DNA of 64,000 bases from Deltaproteobacteria bacterium (GTDB lineage Bacteria; Desulfobacterota; BSN033; UBA1163): the NCBI GenBank assembly GCA_016875195.1, contig VGRY01000011.1, forward strand, positions 1 to 64,000, given 5' to 3'. The translations under genes were made by a program, and so were the position numbers. The notes under the pieces were generated by a model. That model did not search any database. It was not told the origin of the DNA and saw only the letters and a program-made list of their open reading frames with translations. Of the stretch, positions 1 to 64,000 are shown in pieces (positions within the stretch are counted from its first letter, which is position 1; every line of letters begins with the position of its first letter).

Positions 1-125
1 CTCAAGCTGCGAAAGCCTCTGGAAGAAGATGATCGGAAAGCCGTATTCGGGAAAACTGAATGTACGGTTTGATGAGGGGGAGCTGGAGATAGGGCATCAG
101 CCACTACGCCAGCTCTCTACTCTAC
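1..125 (+). mobile_element. Group II intron, 3' end (domains V and VI)
   Basis: Positions 37-70 fold as a domain V-like hairpin: the AGC catalytic triad at 39-41, a long lower stem (AAGCCGTA with TACGGTTT) and a GAAA-containing loop. Positions 74-122 fold as domain VI: AGCTGG pairs with CCAGCT and GAG..GGGG pairs with CTCT..CTC, leaving A119 bulged as the branch-point adenosine. That places the 3' splice site at 125/126, 7 nt from the branch A, as in known group II introns. The upstream part, including any reverse transcriptase, lies outside the window. The interrupted gene is a ketoacyl synthase whose frame resumes exactly at 126. Confidence 0.8.
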
Positions 126-257
126 CCCCATTGCGACCTTAACTACACACCGAATCAATCCATTAAGAAGGATGTGCGGGTCGCTATCTCAAACTCTTTC
201 GCTTTCGGTGGCAATAATGTGTGCTTGGTGTTTGGGCGATTTAGTTCGGAGTCATGA
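126..257 (+). CDS. Beta-ketoacyl-ACP synthase, 3' exon (C-terminal 43 residues)
   Basis: After the intron the frame reads [10 protein letters not shown], then [20 protein letters not shown] and a TGA stop at 255-257. These are the C-terminal signatures of FabF/KAS II-type condensing enzymes (the DP-x-CDLNYVPN strand and the NSFGFGG loop). The exon starts on a codon boundary, so precise splicing would restore the enzyme; the N-terminal part lies outside the window. The next gene is a second, catalytically degenerate KAS, so this one is probably the active KS partner. Whether the intron still splices cannot be seen here. Confidence 0.8.
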
Positions 258-380
258 GTTCGTAGTTCGGAGCTGACTACTTTAGGAGAATTGTTTCACA
301 GTTGATAAGCATGGATAAGAAGATGAAGAATAGTTTTTTAAATCAGACTCCTAACTCCGAACACCGAACTCCGAACTCTC
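243..380. repeat. Palindromic TTCGGAGT/ACTCCGAA repeat over a start codon
   Basis: The left arm (243-280) has three degenerate TTCGGAG/GAGTTCG words. The right arm (346-380) has the complementary ACTCCGAAC words. The arms flank the ribosome binding site and start of the next KAS gene, and the right arm is translated as part of its N-terminus. A second copy lies at 43061-43132. Confidence 0.6.
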
Positions 381-1603
381 CAGAGGAGCCTCGCATCGTC
401 ATCACGGGTCTTGGAATCCTCTCTTCCATTGGAGTGGGGAGGGAAGAGTTCTGGAAGAACTGCCTTCTGGGTGTTCCCGGGATCAAGCCAATCTTGAGGT
501 TTGATGTAAGTTCCTCTCGTTCAAAAATGGGGGGGCAGCTTCCTGAGATCGATTTTAAAACCTTCATCAAGCCTGCCAATCTTAGAAGGATGGACCGAAT
601 TGGAAAGGTGATGGTTTCGGCCGTAAAGATGGCGATCGATGATTCGGGTCTCGATTTAAGCAAAGAAGATCCACATCGAATAGGAATTTCGATCGGGACC
701 GGACTCGGAAGTTCAGATACGGTAGATCAATTTTTCCGTGGACTCTTAAAGGATGGTCCTGTAGGGGCGCAACCCTTACTTTTTCAGACCGCCGTGCCCA
801 ATGCGATCACCAGTCATTGCGCAATTGAATATGGAATCAAAGGGGTCAATATCACTTTTTCCCATAAAGAAACCTCTACAGAGATGGCAATGGCCTATGC
901 CTGTCATCTATTAAGAGAGGGGAAGGCAGATGTTATTCTTACAGGAGGAGGAGATGAGTTGAGCGAGCCTCTCTATCATGTCTATTCCAGACTGGGAGCC
1001 TTATCACCGGGCAAGGAAAAGGGATTCGAGGGAATGAGACCTTTTGATAGGGATCGCAACGGTATAGTTCTGGGAGAAGGAAGTGGAATCCTCGTATTAG
1101 AGAGATTGGAACATGCAGAGAAGAGGGGAGTAAAAATCTATGCAGAGATAGCCGGAGTAGGTCTTTCAGGAAGCACGGACGGAGTTCTCCGGTATGACCA
1201 GAAGGGTAATTCGCTTGCAAAGGCGATGTCCCAAGCTGCACAAGATCCCTCTATAGTCGATTATATTTCCGGTGCGGCCAATTCAACGCTTGACCTGGAT
1301 CGGGTAGAGGCGGTAGCGATCAGAAAGGTTTTTAGGGAGAAGGCCAAAGAAATTTCCGTAAGCAGCCTTAAATCAATGATTGGAGAGTTCGATGGTTCAG
1401 GAGGGGTGAGAGCATGTGGTGTAGCATTAAGCCTCTATCAAGGAATTATTCCTCCAACGATCGGGACTGAACATCTTGATCCCGATTGTGATTTTAATGT
1501 CGTTCTGGGTCAGTCAAAAAAAAGAGAGATACGATCAGCTCTATTGAATAGTTGCTCCAACGGTGGTTCGAATATTTCTTTGTGGCTCAAACGTTATGTG
1601 TAA
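311..1603 (+). CDS. Catalytically degenerate beta-ketoacyl synthase (chain-length-factor-like)
   Basis: The protein has the thiolase fold of FabF-type condensing enzymes: RIVITGLGILSSIG at the true N-terminal strand, GGGDELSEPLYHVYSRLGALS in the middle, and a C-terminal NGGSNISLWL loop. The three catalytic residues appear to be lost. The nucleophile-Cys region reads ITFSHKETS, the first His motif (NAHGTST in the family) reads SGAANST, and the second (KSMxGH) reads KSMIGE. This pattern fits a KS-beta/chain-length-factor subunit working with the KAS encoded just upstream. The start is uncertain: TTG 302 lies 13 nt after AGGAG and ATG 311 lies 22 nt after it. Residues before PRIVITG are encoded by an inserted repeat. 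Confidence 0.75.
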   Translation: MDKKMKNSFLNQTPNSEHRTPNSPEEPRIVITGLGILSSIGVGREEFWKNCLLGVPGIKPILRFDVSSSRSKMGGQLPEIDFKTFIKPANLRRMDRIGKVMVSAVKMAIDDSGLDLSKEDPHRIGISIGTGLGSSDTVDQFFRGLLKDGPVGAQPLLFQTAVPNAITSHCAIEYGIKGVNITFSHKETSTEMAMAYACHLLREGKADVILTGGGDELSEPLYHVYSRLGALSPGKEKGFEGMRPFDRDRNGIVLGEGSGILVLERLEHAEKRGVKIYAEIAGVGLSGSTDGVLRYDQKGNSLAKAMSQAAQDPSIVDYISGAANSTLDLDRVEAVAIRKVFREKAKEISVSSLKSMIGEFDGSGGVRACGVALSLYQGIIPPTIGTEHLDPDCDFNVVLGQSKKREIRSALLNSCSNGGSNISLWLKRYV

Positions 1604-1640
1604 TCAACCTAAAACAATATGAACCTTATCAGTTTGTCAT

Positions 1641-1692
1641 TCCGGACTTGATTTAGCCTGCCCCGTACTGGATACGGGGGAATTCAGTATTT
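1641..1692. repeat. Dispersed repeat with CCCCGTA..TACGGGG hairpin
   Basis: The unit begins TCCGGACTTGATTTAGCC and contains a 7-bp stem-loop, CCCCGTA-CTGGA-TACGGGG. A near-identical copy occurs at 18335-18386. It sits downstream of the KAS gene and may act as a terminator-like hairpin. Confidence 0.7.
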
Positions 1693-1881
1693 CACTAAAG
1701 ATAGTCGCATACCAAGGCATTAAATCAGATGCTGAAACGAGTTCAGAAGCATGACCTGACAAGTTAATTACTGTCTCGGATCTCTTCCTTGCGGGGGCAT
1801 CTCCCAACCTGACCCCGAATTCTGCGGTCTAGCTCCCTCGGCCTTTTCGTTTTCTCTTCCTGGAGATTTGTTCTCCTGTGG

Positions 1882-3969
1882 TCATTCGACTCGTGGCTCC
1901 GGCCTCTGCTCTCGTGCAGGAGGTTTGATCTCCTGTCGTCTTGCCACACGTGGTTCAGGTCTTTGCTCTATCGTCGGAGGAGGCGTCCCCCGGCCTTGAC
2001 TTGTAACCGGAGGTCTGACACTCTGACTTGGAGGAGGAGAAGCTTGTCTTGATTTATCAATCTCCCTTACAGGTGGCCTTTCCAGACGTGTGTCTGACCT
2101 TTGATCCCCTCTGGAAGGGGGCATCACCTGGCTTGGACCCGAATCCGGCGGCCTATTCCCCAGACTTCCCGAAGGAACGGGTTGACCTGGTCTATCCATA
2201 CCCCTAGTCGAAGGTTTTATTTCCTGTTGTTTTTCCATTTTTTGTTCTGGCTTTAGTTCTTTTTGAATTTGCCGTTCCCCTTCTTGGCGTCTCTGCTCAG
2301 AAGGTTTTTGAATCTCTCTTTCGGGGGTAGTACCGCTCTTCCGGTCAAGAGTTGACCTATCTTTCGATTTATCTCTCTCAAGCTCTATGGGTTTTCGATC
2401 TTTTCTCGGACGTTCAACCCCTGGTTGAGGTGTTCTTTCTATTTGTTTTTCAACCCTTTCAGAAGGTTTTCGATCGATTGTTTTCTCCGCCTTCCTAACA
2501 GAAATTTTTCGATCTCTCCCTTTTTCCATTTCTCTCGCTGCTGGCCGTTCTCCGACTCGATCTATCCCTTTCTCTACGGGTCCTCCTTCCCTTCTTTTAA
2601 TCGTCATCTCCCTGGGTGGGAATTCAGGTCGTAGAACTGAGACTTCCCGCTCTTTAACCAATGGGCGCCTTTCCTTTACTTCTCTTACTTTGATCTCCTG
2701 AACTTTTTCGGGGGGCCTCCTGACCTGAGGAATTTCGCGAACGACAGGCATCACCGTTGTTCGTTCTGGTTTAATATTGGGCCTTCCAATATGTATTCTC
2801 TCTCTCAAAAAGGGATTCTCTCTTTCCCTCACTTCGACATGCCTTCCATGAACAAACGTGTCATGGTGAACAATTGTGACGGCGTTATGAACATGAACAT
2901 TTCGATAGACTATCTTCCCAACATTGATAGTATTGATGTTGATATTTGTGATATTGATGCTGTGAGGGCCGTAATATCCATGACCGTAGTAGATCTCCCT
3001 CGGCGCCAGTGGAACCCAAGATACATGGGTAGGGGTACGAACCCAACCCACAAATCCAGGCCCCCAGTAGACGGCTCCTCTCGCAGGAGGAACCCAGCAC
3101 CATCCGAAAGAGGCGACGAATGCCCATCGGCCATAGTGATAGGGTACCCAGCCCCATGGTTCGTAGGAGATCCAGACATAGTCACCCCTGATCCATACCC
3201 ATCTCCCTAATCGGTAAGGAGCCCATCCTGCGGAAACGACTATCGTAGGAGTCCAGACATGACCGTATTCCCTCACATAAACCCATCTTCCATTATCTTC
3301 AAAGTCGTTCGAATAGGGGGAAAGCTCTTCGGGAAGATATCGAGAAGGGGCGCGACGATAAGCGTACTTCTGGTTTCGGTTACGATTCCATTCCTCCCAT
3401 GCATCTGGTGGGCCTATGGGACCGAGTTCTGTGGGAAGTCCATCCCTCAGGGCGAGGGTCCTGTCTTGATCCACTCTGAGTCTCCCATCTTGGTTCTCTG
3501 CCGTAACAGAACCCATGTATACGGATATGTCTGTACTACGATCATCCAATAGGTCAATTCGAAAGATTGCCCGATCATGAGCTCTAACAGATGACATGGG
3601 TGTGTCAATCTGGAGAACGGTGTCTCTTAATCCCTTGAAATTAGCATAAACCCGACCTTCTGGGAGATAAAATTGAAAGGAATTTTTTTCAAGGGTGAGG
3701 ACATCGAAAGCGGTTTTTTCATCAAGCCTCAGGGCGGTTCCATCCCTTAACTGAAGCTCAATCCGGCTCCCTTCAGGTACCCAGATTCGATCCCCATCTT
3801 TCAATGGCATGTTGATGGATGCAGGGACCCAATCACCTGTGTCCTCTGTATTGACCTGGGCGTCGCCTTCAATGAAGCTAATGCGTAAACCCCCAAGGGT
3901 TGCCGGGTAGGATATTGTAGGAAGAAAAATGAGTACCGCCATCAGCACCACCCATCTTAATATTTTCAT
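1882..3969 (-). CDS. Exported FecR-like/DUF6600 protein with long charged tail
   Basis: An N-terminal signal peptide (MKILRWVVLMAVLIFLPTIS, cleaved near YPA) is followed by a FecR-like beta domain (about residues 28-180; GDRIWVPEGSRIELQLRDGT). Next come DUF6600-type aromatic repeats (about 225-330) such as YVREYGHVWTP, WVWIRGDYVWISYEPWGW and GYYG. Residues from about 380 to the end are low-complexity Arg/Glu/Pro/Lys, probably extended and periplasmic. A good RBS (AAGGAGGGG) precedes ATG 3969. The frame stops at TGA 1882-1884 but continues open for 38 compositionally matching codons to TAA 1768-1770, so the tail may have been shortened by a CGA-to-TGA change. The function is not known; envelope or cell-surface sensing is a guess. 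Confidence 0.7.
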   Translation of the reverse strand: MKILRWVVLMAVLIFLPTISYPATLGGLRISFIEGDAQVNTEDTGDWVPASINMPLKDGDRIWVPEGSRIELQLRDGTALRLDEKTAFDVLTLEKNSFQFYLPEGRVYANFKGLRDTVLQIDTPMSSVRAHDRAIFRIDLLDDRSTDISVYMGSVTAENQDGRLRVDQDRTLALRDGLPTELGPIGPPDAWEEWNRNRNQKYAYRRAPSRYLPEELSPYSNDFEDNGRWVYVREYGHVWTPTIVVSAGWAPYRLGRWVWIRGDYVWISYEPWGWVPYHYGRWAFVASFGWCWVPPARGAVYWGPGFVGWVRTPTHVSWVPLAPREIYYGHGYYGPHSINITNININTINVGKIVYRNVHVHNAVTIVHHDTFVHGRHVEVRERENPFLRERIHIGRPNIKPERTTVMPVVREIPQVRRPPEKVQEIKVREVKERRPLVKEREVSVLRPEFPPREMTIKRREGGPVEKGIDRVGERPAAREMEKGRDRKISVRKAEKTIDRKPSERVEKQIERTPQPGVERPRKDRKPIELERDKSKDRSTLDRKSGTTPEREIQKPSEQRRQEGERQIQKELKPEQKMEKQQEIKPSTRGMDRPGQPVPSGSLGNRPPDSGPSQVMPPSRGDQRSDTRLERPPVREIDKSRQASPPPSQSVRPPVTSQGRGTPPPTIEQRPEPRVARRQEIKPPAREQRPEPRVE

Positions 3970-4362
3970 AAGTCCCCTCCTTTTATGTTAAAGCCTTCTA
4001 CCATAATTTTAACCTTTTAATCCATTAGACGAAAGAAGATGGTTTTTTATTCTATCCAGTCCGTCGGTAACGGGCAACCCTTTAAATTCAGGAGAGATTT
4101 TTCTCTATCCCGAACCAAAAGGACCACGCCTGCCTGCCCCGTACCATGTTAGGTTCGGGGCCTGCCAGTAGGCAGGGGTTGTACCCGCGGGTGAATTGGT
4201 CCTCTGGTACGGAATGTTCACCCCTTGTGGGCGTTTCTTGGGAACTACGGGCTTTGCCCGTGGGGCTCCATAAAAGCCATTCCTGCCTTTTGGTTGATCA
4301 TTTGTATCGTTCAAATTTTAAAGGTTTGGATGCCCCTGAAGAGCAAGGGATGGCAGTGCAAA
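3970..4362. other. Gene-free spacer with imperfect inverted repeat
   Basis: No convincing gene is present. It contains an imperfect hairpin at about 4128-4178 (CCTGCCTGCCCCG pairing with CGGGGCCTGCC and AGGCAGG). The 69-residue ORF 4105-4314 runs through this hairpin and looks spurious. The 5' flank of the DUF6600 gene lies at the left end. Confidence 0.5.
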
Positions 4363-5262
4363 TCAATCTTCAAAAATACTTCCCTGTTTTGCGAGAAACC
4401 CGTCGATTAGTTTTCGGGCGATACTTATTTTACCAGGGATACGTGGGAGTTTGTTGACGGTGAACCAGCCCGCGTCTTCGATTTCCGAATCATTCAGGGA
4501 AATCTCACCGCTAGCGTAAGTAGCTGTGAATCCAATCATAAGAGAATGAGGGAAAGGCCAGGGTTGGCTTCCAAAGTATTTAATGTTTTTAATATCCACC
4601 CCTACCTCTTCCTTCACTTCACGCACTACGGCCTCCTCAAGCGATTCTCCCGGTTCAACAAAACCAGCAAGAACGCTGTACATTCCTGGAAGGAAATGTC
4701 GGGATCTGGCCAAAAGGAGTTCCTGACCTCGCTCGACAAGAACAATGATGGCTGGAGCGAGACGAGGGAAATGGAGAAGGTTACATTGGGGACATTCTTT
4801 GGCTCGTTCGGTTGTTTTCAGTTTCAACGGAACTCCGCATCGGCCACAAAACTCGTGTGTCCGATCCCAATCCACAATTTGAACGGCCCGAGCTGCAATC
4901 CAGAAGAGGTCTTCGTCCAAGCGGCCATAAACTTGGCGCAACCCTTCAAACGTCATCCCTGCCGGGGGAGTCGTTCCATCTACTGCTTCACATGCATAAC
5001 AATGATGATTATTTAACTTGCCGAGGTAGTTTTGCCTTAAAACGCTTAGATCCAACTCATTTAAGTCCATCAAGAAGGGGAGGATTATGGATTCGGTTTT
5101 TTGATAGATAAGAAGTTTATTCTCCTGGAAGATGAACCACCAGGCGGGATCAGATAGCTCTTTAGGGGGTACGATGCCCGAAATAAATTTTCCGCCTTCA
5201 TCCATACTGATATCCTGTGAGGTTATTGTAGAACAATAAGACTTTTTCAGCCACTGATCCAA
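4363..5262 (-). CDS. nudC: NADH pyrophosphatase (NudC-type Nudix hydrolase)
   Basis: NudC cleaves NAD(H) to NMN(H) and AMP and removes NAD caps from RNA. The zinc ribbon is present (FCGRCG and ECPQCN, about residues 137-160). The Nudix box is intact (GFVEPGESLEEAVVREVKEE, about 199-221). The family signature SQPWPFPHS follows about ten residues later and sets this apart from other Nudix enzymes. The 299-residue length is somewhat longer than E. coli NudC, owing to the N-terminal domain. It is transcribed divergently from the flavoenzyme gene at 5349. Family assignment is secure; the preference for NADH or capped RNA is not visible. Confidence 0.9.
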   Translation of the reverse strand: MDQWLKKSYCSTITSQDISMDEGGKFISGIVPPKELSDPAWWFIFQENKLLIYQKTESIILPFLMDLNELDLSVLRQNYLGKLNNHHCYACEAVDGTTPPAGMTFEGLRQVYGRLDEDLFWIAARAVQIVDWDRTHEFCGRCGVPLKLKTTERAKECPQCNLLHFPRLAPAIIVLVERGQELLLARSRHFLPGMYSVLAGFVEPGESLEEAVVREVKEEVGVDIKNIKYFGSQPWPFPHSLMIGFTATYASGEISLNDSEIEDAGWFTVNKLPRIPGKISIARKLIDGFLAKQGSIFED

Positions 5263-5308
5263 TGGGTTTCGATCAAAGAGAAAGAGATATTGATATGAGT
5301 GCTGATGG

Positions 5309-5339
5309 TTCGACGTGATCCGAAAAGTTGTGTTATACT
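5309..5339 (+). promoter_or_regulatory. Possible sigma-70 promoter of the CrtI-like gene
   Basis: TTCGAC (5309-5314) and TATACT (5334-5339) are separated by 19 nt. The expected transcription start lies only a few bases before ATG 5349, which would make the mRNA nearly leaderless. The wide spacing keeps confidence low. Confidence 0.3.
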
Positions 5340-5348
5340 GCTGACATT

Positions 5349-6839
5349 ATGTCTGACATGGATGTCATCATCATCGGAGCAGGAGTGGCTGGCCTGACTT
5401 GCGGTTGCCTTTTAGCCCAAAGAGGGCTGAAAGTGCTGATCGTTGAAAAAAACCAAAAAATTGGCGGCTGCTGTTCCTCTTTTCAGAAAGAAGGGTTCTC
5501 TTTCGATCTCTCTGTCCAATCGTTGGGTGAATGCCAGGAGGGAGGACGAATCTGGAATTTACTGAGAAAGTTGGGTATTCTTCATCACCTCCGCTTTATC
5601 CCTCTTGAGCCGGCAAGGGAGTATCACTTCCCGGATCAGAAGATCGTTCAGTCTTCTCAACTTGAAACTCACATCGAACACCTCTCTAGAGTCTTTCCAG
5701 ATCAGAGAAAAGGGATTAGCCAGGTCTACGAAGTTCTGAGAAAGATCTTTGATGAATTTTCTCATGTCCCTTCATCTCTCAACTGGTTCGATCCGTCTTC
5801 CCTCAGTTCGCAGTTTCCTTTTCTCTTGAGATATAAAGATCAGACCTTTGGACAACTCCTCGGTGAATACATCTCTCATCCTTTCTTGAAAACCATCCTC
5901 TCCATTCGAACTTCTTATGCCTTGCTTCCTCCAGAAGAAATCTCTGTGGTGGGAATGGCAGGGATTGAGATGTCCTATTTCAACCACGGCGTCTCATGTT
6001 TGGAGGGAAGGGTGGAACAGTTTCCGCTGGCAATGGGGGAGGCTTTCAAGGGGATGAATGGGAAAATGATTGCCGGGCAGGAAGTTGAAAAAATACTAAT
6101 GAATAAAAAAGAAGCTATCGGCATCAAACTAACAGATGGCCAAGAATTGACAGGAAAGGTTATTATCTCCAATATCGATGCACAAGCGACTTTTTCCACT
6201 CTTCTCAGTGAGGATAGTATCCCCATGGCCTATAGGTCGAAACTGAAAGGGATGAGGCCCTCTCTCTCTTATTTTATCCTCTATCTTGGAATTGATGGGA
6301 GCTTGGAAGAGCTTTCTATATCCAATAACGAGGTTTTTCCAGACGATCAAATTTCGCAGGAGTATCAAGCCCTCTATGAAAATCGGATTCCTGGTGGAGC
6401 GCCTTTCTATCTGCTTGCTCCATCCAAAGTCAATCCCTCTCATACGCCTGAAGGAAAGAGCACGCTCTGCTTGAGCATGAAGGCTCCGTATCATTTCAGT
6501 GGAGGGTGGGCTCAAAAGACCATTGATGAACTCTCTGAGTTTCTCATTTCCAGAGCGGCGGTTCTGATTCCTGACCTGAGGAAGAGGATTCTGGTTAAAG
6601 CAGAGGCCACTCCAAAGACAATTGAGAAATGGACAGGGAATCTTTCAGGAGCGGCTTATGGATGGGCCCAGATCCCAAGCCAATCCGGTATCCACCGTCT
6701 CCAGCGGACAACTCCTATTCCAAATCTCTTTTTAACCGGACACTGGACATCGCCAGGCGGAGGGATCGCAGCTGTGGTAGCTTCGGGAGAGTTGACAGCC
6801 GAAGTAATTTGGAGCAAATTTGAGAGAGGAGAATCTTAA
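5349..6839 (+). CDS. FAD-dependent oxidoreductase of the phytoene desaturase/CrtISO family
   Basis: The N-terminus carries the dinucleotide-binding motif VIIIGAGVAGLTCGCLLAQRG followed by the acidic VEK end of beta-2. The C-terminus has the matching FAD motif NLFLTGHWTSPGGGIAAVVA. Length (about 496 residues) and layout match the CrtI/CrtISO-like branch, which acts on polyene or other hydrophobic chains at the membrane. ATG 5349 is preferred; the TTG 5328 start in the ORF track lies inside the -10 region. The next gene follows directly, suggesting an operon with the DUF4292 lipoprotein and radical SAM genes. The substrate is unknown. Linkage to the KAS pair upstream is possible but two opposite-strand genes intervene. 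Confidence 0.75.
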   Translation: MSDMDVIIIGAGVAGLTCGCLLAQRGLKVLIVEKNQKIGGCCSSFQKEGFSFDLSVQSLGECQEGGRIWNLLRKLGILHHLRFIPLEPAREYHFPDQKIVQSSQLETHIEHLSRVFPDQRKGISQVYEVLRKIFDEFSHVPSSLNWFDPSSLSSQFPFLLRYKDQTFGQLLGEYISHPFLKTILSIRTSYALLPPEEISVVGMAGIEMSYFNHGVSCLEGRVEQFPLAMGEAFKGMNGKMIAGQEVEKILMNKKEAIGIKLTDGQELTGKVIISNIDAQATFSTLLSEDSIPMAYRSKLKGMRPSLSYFILYLGIDGSLEELSISNNEVFPDDQISQEYQALYENRIPGGAPFYLLAPSKVNPSHTPEGKSTLCLSMKAPYHFSGGWAQKTIDELSEFLISRAAVLIPDLRKRILVKAEATPKTIEKWTGNLSGAAYGWAQIPSQSGIHRLQRTTPIPNLFLTGHWTSPGGGIAAVVASGELTAEVIWSKFERGES

Positions 6840-6885
6840 ATGGTTCGAAAATCGTATTCGTTTTTATCCCCTCTCCCCCAGGTGG

Positions 6886-7010
6886 CTGTGTCGCAATCCC
6901 CTTTTCGTCATTGCGAGCGACCAGAGGGAGCGTGGCAATCTAAGGATTATCAATACCGTATGAGATTGCTTCGGTTGTTTCACTCCCTCGCAATGACATT
7001 ACGACACAGT
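6886..7010. repeat. Large palindrome of the CATTGCGAGCG/CGCAATGAC family
   Basis: The outer arms CTGTGTCG and CGACACAG and the inner arms (TCATTGCGAGCG with CCTCGCAATGA, and GGCAATCT with AGATTGCTTCGG) make a roughly 125-bp hairpin element. It sits in frame inside the 5' part of the DUF4292 reading frame. A relative lies at 35108-35180. Confidence 0.75.
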
Positions 7011-7031
7011 CTCCAAAGGGGAAGAGATGGG

Positions 7032-7664
7032 GTGAGGGGGGAACAGTGGAGAGATAATAAATATCGGTTCCTATGTTTCAGTCTACTACTTTTAGGAATT
7101 CTTCTTACAGGATGTCCTAAGAAGATTGAAATCATCCCCCCCGAGAAGCCACCCTTTGAAAATCCGGTCATCAAACTTCTTGAGAAGTTTTCCCCTGCAG
7201 AATCTCTTCAGGCAAGAGCCTCCATCCGAATCGAAACAGTGAGAGATGGAGAGGAGATGAACTTTATCCTTAATGGATTTCTCCTCTATCAAAAGCCCGA
7301 TAAATTTCGGCTCCTCGGCTATCACCCATTGGGAATGGGGCTTTTCGATGCACTCTACCGGAACGGTGAGTTCTTTCTCCTGATTCCGCCCCAGAAAAGG
7401 GCCTATACTGGAGAAGTCTCCCAGTTTGAAAATGTGATGGCAAAGGCAGGGGAAATCAAAATCTCTTCAGAAAAGGGCGAAGGGAATGAGATTCCCAATC
7501 GCATCCAGATTGAACTGGTGGAGAAAGAGACCCGCATTGATTTGCGATTGAGAGGAATTTCTATCAATCCCTCCCTGCCCGAAGACAGCTTCCGATGGAA
7601 TGTTCCGGAAGGAGTAGAGGTGAGATCCATCGAGAGGCTTTTGAGAGGATTGAAACGTAGATGA
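7032..7664 (+). CDS. DUF4292 (LolA/LppX-like) lipoprotein
   Basis: The lipobox in LLLLGILLTGC marks an exported lipoprotein of about 190 mature residues. The body (SLQARASIRIETVRDGE, FLLYQKPDKFRLLGYHPLGM) resembles DUF4292/LolA-fold proteins that bind acyl chains in the periplasm. The ORF track starts at 6840, but its first 60 codons encode the palindrome at 6886-7010. GTG 7032 gives a normal signal peptide and is preferred, although its RBS is weak. The stop overlaps the next start by 4 nt (ATGA), so it is translationally coupled to the radical SAM gene. The ligand is unknown. Confidence 0.65.
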   Translation: MRGEQWRDNKYRFLCFSLLLLGILLTGCPKKIEIIPPEKPPFENPVIKLLEKFSPAESLQARASIRIETVRDGEEMNFILNGFLLYQKPDKFRLLGYHPLGMGLFDALYRNGEFFLLIPPQKRAYTGEVSQFENVMAKAGEIKISSEKGEGNEIPNRIQIELVEKETRIDLRLRGISINPSLPEDSFRWNVPEGVEVRSIERLLRGLKRR

Positions 7665-9001
7665 AAATTGCCCTGATCATCCCCAGATGGCCCAAAGACA
7701 GTTTCTGGGATGTGATCGCCTTTAAATTCCCACTCCTCTCTACCTCACTTCTTGCCAGCCTGACTCCTGCCCAACACCAGGTCAGCGTCATTGATGAGAG
7801 CATCTCTGAAATTGACTTTGATCAGGACGTTGATCTAGTCGCGATTACAGCCATCACTCCACTTGCCCCAAGAGGCTATGAGATTGCGGATCAATTCCGG
7901 CAGAAGGGAAAGAAGGTGGTCATGGGAGGAATCCATGTCTCGTGGCTTCCTGAAGAGGCAAAACGACATGCAGACAGCGTTGTTATTGGTGAAGCGGATG
8001 AAATCTGGGCTGATATTTTAAAGGATGCAGAGAAAGGATCACTTAGACCTTTTTACCAACAGGAAGAAAGAACTGACCTGAGTCGTCTTCCCATTGCCCG
8101 AAGGGATCTTCTTCCCCGGAAAGGCTACCTCTTTCACAACCTGATACAGACCACCCGGGGATGTCCCTATGACTGCGAGTTCTGCTCGGTGACTGCCCTT
8201 CATGGGAAAACTTATAGGATGAGGCCGATTTTCGAAGTCGAAAAGGAGATTCAATCCTTGGAGCGTTCAAAAGCCTACATCTTCTTTGTTGATGACAATC
8301 TCGTTGGAAACCTCTCCTATGCGAGGGAACTCCTGACGATGCTTTCCCATTACCGATTGCGGTGGGTGAGTCAGGGGCCGATTCATATCGCCGAAAATGA
8401 AGAGATCCTTTCACTCATGGCGAGAGCCGGATGTCACGGACTCTTTATCGGGTTTGAGAGCCTTCGCGAAGAGAACCTCGACCTGATGGGAAAGAAAATA
8501 AATCGGGTAAAGATGTATGAGAAGGGGATCCAGAGGCTTCATGATACAGGCATCGGAGTCTATGGTTCCTTTGTCTTTGGATACGATTATGACGATGTTT
8601 CGGTCTTCGATGAATTTCTGGAGTTTGCCAATCGAAACAGGATCGACGGGACGTTCCTTCCTATTCTTACCCCATTTCCAGGGACACGGATCTACCAGAG
8701 ATTAAAGAAGGAAGGGAGACTCCTCACGGAGGACTGGTCGAAGTACGATATGGCAACGGTCGTTTTCCAGCCGAAGAAAATGACTGTGGAGGAGCTTCAG
8801 GAAGGGTTCTGGAAGGTGAATCGGTCTTTCTACTCTCCTTCTTCGATGGCGAAAAGGATCTTCCATCCCTTTCATCTCAGAAGAAGCCTGATCATCTTCG
8901 GCCCCATGAACCTTGGTCTCTGGCCCGCCGTCAAAAAAGCCGAACGATATTTCATAACTTTAAATAAGGACCCCAAACGATCTATTAAAAAGAGCAATTA
9001 G
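7661..9001 (+). CDS. B12-binding-type radical SAM protein
   Basis: The N-terminal half (about 1-140) is a cobalamin-binding-like Rossmann domain (VMGGIHVSWLPEEA, VVIGEADEIW). The radical SAM core follows with the [4Fe-4S] motif in TTRGCPYDCEFCSV (Cx3Cx2C), then IFFVDDNLVGN, GLFIGFESL and a C-terminal extension. This is the BchE/HpnJ-like class, whose members modify lipids, tetrapyrroles or antibiotics by radical chemistry. It overlaps the lipoprotein gene by 4 nt and closes a three-gene operon with the CrtI-like enzyme. The substrate cannot be read from sequence; a hydrophobic product handled by the three proteins is an inference. Confidence 0.8.
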   Translation: MKIALIIPRWPKDSFWDVIAFKFPLLSTSLLASLTPAQHQVSVIDESISEIDFDQDVDLVAITAITPLAPRGYEIADQFRQKGKKVVMGGIHVSWLPEEAKRHADSVVIGEADEIWADILKDAEKGSLRPFYQQEERTDLSRLPIARRDLLPRKGYLFHNLIQTTRGCPYDCEFCSVTALHGKTYRMRPIFEVEKEIQSLERSKAYIFFVDDNLVGNLSYARELLTMLSHYRLRWVSQGPIHIAENEEILSLMARAGCHGLFIGFESLREENLDLMGKKINRVKMYEKGIQRLHDTGIGVYGSFVFGYDYDDVSVFDEFLEFANRNRIDGTFLPILTPFPGTRIYQRLKKEGRLLTEDWSKYDMATVVFQPKKMTVEELQEGFWKVNRSFYSPSSMAKRIFHPFHLRRSLIIFGPMNLGLWPAVKKAERYFITLNKDPKRSIKKSN

Positions 9002-9011
9002 AGATACGTTG

Positions 9012-10966
9012 ATGAGAACAATAAAGGTCTACCTCATCCTAATCATTCTTTTCACTATCTTAGGGGTTTCTTTCTCCAGCGCAGAGGAGAGGATCCTCAG
9101 GTTTCACAGCGATATCACGGTCCACGAGGATGCATCCCTCACCGTGAAGGAGACGATTCAAGTCGCCAGTGAAGGCAAGGAGATCAAGCGCGGGATTTAT
9201 CGCGACTTTCCCACCAGATACAACCAGCCCTGGGGCAACCGCACCGTGGGTTTCTCTGTTCAGGAAGTCCTCAGAGATGACCGACCGGAAAAATATTTTC
9301 AAAAAGGTATCCTCAATGGTGTCAGAACCTACATCGGCGATCAGGACACATTGATTCCTCCGGGCGAGCATACCTATACCATTGTCTATAAAACAGACCG
9401 GCAGCTCGGTTTTTTTAAGGATTATGACGAGCTCTACTGGAATGTAACGGGCAATGACTGGAACTTCCCTATTGAGAAATCCTCAGCCCATGTAACCCTG
9501 CCTCAGGGCGCTGTCCAGAAGATCATCAACCATACTGGTTATACAGGGCTTTCGGGAGAGAGAGGGAAAGATTTTAAAGCGGAGATTGATTTCGACGGGC
9601 GGATTATATATGAGACAACTAGACCCCTTGCCCGATACGAAGGATTTACCATCGCCCTTTCATGGCCCAAAGGCTTTGTGACCGCACCGGATACAAAGAC
9701 AAAGCTTAAACATTTTTACCAGGACAACAGAGATTTCTTCTATGGTTTCATCGGTCTTCTGGTTGTCCTGGGTTACTACCTGTTCGCTTGGGCCAAGGTG
9801 GGGAGAGACCCGAGAAAGGAGGTGACGGTCGTCCAATATACTCCCCCCGAGCGTATGAGCCCTGCAGACATCAGATATTTTCTGAGAAAAGGATATGATG
9901 ATAAGACCCTTGCTGCCGCAATCATTAATATGGCGGTGAAAAGGCATCTCTCCATCGAAGAGGAGGATGGAAAGTATAAACTTTTGAGAAGGGAGAAAGA
10001 GAAGGCTCCTCTCTCCGCAGACGAGATATTCGTCTTTTCAAGGCTTCTCAATTCTGAAAAGGAGATGGTTCTGGAAAAAAAGAACGGCTCCAAGATCAGA
10101 AGTGCCATGAGAGACCTGGAGAACCATCTGAAATTAAAATATCGGTTAGGAAAATATTTCTTTTCTAATAAAAAATATTTTTTGGTTGGCCTTATGCTTT
10201 CGTTCATTGCTTTTTTGATCGGCGGCGGAATCGATGCGAATGAAACATATTATCTCCCAGCCTTTATTTTCATCTGTTTCTGGTTGACGCCTTGGAGTTT
10301 TTACACGTTCGGCTTTCTGGTGCCCGGAATGATAAAAAGCTGGATGAGCCTCAGAGGCCCTTTCCTGAGAGAAGGCTCCTCCAGATTCCTTCTATTCTGT
10401 TCATGACATTGTTCACGCTGGCCTTTCTGGGTGCGGAGGCATTTGTCATTTACTACTTCTTCTTCAGCATGTCGTTTGCAGTGGGACTCTTGATTCCTTT
10501 TGTCTTGCTGGTGAATGTGGTATTCTTTTTTCTTCTTAAAAATATCACCCCAGAGACCAGAAAAATCCTCGACGCGATAAAAGGGTTCAAACAATTCCTC
10601 GTGGCTACCGAGAAGGACCGGCTCAATATGCTCAACCCGCCTGAGAAGACCCCGGAACTTTTCGAAAAATATCTGCCCTATGCCCTTGCCCTCGATGTTG
10701 AGCAGAGATGGGGAGAGCAGTTTTCAGACGTCCTTGCGAACCTGTCAGCAACAGGATATTCACCCACATGGTATTCAGGGATGGGAACCGGTCTTGCCTC
10801 GGCAAGCACATTTTCATCTTACTTTGGCGACTCGTTTACAAATGTTCTCTCATCCTCGTCTCCTGGCTTAAGTAGCGGAGGAGGGGGCTTTGGTGGAAGT
10901 GGGGGCGGTGGAGGTGGCTCTGGAGGAGGTGGATCTTCAGGCGGAGGCGGCGGCGGAGGCTGGTAA
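9012..10966 (+). pseudogene. DUF2207 membrane protein with frameshift
   Basis: The first frame (to 10406) gives a signal peptide, the DUF2207 beta domain (RILRFHSDITVHEDASLTVK) and a transmembrane segment (FFYGFIGLLVVLGYYLFAW). It then ends abruptly in FLLFCS. The second frame (open from about 10292) supplies the expected rest: two transmembrane segments, a cytoplasmic helical part and the Gly/Ser-rich tail typical of DUF2207. One gene of about 650 codons has thus been split by a 1-2 nt indel around 10330-10390. A true inactivating mutation and an assembly error are equally possible. ATG 9012 is chosen over TTG 9009. Confidence 0.75.
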
Positions 10967-11144
10967 GCCAGAGGGCCTGTAGTCAAAAAAAGTGAACGGT
11001 TTTTTTGGATAAAATGAAGTGAGGGATGTTAACCATCTAAATTCAAACCTTCCTTTTTCAGAAACTATCCACCCACAAGAAGTCTCCCAAATTAAACAAT
11101 TTCCCCATACGAAAAGTACATCACTCTCTGCCCCAATTTAGGAT

Positions 11145-11174
11145 TTGCTTTTCGTTGGGAAAATATTCTAAAAT
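11145..11174 (+). promoter_or_regulatory. Possible promoter of the DksA/TraR-like gene
   Basis: TTGCTT (11145-11150) and TAAAAT (11169-11174) are separated by 18 nt, upstream of the DksA-like gene in an A/T-rich stretch. Confidence 0.35.
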
Positions 11175-11242
11175 TACAAAGTTGAAATATAAGGTTTTTA
11201 CCGATGAAAGGTTTTTCGTCGGATAGCAGGAGAGAAACAGGA

Positions 11243-11641
11243 ATGGATCAGGAGAAACTTATCTATTTTAAAGGATTTCTTGAGGGTCAGCTTCATAATC
11301 TGTTAATAGAAGCCGGAAAGACTTGTAGCGATATGCGTCATGATCGCAATGGAGATTTTCCCGATCCCACGGATCGGGCTTCACTTGAATCGGATCGGAA
11401 CTTTCTTCTGAGGATCAAAGATCGGGAAAGAAAACTGATACTGAAGGTGAAGGAAGCCCTGGACCGGATTGACAACGGGACCTTTGGTATTTGTGAGACT
11501 TGCGGCAAATCAATTTCCGAGAAGAGGCTGATGGCCAGACCCGTCACCACACTTTGCATCGATTGCAAAACCGAATTGGAGGATCTGGAGCGGAAAGAGA
11601 GGCTCAGGGGAACGAAACCAAAGAAAAAATTTCCTTCTTAA
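11243..11641 (+). CDS. DksA/TraR-family C4 zinc-finger protein
   Basis: A coiled-coil N-terminal part (about 1-75) is followed by a four-cysteine zinc finger, CETCG...CIDCK, the TraR/DksA signature. DksA-like proteins enter the RNA polymerase secondary channel and, with ppGpp, adjust promoter choice. ATG 11243 is preferred over 11204 because AGGAG (11228-11232) lies 10 nt before it; 11204 has only a weak AAGG. It stands alone with its own promoter-like region. Acidic residues (DFPDPTDRAS) fall where DksA carries its tip. True DksA, TraR or YocK-type cannot be separated from sequence alone. Confidence 0.8.
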   Translation: MDQEKLIYFKGFLEGQLHNLLIEAGKTCSDMRHDRNGDFPDPTDRASLESDRNFLLRIKDRERKLILKVKEALDRIDNGTFGICETCGKSISEKRLMARPVTTLCIDCKTELEDLERKERLRGTKPKKKFPS

Positions 11642-11701
11642 GAATTAGCATCTACTAACCTAATCTGGGGAATCCAGAACAAAGCAGGGTTTGGAGGGTT
11701 A

Positions 11702-11858
11702 AAAATTCGAAATCCGAATATCGAAATACGAAACAAATCCGAATTTCCAAAATTCTAATAAGGAACGCATATATGCGTTCCCAACTTTTTTGTTTAGGAC
11801 ATTTATGATTTGGTCATTTTGGATTGTTTCGAAATTCGAATTTCGTGCTTCGGATTTA
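11702..11858. repeat. TTCGAATTTCGTGCTTCGGATTT palindromic repeat
   Basis: The left arm is rich in ATTCGAAATCCGAATATCG words and the right arm carries their complement (GTTTCGAAATTCGAATTTCG). Related copies lie at 22985-23123 and 46750-46866. It fills the dksA-like/galT spacer. Confidence 0.75.
11762..11781. terminator. Perfect 20-bp palindrome followed by T-run
   Basis: GGAACGCATATATGCGTTCC is a perfect palindrome followed by CAACTTTTTT. It lies in the middle of the repeat and downstream of the DksA-like gene. It could terminate transcription, although a 10-bp stem without a loop is unusual. Confidence 0.4.
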
Positions 11859-11931
11859 GACTTATTTAAAAGTGATTCATTCCGTTGTCGCAGAGTAGCA
11901 AAATTAGATCCCATTTCATTAAGCGACTATT

Positions 11932-12927
11932 ATGCCTGAATTGAGAAAGGATCCCATCCATGGAAGATGGGTAATCATTGCAACAGAACGGAGTAGAAGG
12001 CCCTCAGATTTTGTGCCAGAAGAACGAAGGCCCGTTGGCGGATTCTGCCCTCTCTGTGAGGGAAATGAGGACCGGACTCCTCCGGAGGTGTTGGCTTTTC
12101 GGGATAATGGAGTCATTCCGGATTCACCAGGCTGGTCGCTGCGCGTCGTCCCGAATAAATTCCCCGCCCTCCGGATCGAGGGGGAACTCGACCGGGAAGG
12201 CGAGGGGATCTATGATAAGATGAACGGAATCGGGGCCCATGAAGTGGTGATTGAAACGCCCCAGCATTCCGAGACCCTGTCCACTCTCCCGTTAAAGAAT
12301 GTGGAAAATGTCCTCTGGGCTTACCGGGAGAGGATCGTTGACCTGAGGCGGGATCATCGGCTTCGCTATGTCATGGTCTTTAAAAATTATGGTTCTGCGG
12401 CTGGAGCCTCTCTTGAACATACCCACTCCCAGATCATTGCTCTCCCTATTGTTCCCACAAGAGTGCGTGAGGAAATCGAAGGGGCGAAAAGTTACTTTCT
12501 CTATAAAGATCGGTGTGTCTTCTGCGATATCATCCGCCAGGAACTCCGGCAGAGGAGCCGGGTGATCACAGAGAACAGCGGGTTTGTCTCCATCGCTCCC
12601 TTTGCCTCGCGGTTTCCCTTTGAGACCTGGATTCTTCCGAAGATCCACCAGACCAGTTATGAACTGATGGAGAACTCCATCTATGGGCAGGCCGCTGAAA
12701 TTCTCTCTGACACCCTGAAACGATTGAAACAGGTTCTTGACGATCCTCCATATAACTATATCATCCACACCTCTTCCTCTCCGGAGCAGGACCGGGACTA
12801 TTACCACTGGCACATTGAAATCATGCCCAAGTTGACGAAGGTAGCCGGGTTCGAGTGGGGAACAGGATTCTATATCAACCCGACCCCTCCTGAAGAAGCC
12901 GCAGAGTATTTGAGGGAGGCCAAGTAA
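11932..12927 (+). CDS. galT: Galactose-1-phosphate uridylyltransferase
   Basis: GalT swaps UMP between UDP-glucose and galactose-1-phosphate in the Leloir pathway. The protein begins with PELRKDPIHGRWVII, carries the zinc-type CPLC motif near residue 41, and has the HIT-superfamily active site as EHTHSQ. The second half repeats the fold, with YYHWHIEIMP and the CVFCDI cysteine pair. The usual HPHxQ appears as HTHSQ, so Pro is replaced by Thr, as in the divergent bacterial GalT branch. A related nucleotide-sugar phosphorylase is the alternative. It leads the galT-kinase-regulator-galU run. Confidence 0.8.
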   Translation: MPELRKDPIHGRWVIIATERSRRPSDFVPEERRPVGGFCPLCEGNEDRTPPEVLAFRDNGVIPDSPGWSLRVVPNKFPALRIEGELDREGEGIYDKMNGIGAHEVVIETPQHSETLSTLPLKNVENVLWAYRERIVDLRRDHRLRYVMVFKNYGSAAGASLEHTHSQIIALPIVPTRVREEIEGAKSYFLYKDRCVFCDIIRQELRQRSRVITENSGFVSIAPFASRFPFETWILPKIHQTSYELMENSIYGQAAEILSDTLKRLKQVLDDPPYNYIIHTSSSPEQDRDYYHWHIEIMPKLTKVAGFEWGTGFYINPTPPEEAAEYLREAK

Positions 12928-12933
12928 CAGGCT

Positions 12934-14796
12934 ATGTCCGATCATCCTAATGGCTATGATCTTCTAAAGACGACGATCGAACTTTCCGTCTCCTCATTTC
13001 CCATTGAGACGAAGCTGGAAAAGATTTTTCAGTGCATCACCAACGGTTTTCAATCGGATCGCTCGCTCCTTCTGCGACCGGAGATGATTCTGAAAGAGGG
13101 ATTTCTCTCCCGGGTCATAGAAGAGAAAAAACCCCTGTGGGTGGATGAGGAGAGGCCTTTTAAGGAAGATACGATTCTTCCGGAAGAGAGGGATCTGGTC
13201 TGTCCGGCTTTTGGTTGCATTCCTCTCTCTGATGAAAATTCTATTCAGGGAATCATTTATATTGGTTTTTCAAAAGGCCGAACATTTTCATCAAACGAGA
13301 CTGAACTCCTTCTCCTTCTGGCAAAGGAAATCGGAGTAACGATCCGAAATGATCAGCTCCACCGTGGAGCAGATGATGATGAGAGAAGAGTGAGGCAGCT
13401 CTCAACCCTGTGGGAGTTGAACAAGGCATTGCTCACCACCGTCAATTTTGAGCGGATCGTCCATATGACCTTGACCGCCATCACGATCGGCAATGGGCTT
13501 GGATTCAACCGGGCCATGCTCTTTCTCGTCGATGAAAAAGGGCATGTTGTCAAAGGAACGATGGCTGTTGGGCCGAACAGTGCAGAGGAGGCAGGAACAA
13601 TCTGGCCTGCTCTTTCCCAACGAAGCAGAAATCTTTCTGAGCTGGTTACTCAGATCGAGTCATCCACCGAAAACCACTCCGTCCTCAATTCCATCGTTAA
13701 GGAGATTCAGATTCCACTGGAAGATGGGCAATGTATTATTTCGAAGACTGTTCTCGAGGGAAGACCCTTTAATATCCGGTTTCCTCTGGGTGAAGAGGAA
13801 TGGGTTCAGACCCGGTGCGAGAGGGGGTGCCATCTCAGCTCGGAAGTGGGATGCTATGTGGGCGAGCATCTCAGCCGCGATCCCAAGGTGTATGCTTTTG
13901 CCACAGTTCCACTCTGGGGAAAAGGAAAAGTGATTGGGGTGATCCTGGTCGATAACCTCTTCAATCAGGATACCATCACCGACGAGGATATTCGTTATCT
14001 CACCATGTTTGCAAGCCAAGCAGGGTTGGCCATTGAGAATACCCTGCTCTATCGCAATTTAGAAGAGATTCACCAGGAGCTGAAAGAAGCCCAGACCTTC
14101 CTGGTTCATCGGGAGAAGATGGCGGCCTTAGGGGAACTCTCCACCTCCATTGCCCATGAGATTAGAAACCCACTCGTCTCCATTGGAGGATTTGCGCGTC
14201 GCCTCGATCGCGCGCTTCCGGCAGATGCCTCGGAGAAACGGTATACCCGGACCATCGTAAAGGAAGTGGAGAGGGTCGAAAACATTCTGAGTAATGTCCT
14301 CACCTACACCAAAGAAGAAGCGATATGCTTGAAGATGCTGGACCTGCGGGAGGTGATAGAGGAGAGTCTCTCCATGATTTCAGAAGGGTTAAGAAATGGG
14401 GGGATTCAACTGATGAAATCGTTTTCGGATCAGATCCCCCCGGTCAAAGGTGACTACTATCAATTGAAGCAGGCCTTCTTCAACCTGGTGAGCAATGCCT
14501 ATGAGTCGATGAGAGGCGAAGGAAAGCTTTCCATCCGCATTCATCCCTACAAGAAGAATGGGGTCTCATGGGTTGGAGTCGAGGTTGAGGATACTGGTGG
14601 TGGCATTGATCCTGAGGCGCTTCATCATATCTTCAACCCCTTTTACACGACAAAAGACAACCGGTTAGGCTTGGGGTTGCCCATCATCCATAAGATTGTT
14701 ACTTCTCATCAGGGGCAGATCGAGGTGAACAACCATCCCGGAACGGGTGCGACCTTCATCCTCACCTTTCCGGCACAGGAGGTGCGAGAGAAATGA
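12934..14796 (+). CDS. GAF-domain sensor histidine kinase
   Basis: Two sensory stretches precede the kinase: a short N-terminal GAF-like region (about 20-145) and a clear GAF domain (about 150-370). The HisKA box is MAALGELSTSIAHEIRNPL with the phospho-acceptor His408. The ATP-binding domain has NLVSNAYESM (N box), EDTGGGIDPE (G1) and NRLGLGLPII (G2). There are no transmembrane segments, so it senses in the cytoplasm. Its stop overlaps the response regulator start by 4 nt (ATGA), making that regulator the likely partner. Flanking galT and galU suggest a link to sugar-nucleotide or exopolysaccharide supply, which is inference. Confidence 0.85.
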   Translation: MSDHPNGYDLLKTTIELSVSSFPIETKLEKIFQCITNGFQSDRSLLLRPEMILKEGFLSRVIEEKKPLWVDEERPFKEDTILPEERDLVCPAFGCIPLSDENSIQGIIYIGFSKGRTFSSNETELLLLLAKEIGVTIRNDQLHRGADDDERRVRQLSTLWELNKALLTTVNFERIVHMTLTAITIGNGLGFNRAMLFLVDEKGHVVKGTMAVGPNSAEEAGTIWPALSQRSRNLSELVTQIESSTENHSVLNSIVKEIQIPLEDGQCIISKTVLEGRPFNIRFPLGEEEWVQTRCERGCHLSSEVGCYVGEHLSRDPKVYAFATVPLWGKGKVIGVILVDNLFNQDTITDEDIRYLTMFASQAGLAIENTLLYRNLEEIHQELKEAQTFLVHREKMAALGELSTSIAHEIRNPLVSIGGFARRLDRALPADASEKRYTRTIVKEVERVENILSNVLTYTKEEAICLKMLDLREVIEESLSMISEGLRNGGIQLMKSFSDQIPPVKGDYYQLKQAFFNLVSNAYESMRGEGKLSIRIHPYKKNGVSWVGVEVEDTGGGIDPEALHHIFNPFYTTKDNRLGLGLPIIHKIVTSHQGQIEVNNHPGTGATFILTFPAQEVREK

Positions 14797-15149
14797 AGAG
14801 GATCCTGGTCGTCGATGATGAAGAGAGCATCCGCCTTCTCTATAAGGAAGAGCTTGAGGAAGAGGGCTTTGTCGTGGAGGTGGCCAGGGATGGTTTAGAA
14901 GCTCTTGAACAACTTCCGTTATTCAAGCCGGACCTCATCACCCTCGACATCAAGATGCCTGGACTCAACGGCATTGAGACGCTCAAGCGGATCCGCGAGA
15001 CTGAGAGGCAACTCCCCATCGTCATGTGTTCTGCTTATGGGGAGTATAAACAGGACCTGACGACCTGGGCTTCCGATGCCTATGTGGTCAAGTGCGCGGA
15101 CCTGACAGAATTAAAAACCACGATTCGGAGACTTCTGGGGCTTCTATGA
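14793..15149 (+). CDS. Single-domain (CheY-like) response regulator
   Basis: It is a stand-alone receiver domain of 118 residues: acidic pair VVDDEES, phospho-acceptor Asp52 in ITLDIKMPG, switch Ser in MCSAYG and Lys in VVKCADL. With no output domain it must act through protein contacts or phosphotransfer. It overlaps the upstream kinase gene by 4 nt, and its stop overlaps the galU start (ATGA at 15146). The three genes are therefore translationally coupled. Confidence 0.85.
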   Translation: MKRILVVDDEESIRLLYKEELEEEGFVVEVARDGLEALEQLPLFKPDLITLDIKMPGLNGIETLKRIRETERQLPIVMCSAYGEYKQDLTTWASDAYVVKCADLTELKTTIRRLLGLL

Positions 15150-16015
15150 AAGTAAAAAAAGCAGTAATTCCAGCAGCAGGTTTCGGCACCCGGTTTCTTC
15201 CGGCGACGAAAGTTGTACCCAAGGAACTCTTGCCCATTGTTGATAAGCCTACCATCCAGTATATTATGGAGGAAGTTGCCTTATCAGGCATTGAAGAGGT
15301 GATCCTCATCACCGGCAGGGAGAAGGGTTCGATTGAGGATCATTTCGATACTTCGACCGAATTGGAGAACCATCTCAGAAAGAAGGGAAGGGATGACCTC
15401 CTAAAGGTCGTCCAGGAAATCTCCGGGATGGTGACGCTGGTCTCGGTGAGGCAGAAGGAGCCTCTGGGCTTGGGTCATGCGATCCTCTGTGCGAAAAGGG
15501 TCGTTGGGAAGGAACCTTTTGCTGTTCTGTTAGGTGATGATCTGATCGATGCAAATGTCCCATGCATCCGTCAGATGATGAAGATCTATCAGGATATGGA
15601 TGGAGCGCTTATTGCCATTCAAAAGGTTCCGAGGCAGGAGGCGCATCTCTATGGAATCATCAAGGGTAAAAAGGTGATGGACCGGGTTTATTCTGTCGAA
15701 GAAATGGTGGAGAAACCCGAGAAGGGGAAAGCGCCATCCAATCTTGCCATCATCGGAAGGTATATCCTTCCTCCCCGCATCTTTGATATACTGGAAAGGG
15801 TCAAGCCTGACCGGAGAGGAGAGATTCAGCTCACAGAGGGTCTGAAGGAGCTGAACCGGGAAGTTCCCATCTATGGATATGAGTTCATCGGAGACCGTTA
15901 CGACGCAGGGGATAAGTTTGGTTATCTGCAGGCGAATCTTTCTTTTGGGTTGAGGCATCCGGAGATCGGCACGAAACTGAAAAGATATTTAAAGACATTA
16001 TCCTCATATTGTTAA
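15146..16015 (+). CDS. galU: UTP--glucose-1-phosphate uridylyltransferase
   Basis: GalU makes UDP-glucose from UTP and glucose-1-phosphate. The nucleotide-binding signature AVIPAAGFGTRFLPATK is at the N-terminus, followed by KELLPIVDKPTIQYI and FAVLLGDDLI, all typical of GalU. The track's 15092 start adds 18 residues that overlap the regulator gene. ATG 15146 overlaps the regulator stop and gives the normal GalU N-terminus (289 residues). With galT upstream it supplies UDP-glucose for galactose metabolism and envelope polysaccharides. A strong hairpin follows at 16049. Confidence 0.92.
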   Translation: MKVKKAVIPAAGFGTRFLPATKVVPKELLPIVDKPTIQYIMEEVALSGIEEVILITGREKGSIEDHFDTSTELENHLRKKGRDDLLKVVQEISGMVTLVSVRQKEPLGLGHAILCAKRVVGKEPFAVLLGDDLIDANVPCIRQMMKIYQDMDGALIAIQKVPRQEAHLYGIIKGKKVMDRVYSVEEMVEKPEKGKAPSNLAIIGRYILPPRIFDILERVKPDRRGEIQLTEGLKELNREVPIYGYEFIGDRYDAGDKFGYLQANLSFGLRHPEIGTKLKRYLKTLSSYC

Positions 16016-16048
16016 CTGTTCATAGTTTAAGCTTTATTGGTTAATTGT

Positions 16049-16077
16049 AAAATGCGACTAAAACATAGTCGCATTTT
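16049..16077. terminator. Bidirectional-type terminator after galU
   Basis: AAAATGCGACTA and TAGTCGCATTTT form a perfect 12-bp stem with the loop AAACA. A-run and T-run flanks allow termination on either strand. It separates galU from the tRNA gene. Confidence 0.75.
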
Positions 16078-16079
16078 CC

Positions 16080-16155
16080 GGGGCAGTAGCTCAGCTGGGA
16101 GAGCGCCAGAATCGCACTCTGGAGGCCGGCGGTTCGATCCCGCTCTGCTCCACCA
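16080..16155 (+). tRNA. tRNA-Ala (anticodon CGC)
   Basis: This is a complete 76-nt cloverleaf including an encoded CCA. The acceptor GGGGCAG pairs with CTGCTCC and includes the G3-U70 wobble that identifies alanine tRNAs. The D-arm is GCTC..GAGC. The anticodon arm is CCAGA-ATCGCAC-TCTGG, giving anticodon CGC for codon GCG. The T-arm loop is TTCGATC. It lies between two hairpins as an independent unit. Confidence 0.95.
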
Positions 16156-16161
16156 GAAATT

Positions 16162-16204
16162 AAAAGGGTTGGACATCGACATTCTGTCTGGCCCTTTTTT
16201 TCTA
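16162..16204 (+). terminator. Rho-independent terminator of tRNA-Ala
   Basis: AAAGGGTTGGACA pairs with TGTCTGGCCCTTT (13 bp, three G-U pairs) and is followed by a run of seven T residues, directly after the tRNA. Confidence 0.8.
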
Positions 16205-16233
16205 TAAAGTTAAAAGGTGTGAGAGGAATTATC

Positions 16234-17373
16234 ATGAGACTCCATGAATTTGAGGCAATGGACATCTTTGAGACGATGGGAATCCCTGTTCCGAGGCGCG
16301 GGGTTGCGGAGACTGCGGAAGAAGCGCTTCGCGTGTCCGAAAAAATCGGGTATCCGGTAGTGGCCAAAGCCCAGGTGCTGGTGGGCAGCCGTGGCTTGGC
16401 CGGAGGAATCAAGATCGCATCGAATCCGGAAGAGCTCGGAGAGATCGGCAGGACTCTTCTTGGTTCTGCGATCAATGGCCTGCCTGTACGAAAGATCCTG
16501 GTGGTTGAAAAGGCGGACATCGCACAGGAGCTCTATGCGGGCATTACCGTGGATGGATATTCGGGGAAGCCTGTGATTGTTGCCAGCACTGAGGGCGGCA
16601 TTCATATTGAAAAGACAGCGCAATCAGGTCCCGAAAAAATCGCAACCATTCAGATAGATCCGTTCCAACCTTTGGACCCCCATCAGGCCATTGCCCTTTT
16701 ACAGAAATTTGAATTAAACCAGAATCTCCTCGTCGCCTGGGCGGATGTCATTGCTAAGCTCTATCGTACCTTCATACGCTACGAAGCCCTGATTGCGGAA
16801 ATCAACCCTCTGGTTCTTCTTCCAAACCACGACCTTCTGGCAGTAGATGCTGTTCTGGAATTGGACAACTCCGCTCTTTCAAGGAGTAAACATCCATTGC
16901 CAGATCGGCTGGAACGGATTGAGAATCCTCTGGAACGGAAAGGCAGGGAGATTGGTGTCACCTATGTCGATCTCGGGGGAGATATCGGGCTCATCTCTTC
17001 AGGAGCCGGATTGGGGATGGCCTCCATTGACATGATTGGAGAAAAGATGAAGCCTGCCAATTTCCTCGAAACAGGAGGAGGTATCACAGAGCAGCTTCTC
17101 TACAAATGCATGGACCTGATCATGATGAAAGGAAATCTTCGGGGAATCCTTATCAACATCTATGGAGGCATCAATCCCATTCATGAAGGGGCCAAGGGAG
17201 TGGTACGCTATATCAAGGAACACCATGTAAAGATACCGATCGTTGCCAAGGCTCTTGGAAACCATCAGGAGGAGACCTGGGAAATCTTTCGCTCAGCAGG
17301 TGTCCACGTGGTCACTGAAGCCGCAACGGAAAAAGCTGTTGAGCGACTCTTTGACTTGGTTGGAAAAGCATAA
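16234..17373 (+). CDS. sucC: Succinate--CoA ligase-type beta subunit (ATP-grasp)
   Basis: The beta subunit binds nucleotide and, with SucD, interconverts acyl-CoA and acid with ATP synthesis. The ATP-grasp domain begins MRLHEFEAMDIF and carries VVAKAQVLVGSRG. The CoA-ligase domain has SGAGLGMASIDMI and LETGGGITEQ, and the C-terminal INIYGGI loop follows. The length of 379 residues is normal. The track starts at GTG 16219; ATG 16234 is preferred because AGAGGA lies 6 nt before it. sucD follows after 33 nt. Sequence is somewhat divergent, so malate- or other acyl-CoA ligase activity remains possible. Confidence 0.85.
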   Translation: MRLHEFEAMDIFETMGIPVPRRGVAETAEEALRVSEKIGYPVVAKAQVLVGSRGLAGGIKIASNPEELGEIGRTLLGSAINGLPVRKILVVEKADIAQELYAGITVDGYSGKPVIVASTEGGIHIEKTAQSGPEKIATIQIDPFQPLDPHQAIALLQKFELNQNLLVAWADVIAKLYRTFIRYEALIAEINPLVLLPNHDLLAVDAVLELDNSALSRSKHPLPDRLERIENPLERKGREIGVTYVDLGGDIGLISSGAGLGMASIDMIGEKMKPANFLETGGGITEQLLYKCMDLIMMKGNLRGILINIYGGINPIHEGAKGVVRYIKEHHVKIPIVAKALGNHQEETWEIFRSAGVHVVTEAATEKAVERLFDLVGKA

Positions 17374-17406
17374 TGAACTCTAATCTTGCTAAAACAGGAA
17401 ACAACC

Positions 17407-18279
17407 ATGAGCATACTCATAAATGACTCCACGCGGGTCATCGTGCAAGGGATTACCGGACGGATTGGAAGCCTCCAGACCCACTGGATGCTTGCCTATG
17501 GAACAAAGGTGGTGGCTGGCGTCACTCCCGGAAAAGGAGGGACAATGGTTGAAGGAGTGCCTGTTTTCAGCAGCGTGGAAGAGGCGGTGAGTAAGACCGG
17601 TGCAAACGCCTCTGTCTTTTTTATCCCAGCCGCTTTTGTCCTGAATGCTTTTTTAGAAACAGTGGATGCGGGCGTGAAACTGATTGTGATGATTCCCGAG
17701 CACATTCCCGTCCACGATGTGATGAAGATGAGAGCCTATGCCATTGAAAAGGAAGTCTATGCCCTTGGCCCCACCACCCCCGGGATTCTGGTTCCGGGAA
17801 AAGGCAAGATGGGCATCATGCCGGCTTCTCTCTTTGCGCCCGGGAGGGTTGGGATCATCTCCCGGAGTGGAACCCTTTCTTATGAGTTCGCGGGCATTCT
17901 CTCGGAATGCGGAGTGGGACAGAGCACCGTTGTGGGCATGGGAGCTGACCCTGTGGTCCTGACCAATTTGGTAGACATCCTCCGGCTCTTTGAAGAGGAT
18001 AGAGATACAGATGGAGTGATCATCGTGGGGGAGGTTGGAGGAGACCAGGAAGAGAAGGCTGCCCGGGTTATCCAGGAGAAGATGACAAAGCCTGTTGCCG
18101 CTTACCTTGCAGGCCGGCGCTCCCCTGAAGGAAAGCGCATGGGACATGCAGGAGCGATTGTTCGGGGTTCAGCCGGGACCGTGGCAGGCAAAGAGGAAGC
18201 TCTACGTTCAGCAGGGGTAGAAGTCCTGGAAAGCCCCATCCATGTAGCCCTTTGGGCCGAGAAGCACCATCTCCGTTAA
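17407..18279 (+). CDS. sucD: Succinate--CoA ligase-type alpha subunit
   Basis: The alpha subunit binds CoA and carries the phosphohistidine. Residues VIVQGITGRIGSLQTHWML form the CoA-binding Rossmann motif. MIPEHIPVHDVM and GPTTPGILVPGKGKMGIMP are family blocks, and GKRMGHAGAIV includes the catalytic His. ATG 17407 has AGGAAAC just upstream; the track's 17386 start adds seven residues without an RBS. It forms a two-gene operon with sucC. In a fermenting or syntrophic lifestyle this step would make ATP by substrate-level phosphorylation. Confidence 0.87.
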   Translation: MSILINDSTRVIVQGITGRIGSLQTHWMLAYGTKVVAGVTPGKGGTMVEGVPVFSSVEEAVSKTGANASVFFIPAAFVLNAFLETVDAGVKLIVMIPEHIPVHDVMKMRAYAIEKEVYALGPTTPGILVPGKGKMGIMPASLFAPGRVGIISRSGTLSYEFAGILSECGVGQSTVVGMGADPVVLTNLVDILRLFEEDRDTDGVIIVGEVGGDQEEKAARVIQEKMTKPVAAYLAGRRSPEGKRMGHAGAIVRGSAGTVAGKEEALRSAGVEVLESPIHVALWAEKHHLR

Positions 18280-18334
18280 TTGGTCTCTACATGTTTAGCA
18301 GGTTAGTTCAGCAATAATGTTGGAATGCTATCAA

Positions 18335-18386
18335 TCCGGACTTGATTTAGCCTGCCCCGTACCGGATACGGGGGAATCCAGTATTT
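18335..18386. repeat. Second copy of the TCCGGACTTGATTTAGCC hairpin repeat
   Basis: It matches 1641-1692 almost base for base, with the stem CCCCGTA-CCGGA-TACGGGG. It lies downstream of sucD and before the MBL gene. Confidence 0.7.
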
Positions 18387-18472
18387 TCAATCTGAGTTCC
18401 TGCTGCCAGCATTGCCTCAATCCGACCAGTTTGTTATATTGAAACTATTCTGTCTGGAAAGGTATCAAAGCG

Positions 18473-19375
18473 ATGAGGATTCGAAAATCGGGGAAAGTTC
18501 GAGAGGGAGTCTGGTTTTTAGGCCGGAAGGAATCAGGGGTCTATCTTTTAGAGGGGAAAGATGGATCAATGATCATCAGCGGCGGGATGAGCTACATCAT
18601 TCCGGACATTCTTGAACAGATTGAAGAATTTGGAATCGACGAGAGCAAGATCAATAAGATCCTCATCCTTCACTCCCATTTTGACCATGTAGGGATCATT
18701 CCATTTTTTAAACGCCGTAACCCACAGATCGAGGTCTGCGGTTCGGAAAGGGCCTGGGAACTTCTAAAAATGGAGAAAGCAATTGTCACGATCAATCAGT
18801 TCAGTAGGAACGTGGCCAAGAGGATGGGGAGAGAAGAGGTTTACTCAAAATATGATCTGGAGTGGAGGGATGATATCCGTGGAAGAATTGTTCGGGAAGG
18901 CGAGAAAATCGACTTGGGCGACCTAACCCTGTCAGTCTTTGAAACTCCGGGTCACTCTTCATGCTGTATTGCCGCCTACGTCTCCGCTCTGAAAACTCTC
19001 TTTCCAACGGACGGAGGAGGCATTCCCTTTGATGAAACGATCATCACTTCTGGAAACTCGAACTTCACCAAATATCAGGAGAGTCTTGAACGATTAAAGT
19101 CTCTCGAAGTGGATTACTACTGCGCCGACCACTATGGATATGTGGTCGGGGAAGAAGCCAGACAGTTCATTCCAATGACGATTGAGATGGCGAAAAAGAA
19201 GCGGTTGCAGATGGAAGAAGCCTATGGGGCTACGCGCGATATCGATGCCGCAGCAAAGTTGCTCATCTCTTCCTTTTATAAAGAGAGCCCTGACTATTTC
19301 CTTTCTCCCGACATCTTTTACGATGTGCATCGCCAGATGATTCGCCACATCGCCACTGTGATTGAGCAGAAATAA
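18473..19375 (+). CDS. MBL-fold metallo-hydrolase
   Basis: The metal-binding motif reads LHSHFDHVG (HxHxDH type), followed by ETPGHSSCCI and the late His in CADHYGY. These are the ligands of a two-metal metallo-beta-lactamase fold. Length is 300 residues, with a C-terminal helical part containing DIFYDVHRQMIRHI. No membrane segment is present, so it is cytoplasmic. Start codon ATG 18473 follows weak RBS sequence. It is monocistronic. Members of this branch include glyoxalase II-like and quorum-signal hydrolases; the substrate cannot be assigned. Confidence 0.75.
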   Translation: MRIRKSGKVREGVWFLGRKESGVYLLEGKDGSMIISGGMSYIIPDILEQIEEFGIDESKINKILILHSHFDHVGIIPFFKRRNPQIEVCGSERAWELLKMEKAIVTINQFSRNVAKRMGREEVYSKYDLEWRDDIRGRIVREGEKIDLGDLTLSVFETPGHSSCCIAAYVSALKTLFPTDGGGIPFDETIITSGNSNFTKYQESLERLKSLEVDYYCADHYGYVVGEEARQFIPMTIEMAKKKRLQMEEAYGATRDIDAAAKLLISSFYKESPDYFLSPDIFYDVHRQMIRHIATVIEQK

Positions 19376-19430
19376 CAATCTCGGGGTAATGTCTTCATAA
19401 GTTACGCTATATCTTTTCATGTAACCGTCC

Positions 19431-19459
19431 TTGACAACCTGCCCTAATTCTAATAATTT
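19431..19459 (+). promoter_or_regulatory. Possible sigma-70 promoter of the HD-GYP regulator
   Basis: A consensus TTGACA (19431-19436) is followed after 17 nt by TAATTT (19454-19459), in an A/T-rich stretch before the gene at 19526. Confidence 0.4.
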
Positions 19460-19525
19460 TTATTTATGCTCTGAAAAATGTATAGACAAAATAATAAAGT
19501 GTCCCTAATTTAATTTGGAGGAAGT

Positions 19526-20545
19526 ATGGAGGATCGGATATTAATTGTGGATGATGAGGAGGTGATTTGTAATATTTTGTTCAAGAGGTTGGGGAAGGAA
19601 GGGTATTCCTGCATCACGGCCAATAATGGGAAGGAGGCCCTCAGCCATTTTTACCAAGGCAACTTTTCCCTCATCATCTCCGATATCAACATGCCCGAGA
19701 TGAATGGGATCGAACTCTTACAGAAGGTCAAGGCCATCGACCCCAAGGTGAAGATGATCATGGTGACCGCCTACCCGGAAATCGATCTGGCAGTCAATGC
19801 AATGAGACTCGGAGCTTATGATTTCATTATCAAGCCGGCAGACCTTGACCTGATCGTCATGAGTGTGAAGAAAGCCCTCGAAAGCAAGCGACTCGAAGAA
19901 GAGATTGAGGCCTACCACAATCGTTTGGAAGAGATGGTGGGAGAGCGGACCGCTAAACTTCAACAGGCTTATCGATATCTTAAAAAGAGTCACTTAGACT
20001 CGGTCAAGGTTCTGGTTGAGGCAATCGATGCAAAAGACCCTTATACCCGGGGACACTCTGACCGGGTGAAACGGATGAGTCTGGCAATCGCCAAACAGAT
20101 GGATTTTTCCGAAGAGAGGCTGGAGATCCTCGAATATGGAGCGCTTCTCCACGATATCGGTAAGATTGGCATCAAGGATGAAATTCTTCAGAAGCAGGGT
20201 CCGTTGAATAGCACAGAGTACCAGTTTATTCGGGAGCACCCGCTGATCGGAGTGAAGATCGTAGAGGGAGTGGAATTTTTCAAGAATAAGATTCCGATGA
20301 TCCGCCACCATCATGAATATTATGATGGTGGCGGTTATCCGGACGGTCTGGCTGGGGAAGATATTCCTCTGGAGGCGCGGATCATCAGCCTTCCTGACGC
20401 ATTTGATGCCATGACCAGCGTTCGGCCTCATCGAGGAGAGAAACCCCTTCACGATGTCCTGTCGGAGATGGAGAAGTGTAAAGGGAAACAGTTCGACCCG
20501 AAGATTGTAGATATCTTTATTCAGGGGAAGATTTATAAGGTGTAA
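19526..20545 (+). CDS. Response regulator with HD-GYP output domain
   Basis: A receiver domain (about 1-120, phospho-acceptor Asp53 in SDINMPEMNG) is joined by a coiled coil to an HD-GYP domain. The metal-binding HD pair is LLHDIGKIGI, the following His cluster is IRHHHEYYDGGGYPDGL, and the GYP signature is intact. Intact HD-GYP domains hydrolyse cyclic di-GMP, so this RpfG-like protein probably lowers c-di-GMP when phosphorylated. The upstream RBS is GGAGG at 19517-19521. No cognate kinase is adjacent; the kinases at 12.9 and 40.4 kb are candidates only by proximity. Confidence 0.88.
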   Translation: MEDRILIVDDEEVICNILFKRLGKEGYSCITANNGKEALSHFYQGNFSLIISDINMPEMNGIELLQKVKAIDPKVKMIMVTAYPEIDLAVNAMRLGAYDFIIKPADLDLIVMSVKKALESKRLEEEIEAYHNRLEEMVGERTAKLQQAYRYLKKSHLDSVKVLVEAIDAKDPYTRGHSDRVKRMSLAIAKQMDFSEERLEILEYGALLHDIGKIGIKDEILQKQGPLNSTEYQFIREHPLIGVKIVEGVEFFKNKIPMIRHHHEYYDGGGYPDGLAGEDIPLEARIISLPDAFDAMTSVRPHRGEKPLHDVLSEMEKCKGKQFDPKIVDIFIQGKIYKV

Positions 20546-20562
20546 CCCTCAGGGGTAATCAT

Positions 20563-20706
20563 CAAATTCCAAGCACCAATAATCAAATAATCACCAATTT
20601 ATCAATGACCAAAATTCCGAGACAGAATAGACATAAAATTTACTGTGTTTTGAACATTGGTTATTGGAATTTATTTGGAGCTTGAAATTTGGTTATTGGA
20701 ATTTAA
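20563..20706. repeat. CAAATTCCAAGCACCAAT / ATTGGTTATTGGAATTT palindrome
   Basis: The left arm (ATCAAATTCCAAGCACCAAT) and the right arm (ATTGGTTATTGGAATTT, repeated) are complementary in degenerate form. The right arm is read as the first 16 codons of the over-long ORF beginning at 20664. Confidence 0.65.
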
Positions 20707-20711
20707 AGATT

Positions 20712-21698
20712 ATGCCGGCCAACCTCACCCCACAGTATTTAGAAGCAGAGGCAAAGTTCAAGCAGGCCAAATCCGTTCCCGAAAAGATCAAAGCCCTTGA
20801 GGTGATGATGGCCATCATCCCGAAGCATAAAGGGACGGAGAGACTCCGGGGGCAGCTGAAGTCCCGGATGGCCAAATTGAAAGAGGAGCAGCAAAAGAGA
20901 CCCACGGTCAGCAAAGCAGAGCAGGCATATAATGTTAAAAAAGAGGGTGCGGCTCAAGTGGTACTGCTGGGCCTTCCCAATGTAGGGAAATCGAATCTTT
21001 TTACTCACCTGACTCACGCTATTTCTGAGGTTGCGGATTATCCTTTTACCACACAGAAGCCCATCCCGGGAATGATGAGGTTTGAAAACCTCCAGATTCA
21101 GCTCGTGGATACACCGCCCATTCAAATGGACCGGATCGAGTCCGGATTTCCCAATCTCTTAAGGAATGCCAATGGATTTATTATTGTTCTGGATCTGACA
21201 GATGATCCTGTCTTCCAGATGGAAGTGATTCTTGAAGAGTTGAACCGGATGAAGATAAGGGGAGGGGACAGAGATTCAGCAGATCTTCTGGAGCAAGGAT
21301 GGGTTTTTAAAAAGGCGCTTCTTCTTGGCAACAAGGCTGATCTCAAGGATTCAATGAATGGACTCCGGGTGCTCGAGGACCGTTTTAAGAATGAATGGAT
21401 GATTCTGCCGGTTTCTGCAAAAGAGGAGATGAATTTCGAAGAGGTGAAGAAAGAAGTTTATAGCCGACTGGATATTCTCCGGGTCTATACAAAAATACCG
21501 GGCAAAGACGCAGACCGGTCAGAACCTGTGATTCTGAAAAAGGGAAGCACGATTGACGATGTGGCTCTCTCCGTTCATAAAGATTTCGCTGCCAAACTCA
21601 AATATGCCCGGGTCTGGGGATCGGGTAAATTTGATGGACAGATGGTGAAGCGTGACTATCGGGTGAGCGAAGGCGATGTCATTGAACTGCATATTTAA
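20712..21698 (+). CDS. DRG-family TGS-domain GTPase
   Basis: The order is that of DRG GTPases: a helical N-terminal region (about 1-75), the G domain, then a C-terminal TGS domain (about 265-328, DRSEPVILKKGSTIDDVA and DYRVSEGDVIELHI). G1 is GLPNVGKSN, G3 is DTPP and G4 is NKAD. The G3 change to DTPP and the sequence around PFTTQKPIPGMM are DRG-like rather than Obg-like. DRG proteins act on ribosomes in eukaryotes and archaea. ATG 20712 is used because the track's extra 16 residues come from repeat DNA. Confidence 0.8.
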   Translation: MPANLTPQYLEAEAKFKQAKSVPEKIKALEVMMAIIPKHKGTERLRGQLKSRMAKLKEEQQKRPTVSKAEQAYNVKKEGAAQVVLLGLPNVGKSNLFTHLTHAISEVADYPFTTQKPIPGMMRFENLQIQLVDTPPIQMDRIESGFPNLLRNANGFIIVLDLTDDPVFQMEVILEELNRMKIRGGDRDSADLLEQGWVFKKALLLGNKADLKDSMNGLRVLEDRFKNEWMILPVSAKEEMNFEEVKKEVYSRLDILRVYTKIPGKDADRSEPVILKKGSTIDDVALSVHKDFAAKLKYARVWGSGKFDGQMVKRDYRVSEGDVIELHI

Positions 21699-21719
21699 CG
21701 ATGAACGATGTAACGCTCC

Positions 21720-21767
21720 AACCCCCCTCTATTCCCCCCTTAAACTAAGGGGGGATGAAGGGGGGTT
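21720..21767. repeat. CCCCCCTTA/TAAGGGGGG palindrome, copy 1
   Basis: ACCCCCCTCTATTCCCCCC pairs with its complement across a TTAAACTAA centre. Related copies are at 28737, 41926 and 56267. It lies in the spacer between the GTPase and DUF3108 genes. Confidence 0.75.
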
Positions 21768-21841
21768 ATAAGGGGGGGCGAGGGGGAGTTATGAGGTTGA
21801 GTAGATTTAAGATAACGAATAGACAATAAACCATAGATAAA

Positions 21842-22696
21842 ATGGCTGTTTTAACGAGAAGAAATTTTTTCAGGTGGATGTTGGGATTTTCGCTCCTTCC
21901 TGTTTTTCCCTTTTATCTGCGAGAAACAGAAGCAAGTTCGTTTTGTGCATCGAGACAGGAGGGGAAATCGATCGCAGAATTTTTCAAAGGAGAAGAACTT
22001 TCCTACGAAGTTGGATTCTGGCTTTTTAAAAAGGCAGCCCTTGGTAAATTAACCTTTAAAGAGATGGACAAGAAAGGTCGTTACATGGCCATCCTCCAGA
22101 CAGAGACCTTGGGGATTCTGGGATATATTGCTCGTTATCGGGTGGACACTTATCGTTCTGTCATGGAAGAGTTGGATGACGGAAGGCGCCTGCGGGCGAT
22201 TTCATTCGAAGAGAATGTTAAGGTAGGGGAAAAAGTGAGAAAGAGGACACATCTTTTTGATTATCAGAGAATGAAATGGGTTCAGACCAGGAGGAGAAAG
22301 GACGGGACCATCGCGAAGACAGAAGAAGCGATCCCTCTCGGAAAAACCTATGACGATTTCGTAACAGCTTCATACAATTTTCGTTACGGGGTATACGGAG
22401 AGATCGAGAGGGGGAAAAAATATGTGGTTCCCACCTTTCCGAAAAAGGGTCCTTCAAACTATGAAGTGAGGGTGGCGGCGAAAGAAGAGGAGGAGAGAAG
22501 GAGAAGATCAGAAAAGCTTAAAGACGGAAAAGATTACTTTATTAAACTTCTTCTCGATCCGGAGATCACTCATTCCCAGGAGGGTTTGATCGAAGGGTGG
22601 TTGTCAAGAGATCTCTATCCCATGGAAGGAACGATCAGAGATGTGGTACTCTATGGAGATGTGACCGGGAGGCTCGTTCAAAAAAATAAAGGTTAA
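21842..22696 (+). CDS. DUF3108 protein with Tat-like signal
   Basis: The N-terminus TRRNFFRWMLGFSLLPVF is a twin-arginine type signal (RRxFF then a hydrophobic stretch), suggesting folded export. The mature part (ELSYEVGFWLFKKAALGKL, LGILGYIARYRVDTYRS) matches the DUF3108 beta-rich family of periplasmic proteins of unknown function. A charged stretch near residues 215-228 (KEEEERRRRSEKL) is probably a helix. It is 284 residues and monocistronic between two repeat-filled spacers. The function is not known. Confidence 0.7.
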   Translation: MAVLTRRNFFRWMLGFSLLPVFPFYLRETEASSFCASRQEGKSIAEFFKGEELSYEVGFWLFKKAALGKLTFKEMDKKGRYMAILQTETLGILGYIARYRVDTYRSVMEELDDGRRLRAISFEENVKVGEKVRKRTHLFDYQRMKWVQTRRRKDGTIAKTEEAIPLGKTYDDFVTASYNFRYGVYGEIERGKKYVVPTFPKKGPSNYEVRVAAKEEEERRRRSEKLKDGKDYFIKLLLDPEITHSQEGLIEGWLSRDLYPMEGTIRDVVLYGDVTGRLVQKNKG

Positions 22697-22764
22697 GGCT
22701 AAGGTTCAGGTTAAGGTTAAGGGAAGTCTAATCTCTAAGCCTCAACCTCGACCTTAACCTTTGT
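22695..22764. repeat. AAGGTTAAGG / CCTTAACCTT palindrome
   Basis: The left arm GGCTAAGGTTCAGGTTAAGG is degenerate-complementary to the right arm CTCAACCTCGACCTTAACC. Related elements occur at 48285-48385 and 49260-49500. Confidence 0.7.
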
Positions 22765-22773
22765 CTTTGAATG

Positions 22774-22986
22774 ATGAATACTCATTCACGCTATTTCAGG
22801 ATACATCGGAAGGAGATTGCCTATTTCAAGTTCATCATCGAATCGCATGAGGGGATGGCTGTGGTGAGAACGAAGGATCCTCACGAAGCGATTGTGGAGT
22901 TGATGATCGCGCCGGGTTGGGAAAAGGATGTGGAGGAGGTGCTGGAGGGGTTGAGGAAGGAGATAACAATCGAGGCAATCACCTAA
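22774..22986 (+). CDS. Small DUF4911-type protein
   Basis: This is a 70-residue cytoplasmic protein. Its text (FRIHRKEIAYFKFIIESHEG, then VRTKDPHEAIVELMIAPG) resembles the small DUF4911 family seen in deltaproteobacteria, an ACT-like ferredoxin-type fold. ATG 22774 or the adjacent ATG 22771 may be used. Its position between two repeat elements gives no operon clue. The function is unknown. Confidence 0.55.
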   Translation: MNTHSRYFRIHRKEIAYFKFIIESHEGMAVVRTKDPHEAIVELMIAPGWEKDVEEVLEGLRKEITIEAIT

Positions 22987-23123
22987 ATCCGAAGCACGAA
23001 AAACGAAATTCGAAACAAGCACGAATATTCAAAATACACAATTCAAAACGGTTTTGCTTAAGATATTCGAAAATTTGAATTTTGGGATTGTTTCGTGCTT
23101 CGATATTCGGATTTCGAATTTTT
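22985..23123. repeat. TTCGAATTTCGTGCTTCGGATTT repeat, copy 2
   Basis: AAATCCGAAGCACGAAAAACG on the left is complementary to TTTCGTGCTTCGATATTCGG on the right. It is the same family as 11702-11858. Confidence 0.75.
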
Positions 23124-23151
23124 AGCAGCTATTTCATATCAGGAGAATTGA

Positions 23152-24573
23152 ATGATAAAACATATCCCTTTTGAAAAAATTCTTAAAGAGGCCCTCAGAG
23201 AGGGTGGGGAGTTTGCGGACATCCTGTTTGAGCAGACCTATTCGGTTGCCATTGTCTGCGAAGAGGACCGCATCGAGAAGATGATCTCAGGCCAGGACAT
23301 GGGCCTGGGGCTCCGTGTCCTCTATGATGGAAGAACCTTTTACAGTTTTACCAACCGGCTGGGAGAGGAGGACCTCCTCCAGTTAGCTGGTGTGGTCAGT
23401 CGCGCAGTCAAAGAAGACCGTGGCGGAAAGATCTTCAACCTCATCGATCCAAGCAGGGCATTTCCTCCCAGCCCTTCGGTTCATCCTCCTCGTGCCCCGA
23501 TTGAGAAACATCCAAAATCCATTCCGATCGGAGACAAAGTCTCGATGGTCAATCGGGCCAATGAGGTAGCACGAAAACTCGATCCCCGCATCCGGCAGGT
23601 GAAGGTCCTCTACCGGGATGTGAGTCAGTCTGTCTCCATTACCAACTCGGAAGGTTTATGGATAGAAGGGGAAAAGGTGGGCATGGTCTTTTCCGTTCAA
23701 GTCGTTTCCTCCAAGGAAGAAAACATGCAGACCGGGTACGAACCGATCGGTGGGACAATGGGTTTTGAGCTCTTTGAACTCTGCCCCCCGGAGAGAGTGG
23801 CAGAGATTGCGGCAAGAAGATCGCTTCTGATGCTATCGGCAAGAAAGGCACCGATGGGTAAGATGACCGTAGTCCTTTCGAGCGATGCAGGAGGAACGAT
23901 GATTCATGAAGCTGTAGGCCATGGACTGGAGGCAGACCTAGCCCAACAGGGCCTCTCTGTCTATTCGGGAAAGATCGGAGAGAAAGTGGCCTCTTCCCTC
24001 ATCACGGTTGTGGATGATCCCACTATTCCACAAAAGAGAGGCAGCTATGCCTTTGACGATGAAGGAGTTGTTTCGCAGAAGACCACTCTCGTGGAAAAAG
24101 GGATTTTGAAAAGTTATCTTTACGATCGTCTGTCCGCTTTCAAAGACGGCGTTTCATCGACCGGAAATGGAAGGAGGGAATCTTATCAGATCAAGCCCAT
24201 CCCCAGAATGAGTAATACTCTCATCCTTCCCGGGCAAACAAAGCCCGAAGAGATTATTCGCTCCGTGGATAGGGGCCTGTTCGTAAAGAAGATGGGGGGC
24301 GGACAGGTCAATACGGTCAATGGTGATTTTGTCTTCGAGGTCAGTGAGGGATACCTGATCGAAAAAGGAAGCATTGGAGAACCGGTCTGTGGAGCCATCT
24401 TGATTGGCAATGGACCACAGGTATTAAAAGAGATTGATATGGTGGGAGACGATTTAGGTTTTGGGATTGGAACGTGCGGAAAAGATGGACAGGGTGTTCC
24501 GGTTGCCGATGCCCAACCCACCCTGAGGATTCCGGAGATCGTCGTCGGAGGGCGTGAAGAGGCCCCTAAATAG
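23152..24573 (+). CDS. tldD: TldD-type metalloprotease
   Basis: TldD forms a heterodimer with TldE/PmbA and degrades unfolded or leader peptides inside the complex. The zinc motif HEAVGHGLEAD (HExxxH) is present, with the family blocks GQDMGLGLRVLYDG, SDAGGTMIHEA and GGGQVNTVNGDFVFEVSEG, including the late Cys region EPVCGAILIG. The 473-residue length matches TldD. ATG 23152 has AGGAGAATTGA upstream. No pmbA/tldE neighbour is visible in the window, so a partner must lie elsewhere. Confidence 0.88.
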   Translation: MIKHIPFEKILKEALREGGEFADILFEQTYSVAIVCEEDRIEKMISGQDMGLGLRVLYDGRTFYSFTNRLGEEDLLQLAGVVSRAVKEDRGGKIFNLIDPSRAFPPSPSVHPPRAPIEKHPKSIPIGDKVSMVNRANEVARKLDPRIRQVKVLYRDVSQSVSITNSEGLWIEGEKVGMVFSVQVVSSKEENMQTGYEPIGGTMGFELFELCPPERVAEIAARRSLLMLSARKAPMGKMTVVLSSDAGGTMIHEAVGHGLEADLAQQGLSVYSGKIGEKVASSLITVVDDPTIPQKRGSYAFDDEGVVSQKTTLVEKGILKSYLYDRLSAFKDGVSSTGNGRRESYQIKPIPRMSNTLILPGQTKPEEIIRSVDRGLFVKKMGGGQVNTVNGDFVFEVSEGYLIEKGSIGEPVCGAILIGNGPQVLKEIDMVGDDLGFGIGTCGKDGQGVPVADAQPTLRIPEIVVGGREEAPK

Positions 24574-24782
24574 TAGGATGGGGAGATTGGGCGTTGAGGA
24601 GATAAGGGGATAGGGTGTAAGGGAGTTAAGATTGATGCCTATCCAGAGAGACAACGTTAAAAATAGTATCAAATCCTTCCAAGAAGTTTCAGTTGACCGA
24701 TTCTTATTAAATATGTATATTTTAATCGACAATTTACGGGATGGAAAAAAAGATATTTCTTCTTTTCAACCATGGAAATTAA

Positions 24783-24812
24783 TTTACATGCGCGCCTGAT
24801 TTAGGCTACAAT
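24783..24812 (+). promoter_or_regulatory. Possible promoter of the restriction-modification genes
   Basis: TTTACA (24783-24788) and TACAAT (24807-24812) are separated by 18 nt and end 12 nt before the methyltransferase ATG, so the leader would be very short. Confidence 0.45.
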
Positions 24813-24823
24813 AAATTTCAAAA

Positions 24824-26131
24824 ATGAAAACCATCCACAAAATAATTCATGGTGATTCTAGACAGATGAATCTGGTGACCGATGAATCGGTACATTTAAT
24901 CATCACCTCACCTCCATACTGGCAGCTTAAAGATTATGGGACAAACGACCAAATAGGTTACCATGAGTCCTATGAGAGTTATATCAATAACCTAAACCTT
25001 GCCTGGAAGGAATGTTACCGGGTGTTGCACCCAGGTTGTAGGCTTTGCATAAACATCGGAGACCAGTTCGCTCGATCTGTCTACTATGGACGATACAAGG
25101 TCATTCCGATTCGAACCGAAATCATTAAATTTTGTGAAACAATCGGGTTCGACTACATGGGTGCGATCATCTGGCAAAAAGTGACAACAACCAATACAAC
25201 CGGTGGAGCGACCATCATGGGGAGTTTTCCATATCCCCGTAACGGAATTCTGAAACTCGATTATGAGTTTATTCTGTTGTTTAAAAAACAGGGAAATCCA
25301 CCTAAGCCGACCCGAGAGCAAAAGGAACTGTCGATCATATCAAAAGAAAATTGGAATACATATTTTTCAGGCCACTGGTACTTTGCAGGTGCTAAACAGG
25401 AGGGACATATTGCGATGTTCCCTGAAGAACTTCCTGCCCGGCTTATAAAAATGTTTTCTTTTGCAGAGGATACAGTTCTTGATCCCTTCCTTGGTAGTGG
25501 CACGACTTCAATGGCTGCTCGTAACCTGGGACGTCATTCAATCGGTTATGAAATAAACGAAGATTTTATTCCGACCATCAGGAAAAAGCTACAGATAGAG
25601 CAGACCGATCTTTATGGAACAGAATATGTTTTTCTAAAAGACCCTATCAAAACCGACCTGAACGAAGAGATTAAAAAGCTGCCCTATATCTTCAAGGACC
25701 CCCATAAACTCGACAAGAAGATAGATCCCAAAAAGCTTCAATTTGGCTCCAAAATAGATGAAAACAGTGGAGAGCGCGAGGAGTATTACTCTGTTAAGGA
25801 AGTCATCAGCCCTGAGTTGATTAGACTCAGCAACGGACTGATTGTACGGTTGATCGGAGTTAAAGAGAATAAGGAAATGAATGGGTTGGCAGTCAATTTC
25901 ATTACTGAAAAAACAAGAGGGCAAAAGGTCTTCCTGAAATTCGACAATCAGAAGCACGATAATGAGAATCGCCTGCTTTGTTACCTCTATTTAAAGAACA
26001 AAACATTTCTTAATTCCCACCTCATAAAGGAGGGGCTTGCGGAGGTAGATTGCTCTATTGATTTCAAATACAAGGATAAATTCATAAATCTTCGTGGGGA
26101 TTCAAATTATGGCCTTCAAAAAGTTCGCTAA
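24824..26131 (+). CDS. Site-specific DNA methyltransferase fused to an SNase-like domain
   Basis: The N-terminal part (about 1-275) is an amino-methyltransferase. TSPPYW is the catalytic motif IV, preceded by HGDSRQM and followed later by the AdoMet motif DPFLGSGTTSMAA, an order typical of beta-class N4-cytosine/N6-adenine enzymes. Residues from about 325 to the end read like a staphylococcal-nuclease fold (LSNGLIVRLIGVKENK, NRLLCYLYLKNKTFLNSHL, KEGLAEVDC). The Arg of RLIG and of NRLL is kept, but the TPE glutamate region is altered. Base composition is lower in G+C than in neighbours. The gene overlaps the putative endonuclease gene. Confidence 0.8.
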   Translation: MKTIHKIIHGDSRQMNLVTDESVHLIITSPPYWQLKDYGTNDQIGYHESYESYINNLNLAWKECYRVLHPGCRLCINIGDQFARSVYYGRYKVIPIRTEIIKFCETIGFDYMGAIIWQKVTTTNTTGGATIMGSFPYPRNGILKLDYEFILLFKKQGNPPKPTREQKELSIISKENWNTYFSGHWYFAGAKQEGHIAMFPEELPARLIKMFSFAEDTVLDPFLGSGTTSMAARNLGRHSIGYEINEDFIPTIRKKLQIEQTDLYGTEYVFLKDPIKTDLNEEIKKLPYIFKDPHKLDKKIDPKKLQFGSKIDENSGEREEYYSVKEVISPELIRLSNGLIVRLIGVKENKEMNGLAVNFITEKTRGQKVFLKFDNQKHDNENRLLCYLYLKNKTFLNSHLIKEGLAEVDCSIDFKYKDKFINLRGDSNYGLQKVR

Positions 26132-26798
26132 AGATTTTGGAAGCAAAGAGATAATCTTGAATTATGGAAATAGGCGATGGGGGCTTACCAAGACCAATAA
26201 AGTAGGTGAAGTTATGGCGATGATACGCCAATGCCAGCCAAAAACATTTCAAGAATGGGAAGATTGGTATTTTAAGAATGCTTTTACAAATACGAAACAA
26301 ACAATAAAAATCACCGAAGAAATACTGACCGAACTTGGCCAACGATTGCATGAAAAGATTACTGAAATTGTTGCCCCACAATTACGTGAAGCATTAGCTA
26401 CTTTGACCCAACAGGATTGCATCGACTATATATACCAATTGACGATCCATCGAACATTTGACGGATATTTGGCTGAAAAGTCGGTAGTTCACGATAATCT
26501 TGCCAAGGAGTTTCCTGATGTTGTCTTCGAGGAAACGAATCCGGATCTCGACCATGCCGGAGACATTGATTTTATCGGTAAGGTTGGTAACAAAGCATTT
26601 GGCCTCCAGATCAAGCCTATCACTGCTCATGCCAGCCTCGGCGATTTTTCGGTTACGGCCCGGATGGAACAATCCTTTCGTGACTTCGAAGAACAGTTTG
26701 GAGGAAAAGTCTTTATCGTGTTCAGTGTCGAAGACAAAATTAAAAACATTGAAGTGATTGCCGAGATAAAAAAGGAAATCGAGCGGCTCAGAAAATAA
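26109..26798 (+). CDS. MjaI-like type II restriction endonuclease (putative)
   Basis: The frame overlaps the methyltransferase gene by 23 nt, a normal arrangement for a restriction partner. Residues around LDHAGDIDFIGKVGNKAFG and the following LQIKP fit a PD-(D/E)xK-type core (Asp in DIDF, then QxK), as in MjaI-family enzymes. The archetype of that family cuts CTAG; this specificity is inference. ATG 26109 is chosen; the track's GTG 26094 would add five residues. The surrounding DNA is A/T-rich, suggesting horizontal transfer of both genes. Confidence 0.6.
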   Translation: MAFKKFAKDFGSKEIILNYGNRRWGLTKTNKVGEVMAMIRQCQPKTFQEWEDWYFKNAFTNTKQTIKITEEILTELGQRLHEKITEIVAPQLREALATLTQQDCIDYIYQLTIHRTFDGYLAEKSVVHDNLAKEFPDVVFEETNPDLDHAGDIDFIGKVGNKAFGLQIKPITAHASLGDFSVTARMEQSFRDFEEQFGGKVFIVFSVEDKIKNIEVIAEIKKEIERLRK

Positions 26799-26938
26799 TG
26801 ATGACCTACGGAAGAAAAATCTTAAGTTGCGTTTTCACCTACGTTCCCATTGTTCGCCCATGGAATCTGGATAAAGGCTATGCTGACTATGAAATGTTGG
26901 TTTTACATGCCGAATTTATTTCCCAGTCTCGGGACTGA
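26798..26938 (+). CDS. Small ORF overlapping the endonuclease stop (46 residues)
   Basis: ATG 26798 shares bases with the endonuclease TAA and opens a frame beginning MMTYGRKILSCVFTYV and ending at TGA 26936-26938. The text includes RPWNLDKGYADYEMLVL. No family is recognised. It is too short for the ORF track. It could be a small partner of the restriction system, the remnant of a longer gene, or chance. Confidence 0.3.
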   Translation: MMTYGRKILSCVFTYVPIVRPWNLDKGYADYEMLVLHAEFISQSRD

Positions 26939-26980
26939 GGAGGACAATTGATAAAAAGGTCAATAATAGGAGGTGTCATT

Positions 26981-28102
26981 ATGTTCGTGCATTCTTTCAG
27001 AAAGTTGTTGGTCGTTTGTTCTATCGCATTCACAATACTGCCGGGATTTTCTTTAGCGCATTCACCAGACCAACCCCCTCATCAAACCTTCGAAATGGGC
27101 CACCTCAAGCTTGAAAGCGGGGAAGTCATTGAGAACTTTGTCATGTCGTATGTCACCCATGGCAAACTGAATGAAAACAAGTCTAACGCTATCCTGATGG
27201 CTCCGGCGTTAGGAGGCAATCACCATCGAATCGATTTTTTAATCGGCCAGGGGAAGGCTTTGGACACGGAGAAATACTTTATCATCTGCGCGGATTCTAT
27301 CGGAAATGGCCTTTCCACCTCTCCGAGCAACAGTAAAACTCAGGCGGGACCGAAATTCCCTAAATTTAACATCCGAGATATGGTCTATTCTCAATACAGG
27401 CTCGTGACCGAGAAGTTTGGAATCAAACGCTTGGTGGCAGTTGCAGGTGCTTCGATGGGTGGTTTTCAGGCAATTCAGTGGGCGGTCAGCTATCCGGACG
27501 CTTTGGGTTCGGTCGTGGCGCTCACAGGTGCGGCCCGATCTTCTGCTTGGTTCATCGGGGTTTTACACCTTCGGAATCAGGTATTGATGTTAGATCCCGC
27601 ATATAACGAGGGGAATTATAAAGAACCACCTGGAAATGGTTGGCGACTCTTTTCAAACGTCAGTTATCTGGTCGGGGTTACGCCGGAAGGGGCAAATCAC
27701 ATGTTCCCTAACGGAAAAGATATTATTCCATTCCTGACAGGACAGGGGGATAGTATGGCTAAAAGGCCGCCCGACGCAAACAATCAAATCTATCAGACGT
27801 ACGCTTGTTTTAACCATCATGTAGGCGAAACGCCGGGGTTTAACGGCGATTTGGTCAAAGCGCTGAAAAGCATCAAGGCGAAAACTCTTCTCCTTCTTGC
27901 TCGTAACGATGTGTTGGTTCCTATTGAGCAGGTGAAGCAAGATGCAAAATATATCAAAGACGTGAGGGTCGAAGAGATTCCAACGATGTTCGGTCACCTC
28001 GGGGCGAGTGCGAGCTATAGCCCTGCCGATGTCGATTATTGCAATCGCATTGTTCGAGAGTTCTTGAATGATGCAACGAATTTTGGGAGAAATATCAAAT
28101 AA
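26981..28102 (+). CDS. Exported alpha/beta hydrolase of the MetX (homoserine acetyltransferase-like) family
   Basis: A signal peptide (MFVHSFRKLLVVCSIAFTIL, cleaved near SLAHS) precedes an alpha/beta hydrolase. The nucleophile elbow GASMGG carries the catalytic Ser. LLLLARNDVLVP supplies the Asp region and MFGHLG the His. Overall layout (ILMAPALGGNHHR, ADSIGNGLSTSPSN, FPKFNIRDMV) is that of MetX-like acyltransferases. Export argues against a methionine-biosynthetic role, so a periplasmic esterase or acyltransferase is more likely. AGGAGG (26968-26973) lies 7 nt before ATG 26981, deciding against the track's TTG 26948. Confidence 0.8.
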   Translation: MFVHSFRKLLVVCSIAFTILPGFSLAHSPDQPPHQTFEMGHLKLESGEVIENFVMSYVTHGKLNENKSNAILMAPALGGNHHRIDFLIGQGKALDTEKYFIICADSIGNGLSTSPSNSKTQAGPKFPKFNIRDMVYSQYRLVTEKFGIKRLVAVAGASMGGFQAIQWAVSYPDALGSVVALTGAARSSAWFIGVLHLRNQVLMLDPAYNEGNYKEPPGNGWRLFSNVSYLVGVTPEGANHMFPNGKDIIPFLTGQGDSMAKRPPDANNQIYQTYACFNHHVGETPGFNGDLVKALKSIKAKTLLLLARNDVLVPIEQVKQDAKYIKDVRVEEIPTMFGHLGASASYSPADVDYCNRIVREFLNDATNFGRNIK

Positions 28103-28470
28103 AGAAGAGCTTGGTACCAGGCAAGGGTAATTCGGTACGTTCCCGCAATAAATACACGAGGGCGGCACATTTCATTTATCTCAATAGGCATGTTAGAATG
28201 GACTTTATAGAGTCAGCCTTCGAGGTCAGTTCAAAGTTCCCAAAGGGGCTAAGAACGCAGTGGTTCTTCATAAGGAACACCTGATAACTGACGGCATCTA
28301 AAACGGGCTCGGGTCGGACCCAGGTAAGTATCTGATCCTATAAATGAATACCTCAGAAAATATGTCAGTTTTAGTCTTAGGATCGTCATTTTGGGACTAA
28401 AATTGCGAGTCTCTCAAGGCTAACTAGGAGCCAGGGCTAAGGTCAACAACTTAACTTAGCCAGACCCACG
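28103..28470. other. Gene-free spacer before the candidate small RNA
   Basis: No reading frame with a ribosome binding site or family text was found on either strand. A short hairpin (GAACGCAGTGGTTCTTCATAAGG area) and GGGTC..GGACCC near 28313-28322 are the only structures noticed. No riboswitch class was recognised. Confidence 0.4.
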
Positions 28471-28498
28471 TTGACATGCCTGCTGTTTCTTGTATTGT
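28471..28498 (+). promoter_or_regulatory. Sigma-70 promoter of candidate small RNA
   Basis: A perfect TTGACA (28471-28476), a 16-nt spacer and TATTGT (28493-28498) form one of the better promoters in the window. It has no coding sequence immediately downstream. Confidence 0.55.
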
Positions 28499-28504
28499 CC
28501 AAAC

Positions 28505-28628
28505 AATTTTCTTGCTTTTAAGGATCAATTGGCTTATAAAGAGTTAACAAAATAAGTTGAACAGAGCCTTATCGGCTTATCGTCTATGCCCGCAAGAACT
28601 CTAAACGACTTCTTTGCGGGCTTTTTTT
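28505..28628 (+). ncRNA. Candidate small noncoding RNA (about 124 nt)
   Basis: A consensus-type promoter and a strong intrinsic terminator bracket a 90-nt interval with no plausible ORF. This is the usual layout of a stand-alone bacterial sRNA. The body holds an A/T-rich unpaired stretch (AGTTAACAAAATAAGTTGAA) and the short direct repeat CTTATCGGCTTATCG before the terminator stem. It lies about 280 nt upstream of two genes for RRM RNA-binding proteins. No known RNA family was recognised. A leader RNA with readthrough into the RRM genes is an alternative. Confidence 0.5.
28588..28628 (+). terminator. Strong rho-independent terminator
   Basis: GCCCGCAA-GAA pairs with TTC-TTTGCGGGC, leaving a loop around CTCTAAACGAC, and is followed by seven T residues. 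No coding gene ends just upstream. Confidence 0.85.
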
Positions 28629-28736
28629 CAGCATAAGAGCTGATATTTGCTTATTAATCAGTCCAAAGTTGTATAGACACGGAATCTAAATCTTTCCTCT
28701 GTTCCCTTTACCAAAGGGAGGAATGGCCTCGCTTAT

Positions 28737-28783
28737 AACCCCCCTCTATTCCCCCCTTAAATTAAGGGGGGAGGAAGGGGGGT
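28737..28783. repeat. CCCCCCTTA/TAAGGGGGG palindrome, copy 2
   Basis: Nearly identical to 21720-21767, with a TTAAATTAA centre. It lies between the sRNA candidate and the first RRM gene. Confidence 0.75.
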
Positions 28784-28912
28784 TACGGGAGACTTTCCGA
28801 AGAGCATGTCTTTTCAGTTATGGACTCCTTAATAATTAGGAATAACTACCCCGTCATTCCCGCTGCGAGAAATGTGGGACCAACAGGGTAAACTCAAGAA
28901 AGGAGAACGATG

Positions 28913-29215
28913 ATGAATATTTATGTGGGGAATTTATCCTATGAGGCAACCGATGCGACGATCCGGGAGGCTTTCGAATCCTTCGGCGAGGTAACGTCAG
29001 CGAAAGTGATCAAAGACAAGTACACTGGCCAGTCGCGGGGATTCGGTTTTGTAGAAATGCCCGCACCGGCTCAGGCTCAAGCAGCCATTAAAAGCCTTAA
29101 CGGAAAAGACCTTCTGGGCAAACCGATCAGCGTGAATGAGGCCCGTCCCCGTGCCGACCAGGGAAAAACCGGGGGAGGGCGGATGGGTTATAGTGGTCGA
29201 GGTAAACGTTATTAA
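28913..29215 (+). CDS. RRM-type RNA-binding protein
   Basis: A single RNA recognition motif fills the first 80 residues. RNP2 is IYVGNL and RNP1 is SRGFGFVEM, both with the aromatic side chains that stack on RNA bases. The tail is short and Gly/Arg-rich (GRMGYSGRGKRY), as in bacterial glycine-rich RRM proteins linked to cold response. AGGAGA (28901-28906) suits ATG 28913 better than the adjacent ATG 28910. The gene leads a run with a zinc-ribbon protein and a second RRM protein, and the sRNA candidate lies upstream. Confidence 0.88.
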   Translation: MNIYVGNLSYEATDATIREAFESFGEVTSAKVIKDKYTGQSRGFGFVEMPAPAQAQAAIKSLNGKDLLGKPISVNEARPRADQGKTGGGRMGYSGRGKRY

Positions 29216-29244
29216 TCTTGTTTTCTCAGAAAAGAGGTTAAACC

Positions 29245-29412
29245 ATGTTACAGCGAAGAAGACAAGGAAGGTCTCATGCTTCAAGGTCAAATCCTCTGAG
29301 GCATCGAAAATCTTACAAAGTTTTGTGTTCGGGCTGCGGGAAAGAGGTTGTTCTCCCCGTTCCCCCGCCGACTGACAAAAAACTACTGTGTATGGAGTGC
29401 TTCAGGAAATAG
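29245..29412 (+). CDS. Small zinc-ribbon protein (CxxC-x17-CxxC type)
   Basis: This 55-residue frame is missing from the ORF track. A basic N-terminus (LQRRRQGRSHASRS) is followed by VLCSGCGKEV and LLCMECFRK, two CxxC pairs 17 residues apart that should bind one zinc ion. AGAGGTTAAACC precedes ATG 29245. It sits between two RRM genes with short spacers, so a role in nucleic-acid or ribosome binding alongside them is likely. Similar ribbons are found near cold-shock and DEAD-box genes in other bacteria. Confidence 0.7.
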   Translation: MLQRRRQGRSHASRSNPLRHRKSYKVLCSGCGKEVVLPVPPPTDKKLLCMECFRK

Positions 29413-29433
29413 AGATATCTGAGGAGCGATGAT

Positions 29434-29700
29434 ATGAATAAGAAGGTTTACGTAGCCAACCTCCCTTCCCAGGCCAGCGAACTGGAGCTCAAAACCCTGT
29501 TCTCGAAAGCTGGAGATGTCGTATCTGTCAAGATTGTAGCGGACAGGCAAACCGGGCAACCGAGAGGCATTGCCTTCGTTGAGATGTCAACACAATGGGA
29601 AGCTCGGAGAGCTGTCTCCATGCTGAACCGAACGGATTTCATGGGAAAACACTTGCTGGTTAAAGAAGCAACCGTCAAACGTGGTTTTCGGGAGAAATAG
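29434..29700 (+). CDS. Second RRM-type RNA-binding protein
   Basis: RNP2 is VYVANLP and RNP1 is PRGIAFVEM. In RNP1 the first aromatic residue (GFGF in the neighbour) is replaced by Ile-Ala, so RNA stacking may be weaker or differently tuned. The protein is 88 residues with a basic tail (KRGFREK). It ends 20 bp before the convergent CorC-type gene. The two RRM proteins and the zinc ribbon probably share a transcript. Confidence 0.85.
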   Translation: MNKKVYVANLPSQASELELKTLFSKAGDVVSVKIVADRQTGQPRGIAFVEMSTQWEARRAVSMLNRTDFMGKHLLVKEATVKRGFREK

Positions 29701-29720
29701 CCTTAAGAACCTATGATGCC

Positions 29721-31037
29721 CTACTCCTCTTCCTGAACAGGTTCGGGGAGTTTTTCGAGTTTCACCTTTGAGATTCTGCGGCCGACCATTTCGATGATGT
29801 GAATCTTTTTCCCCTCCACTTCTACCCTATCACCGCCTTCAGGAATTTTTTGAAGGGTGGCCATCAGGAATCCCGCCAGTGTTTCATATTCCGGTGATTC
29901 GGGCAGGGGGATTTGATAGTCTTCTTTTAAGTCCTTGAGGCTGATCGATGCATCGATCAAGAAGGTTCCGTCTTTTAACTGAATCACGGGGCTTTCCGTA
30001 TCGTGCTCATCCCTGATCTCTCCGACGATCTCTTCGATCAAATCTTCAATGGTCACTAAGCCGGAAACACCACCATATTCATCTACCACGATGGCCATAT
30101 GGATTCTCCTCCTCTGCATCTCTTTCAGGAGGAGACTGATGTTCATTGTCTCAGGGATGAAGTAAGGGGATTTAATGATCTTACGAATATCGACCTGTCC
30201 TGTTTTTGTAAACGCAGTGAGGAAATCCTTTGAATGTAGGATACCTCGAATGTCATTGATGTCCCTTCCATAGACGGGATAACGGGAAAACTGTTCCTCT
30301 TCTATAATTGTCCTGATCTCCTGGGGCGATTTTTCTATCGGGATGGCCACGATTTGAGTGTCCGGAACCATGACCTCTTTGACGGACATGTCCGTAAATT
30401 CAAAGACACTTTGGAGGATCTTCTCTTCCGAGGGCTCGAATACACCATGTTTTCCGCCTTCTTTGATCAAGAGCTTTATCTCTTCCTCTGTAATATAGGC
30501 CCTTTCGCTAAAAGGTTTTCTCCCGAAGGGACTGAGCACGAGGGAGGTGCTGAAGGTGAGGAACTTGACAAAGAAAGCGGTGATCTTTGAGAAAACATCG
30601 ATGGTTCTTGCCGTCCAGAGCCCGATGGTTTCAGGATGCATCAGTGCAATGGACTTGGGCACGAGTTCTCCAAAGATCACGGAGAAATAGGTGATCACGA
30701 CGACTACGATCCCAATGGAAATCGGTTCAGCGGCAACCGAGATGGCTTTGATCGGGACCATCTGAAGGGCTGGTTTGATCACCTCGATGGCAGCTGCGCC
30801 TCCAACTGCAGAGGCGAGGACACTGACTCCGGTAATACCAATTTGAATGGTGGCCAGAAACCGGTCCGGTTCTTCCTTGAGTTTGAGAAAGATTTTTGCA
30901 TTTCTTCTACCCTTTTCGGCCAACTGCTGAATATGGGTTTTTCTGGCCGTCACTACAGCAATCTCCGTTCCAGCGAGATAACCGTTTAAGAGGATGAGGA
31001 TGGCAATAAAAAATATCTCTCCCAAAAGTCCTTGCAT
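29721..31037 (-). CDS. CNNM/CorC-type transporter (DUF21-CBS-CorC_HlyC)
   Basis: An N-terminal DUF21 membrane domain (about 1-190; [21 protein letters not shown] and three further segments) is followed by two CBS domains (about 210-335; [32 protein letters not shown]). A C-terminal CorC_HlyC domain comes last (about 350-428; [15 protein letters not shown]). This is the family of Mg/Co efflux-related CNNM proteins, sometimes labelled hemolysin. The family is certain; the transported ion is not. Confidence 0.88.
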
Positions 31038-31135
31038 AAAGGCCCCCTTACTTTTTCAGTAAAATAGGTAAGAAAAATAAGAATAGCAGAGAAAAACTGT
31101 TGGAGTCCATTTAATCGTTTTAAAGGAAGCGTGCT

Positions 31136-32302
31136 CTAAAAATTGATCTTTTTGAGCCGTTCGATGGCTTCCTTTAACCTCGACTCGTCCACGGTGAGGG
31201 TCATCCGGACATAACCTTCTCCTGCGTCTCCGAAACCATTTCCCGGAGTAGCGACAATACCCGCGTTTTCAATCAGAAGTGTGGCAAATTGAGCGGAGGT
31301 GTATCCTCGCGGGACCCGGATCCAGAGATAGAAGGTAGCCTTGGGTAAATCCACTTCAAGTCCGATCTCCCGAAGCCCTTTCACCATCACGTCCCTCCGG
31401 CCTTCATAGATCCGGATGATATTTGGAATGGGCGTATCGTAGCGGTTAAGGGCTTCGATGCCGGCTTCCTGAATTGCCTGAAAGAGACCCGAATCAATAT
31501 TGGTCTTGACTCTCCCCAACCCGGAGACGATTTCAGGATGTCCCACGGCAAAACCCACTCTCCAGCCTGTCATGTTGAAGGTCTTGGAGAGGCTGTGAAA
31601 TTCGATGCCGACCTCCTTCGCCCCTTCGACTTCAAAGAAGCTGAGAGGCCGGTAGCCATCGTAAGCCAGTTCAGAGTAAGCGGCATCATGGCAGACGATG
31701 ATTCCATAACGCTTGGCAAAGGCAATCACCTCTTCGAAGAAAGGCTTTTCGGCAATCGCCGCTGTTGGGTTGTTGGGATAGTTGATAAAGAGAAGTTTCG
31801 ACTTTTCTGCTACCTCTTTTGGAATGTCAGAGAGTTTTGGAAGAAAACCATTCTCCTTGAGCAGGGGCATGAAGTAAGGCGTTCCTCCTGCAAAGAGAGT
31901 TGACACGCGGTAGACCGGATACCCGGGACTCGGCACGAGCACATAGTCTCCCGGATTCACAAAGGCAAGAGGGATATGAGCGATTCCTTCTTTTGAGCCG
32001 ATGAGGGCGAGCACCTCTGTTTTGGGATCGAAAGAGATATGGAATCTTTTCTCAAACCAGTTTGCTGCGGTCTGCCTGAATTGGATCATACCTTCATAGG
32101 AGGGATAATGATGATTCCCTGGGTCTTCTGCGGCTTTTTTCATCCGTTCGATGATCGGCACGGGAGTAGGAAGGTCAGGATCTCCAATTCCCAGGTCGAT
32201 GAGATCCATCCCCTTCTTCCTCATCTCCTCTTTCTTCTTATCGATTTCCGCAAAGAGGTATGGGGGAATCTGTTCAATCCGTTTCGCCTTTTGAATATGC
32301 AT
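31136..32302 (-). CDS. dapL: LL-diaminopimelate aminotransferase (DapL-type)
   Basis: DapL converts tetrahydrodipicolinate directly to LL-DAP in lysine and peptidoglycan synthesis. It is a fold-type I PLP enzyme: the cofactor Lys is in HSLSKTFNMTGWRVGFAVG, the substrate-binding Arg in YVRMTLTV, and INYPNNPTAA is the Asn loop. The N-terminus (AKRIEQIPPYLFAEIDKKK) matches the bacterial DapL branch rather than AspC. It is 388 residues. A 98-bp inverted-repeat element lies just upstream (32327). A related aminotransferase specificity cannot be excluded. Confidence 0.8.
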   Translation of the reverse strand: MHIQKAKRIEQIPPYLFAEIDKKKEEMRKKGMDLIDLGIGDPDLPTPVPIIERMKKAAEDPGNHHYPSYEGMIQFRQTAANWFEKRFHISFDPKTEVLALIGSKEGIAHIPLAFVNPGDYVLVPSPGYPVYRVSTLFAGGTPYFMPLLKENGFLPKLSDIPKEVAEKSKLLFINYPNNPTAAIAEKPFFEEVIAFAKRYGIIVCHDAAYSELAYDGYRPLSFFEVEGAKEVGIEFHSLSKTFNMTGWRVGFAVGHPEIVSGLGRVKTNIDSGLFQAIQEAGIEALNRYDTPIPNIIRIYEGRRDVMVKGLREIGLEVDLPKATFYLWIRVPRGYTSAQFATLLIENAGIVATPGNGFGDAGEGYVRMTLTVDESRLKEAIERLKKINF

Positions 32303-32326
32303 TCCTATCTCCTTCCGGTCAGGTTT

Positions 32327-32424
32327 ACCCCGTTAGAAAGCCCTACGGCTCGCCCTTTGCCAAGCACAGCTTCTATCGGGGTGTGAATCTTTCCGTTAGA
32401 CATTACAAAACTTTCTAACGGGGT
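32327..32424. repeat. MITE-like element bounded by ACCCCGTTAGAAAG inverted repeats
   Basis: ACCCCGTTAGAAAG at the left end is the exact inverse complement of CTTTCTAACGGGGT at the right end, over 98 bp. A second full element is at 62777-62879 and a single end is at 37001-37015. No ORF lies inside. Confidence 0.75.
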
Positions 32425-32490
32425 TTAACTACCTTTTATCCTATGGCTATCCCAAATTCAAGAAGAAAAGTAGGCAATCAGTTTTAAATA

Positions 32491-32519
32491 TTGACATCAA
32501 CTCGTCTTCCTATCATAAT
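32491..32519 (+). promoter_or_regulatory. Sigma-70 promoter of the BamD-LptA gene
   Basis: TTGACA (32491-32496) and CATAAT (32514-32519) are separated by the optimal 17 nt, 28 nt before the start codon. Confidence 0.55.
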
Positions 32520-32546
32520 AATAGGCATTTTAAGAAAGAAGGCACG

Positions 32547-34289
32547 ATGAAAAAGCAGTCTCTTCTTCATATAGTTCTATTCCTTTTTCTCCTCCTTTCA
32601 CTCTTGGGTGGATGCGCTGGCAAGGGGAAGGATGTCAAGACGACCCAAGGGGATCCGGAGATCCTTTACCGTCAGGGACTGGAACGGTTCAATAAGAGAG
32701 ACTATTCTGAAGCCTTGAAGGTATTTGAACAGATTAAATCTAACTTTCCGGATAGCCCGCCCTATACACACTGGGCTGAAGTGAAGGTGGGGGATTGCCA
32801 CTACTTTAAGAAGGATTATGTGGAGGCTATTGCGGCCTATGAAGAGTTCAAGAAGACCCGACCCACGCATGAGGATATCCCTTATGTCCAATTTCAGATC
32901 GGCATGTCTCACTTTCAGCAGATGCGCACACTTGACCGTGACCAGACTCCCACGAAGAAAGCCCTCTCCAACTTCGAATATGTAGTCGCCAATTTCCCTT
33001 CCAGCCTTTTTACTGAAAAGGCCGCGGAAAAGATTGAGGTCTGCAAGAACCGGTTGGCTGACCATGAATTCTATATTGGAAATTTCTATTATAAGCAGGG
33101 GAAATATCAGGCAGCCGCGCTCCGACTGGCAGGGCGAGTGGAGAAGTTCCCAAAGAGAACCGATGAGGATAAAGCTCTTTATCTTTTAGGAAAGAGCTAT
33201 CTTGAACTCGATCAATGGGAGAAGGCGAGAGATGCTTTCACCCGGGTTGTCAACGAATATCCGAAGAGTTCCCATTACCGGGAGTCCAAATCGATCCTGG
33301 ACCAGGGCAAAAAGGAGAAGGCGGTTGTTCGTAAAGCTAAAGCCAAAGAATCAAGAAAAAAGGCGGATGTAACCGAAAGGGAGTCTGAAAAAATTGCGCT
33401 GGCTAAATTCGACGAAGAGAAGAGACAGCCAGTTCCATATAAGGAAGAGGGGGGTAAGATGAAAAGGGAAGAGAAGAAACCAGTTTCCCTTCCCGCTGAA
33501 ACCAAACCTACTCAACCTGCAACCTCTGTTGAAGAAGCCAAAGTAGTTTCTCCACCTCTGATCCGGTATGAAGAAGAAAAGAGGCAACCCATAGCCCCTC
33601 AAACGCCCCCTCCGAAGGAAGAGTTGAAAGTGGAGGTAAAACCCGAGGATGAGAAGCGGATGGCAGCACTGCCACCTCATCCTTCAGCTCCAGAGGCAAG
33701 GGATAGCCCGAAAGAAAAAGAGGGACTCAGTGAAGAACCCCCAAAGCAGAAAGAGGCAGAAAAGGTAAGAGAGAAGGCGAAGAAGATAGCAGCGTTACCT
33801 CCCCCTTCTACGGAGGAGAAGGAGGTTGCGAAAAAGGAGGTTCCAGCAGAACCTAAGGAAATCAAATTGGGGGATACGAGCGAGCCCATTGATATCACTT
33901 CGGACAAAGTAGAGGCTTTTTCAAAAGAGAACCTGATTATCTTCAGGGGAAACGTGATGGCCCGTCAAAAGGACATCGTCATCTATTCTGATTCTTTAGA
34001 AGCGTTTATCTTAAGCGATGGCAAAGGGATTGAGAAAGTCGTGGCCGGAGGAAATGTGAAGATTCAGCAAGGGGTTCGGGTCGCTAATTGTCAGAAAGCA
34101 ATCTTTTATAATCGGGATCAGAAAGTGGTTTTAACTGGGAATCCGAAGGTGTTGGAGGGCGACAATTTAGTCTCCGGAGAGGAGATTATTTTTGATATTG
34201 CTAAGAATCGTGTAGAGGTAAAAGGAGGGCCGGGAGGAAGGGGAAAAGTGAGGGTTCTTCCTGGAACGGAATTAGAAAAGTTGAAATGA
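32547..34289 (+). CDS. BamD-like lipoprotein fused to an LptA/OstA-like domain
   Basis: The signal peptide ends in a lipobox (LLSLLGGC, Cys23), so the protein is lipid-anchored. Residues about 35-255 are BamD/YfiO-type tetratricopeptide repeats (ALKVFEQIKSNFPDSP, LGKSYLELDQWEKARDAF, VVNEYPKSSHY). A roughly 190-residue Lys/Glu/Pro-rich linker follows. Residues about 440-575 read as an OstA/LptA beta-jellyroll (PIDITSDKVEAFSKENLIIF, GNVMARQKDIVIYSD, VVAGGNVKI). BamD works in beta-barrel assembly and LptA bridges lipopolysaccharide to the outer membrane; one chain would tie both together. No frame break is visible at the joins. Standard BamD and LptA are each less than half this length. Confidence 0.8.
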   Translation: MKKQSLLHIVLFLFLLLSLLGGCAGKGKDVKTTQGDPEILYRQGLERFNKRDYSEALKVFEQIKSNFPDSPPYTHWAEVKVGDCHYFKKDYVEAIAAYEEFKKTRPTHEDIPYVQFQIGMSHFQQMRTLDRDQTPTKKALSNFEYVVANFPSSLFTEKAAEKIEVCKNRLADHEFYIGNFYYKQGKYQAAALRLAGRVEKFPKRTDEDKALYLLGKSYLELDQWEKARDAFTRVVNEYPKSSHYRESKSILDQGKKEKAVVRKAKAKESRKKADVTERESEKIALAKFDEEKRQPVPYKEEGGKMKREEKKPVSLPAETKPTQPATSVEEAKVVSPPLIRYEEEKRQPIAPQTPPPKEELKVEVKPEDEKRMAALPPHPSAPEARDSPKEKEGLSEEPPKQKEAEKVREKAKKIAALPPPSTEEKEVAKKEVPAEPKEIKLGDTSEPIDITSDKVEAFSKENLIIFRGNVMARQKDIVIYSDSLEAFILSDGKGIEKVVAGGNVKIQQGVRVANCQKAIFYNRDQKVVLTGNPKVLEGDNLVSGEEIIFDIAKNRVEVKGGPGGRGKVRVLPGTELEKLK

Positions 34290-34454
34290 TAGAGTGACTC
34301 TTCGGTCTGATCTTTCTTCTTTTAATCATTCACACCTGCCAGACCTCATCTGATATTCATCAGAAATTCCAAAAAATATTAAAAAAACTTGACAAGAAAA
34401 ATTAGATGGTTTAAAGTGCCGCCGTGGGAAAAAAATCACCCCTTAAAAAGACAT

Positions 34455-34967
34455 ATGGATGCCCTCCTTAATGACAAGAAATCGGTTATAGGAGGCTTAG
34501 ACTCCTTGAGTTATTTGATTTCTGTGATCTCGGCAATTCCGAAATTGTAAAGAGAAGGAAGCGGATTTGTTGCACTTATAGATAACATAAATTGTGAGCC
34601 CCCTTCGGAAGAAGACTTAATTGGTGGTAATTTTGACAACGAATGTTGGGACTTGATCGTATCATCATCCCAGGGTCCGCAGGGACCCGCAGGGCCACAG
34701 GGACCTGCGGGCGTAAGCGGATTGGAAGTTGTTTCGGCGACGAGTGCTATGGACAGTAATCATAAGACTCAGACAGTGTCTTGCCCCGAAGGGAAGAAAG
34801 CTTTGGGCGGGGGAGGATCTATAACACTCGGCACCTCTACAGTAGCCTACGTATCGCAAAGCTATCCGACTGATACCACACCAACAGGGTAGACTGTTGT
34901 TGGCAGGTATCAAACTAGCGGGACTTTTTCAGTGACAGCCTGGGCTATCTGTGCCACTGTCGAATAA
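34455..34967 (+). pseudogene. Decayed collagen-like protein gene with two in-frame stops
   Basis: One frame runs from ATG 34455 to TAA 34965 and is broken by TAA 34548 and TAG 34890. The middle reads SQGPQGPAGPQGPAG (collagen-type Gly-x-y repeats). After the TAG the frame continues TVVGRYQTSGTFSVTAW. The TAG sits where a Trp (TGG) would fit PTGWTV. The early TAA makes this a dead gene, not recoding of TAG. The ORF track lists only the 34653-34892 piece. Intact relatives are surface or tail-fibre-like proteins. Confidence 0.65.
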
Positions 34968-35016
34968 TGATATGAGTGTCAGTAATACGGAAAACAACAG
35001 TGCAACAGCTCTTGAC

Positions 35017-35051
35017 GAGCGGCGTGGCGATTTGCCCCGCCGCTCTTTTTT
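35017..35051 (+). terminator. Rho-independent terminator
   Basis: GAGCGGCG and CGCCGCTC form an 8-bp G/C-rich stem followed by six T residues, 50 nt after the collagen-like pseudogene. Confidence 0.8.
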
Positions 35052-35107
35052 ATAGCGGATGACACGAATCTATAGTGAACGACTTTAATAAATTGACATC
35101 CATCATG

Positions 35108-35180
35108 TGTCATTGCGAACGAAGTGAAGGTCGATGCGACCCACGTTCCCCGCATCATGTGCGGGGTCCTCGCAATGACT
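35108..35180. repeat. CATTGCGAACG / CGCAATGAC palindrome
   Basis: TCATTGCGAACGAAGTGAAGG on the left and CCTCGCAATGAC on the right bracket an inner CCCCGCATCATGTGCGGGG hairpin. It is related to 6886-7010. Confidence 0.7.
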
Positions 35181-35232
35181 ACTTTTCAAAGTCGATCACT
35201 ATAACGAATAGAACGAATGGAGGATGTTAATA

Positions 35233-36219
35233 ATGGATCGGATCTTCAGCGGGATTCAACCCTCGGGCGAAATTCATATCGGCAATTATGTGGGAGCCAT
35301 CCGCAACTGGGTCCAATTGACCAACCGGTATGATTGCATCTATTGTGTTGTGGACTATCATGCAATTACCATCGAATACGATGTGGAAATGATGCAACGG
35401 AGAATACTCGACACAGCCACTATTCTTGCAGCCTGCGGATTGACTCCGGATAAATGCATGGTTTTTGTTCAGTCCCATGTGCCCGAGCATACCGAACTGG
35501 CCTGGATCTTTAACTGCGTGACCCCGATCGGAGAATTGGAGAGAATGACCCAGTTCAAGGAGAAATCGAAACAGCACCGGCAGAATATCAACATGGGTCT
35601 TCTGGACTATCCCGTGCTTCAGGCGGCGGATATCCTCATCTATAAGGCGGGTTATGTCCCGGTCGGAGAGGACCAGACCCAGCACGTGGAACTCTCGAGA
35701 GAGGTTGCACGAAAATTCAATGCTCGCTATGGGGAAACCTTTCCAGAGCCCCAGGTCCTTCTCTCAACCGCACCAAGGATTGCGGGAACCGATGGGAACG
35801 CAAAGATGTCCAAATCGATGAATAATGCCATTGGACTGCTTGAGCCTCCGGAAGTGATCTGGGAGAAGTTGAGAACCGCCGCAACCTGTGAGCACCGGCA
35901 GCGCCGAAGCGACCCCGGCCATCCGGAACACTGCAATATCTTCACCATGCATACGGCATTTTCAAAACCCGATCAGATTGCTTTTGTCGATCATAATTGT
36001 AGGACCGCCGGGTTTGGATGCATCGAGTGCAAAGAAATCCTCCATAAGAATATGGTTGAGGAACTAAGTCCGATTCAGGCACGCGTCCGGGAGATGAACA
36101 AGAAACCGGAATATATTATTGATGTCTTGAAATCCGGAGCCTCTCGCTGTAAGGCCATTGCCGAAAAAGTGATGGACGAGGTTCGAACAAAAATCGGCAT
36201 CAAATCCGAATGGTTGTAA
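35233..36219 (+). CDS. trpS: Tryptophanyl-tRNA synthetase
   Basis: TrpRS charges tRNA-Trp. The class I signatures are present: HIGH as IHIGNY in SGIQPSGEIHIGNYVGA, and KMSKS as NAKMSKSMNNAI. VGEDQTQHVELSRE is the Trp-binding loop. Length is 328 residues, normal for the family. GGAGG (35219-35223) lies 9 nt before ATG 35233, so the upstream in-frame ATG 35224 is unlikely. The cysteine-bearing insert (NCRTAGFGCIECK) is common in bacterial TrpRS. Confidence 0.93.
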   Translation: MDRIFSGIQPSGEIHIGNYVGAIRNWVQLTNRYDCIYCVVDYHAITIEYDVEMMQRRILDTATILAACGLTPDKCMVFVQSHVPEHTELAWIFNCVTPIGELERMTQFKEKSKQHRQNINMGLLDYPVLQAADILIYKAGYVPVGEDQTQHVELSREVARKFNARYGETFPEPQVLLSTAPRIAGTDGNAKMSKSMNNAIGLLEPPEVIWEKLRTAATCEHRQRRSDPGHPEHCNIFTMHTAFSKPDQIAFVDHNCRTAGFGCIECKEILHKNMVEELSPIQARVREMNKKPEYIIDVLKSGASRCKAIAEKVMDEVRTKIGIKSEWL

Positions 36220-36304
36220 GAAATCGGGGACGAGTTCCTATTCCCAAAGGTTCCAATTGATTTGGTGTGTCAAAAGTGTTACATTAAGTTTGGAGGTAAA
36301 ACTT

Positions 36305-36529
36305 ATGCCTGTGAAAAATCCTCGGATTAATGTCGTGCTGGAAAAGCCGCTCTACCATACCATTGAACAACTGGCAAACAGGGATGGGATCTCCCTCTCA
36401 TTAAAGGTACGCGACCTTGTGAAAGAGGCGCTGGAGATTGAAGAGGATATAGCGCTTTCTGCGTTCGCAGAGAAAAGAGAACGGACATTCACCAAAACAA
36501 AGTCATTAAAGCACCATGAGGTTTGGTAA
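36305..36529 (+). CDS. Antitoxin, ribbon-helix-helix type
   Basis: A 74-residue protein whose N-terminal strand and helices (PRINVVLEKPLYHTIEQLANR, DGISLSLKVRDLVKEALEIE) fit a MetJ/Arc-type DNA-binding antitoxin. TTGGAGGTAAAACTT supplies the RBS for ATG 36305; the track's 36257 start has none. The stop overlaps the toxin region, as in RelBE-type pairs. The C-terminus (RERTFTKTKSLKHHEVW) would wrap the toxin. Autoregulation is inferred. Confidence 0.75.
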   Translation: MPVKNPRINVVLEKPLYHTIEQLANRDGISLSLKVRDLVKEALEIEEDIALSAFAEKRERTFTKTKSLKHHEVW

Positions 36530-36531
36530 TT

Positions 36532-36807
36532 GTGCCATTCGAACTCAGATACCATCCTGATGTCAAATCCATAGACATTCCCCTCCTTGACGCAAAACTC
36601 CAAACCCGTATTAAGAATGCCGTAGAAAGGCGCTTAATGACAGCACCTCATCTCTATGGGGAACCCTTACGGAAGACACTCAATGGTTACTGGAAGTTAA
36701 GGGTTGGGGATTACCGGGTGGTTTTCAAAATTGTTGGGGAAGAGGTTTGGGTACTCGGCATCATTCGCAGAAAAAAGGTTTATAAGGAAATAGAGAAGAG
36801 GCTTTAG
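36532..36807 (+). CDS. RelE/ParE-family toxin
   Basis: The protein follows the RelE fold: helices DIPLLDAKLQTRIKNAVERRL, then the beta-sheet NGYWKLRVGDYRVVFKIV with the Arg residues usual in RelE mRNA cleavage, and WVLGIIRRKKVYKEI. GTG 36532 is preferred over TTG 36523, and either start overlaps or abuts the antitoxin stop at 36527. RelE-type toxins cut ribosome-bound mRNA while ParE types block gyrase; the sequence favours the RelE side only weakly. Confidence 0.8.
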   Translation: MPFELRYHPDVKSIDIPLLDAKLQTRIKNAVERRLMTAPHLYGEPLRKTLNGYWKLRVGDYRVVFKIVGEEVWVLGIIRRKKVYKEIEKRL

Positions 36808-36941
36808 CGTAAATGATAATAAATTAGTGATAATAAATTAGGGACGGGTTCCTATTTCAGACGATCGAATAAGATCTTCAATTTGCTCCCCCCAATTTCT
36901 TACATGGGCTGGTATTTTCCCCTGCAATATGAAAAATTAAG

Positions 36942-36971
36942 TTGACAAATATGGCTACAAGAATGTATACT
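36942..36971 (+). promoter_or_regulatory. Promoter of the MazEF-type module
   Basis: TTGACA (36942-36947), an 18-nt spacer and TATACT (36966-36971). The near-repeat TGTATACTAATATGTAAAC across the -10 could be the antitoxin operator. Confidence 0.55.
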
Positions 36972-37000
36972 AATATGTAAACTTAACGAAAGAGATTTCA

Positions 37001-37015
37001 ACTTTCTAACGGGGT
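37001..37015. repeat. Single CTTTCTAACGGGGT end of the MITE-like element
   Basis: ACTTTCTAACGGGGT matches one end of the elements at 32327 and 62777. No partner arm is near, so this is a solo end or remnant in the MazEF leader. Confidence 0.5.
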
Positions 37016-37037
37016 AAACAATAAAAGGAGTACTTTT

Positions 37038-37286
37038 ATGTCAGCTAAAACGGTGAGGATTAGAAAAGAGACACAAGATATCCTCCGGGAACTTGCAAAT
37101 CATGAAGGAAAACCGATGCAGACGATCCTTGACCTAGCCATAGAAGGATACAGAAGGCAGCGTTTCCTTCAGGGGGCAAATGCAGCTTATGCCTCCCTGA
37201 GGAGCAATCCCAAGGCATGGAAGGAAGAACTTAACGAACGCAGGGAATGGGATGCAACGATGGCCGACGGCCAAGAGGATAAATAG
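37038..37286 (+). CDS. Antitoxin of a MazF-type module
   Basis: The 82-residue protein has an N-terminal strand-helix-helix region (KTVRIRKETQDILRELANHE, MQTILDLAIEGYRRQ) of ribbon-helix-helix type and an acidic C-terminus (KEELNERREWDATMADGQED) that would cap the toxin. AGGAG lies 8 nt before ATG 37038. The toxin start is 2 nt after its stop. A consensus promoter with a possible operator lies upstream. Confidence 0.75.
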   Translation: MSAKTVRIRKETQDILRELANHEGKPMQTILDLAIEGYRRQRFLQGANAAYASLRSNPKAWKEELNERREWDATMADGQEDK

Positions 37287-37288
37287 AC

Positions 37289-37630
37289 ATGGCTGAACCC
37301 GTTCGAGGAGAAGTTTGGCTTGTAGATCTAAATCCCGTCCGTGGTCATGAACAGGCGGGGAAAAGGCCAGGGCTTATTGTCTCCGTGGATCTTTTTAATC
37401 AAGGGCCTGCCGGACTTGTCGTCATTCTTCCCATTACGACTAAAGCCAAAGGGGTTCCTTTTCATGTTGAAATCAAGGCTTCAGAAGGCGGGTTAACGCA
37501 ACAAAGCTTCATCAAATGCGAAGATATGAGGTCCATCGCCAAAGAGCGTCTTTTCAAAAGAATCGGCCATGTGTCTAATGAGGCAATGAAGGCAGTAGAA
37601 GACCGCCTCCGCATCCTCCTTAATTTGTAA
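37289..37630 (+). CDS. mazF: MazF/PemK-family toxin
   Basis: The SH3-like MazF barrel is clear: RGEVWLVDLNPVRGHEQAGKRP is the RNA-binding strand with the conserved Arg, followed by VVILPITTKAKG and SFIKCEDMRSIAKERL with the catalytic Thr/Ser region. MazF toxins cut single-stranded mRNA at short motifs. Length (113 residues) is standard. It is translationally coupled to its antitoxin. The second TA pair sits directly after the RelE pair, forming a double module behind trpS. Confidence 0.87.
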   Translation: MAEPVRGEVWLVDLNPVRGHEQAGKRPGLIVSVDLFNQGPAGLVVILPITTKAKGVPFHVEIKASEGGLTQQSFIKCEDMRSIAKERLFKRIGHVSNEAMKAVEDRLRILLNL

Positions 37631-37711
37631 TGAACGATCTTTTCCAGTGACACTTCACATATTTTTTTTCAGACAGCTAGGCTTCTTAAAAATAGGGAAG
37701 TGTCCCTAATT

Positions 37712-38917
37712 TTAGTTCTCGGCAGAAGGGATTATAATCGAGATCTTTTTTTCTGAGGATTCTCTAAGAATAATGATAATGATTTCTTTACCCCGGCCTT
37801 TTTGAACGACGGCATCGTGGATATCTTTCAGCTTGGTAATCTCTTTTCCGTCAATTGAAACAAATTGGTCTCCGGGGAGAAGGCCGGCCTTTTCCGCCGG
37901 GCTCCCGGGGATCACTCGCTCAATCAACACTCCCTTTGCTTCCTCTTTCTCCTTTAGCACCACGCCGATTCGGGGTCGTTTTTTCTCAAATGGAGAGGGG
38001 TGGGTGATCCAGAGGAAGTCGGCTAAAGGTTCTGAAACCCCCGAAAAAGAAAGGTCCTCATCGAGGTTTTTCTTCCAGGTTTTTAAAACAATGGTTTGGA
38101 AGGGAAGGGGGGTTCTACGATAAAAACGTTTTGGAATTCCAAAATCAAAAACGATGTGGCCACTCCCCGCAATCACAACCATCGTTTTCCCTGCGCCATC
38201 AGGGGATTTAAGAAATTGCGCGAGCGTTTCTGCCATGCCTTCATCCCACAGACATTGGGCTTGATAGAAATGCTTGAACTTTTCAGCAGACCCACCCTGG
38301 TGATCCCTATAGATGGTTTTGATATACGAAAGATGTTCTTTATCGGTCAGGTTGATCTCAGGAAGTTTCGTTTTGTCTTCGGGGGAAAGTTTTTCGATCC
38401 CGGTCTGGGCTACTTTTCTTACAAGATCCCTATGAACATTGAGGGCGATTACTTTCAGACGGTGATTCTTAGCCTCATCAAGGATAGATCGATAGAGTTG
38501 ATAATCCATGCTCCAGGTCTTTTCCCACTGGACCTCCTTGAGAAAATCTTCTTCGGTTAAAAGCCCATGACTCCATTTATCAAGAATCGGTTGCTGGGAC
38601 TTTTCGAACATCTCCATTCCGATGGCCACCTCTTTTCCCTTGGCCATGAGATCTTTGATGATCTTCACCTGAATCTGGTGGTGCTCGACCTGGTCGTGAG
38701 ATTCTCCAACAAAGATCACCCGTGCTCCCTGAAGGTCGTCCGAAAGCTGCTGAAAGGATATTTTTTCACCGGCAGGCAGCTTAATGATTTCCTCTGCCCC
38801 GGGCGGTGGACTGATTTCAGGGACTTTGGACACCCAGAGAGGAGAGACACGCTTCATGCAGCTAGAGGAGAAAAAGAGAAGAGAGGCAATGACTACCCAG
38901 AGGCAATGATTTTTCAT
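37712..38917 (-). CDS. ChaN-like lipoprotein with C-terminal PDZ domain
   Basis: The signal peptide ends LLFFSSSC, a lipobox. Residues about 45-285 match ChaN/DUF399: GARVIFVGESHDQVEHH, VAIGMEMFEKSQQPILD and VVIAGSGHIVFDFGIPKR. ChaN is an iron-regulated, heme-binding outer-membrane lipoprotein. Residues about 315-395 form a PDZ domain (GVLIERVIPGSPAEKAGLLPGDQFVSIDGK). The PDZ part has no protease domain attached. It converges on the MazF gene. Confidence 0.8.
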   Translation of the reverse strand: MKNHCLWVVIASLLFFSSSCMKRVSPLWVSKVPEISPPPGAEEIIKLPAGEKISFQQLSDDLQGARVIFVGESHDQVEHHQIQVKIIKDLMAKGKEVAIGMEMFEKSQQPILDKWSHGLLTEEDFLKEVQWEKTWSMDYQLYRSILDEAKNHRLKVIALNVHRDLVRKVAQTGIEKLSPEDKTKLPEINLTDKEHLSYIKTIYRDHQGGSAEKFKHFYQAQCLWDEGMAETLAQFLKSPDGAGKTMVVIAGSGHIVFDFGIPKRFYRRTPLPFQTIVLKTWKKNLDEDLSFSGVSEPLADFLWITHPSPFEKKRPRIGVVLKEKEEAKGVLIERVIPGSPAEKAGLLPGDQFVSIDGKEITKLKDIHDAVVQKGRGKEIIIIILRESSEKKISIIIPSAEN

Positions 38918-39036
38918 ATAATCAATTATAACATTCGACCTTAAGAGTCGAAAGGAGAAGGAACGATCCTTGAAACTTAAAGGAAAATTGTGATATTCAT
39001 TTAAAGAATGCTGATTTTGAAAGAGGGAAGAGACAA

Positions 39037-40071
39037 ATGAAACACGTGAAAATAGCTGTCTTCATCTTATTCATTTCTTTGATTTCTGTCGATTATGCCC
39101 CGGGCCAATCCTCGACAAAAGAATTGGAATCAGAAAAGATAGAGGCATTGCTCGAAAAAATCAAAACGCTTGAGGAATCCATTGCCCAACTTCGTTCAGA
39201 GATCGCATCCGTAGAAAAATATTTCAAAACTATTCAGGCTCGCCCACCTCTCTCTTCTTACAAGCTACCCGCAGAGATGACCCTGTGTGGGGAGAGGGTA
39301 CCCCTTCAGGATAGAACTATCTGGGAGAATCTGGACCGGGAATTTATCATCACCCTGGATAATCATGCCCAGATCCTCTTATGGATGAAGCGGGCGCGCC
39401 GTTACTTCCCCCATATCGAAAAGAGACTGAAGGAGATGAATCTTCCGGATGATCTGAAGTATGTCACGATTACGGAAAGTGCTCTCCGGCCTCATGTGGT
39501 CTCCTCCGCCGGAGCGGCTGGGATCTGGCAGTTTATCCCCTCCACGGGGGAGAAGTACGGGATGAGGAGAAGTAAAACCCTTGATGAGCGTTTCGATTTC
39601 TTTAAAGCAACAGAGGGGGCATTGGGCTATTTGAAAAGCCTTTACGAGGAGTTCGGCAGTTGGACTTTGGCCATGGCGGCCTATAATGTAGGGGAAAATC
39701 GTATCCGGAAGGAGATCGAGCTTCAGAAGACGAGGGATTATTACTATCTTGACCTGCCTATGGAGACAGAGCGATATGTCTATAAGATTGCGGTAGCGAA
39801 GATTATCCTCTCCGATCCAGGGAAGTATGGATTCTCTCTTGAAGATTCGGAGTTTTATGATCCCCTCAAGTTAGAAAGGGTCCAGATTGAACTGAAACAG
39901 CCCCTTCCCATTATGGAAGTGGCGAGGGCTATCGGATTTTATTATAAAGATCTCAAAGAGATGAACCTCCATCTCCCGGATGAGGCGATTCCTGCTGGCA
40001 TCCATTTCCTCAACCTGCCCTCCGGGACCTCCGAACGCTTCTGGAGCTTTTTCAATAACTGGAAGAAGTAG
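39037..40071 (+). CDS. Exported lytic transglycosylase (SLT/MltD-like)
   Basis: A signal peptide (FILFISLISVDYAPG) is followed by a coiled coil (about 28-65) and an SLT domain. The catalytic Glu is in YVTITESALRPHVVSS. SAGAAGIWQFIPSTGEKYG and MAAYNVGENRIRK are the family motifs, and RYVYKIAVAKIIL closes the domain. The enzyme cleaves peptidoglycan to 1,6-anhydromuropeptides in the periplasm. No LysM repeats follow, but a short C-terminal module (PLPIMEVARAIGFYYKDLKE) could be a degenerate one. Confidence 0.87.
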   Translation: MKHVKIAVFILFISLISVDYAPGQSSTKELESEKIEALLEKIKTLEESIAQLRSEIASVEKYFKTIQARPPLSSYKLPAEMTLCGERVPLQDRTIWENLDREFIITLDNHAQILLWMKRARRYFPHIEKRLKEMNLPDDLKYVTITESALRPHVVSSAGAAGIWQFIPSTGEKYGMRRSKTLDERFDFFKATEGALGYLKSLYEEFGSWTLAMAAYNVGENRIRKEIELQKTRDYYYLDLPMETERYVYKIAVAKIILSDPGKYGFSLEDSEFYDPLKLERVQIELKQPLPIMEVARAIGFYYKDLKEMNLHLPDEAIPAGIHFLNLPSGTSERFWSFFNNWKK

Positions 40072-40080
40072 CCTTTTAAT

Positions 40081-40104
40081 TTTTGTTGAAATTATTCAAC
40101 AAAA
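40081..40104. terminator. A/T-rich perfect hairpin after the transglycosylase
   Basis: TTTTGTTGAA-ATTA-TTCAACAAAA is a perfect 10-bp stem starting 10 nt after the stop codon. There is no G/C core, so it is a weak terminator at best. Confidence 0.4.
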
Positions 40105-40363
40105 GGAATATCCTTCATATTTAAAGACCGTATAGCAATCACAGGCGATGGAGGAGAGGCAGTCAGGTTCCAAAGATTTAGGATGCGGGTCTTTTATACT
40201 AAGGGAAATGGTCACCTACGTAAAATCGAATGCTTTCATGTTCTTGGCATGTTGAATTCCGAACGGTTAAAGGTTGCCGCCCTAAATCTTTTCCACCCGA
40301 CCGCCTCTCCCCCATTTCGGAAATCGGTTTTTTAATATTACAACACAACCTCTAAGAGAAGGG

Positions 40364-41902
40364 ATGGTGAGTGTGGACAAGGAACGGATTCTAATCGTCG
40401 ACGATGAACCTCTCGTTCTGGAGATGGTTGCCTCATATGTGAGCCACCTCGGATTTGAGCGGACAACAGCCAGAAATGGCAGGGAGGCATTGGAGCGGTT
40501 AAGAAGTGAACCGGTTACGATTTTAGTCACCGACATCAGGATGCCTGAGATGGATGGATTTGAGTTGATGAAAGCGGTCCGGTCCGAGTTCCCGGATATC
40601 CATATCGTCGCCATGACGGCCCATGGCGCCTCCTATACATTCACCGATGTAGTTGAATGGGGAGCGACGGATTATATCCCCAAACCTTTCTCCCTCGATG
40701 AGATGAGAGCCAAATTAAACAGGGTCGTCCGTGAGAGAGAGCTCCTTCGGGATTTAAAGCAGAAATCCTTGGAACTGGAAAAGGCAAACGAGGATCTAAA
40801 AAGACTCGACAATTTGAAGTCGATCTTCGTCTCAAGCGTTTCGCATGAACTCCGGACCCCATTGACGGTCATCAAAGAATTCATCTCTCTGACGCTCGAA
40901 GGACACGGGGGAACCCTCACCGAAGATCAGAGAGAGTATCTGGGCATCGCCCATAAAAATATTTTGCGTCTGACGAACCTCATCGATACGCTCCTAGACT
41001 TTTCGAGAATCGAGTCCGGCAAAGGACTGCAATTGAAGTTCGAGCCCGCCCGTCTGGTGGAGGTGGTTGAAGACGCATCGATGACTTTATCCCAATCGCT
41101 GGTAGAGAAGAGGATTACCCTTGAAAATGGGCTCGATCCGGATATGCCTCAGGTTCTGATCGATCGGAATCGGCTGGTCGAAGTGTTGATTAACCTGATG
41201 AACAACGGCATTAAGTTTACTCCAGGCGGGGGCAAGATCACGATCGATACAAGAGGGCTGACGGAAACTCGGGATTACCTGAAGATGGTGGTGAGTGATA
41301 CGGGCATTGGGATTCCTCCTGAAGATTTGCCTAAAGTGTTTGACCGATTCTACCAAAGCCATAATACAGGGATTTCCATGGGATCGGGTCTGGGGCTTGC
41401 CATCACCAAAGAGATCATCGAGGGGCACCGGGGAACCATCCAGGCCGAGAGCCGGCTGGGAAGCGGTACAACCTTCATTTTCACCCTTCCCCTACTTGGA
41501 GTGCATAACATCTTTCAACTTCTTATTGAACCAATGCTGGAAGAATCTGCGAAAGACGGAATCCCCTTTTCCATGCTCCGCATCAAGTTCTGGGACCCGA
41601 AGATGAAACGGGAGGTGGTCTTAAGCCACGACTCCTGGGGAAGTGTCAAATATGCACTCCAGAAGATGGTCCGTTCGGTTGATATCGTTATCCCCTTTCC
41701 AAACAGCCTCATCTATCTCTTCTCGTTTATTGACCAGAAGCTGGCCAAGGAGATCGGAGAGAGGGTAGAGGTGAAACTGACCCAGGGAGGATATGTCCCT
41801 AAGGGAACGGAGGTTCAATTTACAACTTACTCCTTCCCTCATGATTGCGAATCAAAAGAAGAATTTTTAAAGGGGTGCCATCAGCTTATCAAGGTGGAAT
41901 AA
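40364..41902 (+). CDS. Hybrid receiver-histidine kinase with degenerate GGDEF-like tail
   Basis: The receiver domain is N-terminal (Asp57 in VTDIRMPEMDG), followed by a coiled coil. HisKA has phospho-acceptor His161 in SSVSHELRTPL. The HATPase domain has NLMNNGIKFT (N box), VSDTGIGIP (G1) and GSGLGLAITK (G2). The last 125 residues after the kinase resemble a GGDEF fold in length and pattern (FSMLRIKFWDP, MVRSVDIVIPFPNSLIYLF), but the GGDEF signature itself is absent. No transmembrane segment is present. It would take in phosphate from another kinase and pass it on; no output regulator is adjacent. Confidence 0.82.
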   Translation: MVSVDKERILIVDDEPLVLEMVASYVSHLGFERTTARNGREALERLRSEPVTILVTDIRMPEMDGFELMKAVRSEFPDIHIVAMTAHGASYTFTDVVEWGATDYIPKPFSLDEMRAKLNRVVRERELLRDLKQKSLELEKANEDLKRLDNLKSIFVSSVSHELRTPLTVIKEFISLTLEGHGGTLTEDQREYLGIAHKNILRLTNLIDTLLDFSRIESGKGLQLKFEPARLVEVVEDASMTLSQSLVEKRITLENGLDPDMPQVLIDRNRLVEVLINLMNNGIKFTPGGGKITIDTRGLTETRDYLKMVVSDTGIGIPPEDLPKVFDRFYQSHNTGISMGSGLGLAITKEIIEGHRGTIQAESRLGSGTTFIFTLPLLGVHNIFQLLIEPMLEESAKDGIPFSMLRIKFWDPKMKREVVLSHDSWGSVKYALQKMVRSVDIVIPFPNSLIYLFSFIDQKLAKEIGERVEVKLTQGGYVPKGTEVQFTTYSFPHDCESKEEFLKGCHQLIKVE

Positions 41903-41925
41903 ACCCCTTCAAAAGAACTTTGGTC

Positions 41926-41974
41926 TAACCCCACCTCCCCTCCCCTTAGATTAAGGGGAGGTAGGGAGGGGTTA
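41926..41974. repeat. CCCCTTA/TAAGGGG palindrome, copy 3
   Basis: TAACCCCACCTCCCCTCCCC pairs with GGGGAGGTAGGGAGGGGTTA across TTAGATTAA. It lies after the hybrid kinase gene. Confidence 0.75.
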
Positions 41975-42020
41975 ATAGCGGGATAAGGAAGTTACATCTA
42001 CAGGGAGTGGCTATCCTATT

Positions 42021-42305
42021 ATGAAAATGTTATTGGCAATCTGTGTCTTACTTGCCATCGCAATGGCCTGTGATGGCAAACCTTCCTCCTCGCAGGGGAA
42101 GTCTGAAACTTTACCCGTTCAGAAAGTGACCATCGAAAAAGAGAAGATTCAGAAGGAAGAACCTCTTCCTCCCGATGTGAAAATCAAGTTGAAACGGGAT
42201 GGGAAGGATAACTATTCCTGGGAACTGAGCGGTTCGGATGTAAACGAGGTCCTCAAGATCAATGAAAAACTGAGAAAACAGTTGGGCGGAGAACAGCATA
42301 AATAG
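42021..42305 (+). CDS. Small lipoprotein
   Basis: The N-terminus MKMLLAICVLLAIAMAC has a lipobox (AMAC), giving a lipid-anchored mature chain of about 78 residues rich in Lys and Glu. NYSWELSGSDVNEVLKINEKL is the only ordered-looking part. No family is recognised. It precedes a small membrane protein gene and DUF192; shared transcription is possible, although a repeat lies between. Confidence 0.5.
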   Translation: MKMLLAICVLLAIAMACDGKPSSSQGKSETLPVQKVTIEKEKIQKEEPLPPDVKIKLKRDGKDNYSWELSGSDVNEVLKINEKLRKQLGGEQHK

Positions 42306-42307
42306 CA

Positions 42308-42380
42308 ACGGATTGATGGTTTATTGGGTTTTTTGGGTTCATTGGGTTATAGTGTTAACCCAACAACTCAAACAACTAAT
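42308..42380. repeat. TTGGGTT / AACCCAA palindrome
   Basis: GGTTTATTGGGTTTTTTGGG on the left is followed by TTAACCCAACAACTCAAAC on the right. It is a low-complexity inverted repeat between two small genes. Confidence 0.5.
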
Positions 42381-42400
42381 AATCTTATGTAGGTGAAATG

Positions 42401-42631
42401 ATGGAAGCATATTTTGAACAGATCTTTAAGGATCTTCCCTTTGGGCTGGGCATTGCCATACTCATCTTTTTGGGAATCCTCCTGATCATCTGGCTTCTCC
42501 TCCCCCTCTGGGTGTTATTCATCCAATGGAACACTGGAAAAATCAGAGATGAGATCCGGAGGCTTGCCGATCAGCTCGAAAGCAGGGAGGGGAACGGAAG
42601 GGATAAACATGTCTCTGGGCCGAAGGATTAA
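42401..42631 (+). CDS. Small single-pass membrane protein
   Basis: A 76-residue protein with a long hydrophobic segment (GIAILIFLGILLIIWLLLPL) and a C-terminal amphipathic helix (GKIRDEIRRLADQLE). The signal-anchor topology suggests an inner-membrane protein with a cytoplasmic tail. AGGTG precedes the start; ATG 42398 and 42401 are both possible. Its 3' end overlaps the start of the DUF192 gene, implying coupled translation. The function is unknown. Confidence 0.5.
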   Translation: MEAYFEQIFKDLPFGLGIAILIFLGILLIIWLLLPLWVLFIQWNTGKIRDEIRRLADQLESREGNGRDKHVSGPKD

Positions 42632-43043
42632 AACGGTCCTCGTTTTCTTTCTGCTTCTCCCGATCTCCCTGGCCTATTCCCAAAACCTCCCCAAGATTCC
42701 CTTATACATCAAAGATAAAGAGATTCGAGTGGAGGTGGCCAGGACCCCTGGGGAGAGGGCTGAGGGATTGATGAATAGAAAGCATTTAGGGAAGGAAGAC
42801 GGGATGTTTTTTATCTTTGAGGAGGAGGGGTATCACAGTTTCTGGATGAAGAATACTTTGATTCCACTCAGCATTGCCTTCATCGACAAAGAAGGCCGGA
42901 TTGTGAAGATCACAGATATGAAACCCCTGACCCTCGATTCCCATCCCCCACCAAGGCCAGTTCTTTATGCCCTGGAGATGAATCAAGGGTGGTTCTCTAA
43001 GAATGGGATCAAGGCAGGAGATGTGGTGAGGTTCTCTAAATAG
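42609..43043 (+). CDS. Exported DUF192 protein
   Basis: A signal peptide (VLVFFLLLPISLAYS) precedes a DUF192 domain. The family text includes EVARTPGERAEGLMNRK, GMFFIFEEEGYHSFWMKNT and PLSIAFIDKEGRI. DUF192 proteins are small beta-barrels, periplasmic or secreted, of unknown biochemical role. ATG 42609 lies inside the preceding gene; the track's 42549 start adds 20 residues read out of frame from it. Length (144 residues) is typical. Confidence 0.8.
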   Translation: MSLGRRIKTVLVFFLLLPISLAYSQNLPKIPLYIKDKEIRVEVARTPGERAEGLMNRKHLGKEDGMFFIFEEEGYHSFWMKNTLIPLSIAFIDKEGRIVKITDMKPLTLDSHPPPRPVLYALEMNQGWFSKNGIKAGDVVRFSK

Positions 43044-43060
43044 TTCGGAAAAAAAGTTTT

Positions 43061-43132
43061 GAGTTCGGAGTTCAGGGTTCGGAGTAAAAAATAAATCTAA
43101 AACTCCGAACTACGAACTCATTGCTCCGAACT
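43061..43132. repeat. TTCGGAGTT / AACTCCGAA palindrome
   Basis: GAGTTCGGAGTTCAGGGTTCGG pairs degenerately with CTCCGAACTACGAACTC and GCTCCGAAC. It is the same family as 243-380. It separates the convergent DUF192 and PurF genes. Confidence 0.7.
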
Positions 43133-44531
43133 AGGCCGTATCGTAATTCCCGATCCAGCAGTAGAGGCAGAGTTTTTCACGGGGCAGCCCGATTGCTTCT
43201 ACCATATCTTCAATTTTTTGATATTTCAATGTAGTCACTCCCAGTTCCTTCCCAATCCAATCCACCATCCGTTTATATTTTTTTGATCCCTGGTCAATAT
43301 ATTCCCTGACATCTTCGATCTCTTTTCCCTCGAGAGCCTGGATTGCCTTTCGTGCGGCCAGTTCATCAATGGAGCGGGTTGAAAGTGCGAACCGACAGGG
43401 AAACATCAGAGGAGGACAGGCGGGTCGAATATGAACTTCCTTGGCTCCACACTCCTTAAGTTTTTTAATCGTGAAGTTCTTCAATTGGGTTCCCCTGACG
43501 ATGGAGTCTTCACAGAGGACAATCCGATTTCCACAGATCACTTCTTTGACGGGGATGAGTTTCATCGTTGCCACGAGGTCGCGAATTTCTTGAGAAGGAG
43601 GAGTATAACTTCTTCCATATCCGGGCGTATATTTGACTAGTGGCCTTCGATAGGGAAGTCCGGATTCCATTGCATACCCGATGGCATGACCCACGCCTGA
43701 ATCAGGAACGCCCGCCACCAAGTCTGCTTTGATGTTATCCCCTTTGGCCAGAGATCTACCGCATCGCTCTCTGACCAGCTCCACGCTGATGCCTTCGTAA
43801 CTCGAAGCAGGGTAACCGGTATAGATCCACAGGAAGGAGCAGATCTGATTTTTATTTTGCCCAAGGGCTTTTTCTTCTAATCCAGATTTCCCCATGAAGA
43901 TGACCTCACCCGGGTCGAGATACTTTTTGATTCGAAAACCTAAATTCAAAAAGGAACAGGTTTCTGTGGCGATCGCGTACTCTCCATTTTTTTCTCCGAC
44001 CACCAGAGGGGTTCGACCCAAGCGATCCCGGGCCGCGTAGATCCCTTCTTTTTTCAGAAGGAGAATGGAAGCAGAGCCTTTAATCCGGTCATAGACCCCT
44101 TCTATTCCTTCAAGGAGGGTGCGGCCCCGGGTGATGAGTTTGGCGACCAATTCAACGGAGTTCATCCCGCCATGCGACATCTCGCCGAAGGTCTCCCCTT
44201 CTTTGAGAAGTTCTGAGCCCAATTCTTCGACATTCTCTATCAATCCGGCTACGACAATAGCAAACGTGCCGAACTTGGATCCGATGATCAAAGGCTGGGG
44301 ATCCCGATCGCTGATCACTCCAATGCCGATGCGTCCTTTCATTTCTTTATACTCATCGAAGAATTTCGACTTAAATTGTGATTTGCTGATATCATGGATG
44401 GAACGGTAGAACCGCTTTCCAAAAACGGCCATGCCTCCGTATTCTGTCCCCATATGGGAATGATAATCGATTCCGTAAAGCAACATGTCCGCGCAGTTCT
44501 TTTTTGATACGATTCCAAAAATGCCGCTCAT
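43131..44531 (-). CDS. purF: PurF-like amidophosphoribosyltransferase with Ser in place of nucleophile Cys
   Basis: The protein has an N-terminal Ntn-type glutaminase domain and a C-terminal phosphoribosyltransferase domain with the PRPP loop VLCEDSIVRGTQ. In PurF the mature N-terminal residue is Cys (MCGIFGI). Here the start reads MSGIFGIVSKKNC, so the nucleophile position is Ser. AAGGAGGATCT directly precedes ATG 44531, which makes the start secure; the track's 15-residue extension is not supported. Other family blocks (LGRTPLVVGEKN, LVAGVPDSGVGHAIGYA) are intact. It may use ammonia or be a divergent paralog; nearby Cys at residue 13 is an alternative nucleophile only if the end is trimmed. 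Confidence 0.8.
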   Translation of the reverse strand: MSGIFGIVSKKNCADMLLYGIDYHSHMGTEYGGMAVFGKRFYRSIHDISKSQFKSKFFDEYKEMKGRIGIGVISDRDPQPLIIGSKFGTFAIVVAGLIENVEELGSELLKEGETFGEMSHGGMNSVELVAKLITRGRTLLEGIEGVYDRIKGSASILLLKKEGIYAARDRLGRTPLVVGEKNGEYAIATETCSFLNLGFRIKKYLDPGEVIFMGKSGLEEKALGQNKNQICSFLWIYTGYPASSYEGISVELVRERCGRSLAKGDNIKADLVAGVPDSGVGHAIGYAMESGLPYRRPLVKYTPGYGRSYTPPSQEIRDLVATMKLIPVKEVICGNRIVLCEDSIVRGTQLKNFTIKKLKECGAKEVHIRPACPPLMFPCRFALSTRSIDELAARKAIQALEGKEIEDVREYIDQGSKKYKRMVDWIGKELGVTTLKYQKIEDMVEAIGLPREKLCLYCWIGNYDTA

Positions 44532-44621
44532 AGATCCTCCTTCATCCAATTTTGCTTTAACCCAATAACAAAGCAATACTGCATTGTCAATACAATTCGG
44601 GGCCCCTGTAACAGCGAGGCA

Positions 44622-45053
44622 TTATGAGATCGGGATCCATTGCATGATGATGGCGTCTTCGTTCCCGTAATAATTTTTGGAGATACCGATCTTCTCGAAT
44701 CCCAAATGTGAGTAAAAGACTTGCGCCCCGAGATTGCTTCTCCTTACCTCCACCTGTAATCTTTTTAAATCAGGGATCTCCATCGCCTTTTGGAGAAGCT
44801 CTTTCCCGATCCCCTTTCTTCTCTGCGAGGGAAGAACGGCGATAGAAATGATGCGCCCCTCCGGAATGAAGATGATGTAGCCCCAAACCTGATTCCTCTG
44901 ATCAGCGGAGGTTTCTGTATAGACGAGAAACGTTTCAGGGCAGAAGGAATGGAGCTCGATGAAGGTCATCCGGTCGTAGGGAGATTTCGGGAAGGATTCC
45001 TGTTCGATTTTAAGAATGGCGTCTAAGTCTGATAGAGAGAAAGGCCTAATCAT
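44622..45053 (-). CDS. rimI: GNAT N-acetyltransferase (RimI-like)
   Basis: The acetyl-CoA loop is ISIAVLPSQRRKGIGKELL with the RxxGxG/A motif. RLQVEVRRSNLGAQVFYSHLGFE is the RimI-type C-terminal block. The protein is 143 residues. RimI acetylates the N-terminus of ribosomal protein S18. The ATG at 45053 shares its A with the stop codon of the upstream gene (TGATG), giving tight coupling to the UbiE/MenG gene. Substrate is inferred from family. Confidence 0.78.
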   Translation of the reverse strand: MIRPFSLSDLDAILKIEQESFPKSPYDRMTFIELHSFCPETFLVYTETSADQRNQVWGYIIFIPEGRIISIAVLPSQRRKGIGKELLQKAMEIPDLKRLQVEVRRSNLGAQVFYSHLGFEKIGISKNYYGNEDAIIMQWIPIS

Positions 45054-45766
45054 CAATCTTTCTTTATTCCAGAAATGATGGAAGCAACCCCTCCTGTCAA
45101 CGGTCGGGAAAAGACATTTGCCAATCCAGATTTCCTCATCAATCCTTCATATTCTTCAGCATATCGAAAATGAAGGACAGACTCAGGAAGATAGGCATAG
45201 GCCCCTCTGTCGCCGGAGATCCATCCGCCAATCCATGGAAGAATCTTTTTAAAATAAATTGGATAGAGCCTTTTCATCACCCCCTTCTGCGGGAAGGTAA
45301 ATTCAAGGATCACAACCCTGCCACCCGGCCTGACGACACGGACCATTTCCGAGACAGCTTGTTCCTTCTCCACAATATTTCTTAAACCGAAGGCGATCAT
45401 TACACCATTGAAGGAGTTCTTCCGGAAGGGGAGGGACAGGGCATCTCCAAGACCAATGGCAACTTTCTGGAGAAGTCCTTTTTCCGAAAGTTTTTCGTGG
45501 GCTCTCCTGATCATCGGTTCCGAGAAGTCAAACCCGAAGACCTTTCTTCCGTGATTCTCCTGTTGAATCATTTCTATCGCCACATCTCCTGTGCCCGTGG
45601 CAATATCGAGCATCCAGCCATTGGCCCCCTTGAATTCACGGACCGCCATCTTTCTCCAGTAGACATCTCTCCTCATGCTGAGAAGGTGATTGAGAAGGTC
45701 ATAAGTGGGAGCGATATTGTTAAAGAGGTTTCGAATGGATTCAGGATGCAGTGAGTAGGTTTTCAT
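45053..45766 (-). CDS. ubiE: UbiE/MenG quinone C-methyltransferase
   Basis: It methylates the demethylmenaquinone or demethoxy-ubiquinol ring. The AdoMet motif is MLDIATGTGDVAIEM. The UbiE/COQ5 signature appears as YDLLNHLLSMRRDVYWR and ALSLPFRKNSFNGVMIAFGLRN, and the C-terminal block as YLPESVLHFRYAEEY. At 237 residues it is normal. In an anaerobe the product is most likely menaquinone (MenG). Its coupling with rimI looks fortuitous. Confidence 0.9.
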   Translation of the reverse strand: MKTYSLHPESIRNLFNNIAPTYDLLNHLLSMRRDVYWRKMAVREFKGANGWMLDIATGTGDVAIEMIQQENHGRKVFGFDFSEPMIRRAHEKLSEKGLLQKVAIGLGDALSLPFRKNSFNGVMIAFGLRNIVEKEQAVSEMVRVVRPGGRVVILEFTFPQKGVMKRLYPIYFKKILPWIGGWISGDRGAYAYLPESVLHFRYAEEYEGLMRKSGLANVFSRPLTGGVASIISGIKKD

Positions 45767-45843
45767 TTGGGAAGATTATAGCAGAAGAGACTCGGTACAG
45801 GCAATTGACATCTCCCTCTGTTAAAAGTAGAATATTTAAAATT

Positions 45844-46722
45844 ATGAAAACGAGAGTAACAAACTTGATCCTCCTCATTGTTTTAATTCTCTTTGTTACC
45901 CCGTGTTATGGAGAGATGTATAAATGGGTGGATGAGAAGGGGACACTCCATTTCGCTGACGACCTTTCAAAAGTTCCCGAGAAATACCGCCCCGATGCTG
46001 AGTTGCGGAAGCCTCCCAAAGAGATGAAGGAGGTTTCTGTGCCGGAGGCTCAGGAGAAACCCAAAACCGTTCCGGGTATGACCTCTCCTCCAGTCAAAAC
46101 CGAAGCTGCAGGATATGAAGTGCCGCTTTTCAGACGACATGAGCTGTGGCTTACGGAAGTTGTGTTGAACGGAAGCGCCAAGCATTATTTTATTGTGGAT
46201 ACAGGGGCAAGCTTTACCCTCATCAGCCGACAGATCGCCAATGAGCTTGGGATCCCTATTAACGATACGACCCCTTTTATTCGTGTTGCGAGTGTGAGCG
46301 ATGTGATGCTCACCCCGTTGGTGACGTTAAGGTCCATACGGGTGGGAAAAGCAGAAGTTGAAAATGTCGACACCCTCGTTTATAGCATGCCATCCTATCA
46401 GGGCCTATTAGGAAATTCATTCCTTAACAAGTTCAAGGTGGTGCTCGATTCCATCAACGGAAAGATGACTCTTTATTCGATGCAGGGAACACCCTCTCCG
46501 GACCGGCCGGGAGGATTCAGCAGGGATTACTGGATCGGTCAATTCAAGTTTTATAACCGGAACCTCGAAGAATTGAGAAGGCTCAAGGCCAGTTATGAAG
46601 GCCGCGGATCACAAGCAGAACTGAACCGGATCAATAATGCAATCCGGTATTTTGAAGGTCAACTGAGCGAATTAGAACGGAAAGCCTCCTTCGCAGGGGT
46701 GCCCAGGAATTGGAGAGAATAA
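45844..46722 (+). CDS. Exported DUF4124-retropepsin-like aspartic protease
   Basis: A signal peptide (LILLIVLILFVTPCYG) is followed by a DUF4124 segment (MYKWVDEKGTLHFADDLSKVP, about 28-65). A retropepsin-type domain comes next (about 110-225) with the active-site FIVDTGASFTLIS and a later LLGNSFLNKF hydrophobic loop. The C-terminus is a coiled coil (LEELRRLKASYEGRG). Clan AA enzymes of this kind are membrane-linked or periplasmic proteases that dimerise. ATG 45844 gives the clean signal peptide; the track's first 31 residues are not supported. Confidence 0.78.
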   Translation: MKTRVTNLILLIVLILFVTPCYGEMYKWVDEKGTLHFADDLSKVPEKYRPDAELRKPPKEMKEVSVPEAQEKPKTVPGMTSPPVKTEAAGYEVPLFRRHELWLTEVVLNGSAKHYFIVDTGASFTLISRQIANELGIPINDTTPFIRVASVSDVMLTPLVTLRSIRVGKAEVENVDTLVYSMPSYQGLLGNSFLNKFKVVLDSINGKMTLYSMQGTPSPDRPGGFSRDYWIGQFKFYNRNLEELRRLKASYEGRGSQAELNRINNAIRYFEGQLSELERKASFAGVPRNWRE

Positions 46723-46749
46723 CACCACTGTTATACAATGGAAACATTA

Positions 46750-46866
46750 AAATTCGAAGCACGAAATTCGAAACAAACACGAATGTCCAAAATCTGAATG
46801 TTTTAAACAAAAAGATTTTTGAATTTTGGAATTGTTTCGAACTTCGATATTCGGATTTCGGATTTG
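46750..46866. repeat. TTCGAATTTCGTGCTTCGGATTT repeat, copy 3
   Basis: AATTCGAAGCACGAAATTCG on the left, TTTCGAACTTCGATATTCGG on the right. Same family as 11702 and 22985. Confidence 0.75.
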
Positions 46867-46882
46867 CCTGGCGAAGCCAGGA

Positions 46883-47437
46883 TCATGGTGTATACAGCAC
46901 CACCAGGAGTTTAGCCTCTTCATTTCCCAGATTGCGAAGCTTATGGGGAATGCCCGAATCGAAATGGAGGGTTCCGGCTTTTTTGAGACGATTCTGATTT
47001 TCTCCGACCCTCACCTCCACCTCTCCTTTTAAGACATAGATGAATTCTTCCCCTTCATGGCGGTAATCCACCATCCGATGGTCCTGCTTTGGGTCGATGG
47101 TGACGAGGAAGGCCTTCATGTGTTTCGTCTCTGCATCCGGAGTGAGCGTTTTGTAGGAGTAAGCCTGAGTCCGTTTGTAAAAACGCTCACTTCTCTTTTT
47201 AGCCAGAGCTTCCTGTTCTTCAGCAGAAAGAAAAGAGCCAGAGTCCATTGAAAGGGCTTTCGATATCTGGATGACCGCAGACACAGGAGGGATGATCTTC
47301 CCTTCTTCGATATCCCGGAGATAGCGGTGTGAAAGTCCGGTTTTGTTGGCGAGATTTTCGAAAGAAATTTTCCTGAGTGTCCTCAGTTGTTTCATTTTTG
47401 CCCCAAATGATTTTTCATCTACCTTCTTCGTGGCCAT
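46883..47437 (-). CDS. XRE-family regulator with C-terminal cupin
   Basis: The N-terminal HTH (about 10-65; KMKQLRTLRKISFENLANKTG, YLRDIEEGKIIPP) is joined to a cupin barrel (about 105-182; DYRHEGEEFIYVLKGEVEV, LHFDSGIPHKLRNLG). Such proteins sense a small metabolite in the cupin and repress or activate nearby genes. Upstream is a good promoter and a TCTCA-A-TGAGA palindrome, suggesting self-regulation. The metal-binding His/Glu of the cupin (HEGEE, H of IPHK) are present. Confidence 0.85.
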   Translation of the reverse strand: MATKKVDEKSFGAKMKQLRTLRKISFENLANKTGLSHRYLRDIEEGKIIPPVSAVIQISKALSMDSGSFLSAEEQEALAKKRSERFYKRTQAYSYKTLTPDAETKHMKAFLVTIDPKQDHRMVDYRHEGEEFIYVLKGEVEVRVGENQNRLKKAGTLHFDSGIPHKLRNLGNEEAKLLVVLYTP

Positions 47438-47452
47438 ACTGCCTCCCTATTG

Positions 47453-47463
47453 TCTCAATGAGA
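47453..47463. promoter_or_regulatory. Possible operator TCTCA-A-TGAGA
   Basis: This 11-bp palindrome lies just downstream of the expected transcription start of the XRE-cupin gene, in the position of a repressor roadblock. Confidence 0.35.
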
Positions 47464-47474
47464 TATATGTCTAT

Positions 47475-47502
47475 ATTATATTGTCAATTAAATATTTTTC
47501 AA
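47475..47502 (-). promoter_or_regulatory. Sigma-70 promoter of the XRE-cupin gene
   Basis: On the minus strand TTGAAA (47497-47502), a 16-nt spacer and a perfect TATAAT (47475-47480) precede the start at 47437. Confidence 0.55.
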
Positions 47503-47587
47503 TAGATATTTTGAACGTACCATCCGTTTTTCAAATTACCCTTTAGCTTCTCTCCGTTTCATTATATAATACTACAAGAGGTTGAAC

Positions 47588-47839
47588 ATGGCGGAATGGG
47601 TAAAAGCAGGAGTGGTTGAGAATCGCTTTGAGGGGGATAGGATTTCTCAGTCCTTGAGTGAGGCAGGCATTCCATTTATGGTGAAATCATTTCTGGACAC
47701 CGCTTACAATGGGCTCTATGTTCCTCAAAAAGGATGGGGAGTGGTGATGGTTCCAGAAGAATTTAAAGAACAGACCGAAAAGATCGTCAATGATATAAGA
47801 AAATCTTTTGAGAAGGAGGGGAAAGATGAAACTGAATAG
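47588..47839 (+). CDS. DUF2007-like small protein
   Basis: This 83-residue protein begins MAEWVKAGVVENRFEGDRIS and continues SLSEAGIPFMVKSF and WGVVMVPEEFKEQTEKIV, the pattern of the DUF2007 'putative signal transducing' family: a small ferredoxin-like fold that follows the interdomain text EAxxIxxxL. AGAGG precedes ATG 47588. Its 3' end overlaps the following rubrerythrin-like gene by 14 nt, implying an operon. Confidence 0.6.
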   Translation: MAEWVKAGVVENRFEGDRISQSLSEAGIPFMVKSFLDTAYNGLYVPQKGWGVVMVPEEFKEQTEKIVNDIRKSFEKEGKDETE

Positions 47840-48275
47840 CTTAGAAGACATTTTACGATTTGCCATCCGAAAGGAGGCGGATGCGGCAACGGCCTATTGG
47901 ATCGCCGCAGACAGGGCAAACCCAGGGGTCAAGAAATTTTTTGAGGAGTTGGCTGAAGAAGAGGAAAGGCATAGGGATCGGCTTGAGAAGTTCGATGTGA
48001 AAAAAATCGGTCGAATGAAATTGAAAGAGACCAAAGAAATAGGGATCAGTGAAAGAATAGATGATATCCCCTTTGGCCCGGAATTGACTTATGATCAGAT
48101 TCTTCGGGTGGCGATTAAGAATGAGGAGAAGTCCCAGAAGCTCTATACCTCCACTGCAAAACTGGTCACGGATTCAAATCTGAAAAAATTATTGTTGATC
48201 CTGGCGCAGGAAGAGTCCACCCATAAAGCGAGGCTGGAGAAGATTTATGACGAAGAGATTTTGACAGAGTTCTAA
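47826..48275 (+). CDS. Rubrerythrin/ferritin-like di-iron protein
   Basis: Two Glu-rich helix pairs carry the diiron ligands: RKEADAATAYWIAA and ELAEEEERHRDRLEKF in the first half, then IKNEEKSQKLYTSTA and LAQEESTHKARLEKIYDEE in the second. No rubredoxin domain is present, so it is the short rubrerythrin-like type. Roles in oxygen or peroxide protection or iron handling are likely in an anaerobe. GGAGG lies before ATG 47826; the track's 47808 start is upstream of that RBS. Confidence 0.8.
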   Translation: MKLNSLEDILRFAIRKEADAATAYWIAADRANPGVKKFFEELAEEEERHRDRLEKFDVKKIGRMKLKETKEIGISERIDDIPFGPELTYDQILRVAIKNEEKSQKLYTSTAKLVTDSNLKKLLLILAQEESTHKARLEKIYDEEILTEF

Positions 48276-48284
48276 ATTAGAATA

Positions 48285-48385
48285 TAGGTTAAGGCTCAGG
48301 CTGAGGTTAAGGCAAAGGCAATGGCAATGGCTTAATGTGTTTGTTGTATTAGTCTTGACCTCAACCTTGGCCTCAACCTTTGTTT
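48285..48385. repeat. GGTTAAGGC / GCCTCAACC palindrome
   Basis: The left arm (GGTTAAGGCTCAGGCTGAGG) and right arm (CCTCAACCTTGGCCTCAACC) are complementary in degenerate form. Same family as 22695. Confidence 0.65.
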
Positions 48386-48397
48386 TAGGGGCTTGGG

Positions 48398-48784
48398 ATG
48401 ATACCTGGACTGACGGGAAAAGCTGAGATGATGGTAAGAGAAGGGGATCTGGTCAGCCATTTGGGGGAGATCGATGTCGATGTTCTCTCAACTCCAAGAC
48501 TGATTCAACTGATGGAGGAAGCGGCCGTCAATGCTATTCGGGATATGATCCCTTCCGACCAGTTGAGTCTGGGAACCCAGATTAATATCAAACACATCTC
48601 CGCTACCCCTCTCGGGATGAAAGTGACAGGCCATGCCATCCTGAAGGAGATCCAGAAGAATCGACTCCTCTTTCTAGTGGATGCCTATGATGAGAGGGAG
48701 AAGGTGGCTGAAGGAGAACATGAGCGGGTTCTCGTTTCAAAAGAACAGTTTAACCAGAAGGTAGAAAAGAAGAGGTCAGGGTGA
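48398..48784 (+). CDS. FlK-like acyl-CoA thioesterase
   Basis: A single hot-dog domain of 128 residues: SHLGEIDVDVLSTPRLIQLMEEAA, then SLGTQINIKHISATPLGMKVTG and AEGEHERVLV. The text matches the fluoroacetyl-CoA thioesterase (FlK) branch, with the Glu of MEEA and the His of IKHISATP in the expected places. These proteins hydrolyse acyl-CoA thioesters. ATG 48398 follows a GGGGCTTGGG region without a strong RBS. It overlaps the archease gene by 4 nt, suggesting coupled translation. Confidence 0.75.
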   Translation: MIPGLTGKAEMMVREGDLVSHLGEIDVDVLSTPRLIQLMEEAAVNAIRDMIPSDQLSLGTQINIKHISATPLGMKVTGHAILKEIQKNRLLFLVDAYDEREKVAEGEHERVLVSKEQFNQKVEKKRSG

Positions 48785-49242
48785 TCTGTGGTTCTTCTAA
48801 TGAAAGAGTGAAGCCTAAAAAGAGGAAAAAACGTTTTGAAATCCTGGACCATACTGCCGATATCGGGCTGGTTGTGTATGGCGAGGACCTTAAGACGCTT
48901 TTTGAGAATGCCGGGGAAGCCTTCTTCGATCTCATTACCGATTTAAAGAAGGTCAGGCAGAAAGAAGAGAGGGAGATTGAACTTAAGGGTGAAAGCCTGG
49001 AACGGTTGATGGTCGATTGGCTGAATGAACTGCTTTACCTGCATGACGTCGAAACCCTTCTTTTCAAAAGATTTGGAGTCGAAGCGGTTGGAAACGAAGG
49101 GCTGAGGGCAAAGGCCTGGGGCGAACCATTTCAAGAAGGAGTCCACATAATCAAAACCGGGGTAAAAGCAGTGACCCACCATCAAATTCAGGTGAAAAGA
49201 GAAGACGGAGGCTGGAGGGCACGGGTGATTGTGGATCTATAA
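48781..49242 (+). CDS. Archease (RtcB activator)
   Basis: Archease helps RtcB RNA ligase guanylylate itself and turn over. The signature is FEILDHTADIGLVVYGED at the N-terminus, with EIELKGESLERLMVDWLNELLYL and VKAVTHHQIQVKREDGGWRARVIVDL toward the end, including the metal-binding Asp/His residues. GTG 48781 overlaps the previous stop by 4 nt; there may be a downstream start because residues 1-18 are a charged extension. The rtcB gene follows after a repeat, so the two are probably functionally linked. Confidence 0.88.
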   Translation: MICGSSNERVKPKKRKKRFEILDHTADIGLVVYGEDLKTLFENAGEAFFDLITDLKKVRQKEEREIELKGESLERLMVDWLNELLYLHDVETLLFKRFGVEAVGNEGLRAKAWGEPFQEGVHIIKTGVKAVTHHQIQVKREDGGWRARVIVDL

Positions 49243-49259
49243 TAAATAAATGGGTTGCA

Positions 49260-49500
49260 TTACATCAATCGGTTAAGGTTACGGCTACGAAGCCCGTTTC
49301 GGTTAAAAAGGTTACGTTGATCGTTGTCGAAGCTCGTATCGATGCTCGTCTAAAGATTCTCGAAACTCGAGTTTCTTATTTCGAGCTTCGGGCTTCGATA
49401 CGAGCCTCTTCACCGACAAACGAGTTTCGAGGTATCCTTTTGACCCTAAACGATACGGGCCTCGTGACCCTTACCGTTAGACTTTATTATCTATACCAAG
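49260..49500. repeat. Large palindrome: CGATACGAGC / GCTCGTATCG and related words
   Basis: CGAAGCTCGTATCGATGCTCG and CGAGCTTCGGGCTTCGATACG are mutually complementary, and flanking GGTTAAGGTTACGG words have complements at the right end. The stretch is unlikely to code. The nearby 49317-49547 ORF is a product of the repeat. Confidence 0.6.
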
Positions 49501-49510
49501 GATGGTCAAA

Positions 49511-50965
49511 ATGTCAGCCAACGAAAAGATCAAGATTCAAAAAATAGATGATTACCGGTGGAGAATCCCGCGCGAAGGCAAGATGAGGACAGACGGAATC
49601 ATCTATGCCGATGAGCGGATGTTTCAAGACATCCGGAAGGATCAAAGCCTGGCGCAAGTGTCCAATGTCGCATGGCTTCCGGGCATTGTTGGCCATTCTC
49701 TTGCCATGCCAGATATCCACTGGGGATATGGGTTTCCCATTGGCGGAGTGGCTGCCTTCGATTTGAATGACGGGATCGTCTCTCCAGGAGGAGTAGGATA
49801 CGACATCAACTGAGGCGTCAGGCTGATGCGCTCAGGCCTGAGCCGCAAGGACATTCAGGGAAGGATAAAGGAGCTGGTGGATACCCTTTTCATTAACATT
49901 CCTTCGGGTGTGGGTTCCCATCGAAAGGACCTGAAACTGAATCGGGAAGAGCAGAAGCAGGTCTTCAAAAAAGGGGCGAAGTGGGCGATTGAAAAGGGTT
50001 TTGGGACAGCAGAGGATATCGAACATATCGAGGAGAGAGGTTGTATCGAAGGGGCTGATCCAGAGCGTGTCTCCGAGAAAGCAATGGAGAGGGGAAGGGC
50101 GCAATTGGGGACGCTGGGTTCTGGAAACCATTTCATTGAAGTTGGTTATGTGTCCGAGGTGTTTGATCATGAGGCTGCTCGTACGTTGGGATTATGGAAG
50201 GATCAGGTAACCGTTTTCGTCCATACGGGTTCAAGGGGATTAGGGCATCAGGTCTGTGACGATTATATACGGGTAATGATGAATGCCAGCCGGAAATATC
50301 AGATTGAACTTCCTGATCCTCAACTCTGTTGTGCACCAATCTCTTCATCAGAAGGAGAACAATATCTGGAGGCGATGGCTTGTGCAGCCAATTATGCCTT
50401 TACCAACAGGCAGATGATTTCTCACTGGGTGAGGGAGACCTTCGAACAGGTTTTTAAGAAGAGTCCAAGAGACCTTCAACTCGGTTTGGTTTACGATGTC
50501 TGTCATAACATCGCGAAGATCGAAACGCATACAGTCAACGGAGAGAAAAAGAAACTCTGTGTCCACAGAAAAGGAGCGACAAGGGCGTTTTCACCACACC
50601 ATCGGGATATTCCAATAGATTACCAATCGATTGGCCAGCCTGTCCTCATCCCGGGTGATATGGGTAGGTGTTCTTATGTATTGAGTGGAACAGAGATGGC
50701 AATGAAAGAGACTTTCGGCTCCACCTGTCACGGAGCAGGAAGGGTGATGAGTCGTCATCAGGCGATTAAGACAGCAAAAGGAAGGGCGATTTCGAGGGAG
50801 ATGGAAGATAAGGGGATCATTGTTCGAGGAGCAAGCCGGGGAACGATCGAAGAAGAAATTCCCGAAGCCTATAAAGATATTAATGACGTGGTCGATGTGG
50901 TTCACCATGCAGGGATCAGTCTGAAGGTCGCAAAACTGGTCCCCATGGGAGTGGTCAAAGGATAG
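49511..50965 (+). CDS. rtcB: RtcB RNA ligase with in-frame TGA at the active-site Cys (probable selenoprotein)
   Basis: RtcB joins RNA ends (2',3'-cyclic phosphate or 3'-phosphate to 5'-OH) using Mn2+ and GTP. The ORF track shows two pieces, 49502-49813 and 49826-50965, in the same frame and separated only by TGA 49811-49813. Read through it, the protein is 484 residues with TGA at codon 101, in GYDIN-[TGA]-GVRL, where other RtcB proteins have the metal-binding Cys. All other ligands are intact: [29 protein letters not shown] and the guanylylated-His block [17 protein letters not shown]-like hairpin follows at the right distance. Selenocysteine is the best reading; a Cys-to-stop mutation or read error is the alternative. 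AAGGA lies about 9 nt before ATG 49511. Confidence 0.8.
49827..49847 (+). promoter_or_regulatory. Bacterial SECIS-like hairpin in rtcB
   Basis: TGCGCTCA pairs with TGAGC-(C)-GCA in an 8-bp stem with one bulged C and a GGCC loop that begins with G. The loop starts 21 nt after the TGA, within the 16-37 nt range known for bacterial SECIS elements. Confidence 0.55.
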
Positions 50966-51040
50966 GGTTCAAGGGGCCAAGGGTTCCAGGGTTCAAGTGA
51001 GAATCTCAAATGAAAAAACTTGAATCCTTGAACCCTGATT
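50966..51040. repeat. GGGTTCAAGG / CCTTGAACCC palindrome
   Basis: GGGTTCAAGGGGCCAAGGG (left) and CTTGAATCCTTGAACCC (right) flank AATCTCAAATG. It separates rtcB from the DUF1786 gene. Confidence 0.6.
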
Positions 51041-51049
51041 GTACAAAAA

Positions 51050-52081
51050 ATGAAGATACTGGCGATTGATATCGGGGCGGGAACTCAGGACATTCTCCTT
51101 TTTGATTCAGAGAAAAATATCGAAAATTGCACCAGCCTGGTCCTACCGACACCCTCCCAAATTCTTGCGGGACGATTGAAAATAATTGAGGGCGATCTCT
51201 TTATCCATGGAGATACCATCGGAGGAGGATCGCTCGGTCGGGCCATCGATAACCACCTCAAAAAGGGTTATCGAGTGCTCATGGAAGAATCCGCAGCTTA
51301 TTCGATTCGCAATGATTTAGATCAAGTCAGATCCATGGGGATCGAAGTGGGAAAAAAACCTTCATCGGGACAGTTCCACGAGTTAGAGATCTGCGAGATC
51401 GATCTGGACCTTCTCCGTCGTTTCCTTACTCAATTTGGAGAAGAATTTAAATTTGATGTCATTGCCATCGCAGTTCAGGACCATGGGGTGGCTCCTAAAA
51501 CGATCTCAGACCGGATTTTCCGATTTACCCGAATGGAGGCAATGCTGCAACAAGATAATAGACCCGAGTCATTTCATTTTTTAGAAGGTTCAGTGCCGGA
51601 CTATTTTCTCCGGATGCAATCAGCAGTGAGGGCGGTGAAAAGGTTTACCTCATCCTCTGTCCTGGTAATGGACACTGCTTTTTCTGCGATTTTAGGATGC
51701 ATGGACCAGGTGGAAGAGCCATCCCTGGTCGTCAATGTCGGAAATGGACATACGATTGCCGCCCTGATTATTGATGGAAAGATCGAAGGGATCTATGAGC
51801 ACCATACGCATAGGTTGACTTCTGAGAAACTCGAGAACCACCTCCGCCTCTTTTCACGGGGTGAATTGAAGGGACAGGAGGTTTACGAGGGTGATGGCCA
51901 TGGAGTCATCACTTTGACTCCATTTCTTGGAGATATGGGTGTTCGGGTGACGGGTCCCAACCGCAACCTTTTCAAAGGAACTTCTTTTAACTATACCTTT
52001 GCCGCTCCAGGCGGCAACACCATGATGACCGGCCCAATGGGGTTGGTGAAAACCGCACAATACCGGTTTGGTAATTCATAG
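51050..52081 (+). CDS. DUF1786 protein with ASKHA-like start
   Basis: The N-terminus LAIDIGAGTQDILLFDSE resembles the phosphate-1 loop of the actin/Hsp70/sugar-kinase (ASKHA) fold, and VLVMDTAFSAILG and VVNVGNGHTIAALIIDG could be the later loops. This matches the DUF1786 family, found mainly in archaea and anaerobes and often annotated as pyruvate formate-lyase activating-like without good evidence. Length is 343 residues and no membrane segment is visible. ATG 51050 follows A/T-rich sequence without a strong RBS. The function is unknown. Confidence 0.7.
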   Translation: MKILAIDIGAGTQDILLFDSEKNIENCTSLVLPTPSQILAGRLKIIEGDLFIHGDTIGGGSLGRAIDNHLKKGYRVLMEESAAYSIRNDLDQVRSMGIEVGKKPSSGQFHELEICEIDLDLLRRFLTQFGEEFKFDVIAIAVQDHGVAPKTISDRIFRFTRMEAMLQQDNRPESFHFLEGSVPDYFLRMQSAVRAVKRFTSSSVLVMDTAFSAILGCMDQVEEPSLVVNVGNGHTIAALIIDGKIEGIYEHHTHRLTSEKLENHLRLFSRGELKGQEVYEGDGHGVITLTPFLGDMGVRVTGPNRNLFKGTSFNYTFAAPGGNTMMTGPMGLVKTAQYRFGNS

Positions 52082-52229
52082 CATGTAGATATCTTTGCGG
52101 GGAAACTGATTTTTTGGAGGGTTATTCTATCGTAACAAGCTGAATAAGGGATGGTTTTTAGAAGGGGTTCCTTTGATTCGTGGAATCAGTTAGGGTAGAA
52201 TTAACCCATTCGATTAGGAGGTGTAAGAA

Positions 52230-52445
52230 ATGTTTGATCGAATTACCTTTGATCCAGAGATCATGGGAGGCCGTGCATGTATCCGGGGGATGCGGATTCC
52301 TGTTTCGGTCATTGTGGGTCAGATCGCACATGGGGCAAACTTTGAGGAAATCATGGAGGGATACCCAGACCTTGAGAGAGAGGATATCCAGCAAGCCATT
52401 GAATATGCGGCATGGCTGACCCAAGAGCAAGTTTACAACCTTTGA
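52230..52445 (+). CDS. DUF433 antitoxin-like protein
   Basis: The 71-residue protein reads FDRITFDPEIMGGRACIRG, MRIPVSVIVGQIAHG and EEIMEGYPDLEREDIQQAIEY, the DUF433 pattern: a small winged-helix-like domain. AGGAGGTG lies 7 nt before ATG 52230. It is followed by a DUF5615 gene, a recurrent pair interpreted as antitoxin and PIN-like toxin. Confidence 0.8.
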   Translation: MFDRITFDPEIMGGRACIRGMRIPVSVIVGQIAHGANFEEIMEGYPDLEREDIQQAIEYAAWLTQEQVYNL

Positions 52446-52454
52446 GGTTCAATG

Positions 52455-52826
52455 ATGCGATTCCTTGCTGATATGGGTGTGAATATCAAAGTTGTGGAAT
52501 GGCTGCGCAATAAAGGTCATGATGCGAAACACTTACGTGAAGAAGGATTGCACCGGATGCCAAATGGTGAGATATTTACTAAAGCTCTCCTTGAAAACCG
52601 TATCATTATAACATTTGATCTCGACTTTGGGGAAATCGTGGCCCTTTCGAAAGGGAAAAAGGCGAGCGTCGTTCTCTTCCGGTTACATAATACTCGAACA
52701 TCCCATCTTATACGCCGATTATCAATTGTCCTGGAGGATTCCGCCAATGCATTGGAAGAAGGGGCAGTTGTGGTGATCGAAGAATCACGTCATCGTGTGC
52801 GCCATTTTCCGCCAGGGAAAAAGTAG
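52455..52826 (+). CDS. DUF5615 PIN-like protein (putative toxin)
   Basis: A PIN-like fold is suggested by RFLADMGVNIKVVEWLRNKG at the N-terminus (first Asp) and IIITFDLDFGEIVALSKG in the middle (second Asp pair), with SVVLFRLHNTRTSHLIRRL following. Such proteins are thought to be nucleases in VapBC-like modules with DUF433. It lies about 10 nt after the DUF433 stop. ATG 52455 is preferred to 52452 on RBS spacing. Activity is inferred. Confidence 0.78.
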   Translation: MRFLADMGVNIKVVEWLRNKGHDAKHLREEGLHRMPNGEIFTKALLENRIIITFDLDFGEIVALSKGKKASVVLFRLHNTRTSHLIRRLSIVLEDSANALEEGAVVVIEESRHRVRHFPPGKK

Positions 52827-52886
52827 ATCGCAAATTAGCTTCTGTCCTTATAGAGGCATCATGGGATTAAAAAGAGGAGGTTGAAC

Positions 52887-53393
52887 ATGGGAAGGGTTTG
52901 TTATTCGTCTTTTAACTCAACATGGTTGAAGAAGGTGTTTGTTGCCTCCACTGAGAAGGGGGTTTGTATGGTGGATTTCCTCAAACCGGAGAAAGTTTTT
53001 CTGAAAGAGTTGAAAAAACAGTTTCCCGGGGAGATCATTAGAAATGATCAGAAGAATAGAGAGGTTCTTTTTCAGTTGAAAAAATATGTGAAGGGAGAGC
53101 TAAAGCATTTTCAATGCCGATTGGATTTGAAAGGGACTCCTTTTCAAAGAAAGGTCTGGTCAGCACTGACCAAGATTCCTTACGGCAAAACACGATCCTA
53201 TCAAGATGTGGCTCGGACTATTGGCCATCCAAAGGCCTTCCGGGCTGTGGGAAATGCGAACGGGAACAATCCTGCTCCCCTGATCGTCCCTTGCCACAGG
53301 GTGATTGAGAGTAATGGCGGCCTGGGTGGTTTTGGCCACGGGCTGAAGGTCAAAAAGCAACTGCTGGACTTCGAAAAATCCCATGGGATTTGA
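52887..53393 (+). CDS. ogt: Methylated-DNA--[protein]-cysteine S-methyltransferase
   Basis: The suicide repair enzyme removes O6-alkyl groups from guanine. The active-site motif PCHRV is present as IVPCHRVIESNGGLGGFGHG. The helix-turn-helix reads PFQRKVWSALTKIPYGKTRSY. Length is 168 residues, normal for the family. ATG 52887 has GAGG upstream; the ORF-track start at 52881 has no RBS. The stop overlaps the start of the following CheR-like gene by 11 nt. Confidence 0.9.
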   Translation: MGRVCYSSFNSTWLKKVFVASTEKGVCMVDFLKPEKVFLKELKKQFPGEIIRNDQKNREVLFQLKKYVKGELKHFQCRLDLKGTPFQRKVWSALTKIPYGKTRSYQDVARTIGHPKAFRAVGNANGNNPAPLIVPCHRVIESNGGLGGFGHGLKVKKQLLDFEKSHGI

Positions 53394-54225
53394 TGAGTTT
53401 CTGAAAGAAGCCGCTCTCCTCCTTGGCCTTCAACGTCGGCCTTTCCAGAGGAGGGGAGTCAAGAGAAAGGTTGAGCGCAGACTTGTTGAAATCGGGTGTC
53501 CTGGTTTTGACGAATACCTGTTAAAGATTCAAATAGACCCCAAAGAAAAGGATCACATCTCGACAATCCTCACGGTTACCATCTCGAGGTTTTTCAGGGA
53601 CAGGGAGGTGTTCGATGCACTCGAAAAATCTGTCCTTCCTGCGATCCTAAAAGACAGAGAAAAAAAGGATTTGAATGTCTGGTCGATCGGTTGTGCCAGT
53701 GGCGAAGAGCCATACAGCCTTTCTCTGTTATGGAAAGAAAAATTTGAGAAAGATTTTCCGAAGCTCCATCATTCTATCTTAGCCACAGATATTGATGAGA
53801 AGATGATTGAGAGGGGAAAAGAGGGGCGTTATAAAAAGAGCAGCCTCAGAGAAGTTCCGGATAACATCTTAAAGCGTTATTTCAGAATCAAGAATGAATT
53901 TTATGTCCTTGAGCAAGTCATCCGGGAGAGTGTGGATTTTAGAAAGCAGAATATCCTTGAGGACGAACCCTTTTCGGGGATGGATGTCGTCTTCTGCCGT
54001 AATTTAGCCTTTACCTACTTCTCAAAAGAATCCCAGACCAAAGTCCTTAAAAAACTTGCCGAAGGCCTGAATGAAAAAGGGTTTCTGGTTATCGGAAAAG
54101 ACGAAATCCTTCCCCTCATGTATCCCACCCTGTTCGTCCCGTTTTCTAAAGCTCAAGGAATTTACCAGAAATTTTCGTTAAATGTAACTAATCGACTTAA
54201 CCTATGTTCGGAGACTGAAGATTAA
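53383..54225 (+). CDS. cheR: CheR-type protein-glutamate methyltransferase
   Basis: CheR methylates receptor glutamates. An N-terminal helical domain (about 1-75) precedes the AdoMet domain with VWSIGCASGEEPYSLSLLW. ILATDIDEKMIERGKEG and GMDVVFCRNLAFTYFS are the CheR blocks (the usual FCRNVLIYF is FCRNLAFTYF). It overlaps ogt by 11 nt and no chemoreceptor or che cluster lies nearby, so its target may be outside chemotaxis. Length is 280 residues. Confidence 0.82.
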   Translation: MGFDEFLKEAALLLGLQRRPFQRRGVKRKVERRLVEIGCPGFDEYLLKIQIDPKEKDHISTILTVTISRFFRDREVFDALEKSVLPAILKDREKKDLNVWSIGCASGEEPYSLSLLWKEKFEKDFPKLHHSILATDIDEKMIERGKEGRYKKSSLREVPDNILKRYFRIKNEFYVLEQVIRESVDFRKQNILEDEPFSGMDVVFCRNLAFTYFSKESQTKVLKKLAEGLNEKGFLVIGKDEILPLMYPTLFVPFSKAQGIYQKFSLNVTNRLNLCSETED

Positions 54226-54265
54226 CGATAGAAGTCTTGAATGGAAAAGTTAAGTAGTTAAGTAG

Positions 54266-54297
54266 GGTGGGTCAAGCGAAGCGGACCCACCTTCTTT
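54266..54297 (+). terminator. Hairpin terminator after cheR
   Basis: GGTGGGTC and GACCCACC form a perfect 8-bp stem with loop AAGCGAAGCG, followed by TTCTTT. Confidence 0.55.
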
Positions 54298-54374
54298 AAA
54301 CGGATTCTCCTTTTTTATTCCAAATCCATTCCAGAAAGGGTACCGGGGGTAACGGCTCCCCAACCGGGCGAGTA

Positions 54375-54569
54375 TCATCCCTCCCCAACAGCCTGCCGGA
54401 AGGAACTGTGCGGCCAATCCCAAGGGTTCTGAACGTAACCATGCTTCGCTGGATTGTAGTGAATATAATCCATGTGCCTTCTCCCATCCTCAGTTCCTAT
54501 TTCTTTCCGCATGGAGTCTGCATCTGCTTTTAGATCTTGCCAACCATTTCTTTCATGAAGAAAGAGTTG
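54375..54569 (-). pseudogene. REP-associated tyrosine transposase (RAYT) remnant
   Basis: On the minus strand the frame reads HMDYIHYNPAKHGYVQNPW then WPHSSFRQAVGEG, the diagnostic Y-x-HxNP block of the Y1/RAYT family. It stops at TGA 54375-54377, although similar text (YSPGWG) continues beyond. No upstream catalytic HUH motif is visible. The fragment is about 65 residues of a protein usually near 200. Confidence 0.65.
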
Positions 54570-54602
54570 CGAGGGGGGGCATAACTATATTGTGTTGATT
54601 TC

Positions 54603-54629
54603 ACAAGACAATCCTAAGGGTTGTCTTGT
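54603..54629. terminator. 12-bp hairpin between transposase remnant and rubrerythrin
   Basis: ACAAGACAATCC and GGGTTGTCTTGT pair over 12 bp with a TAA loop. It lies downstream of the minus-strand gene ending at 54661 and could terminate it, although it lacks a T-run. Confidence 0.4.
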
Positions 54630-54660
54630 TGGTATCAAATTTTGGTCCTTTCCATTCTTT

Positions 54661-55152
54661 TTATCCGAAGCTGGTGGAGTTCATCAAGGCTTCTTCCATC
54701 TGTCGCAATGTTGAGAAATGGACCAATTCCTCTTCAGCGAGATGCTGGTAGAATATTTTTTCAAAATCGCTGGTAGCTTCTTGAGCTAAACGGTTATAGA
54801 ACTCATGCCCTTTAAACTCGAGTTGAATGGCTAATCGGATAGATTCCATCTCATCCGGGTTGATACTGAAACCTTCGCCCATCTGTTCTCTTGCTTCTTG
54901 GAAGATGTTCTGGAGAGTCTTCTTCTTCGTGATACCGGATAGAATCTCCGGGTTCGCAGAAACCACATCACTCTCATAAATCTTTTTAACCCTTTTGATA
55001 TGGTCCAACTCCTCTTCAGCTATCGTCTGAAAAATTACCTTTGCGATATAGGTCTTTGCTTTCTCCACTGCCTTGAGAAAAAATTCTCGTCCATCAATTT
55101 CAAAACGAATCGCTTCCTCTAAAATCTTCCTTTGTTCAGTCTTTTCACTCAT
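54661..55152 (-). CDS. Rubrerythrin-like di-iron protein
   Basis: Two Glu-rich helical repeats carry the ligands: RFEIDGREFFLKAVEKAK and FQTIAEEELDHIKRVKKIYE in the first half, LAIQLEFKGHEFYNRLAQEA and YQHLAEEELVHFSTLRQMEE in the second. Both ExxH pairs are intact. There is no rubredoxin domain. At 163 residues it matches short rubrerythrin/ferritin-like proteins. A paralog sits at 47826. Oxidative-stress protection in an anaerobe is the likely role. Confidence 0.82.
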   Translation of the reverse strand: MSEKTEQRKILEEAIRFEIDGREFFLKAVEKAKTYIAKVIFQTIAEEELDHIKRVKKIYESDVVSANPEILSGITKKKTLQNIFQEAREQMGEGFSINPDEMESIRLAIQLEFKGHEFYNRLAQEATSDFEKIFYQHLAEEELVHFSTLRQMEEALMNSTSFG

Positions 55153-55818
55153 TTGCAGCTACTATCGATTGATTCGGTTTAAAACCCAAACGGTCACTCA
55201 TTTTTTTAACGGTCTTATTGAAATCTCATTTTACCAGGAAGCGGGTCGCATGTCGAGAAAGGTTCTCTCGTTCATTCTCAATCATCATACATATACTTTG
55301 CTCATCATTACTGCGGTGTTGGTGCTTTGTCCTTCAACCGTAAGGTTTCCTGGGATGTCGTCGACGTCTTCCGGTCAATGCCGGAAACCTGACCCTTCCC
55401 GCAATCATGACAAGGCAAACATTCAACGCCGGATCAATATCCCGGGACGTGAGACCAAGATTTCGTTGCAATGACTCACTCCGCATTGATCACCAACGGA
55501 TCGAGGTGGACTGCTGTAAAAATTACCACACATGTCACACTTGAGGCACTAAATATTCCTCCCATTCCTGATATTTTGAAAAGCAACACTTCAAGACATT
55601 TCGATAGCTTTAAAGGCTTTTAAATGGAATCTACACATCTTGAGACGGAATGTCAAATTGTTGGTAGAAATAGTCTTCATCGGGTTTCCATCCGAAACAT
55701 GAGAATGGGTTTCCCCGATTTGGTTTATCATCCAGGCTCCCTACCTCGGTTATGGGTTTTATGTCTAACACCCTTCGTCCTCCTTATCTCCATCATCCTG
55801 TAAGGATTCGTTGTGAGC
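55153..55818. other. Gene-poor stretch with uncertain short ORFs
   Basis: No confident gene. An ORF from ATG 55250 to 55474 has one hydrophobic stretch (TYTLLIITAVLVL) and a basic, low-information end; it has no good RBS. In another frame short coding-like islands (WDVVDVFRSMP, THSALITNGSRWTAVK) are separated by stops, which suggests a decayed gene. No RNA or repeat was recognised. Confidence 0.35.
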
Positions 55819-56241
55819 TCATATCACGGAGAACAATTCCGTTAGTTTAACAAGGGTTGAGAAGTGGCGGAGCATCCCTCTGATGATGAGTTGTCGGGTG
55901 AGGAGCTTCTTGAGAACCTTAAAACCATTTGCGTCAAAAAAGTATGGGAGGCCGAATTTGATCTTGAGGAGGCATAAGTCAAGTACAGTTGTTGAATCGG
56001 CAATAATATGCAGGTTGGGTTGAATCATGGTATTTCCTGAGATTGTAAGCTCTCCTTGTTTGAATTCCAATCCCACAGAGGTTTGAATATCGCGAGCCTC
56101 TATCAATACCTTGGCCTTCAAAGATTTGAAGGGTTTTGTCTTCTCCGAGTTTTGATCCAGATTCTGCCGGATGAGGTCGGAGAGCATTGTAGCCAGACCT
56201 ATTTCGTTTGCTTCTTTGAGAACAGTTATTAACGGTTTCAT
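55819..56241 (-). CDS. Hypothetical SCP2-like protein
   Basis: A 140-residue protein with MKPLITVLKEANEIGLATML at the start, then a beta-rich middle (VGLEFKQGELTISGNT, NLHIIADSTTVLDLCLL) and a helical end. The middle is weakly like SCP2 lipid-binding domains, as is the gene two places upstream. The track's 56310 start adds 23 residues encoded by a repeat (MEYPPLRLRGG); ATG 56241 is preferred. It follows the ADH gene on the same strand. Confidence 0.5.
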   Translation of the reverse strand: MKPLITVLKEANEIGLATMLSDLIRQNLDQNSEKTKPFKSLKAKVLIEARDIQTSVGLEFKQGELTISGNTMIQPNLHIIADSTTVLDLCLLKIKFGLPYFFDANGFKVLKKLLTRQLIIRGMLRHFSTLVKLTELFSVI

Positions 56242-56266
56242 GATAGAATTGGCATTGCTATAGGAG

Positions 56267-56341
56267 TAACTCCCCCTCCCCCCTCTTAACCTAAGAGGGG
56301 GATATTCCACCTCTTAAAATAAGAGGAGGTTAGGTGGGGTA
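56267..56341. repeat. CCCCCTCTTA/TAAGAGGGG palindromes, copy 4
   Basis: Two nested palindromes: TCCCCCTCTTAACCTAAGAGGGGGA-type on the left and CCACCTCTTAAAATAAGAGGAGGT on the right. Related to 21720. The left half is read in the over-long ORF ending at 56310. Confidence 0.7.
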
Positions 56342-56350
56342 GCGATGGTT

Positions 56351-57514
56351 TTAAAATGCGTTCTGATATATTTTGAGGACTTCGTCCGGATCGAAGACCG
56401 GCTTCGGATTGTAAACGATGGTCCCGTCCATCAGGGCCTCATTGGCACATTGAACCAGCCCAGCTTCTTCCACATTCACTTCCCTTAACGTCTGCGGCAA
56501 TCCGAGGGCTCTTGTAAACTCCCATATGGCTATGGCAGCCTGCTCTGCGGCTTTCAACGGGTCCATCCCTCTAACTTCTTTTCCCATAGCTTCGGCGATC
56601 CTGGCATAAAGATCAGGGCAGGCGTCAAGGTTATACAGGATGCAGTGCGGCAGGAGAATGCTGTTGGCTACCCCATGGGGAACGCCGAATGCCGCCCCGA
56701 CACAATGAGCAAGGGCATGAACAAGCCCTAACTGGGCATTCGAAAAAGCCGCTCCTCCAAGTGTGGCAGCGATCAACATCTGGCCTCTTGCGACAATATC
56801 TTCTCCGTTTTGTACGGCTCTGGGCAGAAACTCTCTGATCAACCTTATTCCATGGAAAGCCAGTCCATCCGTAATCGGTTCTCTCTGCATGGAGGGGATG
56901 GCCTCGATACAGTGACACAGGGCATCCATCCCCGTGGCAGCAGTGAGACTTTTGGGCATTCCTGTAGTCATGCTCGGGTCGAGAATGGCGATATTCGGGA
57001 TGAGAAAATTGTCTGCGAATAGTAATTTCCGCTTCTGCTCATGATCCTTGATCACTGCGGCATAGGTGACCTCGCTTCCGGTTCCTGCAGTTGTCGGGAT
57101 GACGATATGCGGGATAAGGGGACTTCCAAGCATATTGAGGCCGGCATGATCCTCCAACTTTCCTCCTTTGGTCAAACAGATCGCCATCCCCTTTGCTGTA
57201 TCAATGGCACTTCCTCCTCCGACGCTAACCAGGATATCTGCTCCAAGAGATCTTCCATATTCCGAGCCTGCGTTAATGATGTGGACTCCGGTGTCAGGGG
57301 TGACGTCGGAAAAAATGCCTACACATCTGGTCCCTAAAGCATTGCGGACGAAATTGACGAGGTCGGTTTTAACGAGATCCCGGTCCGTTACGATCAGAGC
57401 TTTCGTCCCTTTTAACTCGTCTACCTCCATTCCCACCTCTTTAGCCGTACCAGGCCCGAAAAGGATCTTGGTGGGAAGCCTGAAAATAAAATTGAGATCG
57501 ACATCATAGGACAT
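56351..57514 (-). CDS. Iron-containing alcohol dehydrogenase (type III)
   Basis: The NAD(P) motif is VSVGGGSAIDTAKGMAI and the second motif is IPTTAGTGSEVT. The metal ligands are the Asp and His of GMDALCHCIEA and the two His of HALAHCVGAAFGVPHG. It is 387 residues, typical for FucO/AdhB-type enzymes. Upstream on the same strand are SCP2 and an aldehyde:ferredoxin oxidoreductase, so it probably interconverts the alcohol and aldehyde that AOR oxidises or reduces. The substrate range is not visible. Confidence 0.88.
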   Translation of the reverse strand: MSYDVDLNFIFRLPTKILFGPGTAKEVGMEVDELKGTKALIVTDRDLVKTDLVNFVRNALGTRCVGIFSDVTPDTGVHIINAGSEYGRSLGADILVSVGGGSAIDTAKGMAICLTKGGKLEDHAGLNMLGSPLIPHIVIPTTAGTGSEVTYAAVIKDHEQKRKLLFADNFLIPNIAILDPSMTTGMPKSLTAATGMDALCHCIEAIPSMQREPITDGLAFHGIRLIREFLPRAVQNGEDIVARGQMLIAATLGGAAFSNAQLGLVHALAHCVGAAFGVPHGVANSILLPHCILYNLDACPDLYARIAEAMGKEVRGMDPLKAAEQAAIAIWEFTRALGLPQTLREVNVEEAGLVQCANEALMDGTIVYNPKPVFDPDEVLKIYQNAF

Positions 57515-57564
57515 AGCGCCATCCTCCTCTCTTTCAAAGAGAAGAAATGTTGTTCAGTGCTTGG

Positions 57565-57987
57565 TTATTCATCGAGGAATTTTGTTTCGATTCGGGTTGT
57601 ACATTCAACAAGTTCCTGTGACGCCTTGACATAACGGACGATCGTTGGCAGGTCCCCTTTCAACTTCAGTTTTCCCTGCATCATTCCTTTCACCGGTTCC
57701 AGTTCTTTCTTGATGACCTGTTTCCATCGAGCATAATCACCGGTGATACAAAAAGGGGCCTTCTGGGCTTCTTCGGCGGTAACGATCTTCGCATCTCTAC
57801 AAACTCCCTGATGAAGATCGAGCCATATACCAACATCCTCCTGAATGCCAATCTCCGGTTTCGCTGATGTAACCAAGGCAACCACCCCAGCAGTCCAGGT
57901 TGCACCTGCTTTCTTGTATCCCTCACTGGAGTTAATCTGTTTCTTAAACTCTTCAACCCACTCTGCACTTGGAAATGTTAGAGCCAT
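57565..57987 (-). CDS. SCP2 sterol-carrier-type lipid-binding protein
   Basis: The 140-residue protein has SCP2 features: an N-terminal helix (PSAEWVEEFKKQINSSEGYKK), a five-strand sheet (WTAGVVALVTSAKPEIG, VGIWLDLHQGVCRDAKIV) and C-terminal GMMQGKLKLKGDLPTIVRYVKA with the lipid pocket. GGAGGAATCTT precedes ATG 57987. It lies between AOR and the Fe-ADH on one strand and could bind or present a hydrophobic aldehyde, acid or CoA ester to them; that is inference. Confidence 0.8.
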   Translation of the reverse strand: MALTFPSAEWVEEFKKQINSSEGYKKAGATWTAGVVALVTSAKPEIGIQEDVGIWLDLHQGVCRDAKIVTAEEAQKAPFCITGDYARWKQVIKKELEPVKGMMQGKLKLKGDLPTIVRYVKASQELVECTTRIETKFLDE

Positions 57988-58016
57988 AAGATTCCTCCTT
58001 TTTCTATTTCCTCATA

Positions 58017-59879
58017 TTATCCATGCAGCCTCTTTGCTAAATCCTCCAGTCCAGCCTTGATCAATATCTCTTTTTTAGGTTTGCCCTCTTCGTCCAATCC
58101 CCTGATCTCATAGTATTCTCGGAGCAATTTTTCGACATCTGGCATTGAACCGGCTGCAGCGCCCTCTTTCAACGGAGTAAGGATTCTTTTGGGCAGCCTG
58201 TCATCTTTCCCTGTCACTCCCATCATATTTCCGAGCCCTCTCTTTAAAAGCCATGTTCTTTCTCCGCAGGCGAGGAGATCTTGCAACGAAAAATCGATTC
58301 CTGTGGTTACCCTTACCATCTCTGCAAGATCATTCGCCGAGAAAGTCCAGGCCACAAATTCGCAGATCACGAGAGAGTTGCAGGGAATGCCAAAGTCTTC
58401 GCAACGTTTTACCATCTCAGCCTTGCCTTCGCTTGTCTGACCTATATAATTTTCCTGAAATCCAGCCTCCGGATATGTAGCGATTCCCTGTTCAATGCCC
58501 AGACAGAGATGCATGAGATGGCAGGCTCCCCGGATGGATGTCATATAAGCAAGGCCCATGCCGTGAAAACCTCTGGGGTCGTGCATAGGAGCCTCCAGCC
58601 CTTTCACCTCGACGCTAAGCTCCTCTGCATCTTTGCCCATTCTTTTGGCTGCTTCCCTGGTCCCCTCAGATAGAATTAGGCCGATCCCTTCTTTCTTTGC
58701 AATCTTGTGGATCAGTTCAATGGCACCCTGGATATTCCCCCATGTCAGGTCAATTCCATCGGTATCTCTTTTAGTGATCAGCCCTTTCTCATAGGCTTCC
58801 ATGGCAAAGGCAATGGTCGCGCCACAACTGATGGTATCCATTCCATATCGGTTGCACCATTCATTGGCCTTGATCACGCCTGCGAGATCATCGTTCATGA
58901 TCAGCGTTCCGAAACTCGCACAGGTCTCATATTCAGGTCCTGGTCCTTCTTCCGTCTTAAAAGGCCCATCATCAACCTTGACGATTCGCTTGCAAGCAAC
59001 CGGGCAAAAAGAACAGGCATGATTTCTGGTAAGATACTTTTCGGTCAAGGAGGGTCCACCAAGATTTGCAGAGAGATGGAGGTCTTCTCCGATGCTCCAG
59101 TTTTTTATAGGCACATCACCTGTCATCATTCCCAGGTCCATGCCAGCATCTGTTCCCATAGACCGAAACGACTGAGCCACGACAGCATCACGAGATTTAG
59201 CAATTAAAGTTTTTCTCAGTGCCGCATAATCCTCCGGAGAAGAAACCTCCACTTTATTTGTGCCCTTCACAACGACAGCCTTTAACTTCTTTGAGCCCAT
59301 CAAGGCTCCCATCCCTGTCCTGCCGATGAAATCACCTTTGTCATTACAGATCGCTGCGAATTTGACCAGATTTTCACCAGCAGGGCCGATGGAAAGGACT
59401 TTCGGGTTTCTTTCTTTCCCATGCCTTTCCTTCAAGAGATCTGTGACTGCATAATTGTCCATTCCCCACAGGTCCTTCGCATCTCTTATCTCAATCTTAT
59501 CGTCTTCAATGACGAGATAGACCGGAAAGGGTGACGCACCCTTGAAGATGATTCCATCCAAACCGGCGAATTTCAGCTCCGGTCCAAAATTCCCGCCGCA
59601 GGTTCCTTCTCCCCAGATTCCTGTCAATGGCGACTTTCCACAGACCGCAAACCTCGATGTGCCCGGCAAGGTGGTGCCGGTGAGAGGTCCATTCATGATG
59701 ATGAGCGGATTGTCCGGAGAAAAAGGATCAACTCTCGGATTGAACCGGTCGAGGAAGAGTTTTGCAGCCACCCCGCTTCCCCCAATAAATCGTCTTTTGT
59801 CTTCCTCAGACACATCGGTGATGTTTATTTGAGAGACAGATAAATCAACTTCCAGGATTCGGTTTTTGTATCCTCCCAT
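58017..59879 (-). CDS. Aldehyde:ferredoxin oxidoreductase (tungsten, AOR family)
   Basis: AOR oxidises aldehydes to acids with ferredoxin, or runs backward. The AOR N-terminal domain (YKNRILEVDLSVSQI, RFAVCGKSPLTGIWGEGT) binds the tungstopterin. The [4Fe-4S] cluster Cys are seen in CSFCPVACKR and, near the C-terminus, in LLACGERTWLLKRG. GGAGGAGATCC is directly before ATG 59879, giving 620 residues. It leads an AOR-SCP2-ADH unit on the minus strand. Related AORs accept aromatic or aliphatic aldehydes; the substrate cannot be assigned. Confidence 0.9.
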   Translation of the reverse strand: MGGYKNRILEVDLSVSQINITDVSEEDKRRFIGGSGVAAKLFLDRFNPRVDPFSPDNPLIIMNGPLTGTTLPGTSRFAVCGKSPLTGIWGEGTCGGNFGPELKFAGLDGIIFKGASPFPVYLVIEDDKIEIRDAKDLWGMDNYAVTDLLKERHGKERNPKVLSIGPAGENLVKFAAICNDKGDFIGRTGMGALMGSKKLKAVVVKGTNKVEVSSPEDYAALRKTLIAKSRDAVVAQSFRSMGTDAGMDLGMMTGDVPIKNWSIGEDLHLSANLGGPSLTEKYLTRNHACSFCPVACKRIVKVDDGPFKTEEGPGPEYETCASFGTLIMNDDLAGVIKANEWCNRYGMDTISCGATIAFAMEAYEKGLITKRDTDGIDLTWGNIQGAIELIHKIAKKEGIGLILSEGTREAAKRMGKDAEELSVEVKGLEAPMHDPRGFHGMGLAYMTSIRGACHLMHLCLGIEQGIATYPEAGFQENYIGQTSEGKAEMVKRCEDFGIPCNSLVICEFVAWTFSANDLAEMVRVTTGIDFSLQDLLACGERTWLLKRGLGNMMGVTGKDDRLPKRILTPLKEGAAAGSMPDVEKLLREYYEIRGLDEEGKPKKEILIKAGLEDLAKRLHG

Positions 59880-60077
59880 GGATCTCCTCCGGAATTTTTA
59901 ATACAATATCAGAAATGCCATGTTTGTCAATTTACATTTTATTTTAGACTTCCCTATATATTGGCGATGGGTTGACTAATTGTACAAATTGGTCCAAGAA
60001 ATTATCATCAGAGCATGCCTAACGAAACCATAATTTAATATTTTTAAAAGAAATTAAATAGTTAAATTGATCGGAGG

Positions 60078-60094
60078 TTGGCATTATATTTGCT
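60078..60094 (+). promoter_or_regulatory. Sigma-54 promoter
   Basis: TTGGCATTATATTTGCT matches the -24/-12 pattern: GG and GC are 12 nt apart, with TTGC in the -12 part. It lies about 60 nt upstream of the gene at 60155. No enhancer-binding protein gene is visible in the window. Confidence 0.6.
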
Positions 60095-60154
60095 TTTAGA
60101 CCTACAAGGGCTTATACTTGATTATATTAAAAACGAAGAAAGGGGGAGCAGAAA

Positions 60155-60496
60155 ATGAGTGTAAAAGCGATTAAATGGTTGTTTCTAATTCTTATCATGG
60201 TCACACTGTTTTGTATGAATGGTCCATCAGTCCTTGCCAGGAATAGTTCTCTTAAATCCCCACCTTTAGATTATGCCGGGAAATCTTATACGGGAGTTCA
60301 AGATCCATCTTACCTCAGCTACGATTTAGCTTTGCGGGAATATATGGTCTATCGAATTAACAAACACTTCGGGATCACACTCGACCCAAAAGCCTATTCT
60401 GGATTTGACCTCCTTGAAATCGAAGCTCTTTTTAAATGTAAAAAAAAGGAGGAGCCCTTTAATACCTTTCTGAATATGTTCCCGAAAAGTCCTTAG
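60155..60496 (+). CDS. Small exported protein of unknown function
   Basis: A signal peptide (LFLILIMVTLFCMNGPSVLA) is followed by a mature chain of about 85 residues: DYAGKSYTGVQDPSYLSYDLALREYMVYR and HFGITLDPKAYSGFDLLEIEALF. No family is recognised. It lies behind a clean sigma-54 promoter, so its expression probably depends on a stress or nutrient activator. The next gene starts 53 nt downstream on the same strand. Confidence 0.55.
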   Translation: MSVKAIKWLFLILIMVTLFCMNGPSVLARNSSLKSPPLDYAGKSYTGVQDPSYLSYDLALREYMVYRINKHFGITLDPKAYSGFDLLEIEALFKCKKKEEPFNTFLNMFPKSP

Positions 60497-60548
60497 AATT
60501 GAAAGTAGTCTTCCGTGGAGATTTTAGTAGGTTAAAGGAGAATCTTAT

Positions 60549-61067
60549 ATGAGAAAAAGTGTATTGAGCACAATTTTTATTTTGGCCCTCATGCTGATGA
60601 GCATCGGGCAGTTCAGCAAAGCAATGGCTGAGGTGAATATCAAGGTTGGGATCAATATTCCTCCACCACCCCCGCTTGTGATTCCATCACCACCACCCAT
60701 GTACGTTATACCAAAGACCTATGTCTACTTTGCCCCCGAGGTTGAAGTGGATGTCTTTTTTTATCATGGATACTGGTACCGCCCACATCAAGGTCACTGG
60801 TATCAGTCCAAAAACTACAATGAGCATTGGGTTTATATAACTCCTCAGAAAGTACCCACAGTGTTATTAGATCTTCCACCGAACTTTCGGCGCGTACCCC
60901 CGGGACATAAGCATATCCCGCATGGGCATCTTAAAAAGCACTGGAGCGCCTGGGAGAAAGAAAAATACTGGGAGAAGCACGGAGGGAAAGAATGGCATGG
61001 TGATGAAAAATGGGAACATCAAGGGGGTAAAGGCAAAGGTAGAGGTAAGGGAAAACACAAAGATTAG
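60549..61067 (+). CDS. Exported Tyr/Trp/His/Pro-rich protein
   Basis: A signal peptide (STIFILALMLMSIGQFSKAMA) precedes a proline-rich part (IPPPPPLVIPSPPP), then VDVFFYHGYWYRPHQGHWYQS and a Lys/His/Gly-rich end (HGGKEWHGDEKWEHQGGKGKG). The YWYxPxxGxWY text resembles the DUF6600-type repeats of the protein at 1882 and the one at 61162. It may be a surface or periplasmic protein. It probably shares the sigma-54 promoter upstream. The function is unknown. Confidence 0.6.
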   Translation: MRKSVLSTIFILALMLMSIGQFSKAMAEVNIKVGINIPPPPPLVIPSPPPMYVIPKTYVYFAPEVEVDVFFYHGYWYRPHQGHWYQSKNYNEHWVYITPQKVPTVLLDLPPNFRRVPPGHKHIPHGHLKKHWSAWEKEKYWEKHGGKEWHGDEKWEHQGGKGKGRGKGKHKD

Positions 61068-61120
61068 ATGAAAATATAAATTTTCATGTTAGGTATGAAT
61101 GGATAATTGGTATTAACCTC

Positions 61121-61143
61121 TGGGCGGGGGATGCCTCCGCCCA
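61121..61143. terminator. TGGGCGG / CCGCCCA hairpin between convergent genes
   Basis: A 7-bp G/C-rich stem with a 9-nt loop lies between the convergent genes ending at 61067 and 61162. There is no T-run. Confidence 0.35.
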
Positions 61144-61161
61144 AAGGATGCACTGGGTTGG

Positions 61162-61575
61162 TTAATAGCGGCGGTAATGGCCTTCAACCCAGATTCTTCT
61201 CTCTACATATCGTCCAGGGGTCTGACGTTCTACATAGTGACCCGCTACCCAATTTCCCCACCGATCGTAATGGCCAGGCACCCAAACCCTCTCCCATTCT
61301 CCTGGAACCCATTCGCGAACCGTTTGCCAATGCCCCGGAACATACTCATGAGGCGGAGGATAATAAGGTTCCGGCGGCGGAGAGTAAACAACATGAGGCG
61401 GAGGGGGATACGCATGGAGATGATGGACAATCAGGCCCCCTAATGCAAGAGCCCCGAGAGCAATGCCAGCTCCTTGCCAACGGTGACGTCCTTTCGACCC
61501 TGCCTCCGCATAGGTAAAAACAAAGAGAGAGATTATGGTTACAACCAAAGCAATAGAGATGAGTTTCTTTGCCAT
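61162..61575 (-). CDS. Exported protein with WVPGHW-type repeats
   Basis: A signal peptide (LISIALVVTIISLFVFTYAEAG) is followed by a second hydrophobic stretch (GIALGALALGGLIVHHLHA) and a Pro-rich segment. The end is built of degenerate repeats: YVPGHWQTVREWVPGEWERVW, GHYDRWGNWVAGHYVER, RIWVEGHYRRY. These W/G/H motifs are seen in envelope proteins of proteobacteria. It lies next to the ECF sigma operon, but downstream on the same strand, so co-regulation is only possible. Confidence 0.6.
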   Translation of the reverse strand: MAKKLISIALVVTIISLFVFTYAEAGSKGRHRWQGAGIALGALALGGLIVHHLHAYPPPPHVVYSPPPEPYYPPPHEYVPGHWQTVREWVPGEWERVWVPGHYDRWGNWVAGHYVERQTPGRYVERRIWVEGHYRRY

Positions 61576-61802
61576 AATAGACCCCTCCTTTCCGGTCGTT
61601 TTTTGGTCTTTGATAATTTGACGGCTGGAGTAGGGATTTTATTCAAATCGGAATATCGGATCCAGGGAATATTTAATTTTCGAGAAAAGAAATATCCCAT
61701 ACCCGGAGGTTTCCCTTGAACCATGAAAACTAACAGATTCGGAATATCCTTTGTTATCAATGAGTTAATGATTTTTACGCTGACAATTGCTGATTCTCCC
61801 AA

Positions 61803-62249
61803 TTAAAAATTGGAAGAAATGGCATAGATGATCACCCCTTCACGGATTTTCGGACCTCCGATCAAAACTGTTCTTCCTGGGGAAAGCCTGACATTGGTAT
61901 TGAGGATATTAATTCTTTCACGGGCGACTCTTATTCTTAAATCGGCAACATCCCTCCTGCGCATTCTCTCCAGGGTGGTCTCGATGATGATTCTACCCTC
62001 CCAGGCCGAGATGGAAGCCGGTCGATTCGGAGAAAGATGAAGGATTTCATCTTTTAAGAGGCGATAGGAGGTGAAGCTGAACAGGGACCCCAACTGTCCA
62101 TGGATATCCCCCAAGGACGGATCGACCCCTGTTCCCACGTTGGAAGCCCGGATCACCCTGAATCGTGTCTGAACCTGGCCGAAAGCTGTGGAAGCGAAGA
62201 AGAGAAAAAAGATGGAACAATAGATGGTTAGGATGGTCGTCCTTTTCAT
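61803..62249 (-). CDS. Exported protein in the ECF sigma operon
   Basis: A signal peptide (ILTIYCSIFFLFFASTAFG) precedes a beta-rich chain of about 130 residues (QTRFRVIRASNVGTGVDPSLGD, NILNTNVRLSPGRTVLIGGP). The 'IRASN..G' start and GPKIREGVIIYAIS end are not recognised as a family, though similar proteins follow anti-sigma genes. ATG 62249 overlaps the anti-sigma stop by 4 nt, so it is translationally coupled. It may be an effector or sensor of the sigma system. Confidence 0.6.
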   Translation of the reverse strand: MKRTTILTIYCSIFFLFFASTAFGQVQTRFRVIRASNVGTGVDPSLGDIHGQLGSLFSFTSYRLLKDEILHLSPNRPASISAWEGRIIIETTLERMRRRDVADLRIRVARERINILNTNVRLSPGRTVLIGGPKIREGVIIYAISSNF

Positions 62250-62758
62250 GATGAAAATGTCTCTTCCTCCGGTTCTTCGAAAAGCCATATTACTGTTACC
62301 TGCCCTGTTTCCAGGTCGTATACCATCACATTATGGGTGTCACTTTCCACGTATTCTACAACAGATGCTTCCAAATAGGAAGGGGTTTTTTGAAAGAGAA
62401 AAGGTGAAATGATTAGGGCAAGAACGATTGCCGTCGCCACGGCAGGAATCCATACCCTCTTCCTGAGCAAATAAGATAGGTCAAGCCACGAACGAAGCAA
62501 GTTCCACCAGGATGGTTTCCTCTCCATGCGGATGTTTTTTTCTATCTTTTCCCACACCCACGGAAAGGTTTCTTCCTGGAGGGCTTCATCCACAGGCGCT
62601 TTCAGGGCATTTTTCAACCCTTCGAGTGCCATTAGCTTTTCACTGCAGGTTGTGCAAACAGGGAGGTGCCTTTCGACAAGAGCCCTTTCTTCATCCGTCG
62701 CCTGGCGATCGAAATACCTCTCTATCAGTGGTGAAACCGACGAACATGAATTTTTCAT
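62246..62758 (-). CDS. Anti-sigma factor with zinc-finger domain
   Basis: The N-terminal zf-HC2/ZAS domain binds zinc through the pattern HLPVCTTCSEKL (HxxxCxxC) and would hold the ECF sigma factor. A transmembrane segment (IPAVATAIVLALIISPFLF, about 105-125) anchors it in the inner membrane with a small periplasmic end. It lies 93 nt downstream of the sigma gene, separated by the repeat at 62777. The stop is coupled to the next gene. The arrangement is a classical sigma/anti-sigma pair. Confidence 0.87.
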   Translation of the reverse strand: MKNSCSSVSPLIERYFDRQATDEERALVERHLPVCTTCSEKLMALEGLKNALKAPVDEALQEETFPWVWEKIEKNIRMERKPSWWNLLRSWLDLSYLLRKRVWIPAVATAIVLALIISPFLFQKTPSYLEASVVEYVESDTHNVMVYDLETGQVTVIWLFEEPEEETFSS

Positions 62759-62776
62759 CCGCTTTCCCTGCCTTTT

Positions 62777-62879
62777 ACCCCGTTAGAAATAATGTTCCGC
62801 TGCTCTGGAGCAGGAATAGATTTTGGAATAATTCCGGCGGGGCATTAAACCTAAATCCCGCTGGAATTTCTAACGGGGT
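62777..62879. repeat. MITE-like element bounded by ACCCCGTTAGAAA inverted repeats, copy 2
   Basis: ACCCCGTTAGAAAT at the left and ATTTCTAACGGGGT at the right bracket 103 bp that contain GCTCTGGAGC and GCGGGGC hairpin words. It lies between the sigma and anti-sigma genes and encodes the last residues of the sigma factor. Confidence 0.78.
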
Positions 62880-63429
62880 TCACCATGTCCTTTAACAGGA
62901 CCTGGAGCTTCTTTCTCCCGTAATGGAGACGGGACATCACCGTTCCGACGGAGCACCCCGTTGCCTCTGCGATTTCCTCGTAGGAGAGTTCCTCAATCTC
63001 CCTGTAAATCAAGGTCTCCTTTTGATCCTGAGGGAGCTGGTCGATCGCCCATCTCACCTTTTCCTCCACTTCCTTGCGGGCAACAATTTGATCGGGCCTT
63101 TTATCAGGACTATCGGATGGCTGGAACCCTCCTTCCTCATCCAGGCTAAAAAAAGTCCCCTTTTTCCCCCTCCGGGAGTGGTCAATGGCTGTATTCATGG
63201 CTAAACGATAAAGATAGGTATAAAAGGCTGATTTCCCTTTGAAATTTTTAATTGAACGGAAAAGCTTGATAAAAACCTCTTGTACCACGTCGAGGGCGTC
63301 TTCTCTGTGCCTCACCACCCCATAGGCAATCCGGTAGACCTTCTTATGATACTGATTGAAGATCTCTTTCAAAGCGTCCTGATCACCCTGCTGGCAACGG
63401 GAAATCAGTTCCGTTTCCTTATCGTTCAC
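62851..63429 (-). CDS. ECF-type RNA polymerase sigma factor
   Basis: Region 2 (ALKEIFNQYHKKVYRIAYGVV, DALDVVQEVFIKLFRSIKNF, RLAMNTAIDHSRR) and region 4 (LPQDQKETLIYREIEELSYEEIAE, GTVMSRLHYGRKKL) are complete, with no region 1.1 or 3, as expected for ECF sigma factors. The final residues NPVRNSSGI are encoded by the repeat at 62777-62879 and are probably not native. It is followed by a zf-HC2 anti-sigma gene. ATG 63429 is used; upstream is the divergent gene at 63527. Confidence 0.9.
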   Translation of the reverse strand: MNDKETELISRCQQGDQDALKEIFNQYHKKVYRIAYGVVRHREDALDVVQEVFIKLFRSIKNFKGKSAFYTYLYRLAMNTAIDHSRRGKKGTFFSLDEEGGFQPSDSPDKRPDQIVARKEVEEKVRWAIDQLPQDQKETLIYREIEELSYEEIAEATGCSVGTVMSRLHYGRKKLQVLLKDMVNPVRNSSGI

Positions 63430-63526
63430 TGCCCTGTACCTCTTTAGACGAAAAATAGGGGGGAAATATTCAAGCGCCTTGATTTTATTTATCTATTAGT
63501 GTAAGACTTTCGGACAGGTTGGGCAA

Positions 63527-63784
63527 ATGGAAAAATTCAAGCAGATTGGGATTGTTATCATCGGATGGGTCTTCCTCGTATTAGGCGTCTTGGGCCTCTT
63601 TCTCCCCGTTCTTCAGGGCATCCTCTTTATTATGATTGGCCTTGCTATCCTCTCCTCGCGAAGTGAAATGATCAAGCGGTTTTTAAAGCATCTCGAAGAA
63701 CGCCATCCCCACTACCATGAGCACATAGAGAAGTGGAGGAATAGGATAAGAAGTTGGTTCAGCAAGGATGGGATGGAACGATAG
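63527..63784 (+). CDS. PGPGW-type small membrane protein
   Basis: Two transmembrane segments (IGIVIIGWVFLVLGVLGLFLP and GILFIMIGLAILSS) flank a short LFLPVLQG turn, the pattern of putative PGPGW/DUF454-like membrane proteins. The C-terminal tail is cytoplasmic, basic and His-rich (LEERHPHYHEHIEKWRNR). The 85-residue length is typical. It starts opposite the ECF sigma gene and ends exactly 1 nt before the next start, suggesting an operon. Confidence 0.65.
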   Translation: MEKFKQIGIVIIGWVFLVLGVLGLFLPVLQGILFIMIGLAILSSRSEMIKRFLKHLEERHPHYHEHIEKWRNRIRSWFSKDGMER

Positions 63785-64000
63785 ATGGCAAACAAGAAAC
63801 AACCGAATAAAAATGGAAACCTGAACGAGTGGGTGAATAAACTAAAACGGATTGAAGAAAACGCCGAAAGACTTTCACTCCTCTCACGTTTGGGTCAAAT
63901 CCTCAATTCCACCCTGGATCACCAAGAAGTTCGGAGAAGGGCAATGGAGGCCGCCATCCAGTTGATGAAGGCAGAAGTGGGCTCTCTCCTCCTGATTGAC
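63785..64000 (+). CDS. GAF-domain signalling protein, N-terminal part (cut by window edge)
   Basis: The frame starts ATG 63785, two bases after the previous stop, and runs off the window after 72 codons. A charged N-terminus (MANKKQPNKNGN) and helix (LNEWVNKLKRIEENAERL) lead into SLLSRLGQILNSTLDHQE and AIQLMKAEVGSLLLID, the usual start of a GAF sensory domain. It could be a sensor kinase, a diguanylate cyclase or a phosphatase regulator; the output domain is outside the window. Confidence 0.6.
   Translation, partial: MANKKQPNKNGNLNEWVNKLKRIEENAERLSLLSRLGQILNSTLDHQEVRRRAMEAAIQLMKAEVGSLLLID

Follow-up and report, generated by a model that had tools for sequence, protein, structure and literature searches.

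The window, the whole stretch of DNA that was analyzed, comprises 64,000 nucleotides from the 4.08 Mb assembly of a Deltaproteobacteria bacterium. It contains an operon for two RRM-type RNA-binding proteins, preceded by a short structured RNA with a promoter and a terminator. The features of the locus are as follows.

28512-28540, + strand: conserved sigma70-type promoter, with the -35 element TTGCTT at 28512-28517, a 17-nt spacer and the -10 element TATAAA at 28535-28540
28547-28628, + strand: leader RNA, the putative attenuated transcript of about 80 nt, from the covariance-model match and the fold
28554-28566, + strand: 5' box AAGUUG-aac-AGAG, nearly invariant in the columns of the relatives' alignment and complementary to the terminator loop
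28565-28577, + strand: small hairpin AGCC-UUAUC-GGCU, visible in the sequence and an alternative to the pairing of the 5' box with the loop
28588-28628, + strand: intrinsic terminator, with the stem at 28588-28598/28610-28621, the conserved loop CUCUAAACGAC at 28599-28609 and a T run at 28622-28628
28910-29215, + strand: RRM protein gene 1, the first controlled gene on the proposed reading (Pfam PF00076 RRM_1, 83 bits; NCBIfam NF058537 Rbp_regulator, above cut-off)
29245-29412, + strand: small treble-clef zinc finger protein gene of the same operon (Pfam PF23477 zf_Tbcl_2, 33.7 bits)
29434-29700, + strand: RRM protein gene 2 (Pfam PF00076, 75 bits)

The original prediction had placed a candidate small RNA upstream of two RRM genes. 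Pfam RRM_1 confirms both genes (E 1e-23 and 4e-21), which begin 281 and 805 nt downstream of the terminator. They are the only RRM genes in this genome, which also has two csp genes, one of them with the leader. RRM proteins were present in only 2 of 14 control genomes, and a zf_Tbcl_2-type gene adjoins the RRM genes in many relatives too. A 76-bp palindromic intergenic repeat at 28725-28800 (AACCCCCCTC..GAGGAAGGGGGGTT) separates the leader from the first RRM gene; the genome has about 40 copies of it, of which the one at C6:9737-9812 is identical. Rfam matches at 28724-28798 were due to this repeat and were not assigned to the leader RNA. Close relatives have a small ORF where the window has the repeat. 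A small basic ORF of about 45-86 aa lies between the leader and the RRM gene in L009-L014 (20-280 nt past the leader in L013, for example) and was not found in the window. Positions 36-125, at the extreme start of the window, matched a group II intron domain (RF00029, 46.5 bits).

The transcript had been expected to start from a TTGACA-16-TATTGT promoter and to measure about 124 nt. The site exists at 28471-28498 (+) but is unconserved. BLAST alignments to relatives start at query positions 62-72, equivalent to 28501-28511, and TTGACA-type sites in the surrounding 5 kb were not above chance (2 found vs. 5.9 expected in shuffles). Since its sequence is not kept in relatives, the site was rejected and is probably not the promoter of the leader RNA. 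Homology starts instead at the conserved promoter about 40 nt downstream, where the relatives have TTGCTT or TTGACA, a 17-nt spacer and TATAAT at the same position and spacing in the alignment. Automatic scoring gave a promoter site with at least 8 of 12 matches in 61 of 71 leader copies, mostly with a spacer of 17; the TTGCTT-17-TATAAA of the window was not the scorer's choice and was read from the alignment. The position of the -10 element puts the 5' end of the RNA at about 28547, and from this corrected start a length of about 80 nt is expected.

The strong intrinsic terminator that had been predicted is present, with its stem spanning 28588-28621. It was missed by the automatic scan because its 11-nt loop exceeds the limit of the scan. 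The fold of 28547-28628 has a free energy of -24.8 kcal/mol (z = -4.4), and none of 200 shuffles was as good. A covariance model built from relatives matched 28552-28628 with 94 bits (E 1e-17). Conservation between 28505 and 28628, on which the small RNA candidate had been made to depend, was thus seen in both the covariance model and the relatives. The small hairpin appears in relatives as AGCCU-UUU-AGGCU or GUCC-UUUUUA-GGAC and is missing from some copies. When Rfam 15 was searched, no family overlapped the RNA at 28547-28628 at E<=5.

Two covariance models were employed to find the element elsewhere, R1 built from 27 copies and the broader R2 from 51. The searches detected it in 20 of the 23 genomes of the class and in 28 of 395 genomes sampled across the phylum, a lower bound set by strict filters, and in five families. 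About 73 places in related genomes matched the leader model; the named relatives are uncultured Syntrophaceae, Deltaproteobacteria and Thermodesulfobacteriota genomes. The genome of the window has three copies, one before the RRM operon described here, one before csp (C16:58340-58416) and one before rpoD (C17:10569-10649). In an alignment of 74 sequences, 10 of the 11 modelled pairs of the terminator stem showed changes on both sides, with 99 two-sided cells vs. 25 in shuffles (0 of 500 shuffles as high), although this alignment leans towards the modelled structure because it was fitted to it. The unfitted alignment of 27 sequences gave 12 two-sided cells vs. 1.7 for the terminator and box:loop helices combined. 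On this sequence evidence, the existence of the leader family and its regulon can be held with high confidence.

The possibility was considered that the element is a mobile repeat. This was rejected because the copies diverge widely in sequence yet retain the pairing and the gene context. A phage or plasmid origin was likewise rejected, as no match was found in phage and plasmid collections or in viral contigs. Exact-pattern matches in Rufibacter, Paenibacillus and Pedobacter were dropped because the remainder of the element is absent there. No description of the leader element was found in the open-access literature.

The genes that follow the leader were tallied by hand from the neighbourhood listing of 73 copies, with representative proteins checked by Pfam. 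In 62 copies a gene of one of five types follows on the same strand: RRM (24), CspA-type (17), RpoD (11), a slipin/lipoprotein pair (8) and DEAD-box helicase (2). The order of promoter, terminator and first gene is the one expected of an attenuator. Of the remaining 11 copies, two have an unknown gene downstream and then csp and a DEAD-box gene, two have other small genes and seven have no recognized gene, several of these seven being near contig ends. The distance from leader to gene is 59-68 nt for 26 csp genes, 6-222 nt for rpoD and 24-300 nt for most RRM genes. Class-wide, the leader was found at that csp spacing before 26 of 73 csp domains and within 1.5 kb of 27 of 61 RRM domains. Downstream of six rpoD copies (L127, L111, L112, L125, L115 and L117) an RRM gene follows rpoD about 1.74 kb past the leader, an unusual neighbourhood for rpoD. 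Copies without the usual genes were seen at L012:4105-4181, L023:512-586 and L025:4021-4099; these orphans are possibly decayed operons or truly free RNAs.

The association with gene type was also evaluated on weak matches, namely those with E 0.001-0.1 in the 23 class genomes after removal of matches antisense to another listed match (n = 24). Twenty of these were followed after 64-124 nt by a csp or RRM domain, one lay upstream of rpoD in the genome of the window (the C17 copy) and one upstream of a DEAD-box helicase. The last two lay directly before csp genes but on the other strand, where they overlap the csp leaders as mirror images such as palindromic terminators produce. In total, 22 of 24 had a csp, RRM, rpoD or DEAD-box gene directly downstream. 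This result is held out by locus and not by gene type, since R2 had been trained in part on csp leaders from other classes and on a few copies from this one.

The terminator loop, CUCU-AAA-CGAC, complements the 5' box AAGUUG..AGAG. Over 71 copies, the box:loop duplex had a mean energy of -7.6 kcal/mol vs. -3.7 with shuffled boxes, and the complementarity reached p<0.05 in 45 of the 71, a test made non-independent by close relatives. When transcripts ending just before the 3' arm of the terminator were folded, the mean number of expected box:loop pairs was 5.6 vs. 2.2 with a shuffled box, and for the nascent transcript of the window it was 5.0 vs. 1.2. Two-sided changes that preserve the pairing are few, being seen in a csp copy (L149) and in the rpoD copy of the same genome as the window, where box and loop are both altered and 7 pairs are retained (UGCUUGG/UUAAGCA). 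The GAG:CUC pairs of the box:loop helix are invariant and most other changes are one-sided, so that the conservation of box and loop could also reflect protein binding. On the folding calculations, the box:loop pairing likely forms an antiterminator. Antitermination would need kinetics or a helper because the terminator (-18 kcal/mol) is far stronger than the box:loop helix (about -8 kcal/mol).

In csp copies the box is, in addition, complementary to a segment between the terminator and the ribosome-binding site. At least 9 of 10 pairs were found in 27 of 35 copies, where 2 were expected, and the pairing is maintained through sequence changes, for example AUAAGGUGCC/GGCAUCUUAU vs. GUAAGUUGUA/UACAACUUAC. 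The csp leader in the genome of the window (L160:1360-1470) has the box GUAGGUUGUAA, which is fully complementary, with G-U pairs allowed, to UUACAACUUAC, a segment immediately preceding the ribosome-binding site of csp. In non-csp copies, including the RRM leader of the window, pairing of the box with the region after the terminator was not above shuffles. Third-segment pairing is not claimed for the RRM leader of the window, from which the segment is absent. A TPP riboswitch (RF00059, 66.9 bits, L160:1861-1974) lies about 160 nt downstream of the stop codon of the same csp gene.

Taken together, we consider, with a probability of roughly 0.7, that the RNA acts in cis as a transcription attenuator in the leader of the RRM operon and belongs to a family shared by RNA-chaperone genes (RRM, CspA-type and DEAD-box) and rpoD. 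The cis reading follows from the position of the copies, which share the strand of the coding genes directly after them, and from the common function of the products of those genes. The original prediction had mentioned, as an alternative, that the RRM genes could be the target of the RNA; this is supported, with the action in cis. Against the attenuator reading stand the palindromic repeat that intervenes before the RRM gene in the window, the csp copies L107 and L146-L148, which kept the box without complementarity to the loop, the orphan copies in L012, L023 and L025, and the csp and RRM genes of the class without a detected leader.

Attenuation would, with good probability according to the folding models, operate through box:loop antitermination. 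Transcription would start near 28547, and in the emerging RNA the 5' box would pair with the future terminator loop to give the antiterminator form. As the 3' arm emerged, the stronger terminator hairpin would displace this form and transcription would stop at about 28628; were the terminator not to form, the polymerase would read through into the RRM operon. The antiterminator may last long enough for readthrough at low temperature or when RNA chaperones run short. Ample Csp, RRM or helicase activity would melt the antiterminator, allowing the terminator to form and expression to drop. The net effect would be to hold the cold-shock/RNA-chaperone regulon near a set point. The gene list of Csp, RRM and DEAD-box proteins points to such a regulon; sensing of cold or of chaperones by the leader, which is deduced only from the target genes, is a reasoned guess with about even chances. 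More tentative is the idea that the leader class senses free RNA-chaperone activity and jointly governs how much RRM, Csp, DEAD-box and RpoD protein is available, with the third segment of the csp copies making a three-way switch.

The original prediction of a free-standing small RNA with its own promoter and terminator, working with the RRM proteins, holds as to a conserved structured RNA associated with RRM genes and is not supported as to its independence and its partnership with these proteins. It is very improbable that the RNA is a free-standing sRNA gene that lies beside the RRM genes by chance and base-pairs with other mRNAs. The RNA does have its own promoter, a strong terminator and no ORF, and in the window the RRM start codon is 281 nt away; however, homologues lie on the same strand as the genes they precede, with a constant spacing of 59-68 nt to csp domains and gaps as short as 6-31 nt to the start codons of rpoD and RRM genes, and the genes that follow differ. 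Whereas a trans-acting sRNA would be independent of the downstream gene, the association with gene classes and the fixed spacing bind this RNA to what it precedes. The terminated 80-nt product of the leader might also act in trans as a sponge for RRM or Csp proteins through its single-stranded box and loop, one decoy per operon. Several copies per genome, a nearly invariant loop (CUCUAAAC(G/A)AC), the location beside genes for RNA-binding proteins and the orphan copies in L012, L023 and L025 are consistent with a sponge, but the csp, rpoD and RRM copies have differing loops and the box:loop pairing explains the conservation equally well, which makes this additional role unlikely.

A riboswitch-like leader, responding to a dedicated small-molecule ligand or to an unknown protein and not to temperature or chaperone supply, would share the terminator with alternative pairing, and would suit the presence of rpoD and slipin among the targets, which are not classical cold-shock genes. 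However, the RNA measures only about 80 nt and lacks a compact aptamer-like domain between its box and its terminator, RNA chaperones make up most of the target genes and no Rfam riboswitch matched, so that this reading is improbable, somewhat more so than the sponge.

The E. coli cspA leader has a cold box at its extreme 5' end. The present leader resembles it and its Rfam model RF01766 in being the 5' leader of a cold-shock gene with a conserved box at the 5' end and alternative structures, but its sequence is different, it ends in an intrinsic terminator and it is found before RRM, DEAD-box and rpoD genes as well. The csp leader of this genome, searched alone, gave no RF01766 match at E<=5, and the RF01766 match in the same genome was traced to the csp coding part, which gave 78.5 of the 78.6 bits. 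To our knowledge, no Csp-responsive terminator with such a box-loop arrangement is common to a regulon. E. coli CspA acts on its own mRNA, and the cspA mRNA is a thermosensor (PMC9947658). In B. subtilis, the 5' UTRs of cspB and cspC contain cold shock boxes, and mutations in or near a box raise cspC expression (PMC8307031). They too are csp leaders with boxes inside, but are Firmicute sequences. The Csps of B. subtilis alter readthrough at several terminators: they favoured termination at the man and lia operons, whereas the trend at pyr was reversed (PMC8307031). E. coli Csp proteins are reported as transcription antiterminators in work cited by the same paper. Cyanobacterial rbp genes, which encode RRM proteins, have conserved cold-response boxes in the 5' UTR, and Rbp1 is needed for growth in the cold (PMC9333190). 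The likeness there is that of RRM genes with leader boxes, and the present family differs in that one leader is common to RRM, csp, DEAD-box and rpoD genes.

The sharing of a single leader among these four kinds of gene is new here. Work on how bacteria measure and balance their supply of RNA chaperones has centred on E. coli and B. subtilis and on individual genes; here one element of about 80 nt recurs before RRM, cold-shock, RNA-helicase and rpoD genes of Desulfobacterota-type bacteria, most of which are uncultured. From sequence alone, the element defines a regulon and links RRM proteins to a circuit of the cold-shock type; the supply of RNA chaperones is probably adjusted by this single RNA device. 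The leader is also compact enough for the effects of Csp or RRM proteins, or of temperature, on termination to be tested in vitro. If the joint control of chaperones and RpoD is true, the capacity for RNA folding would be coupled directly to the capacity for transcription.
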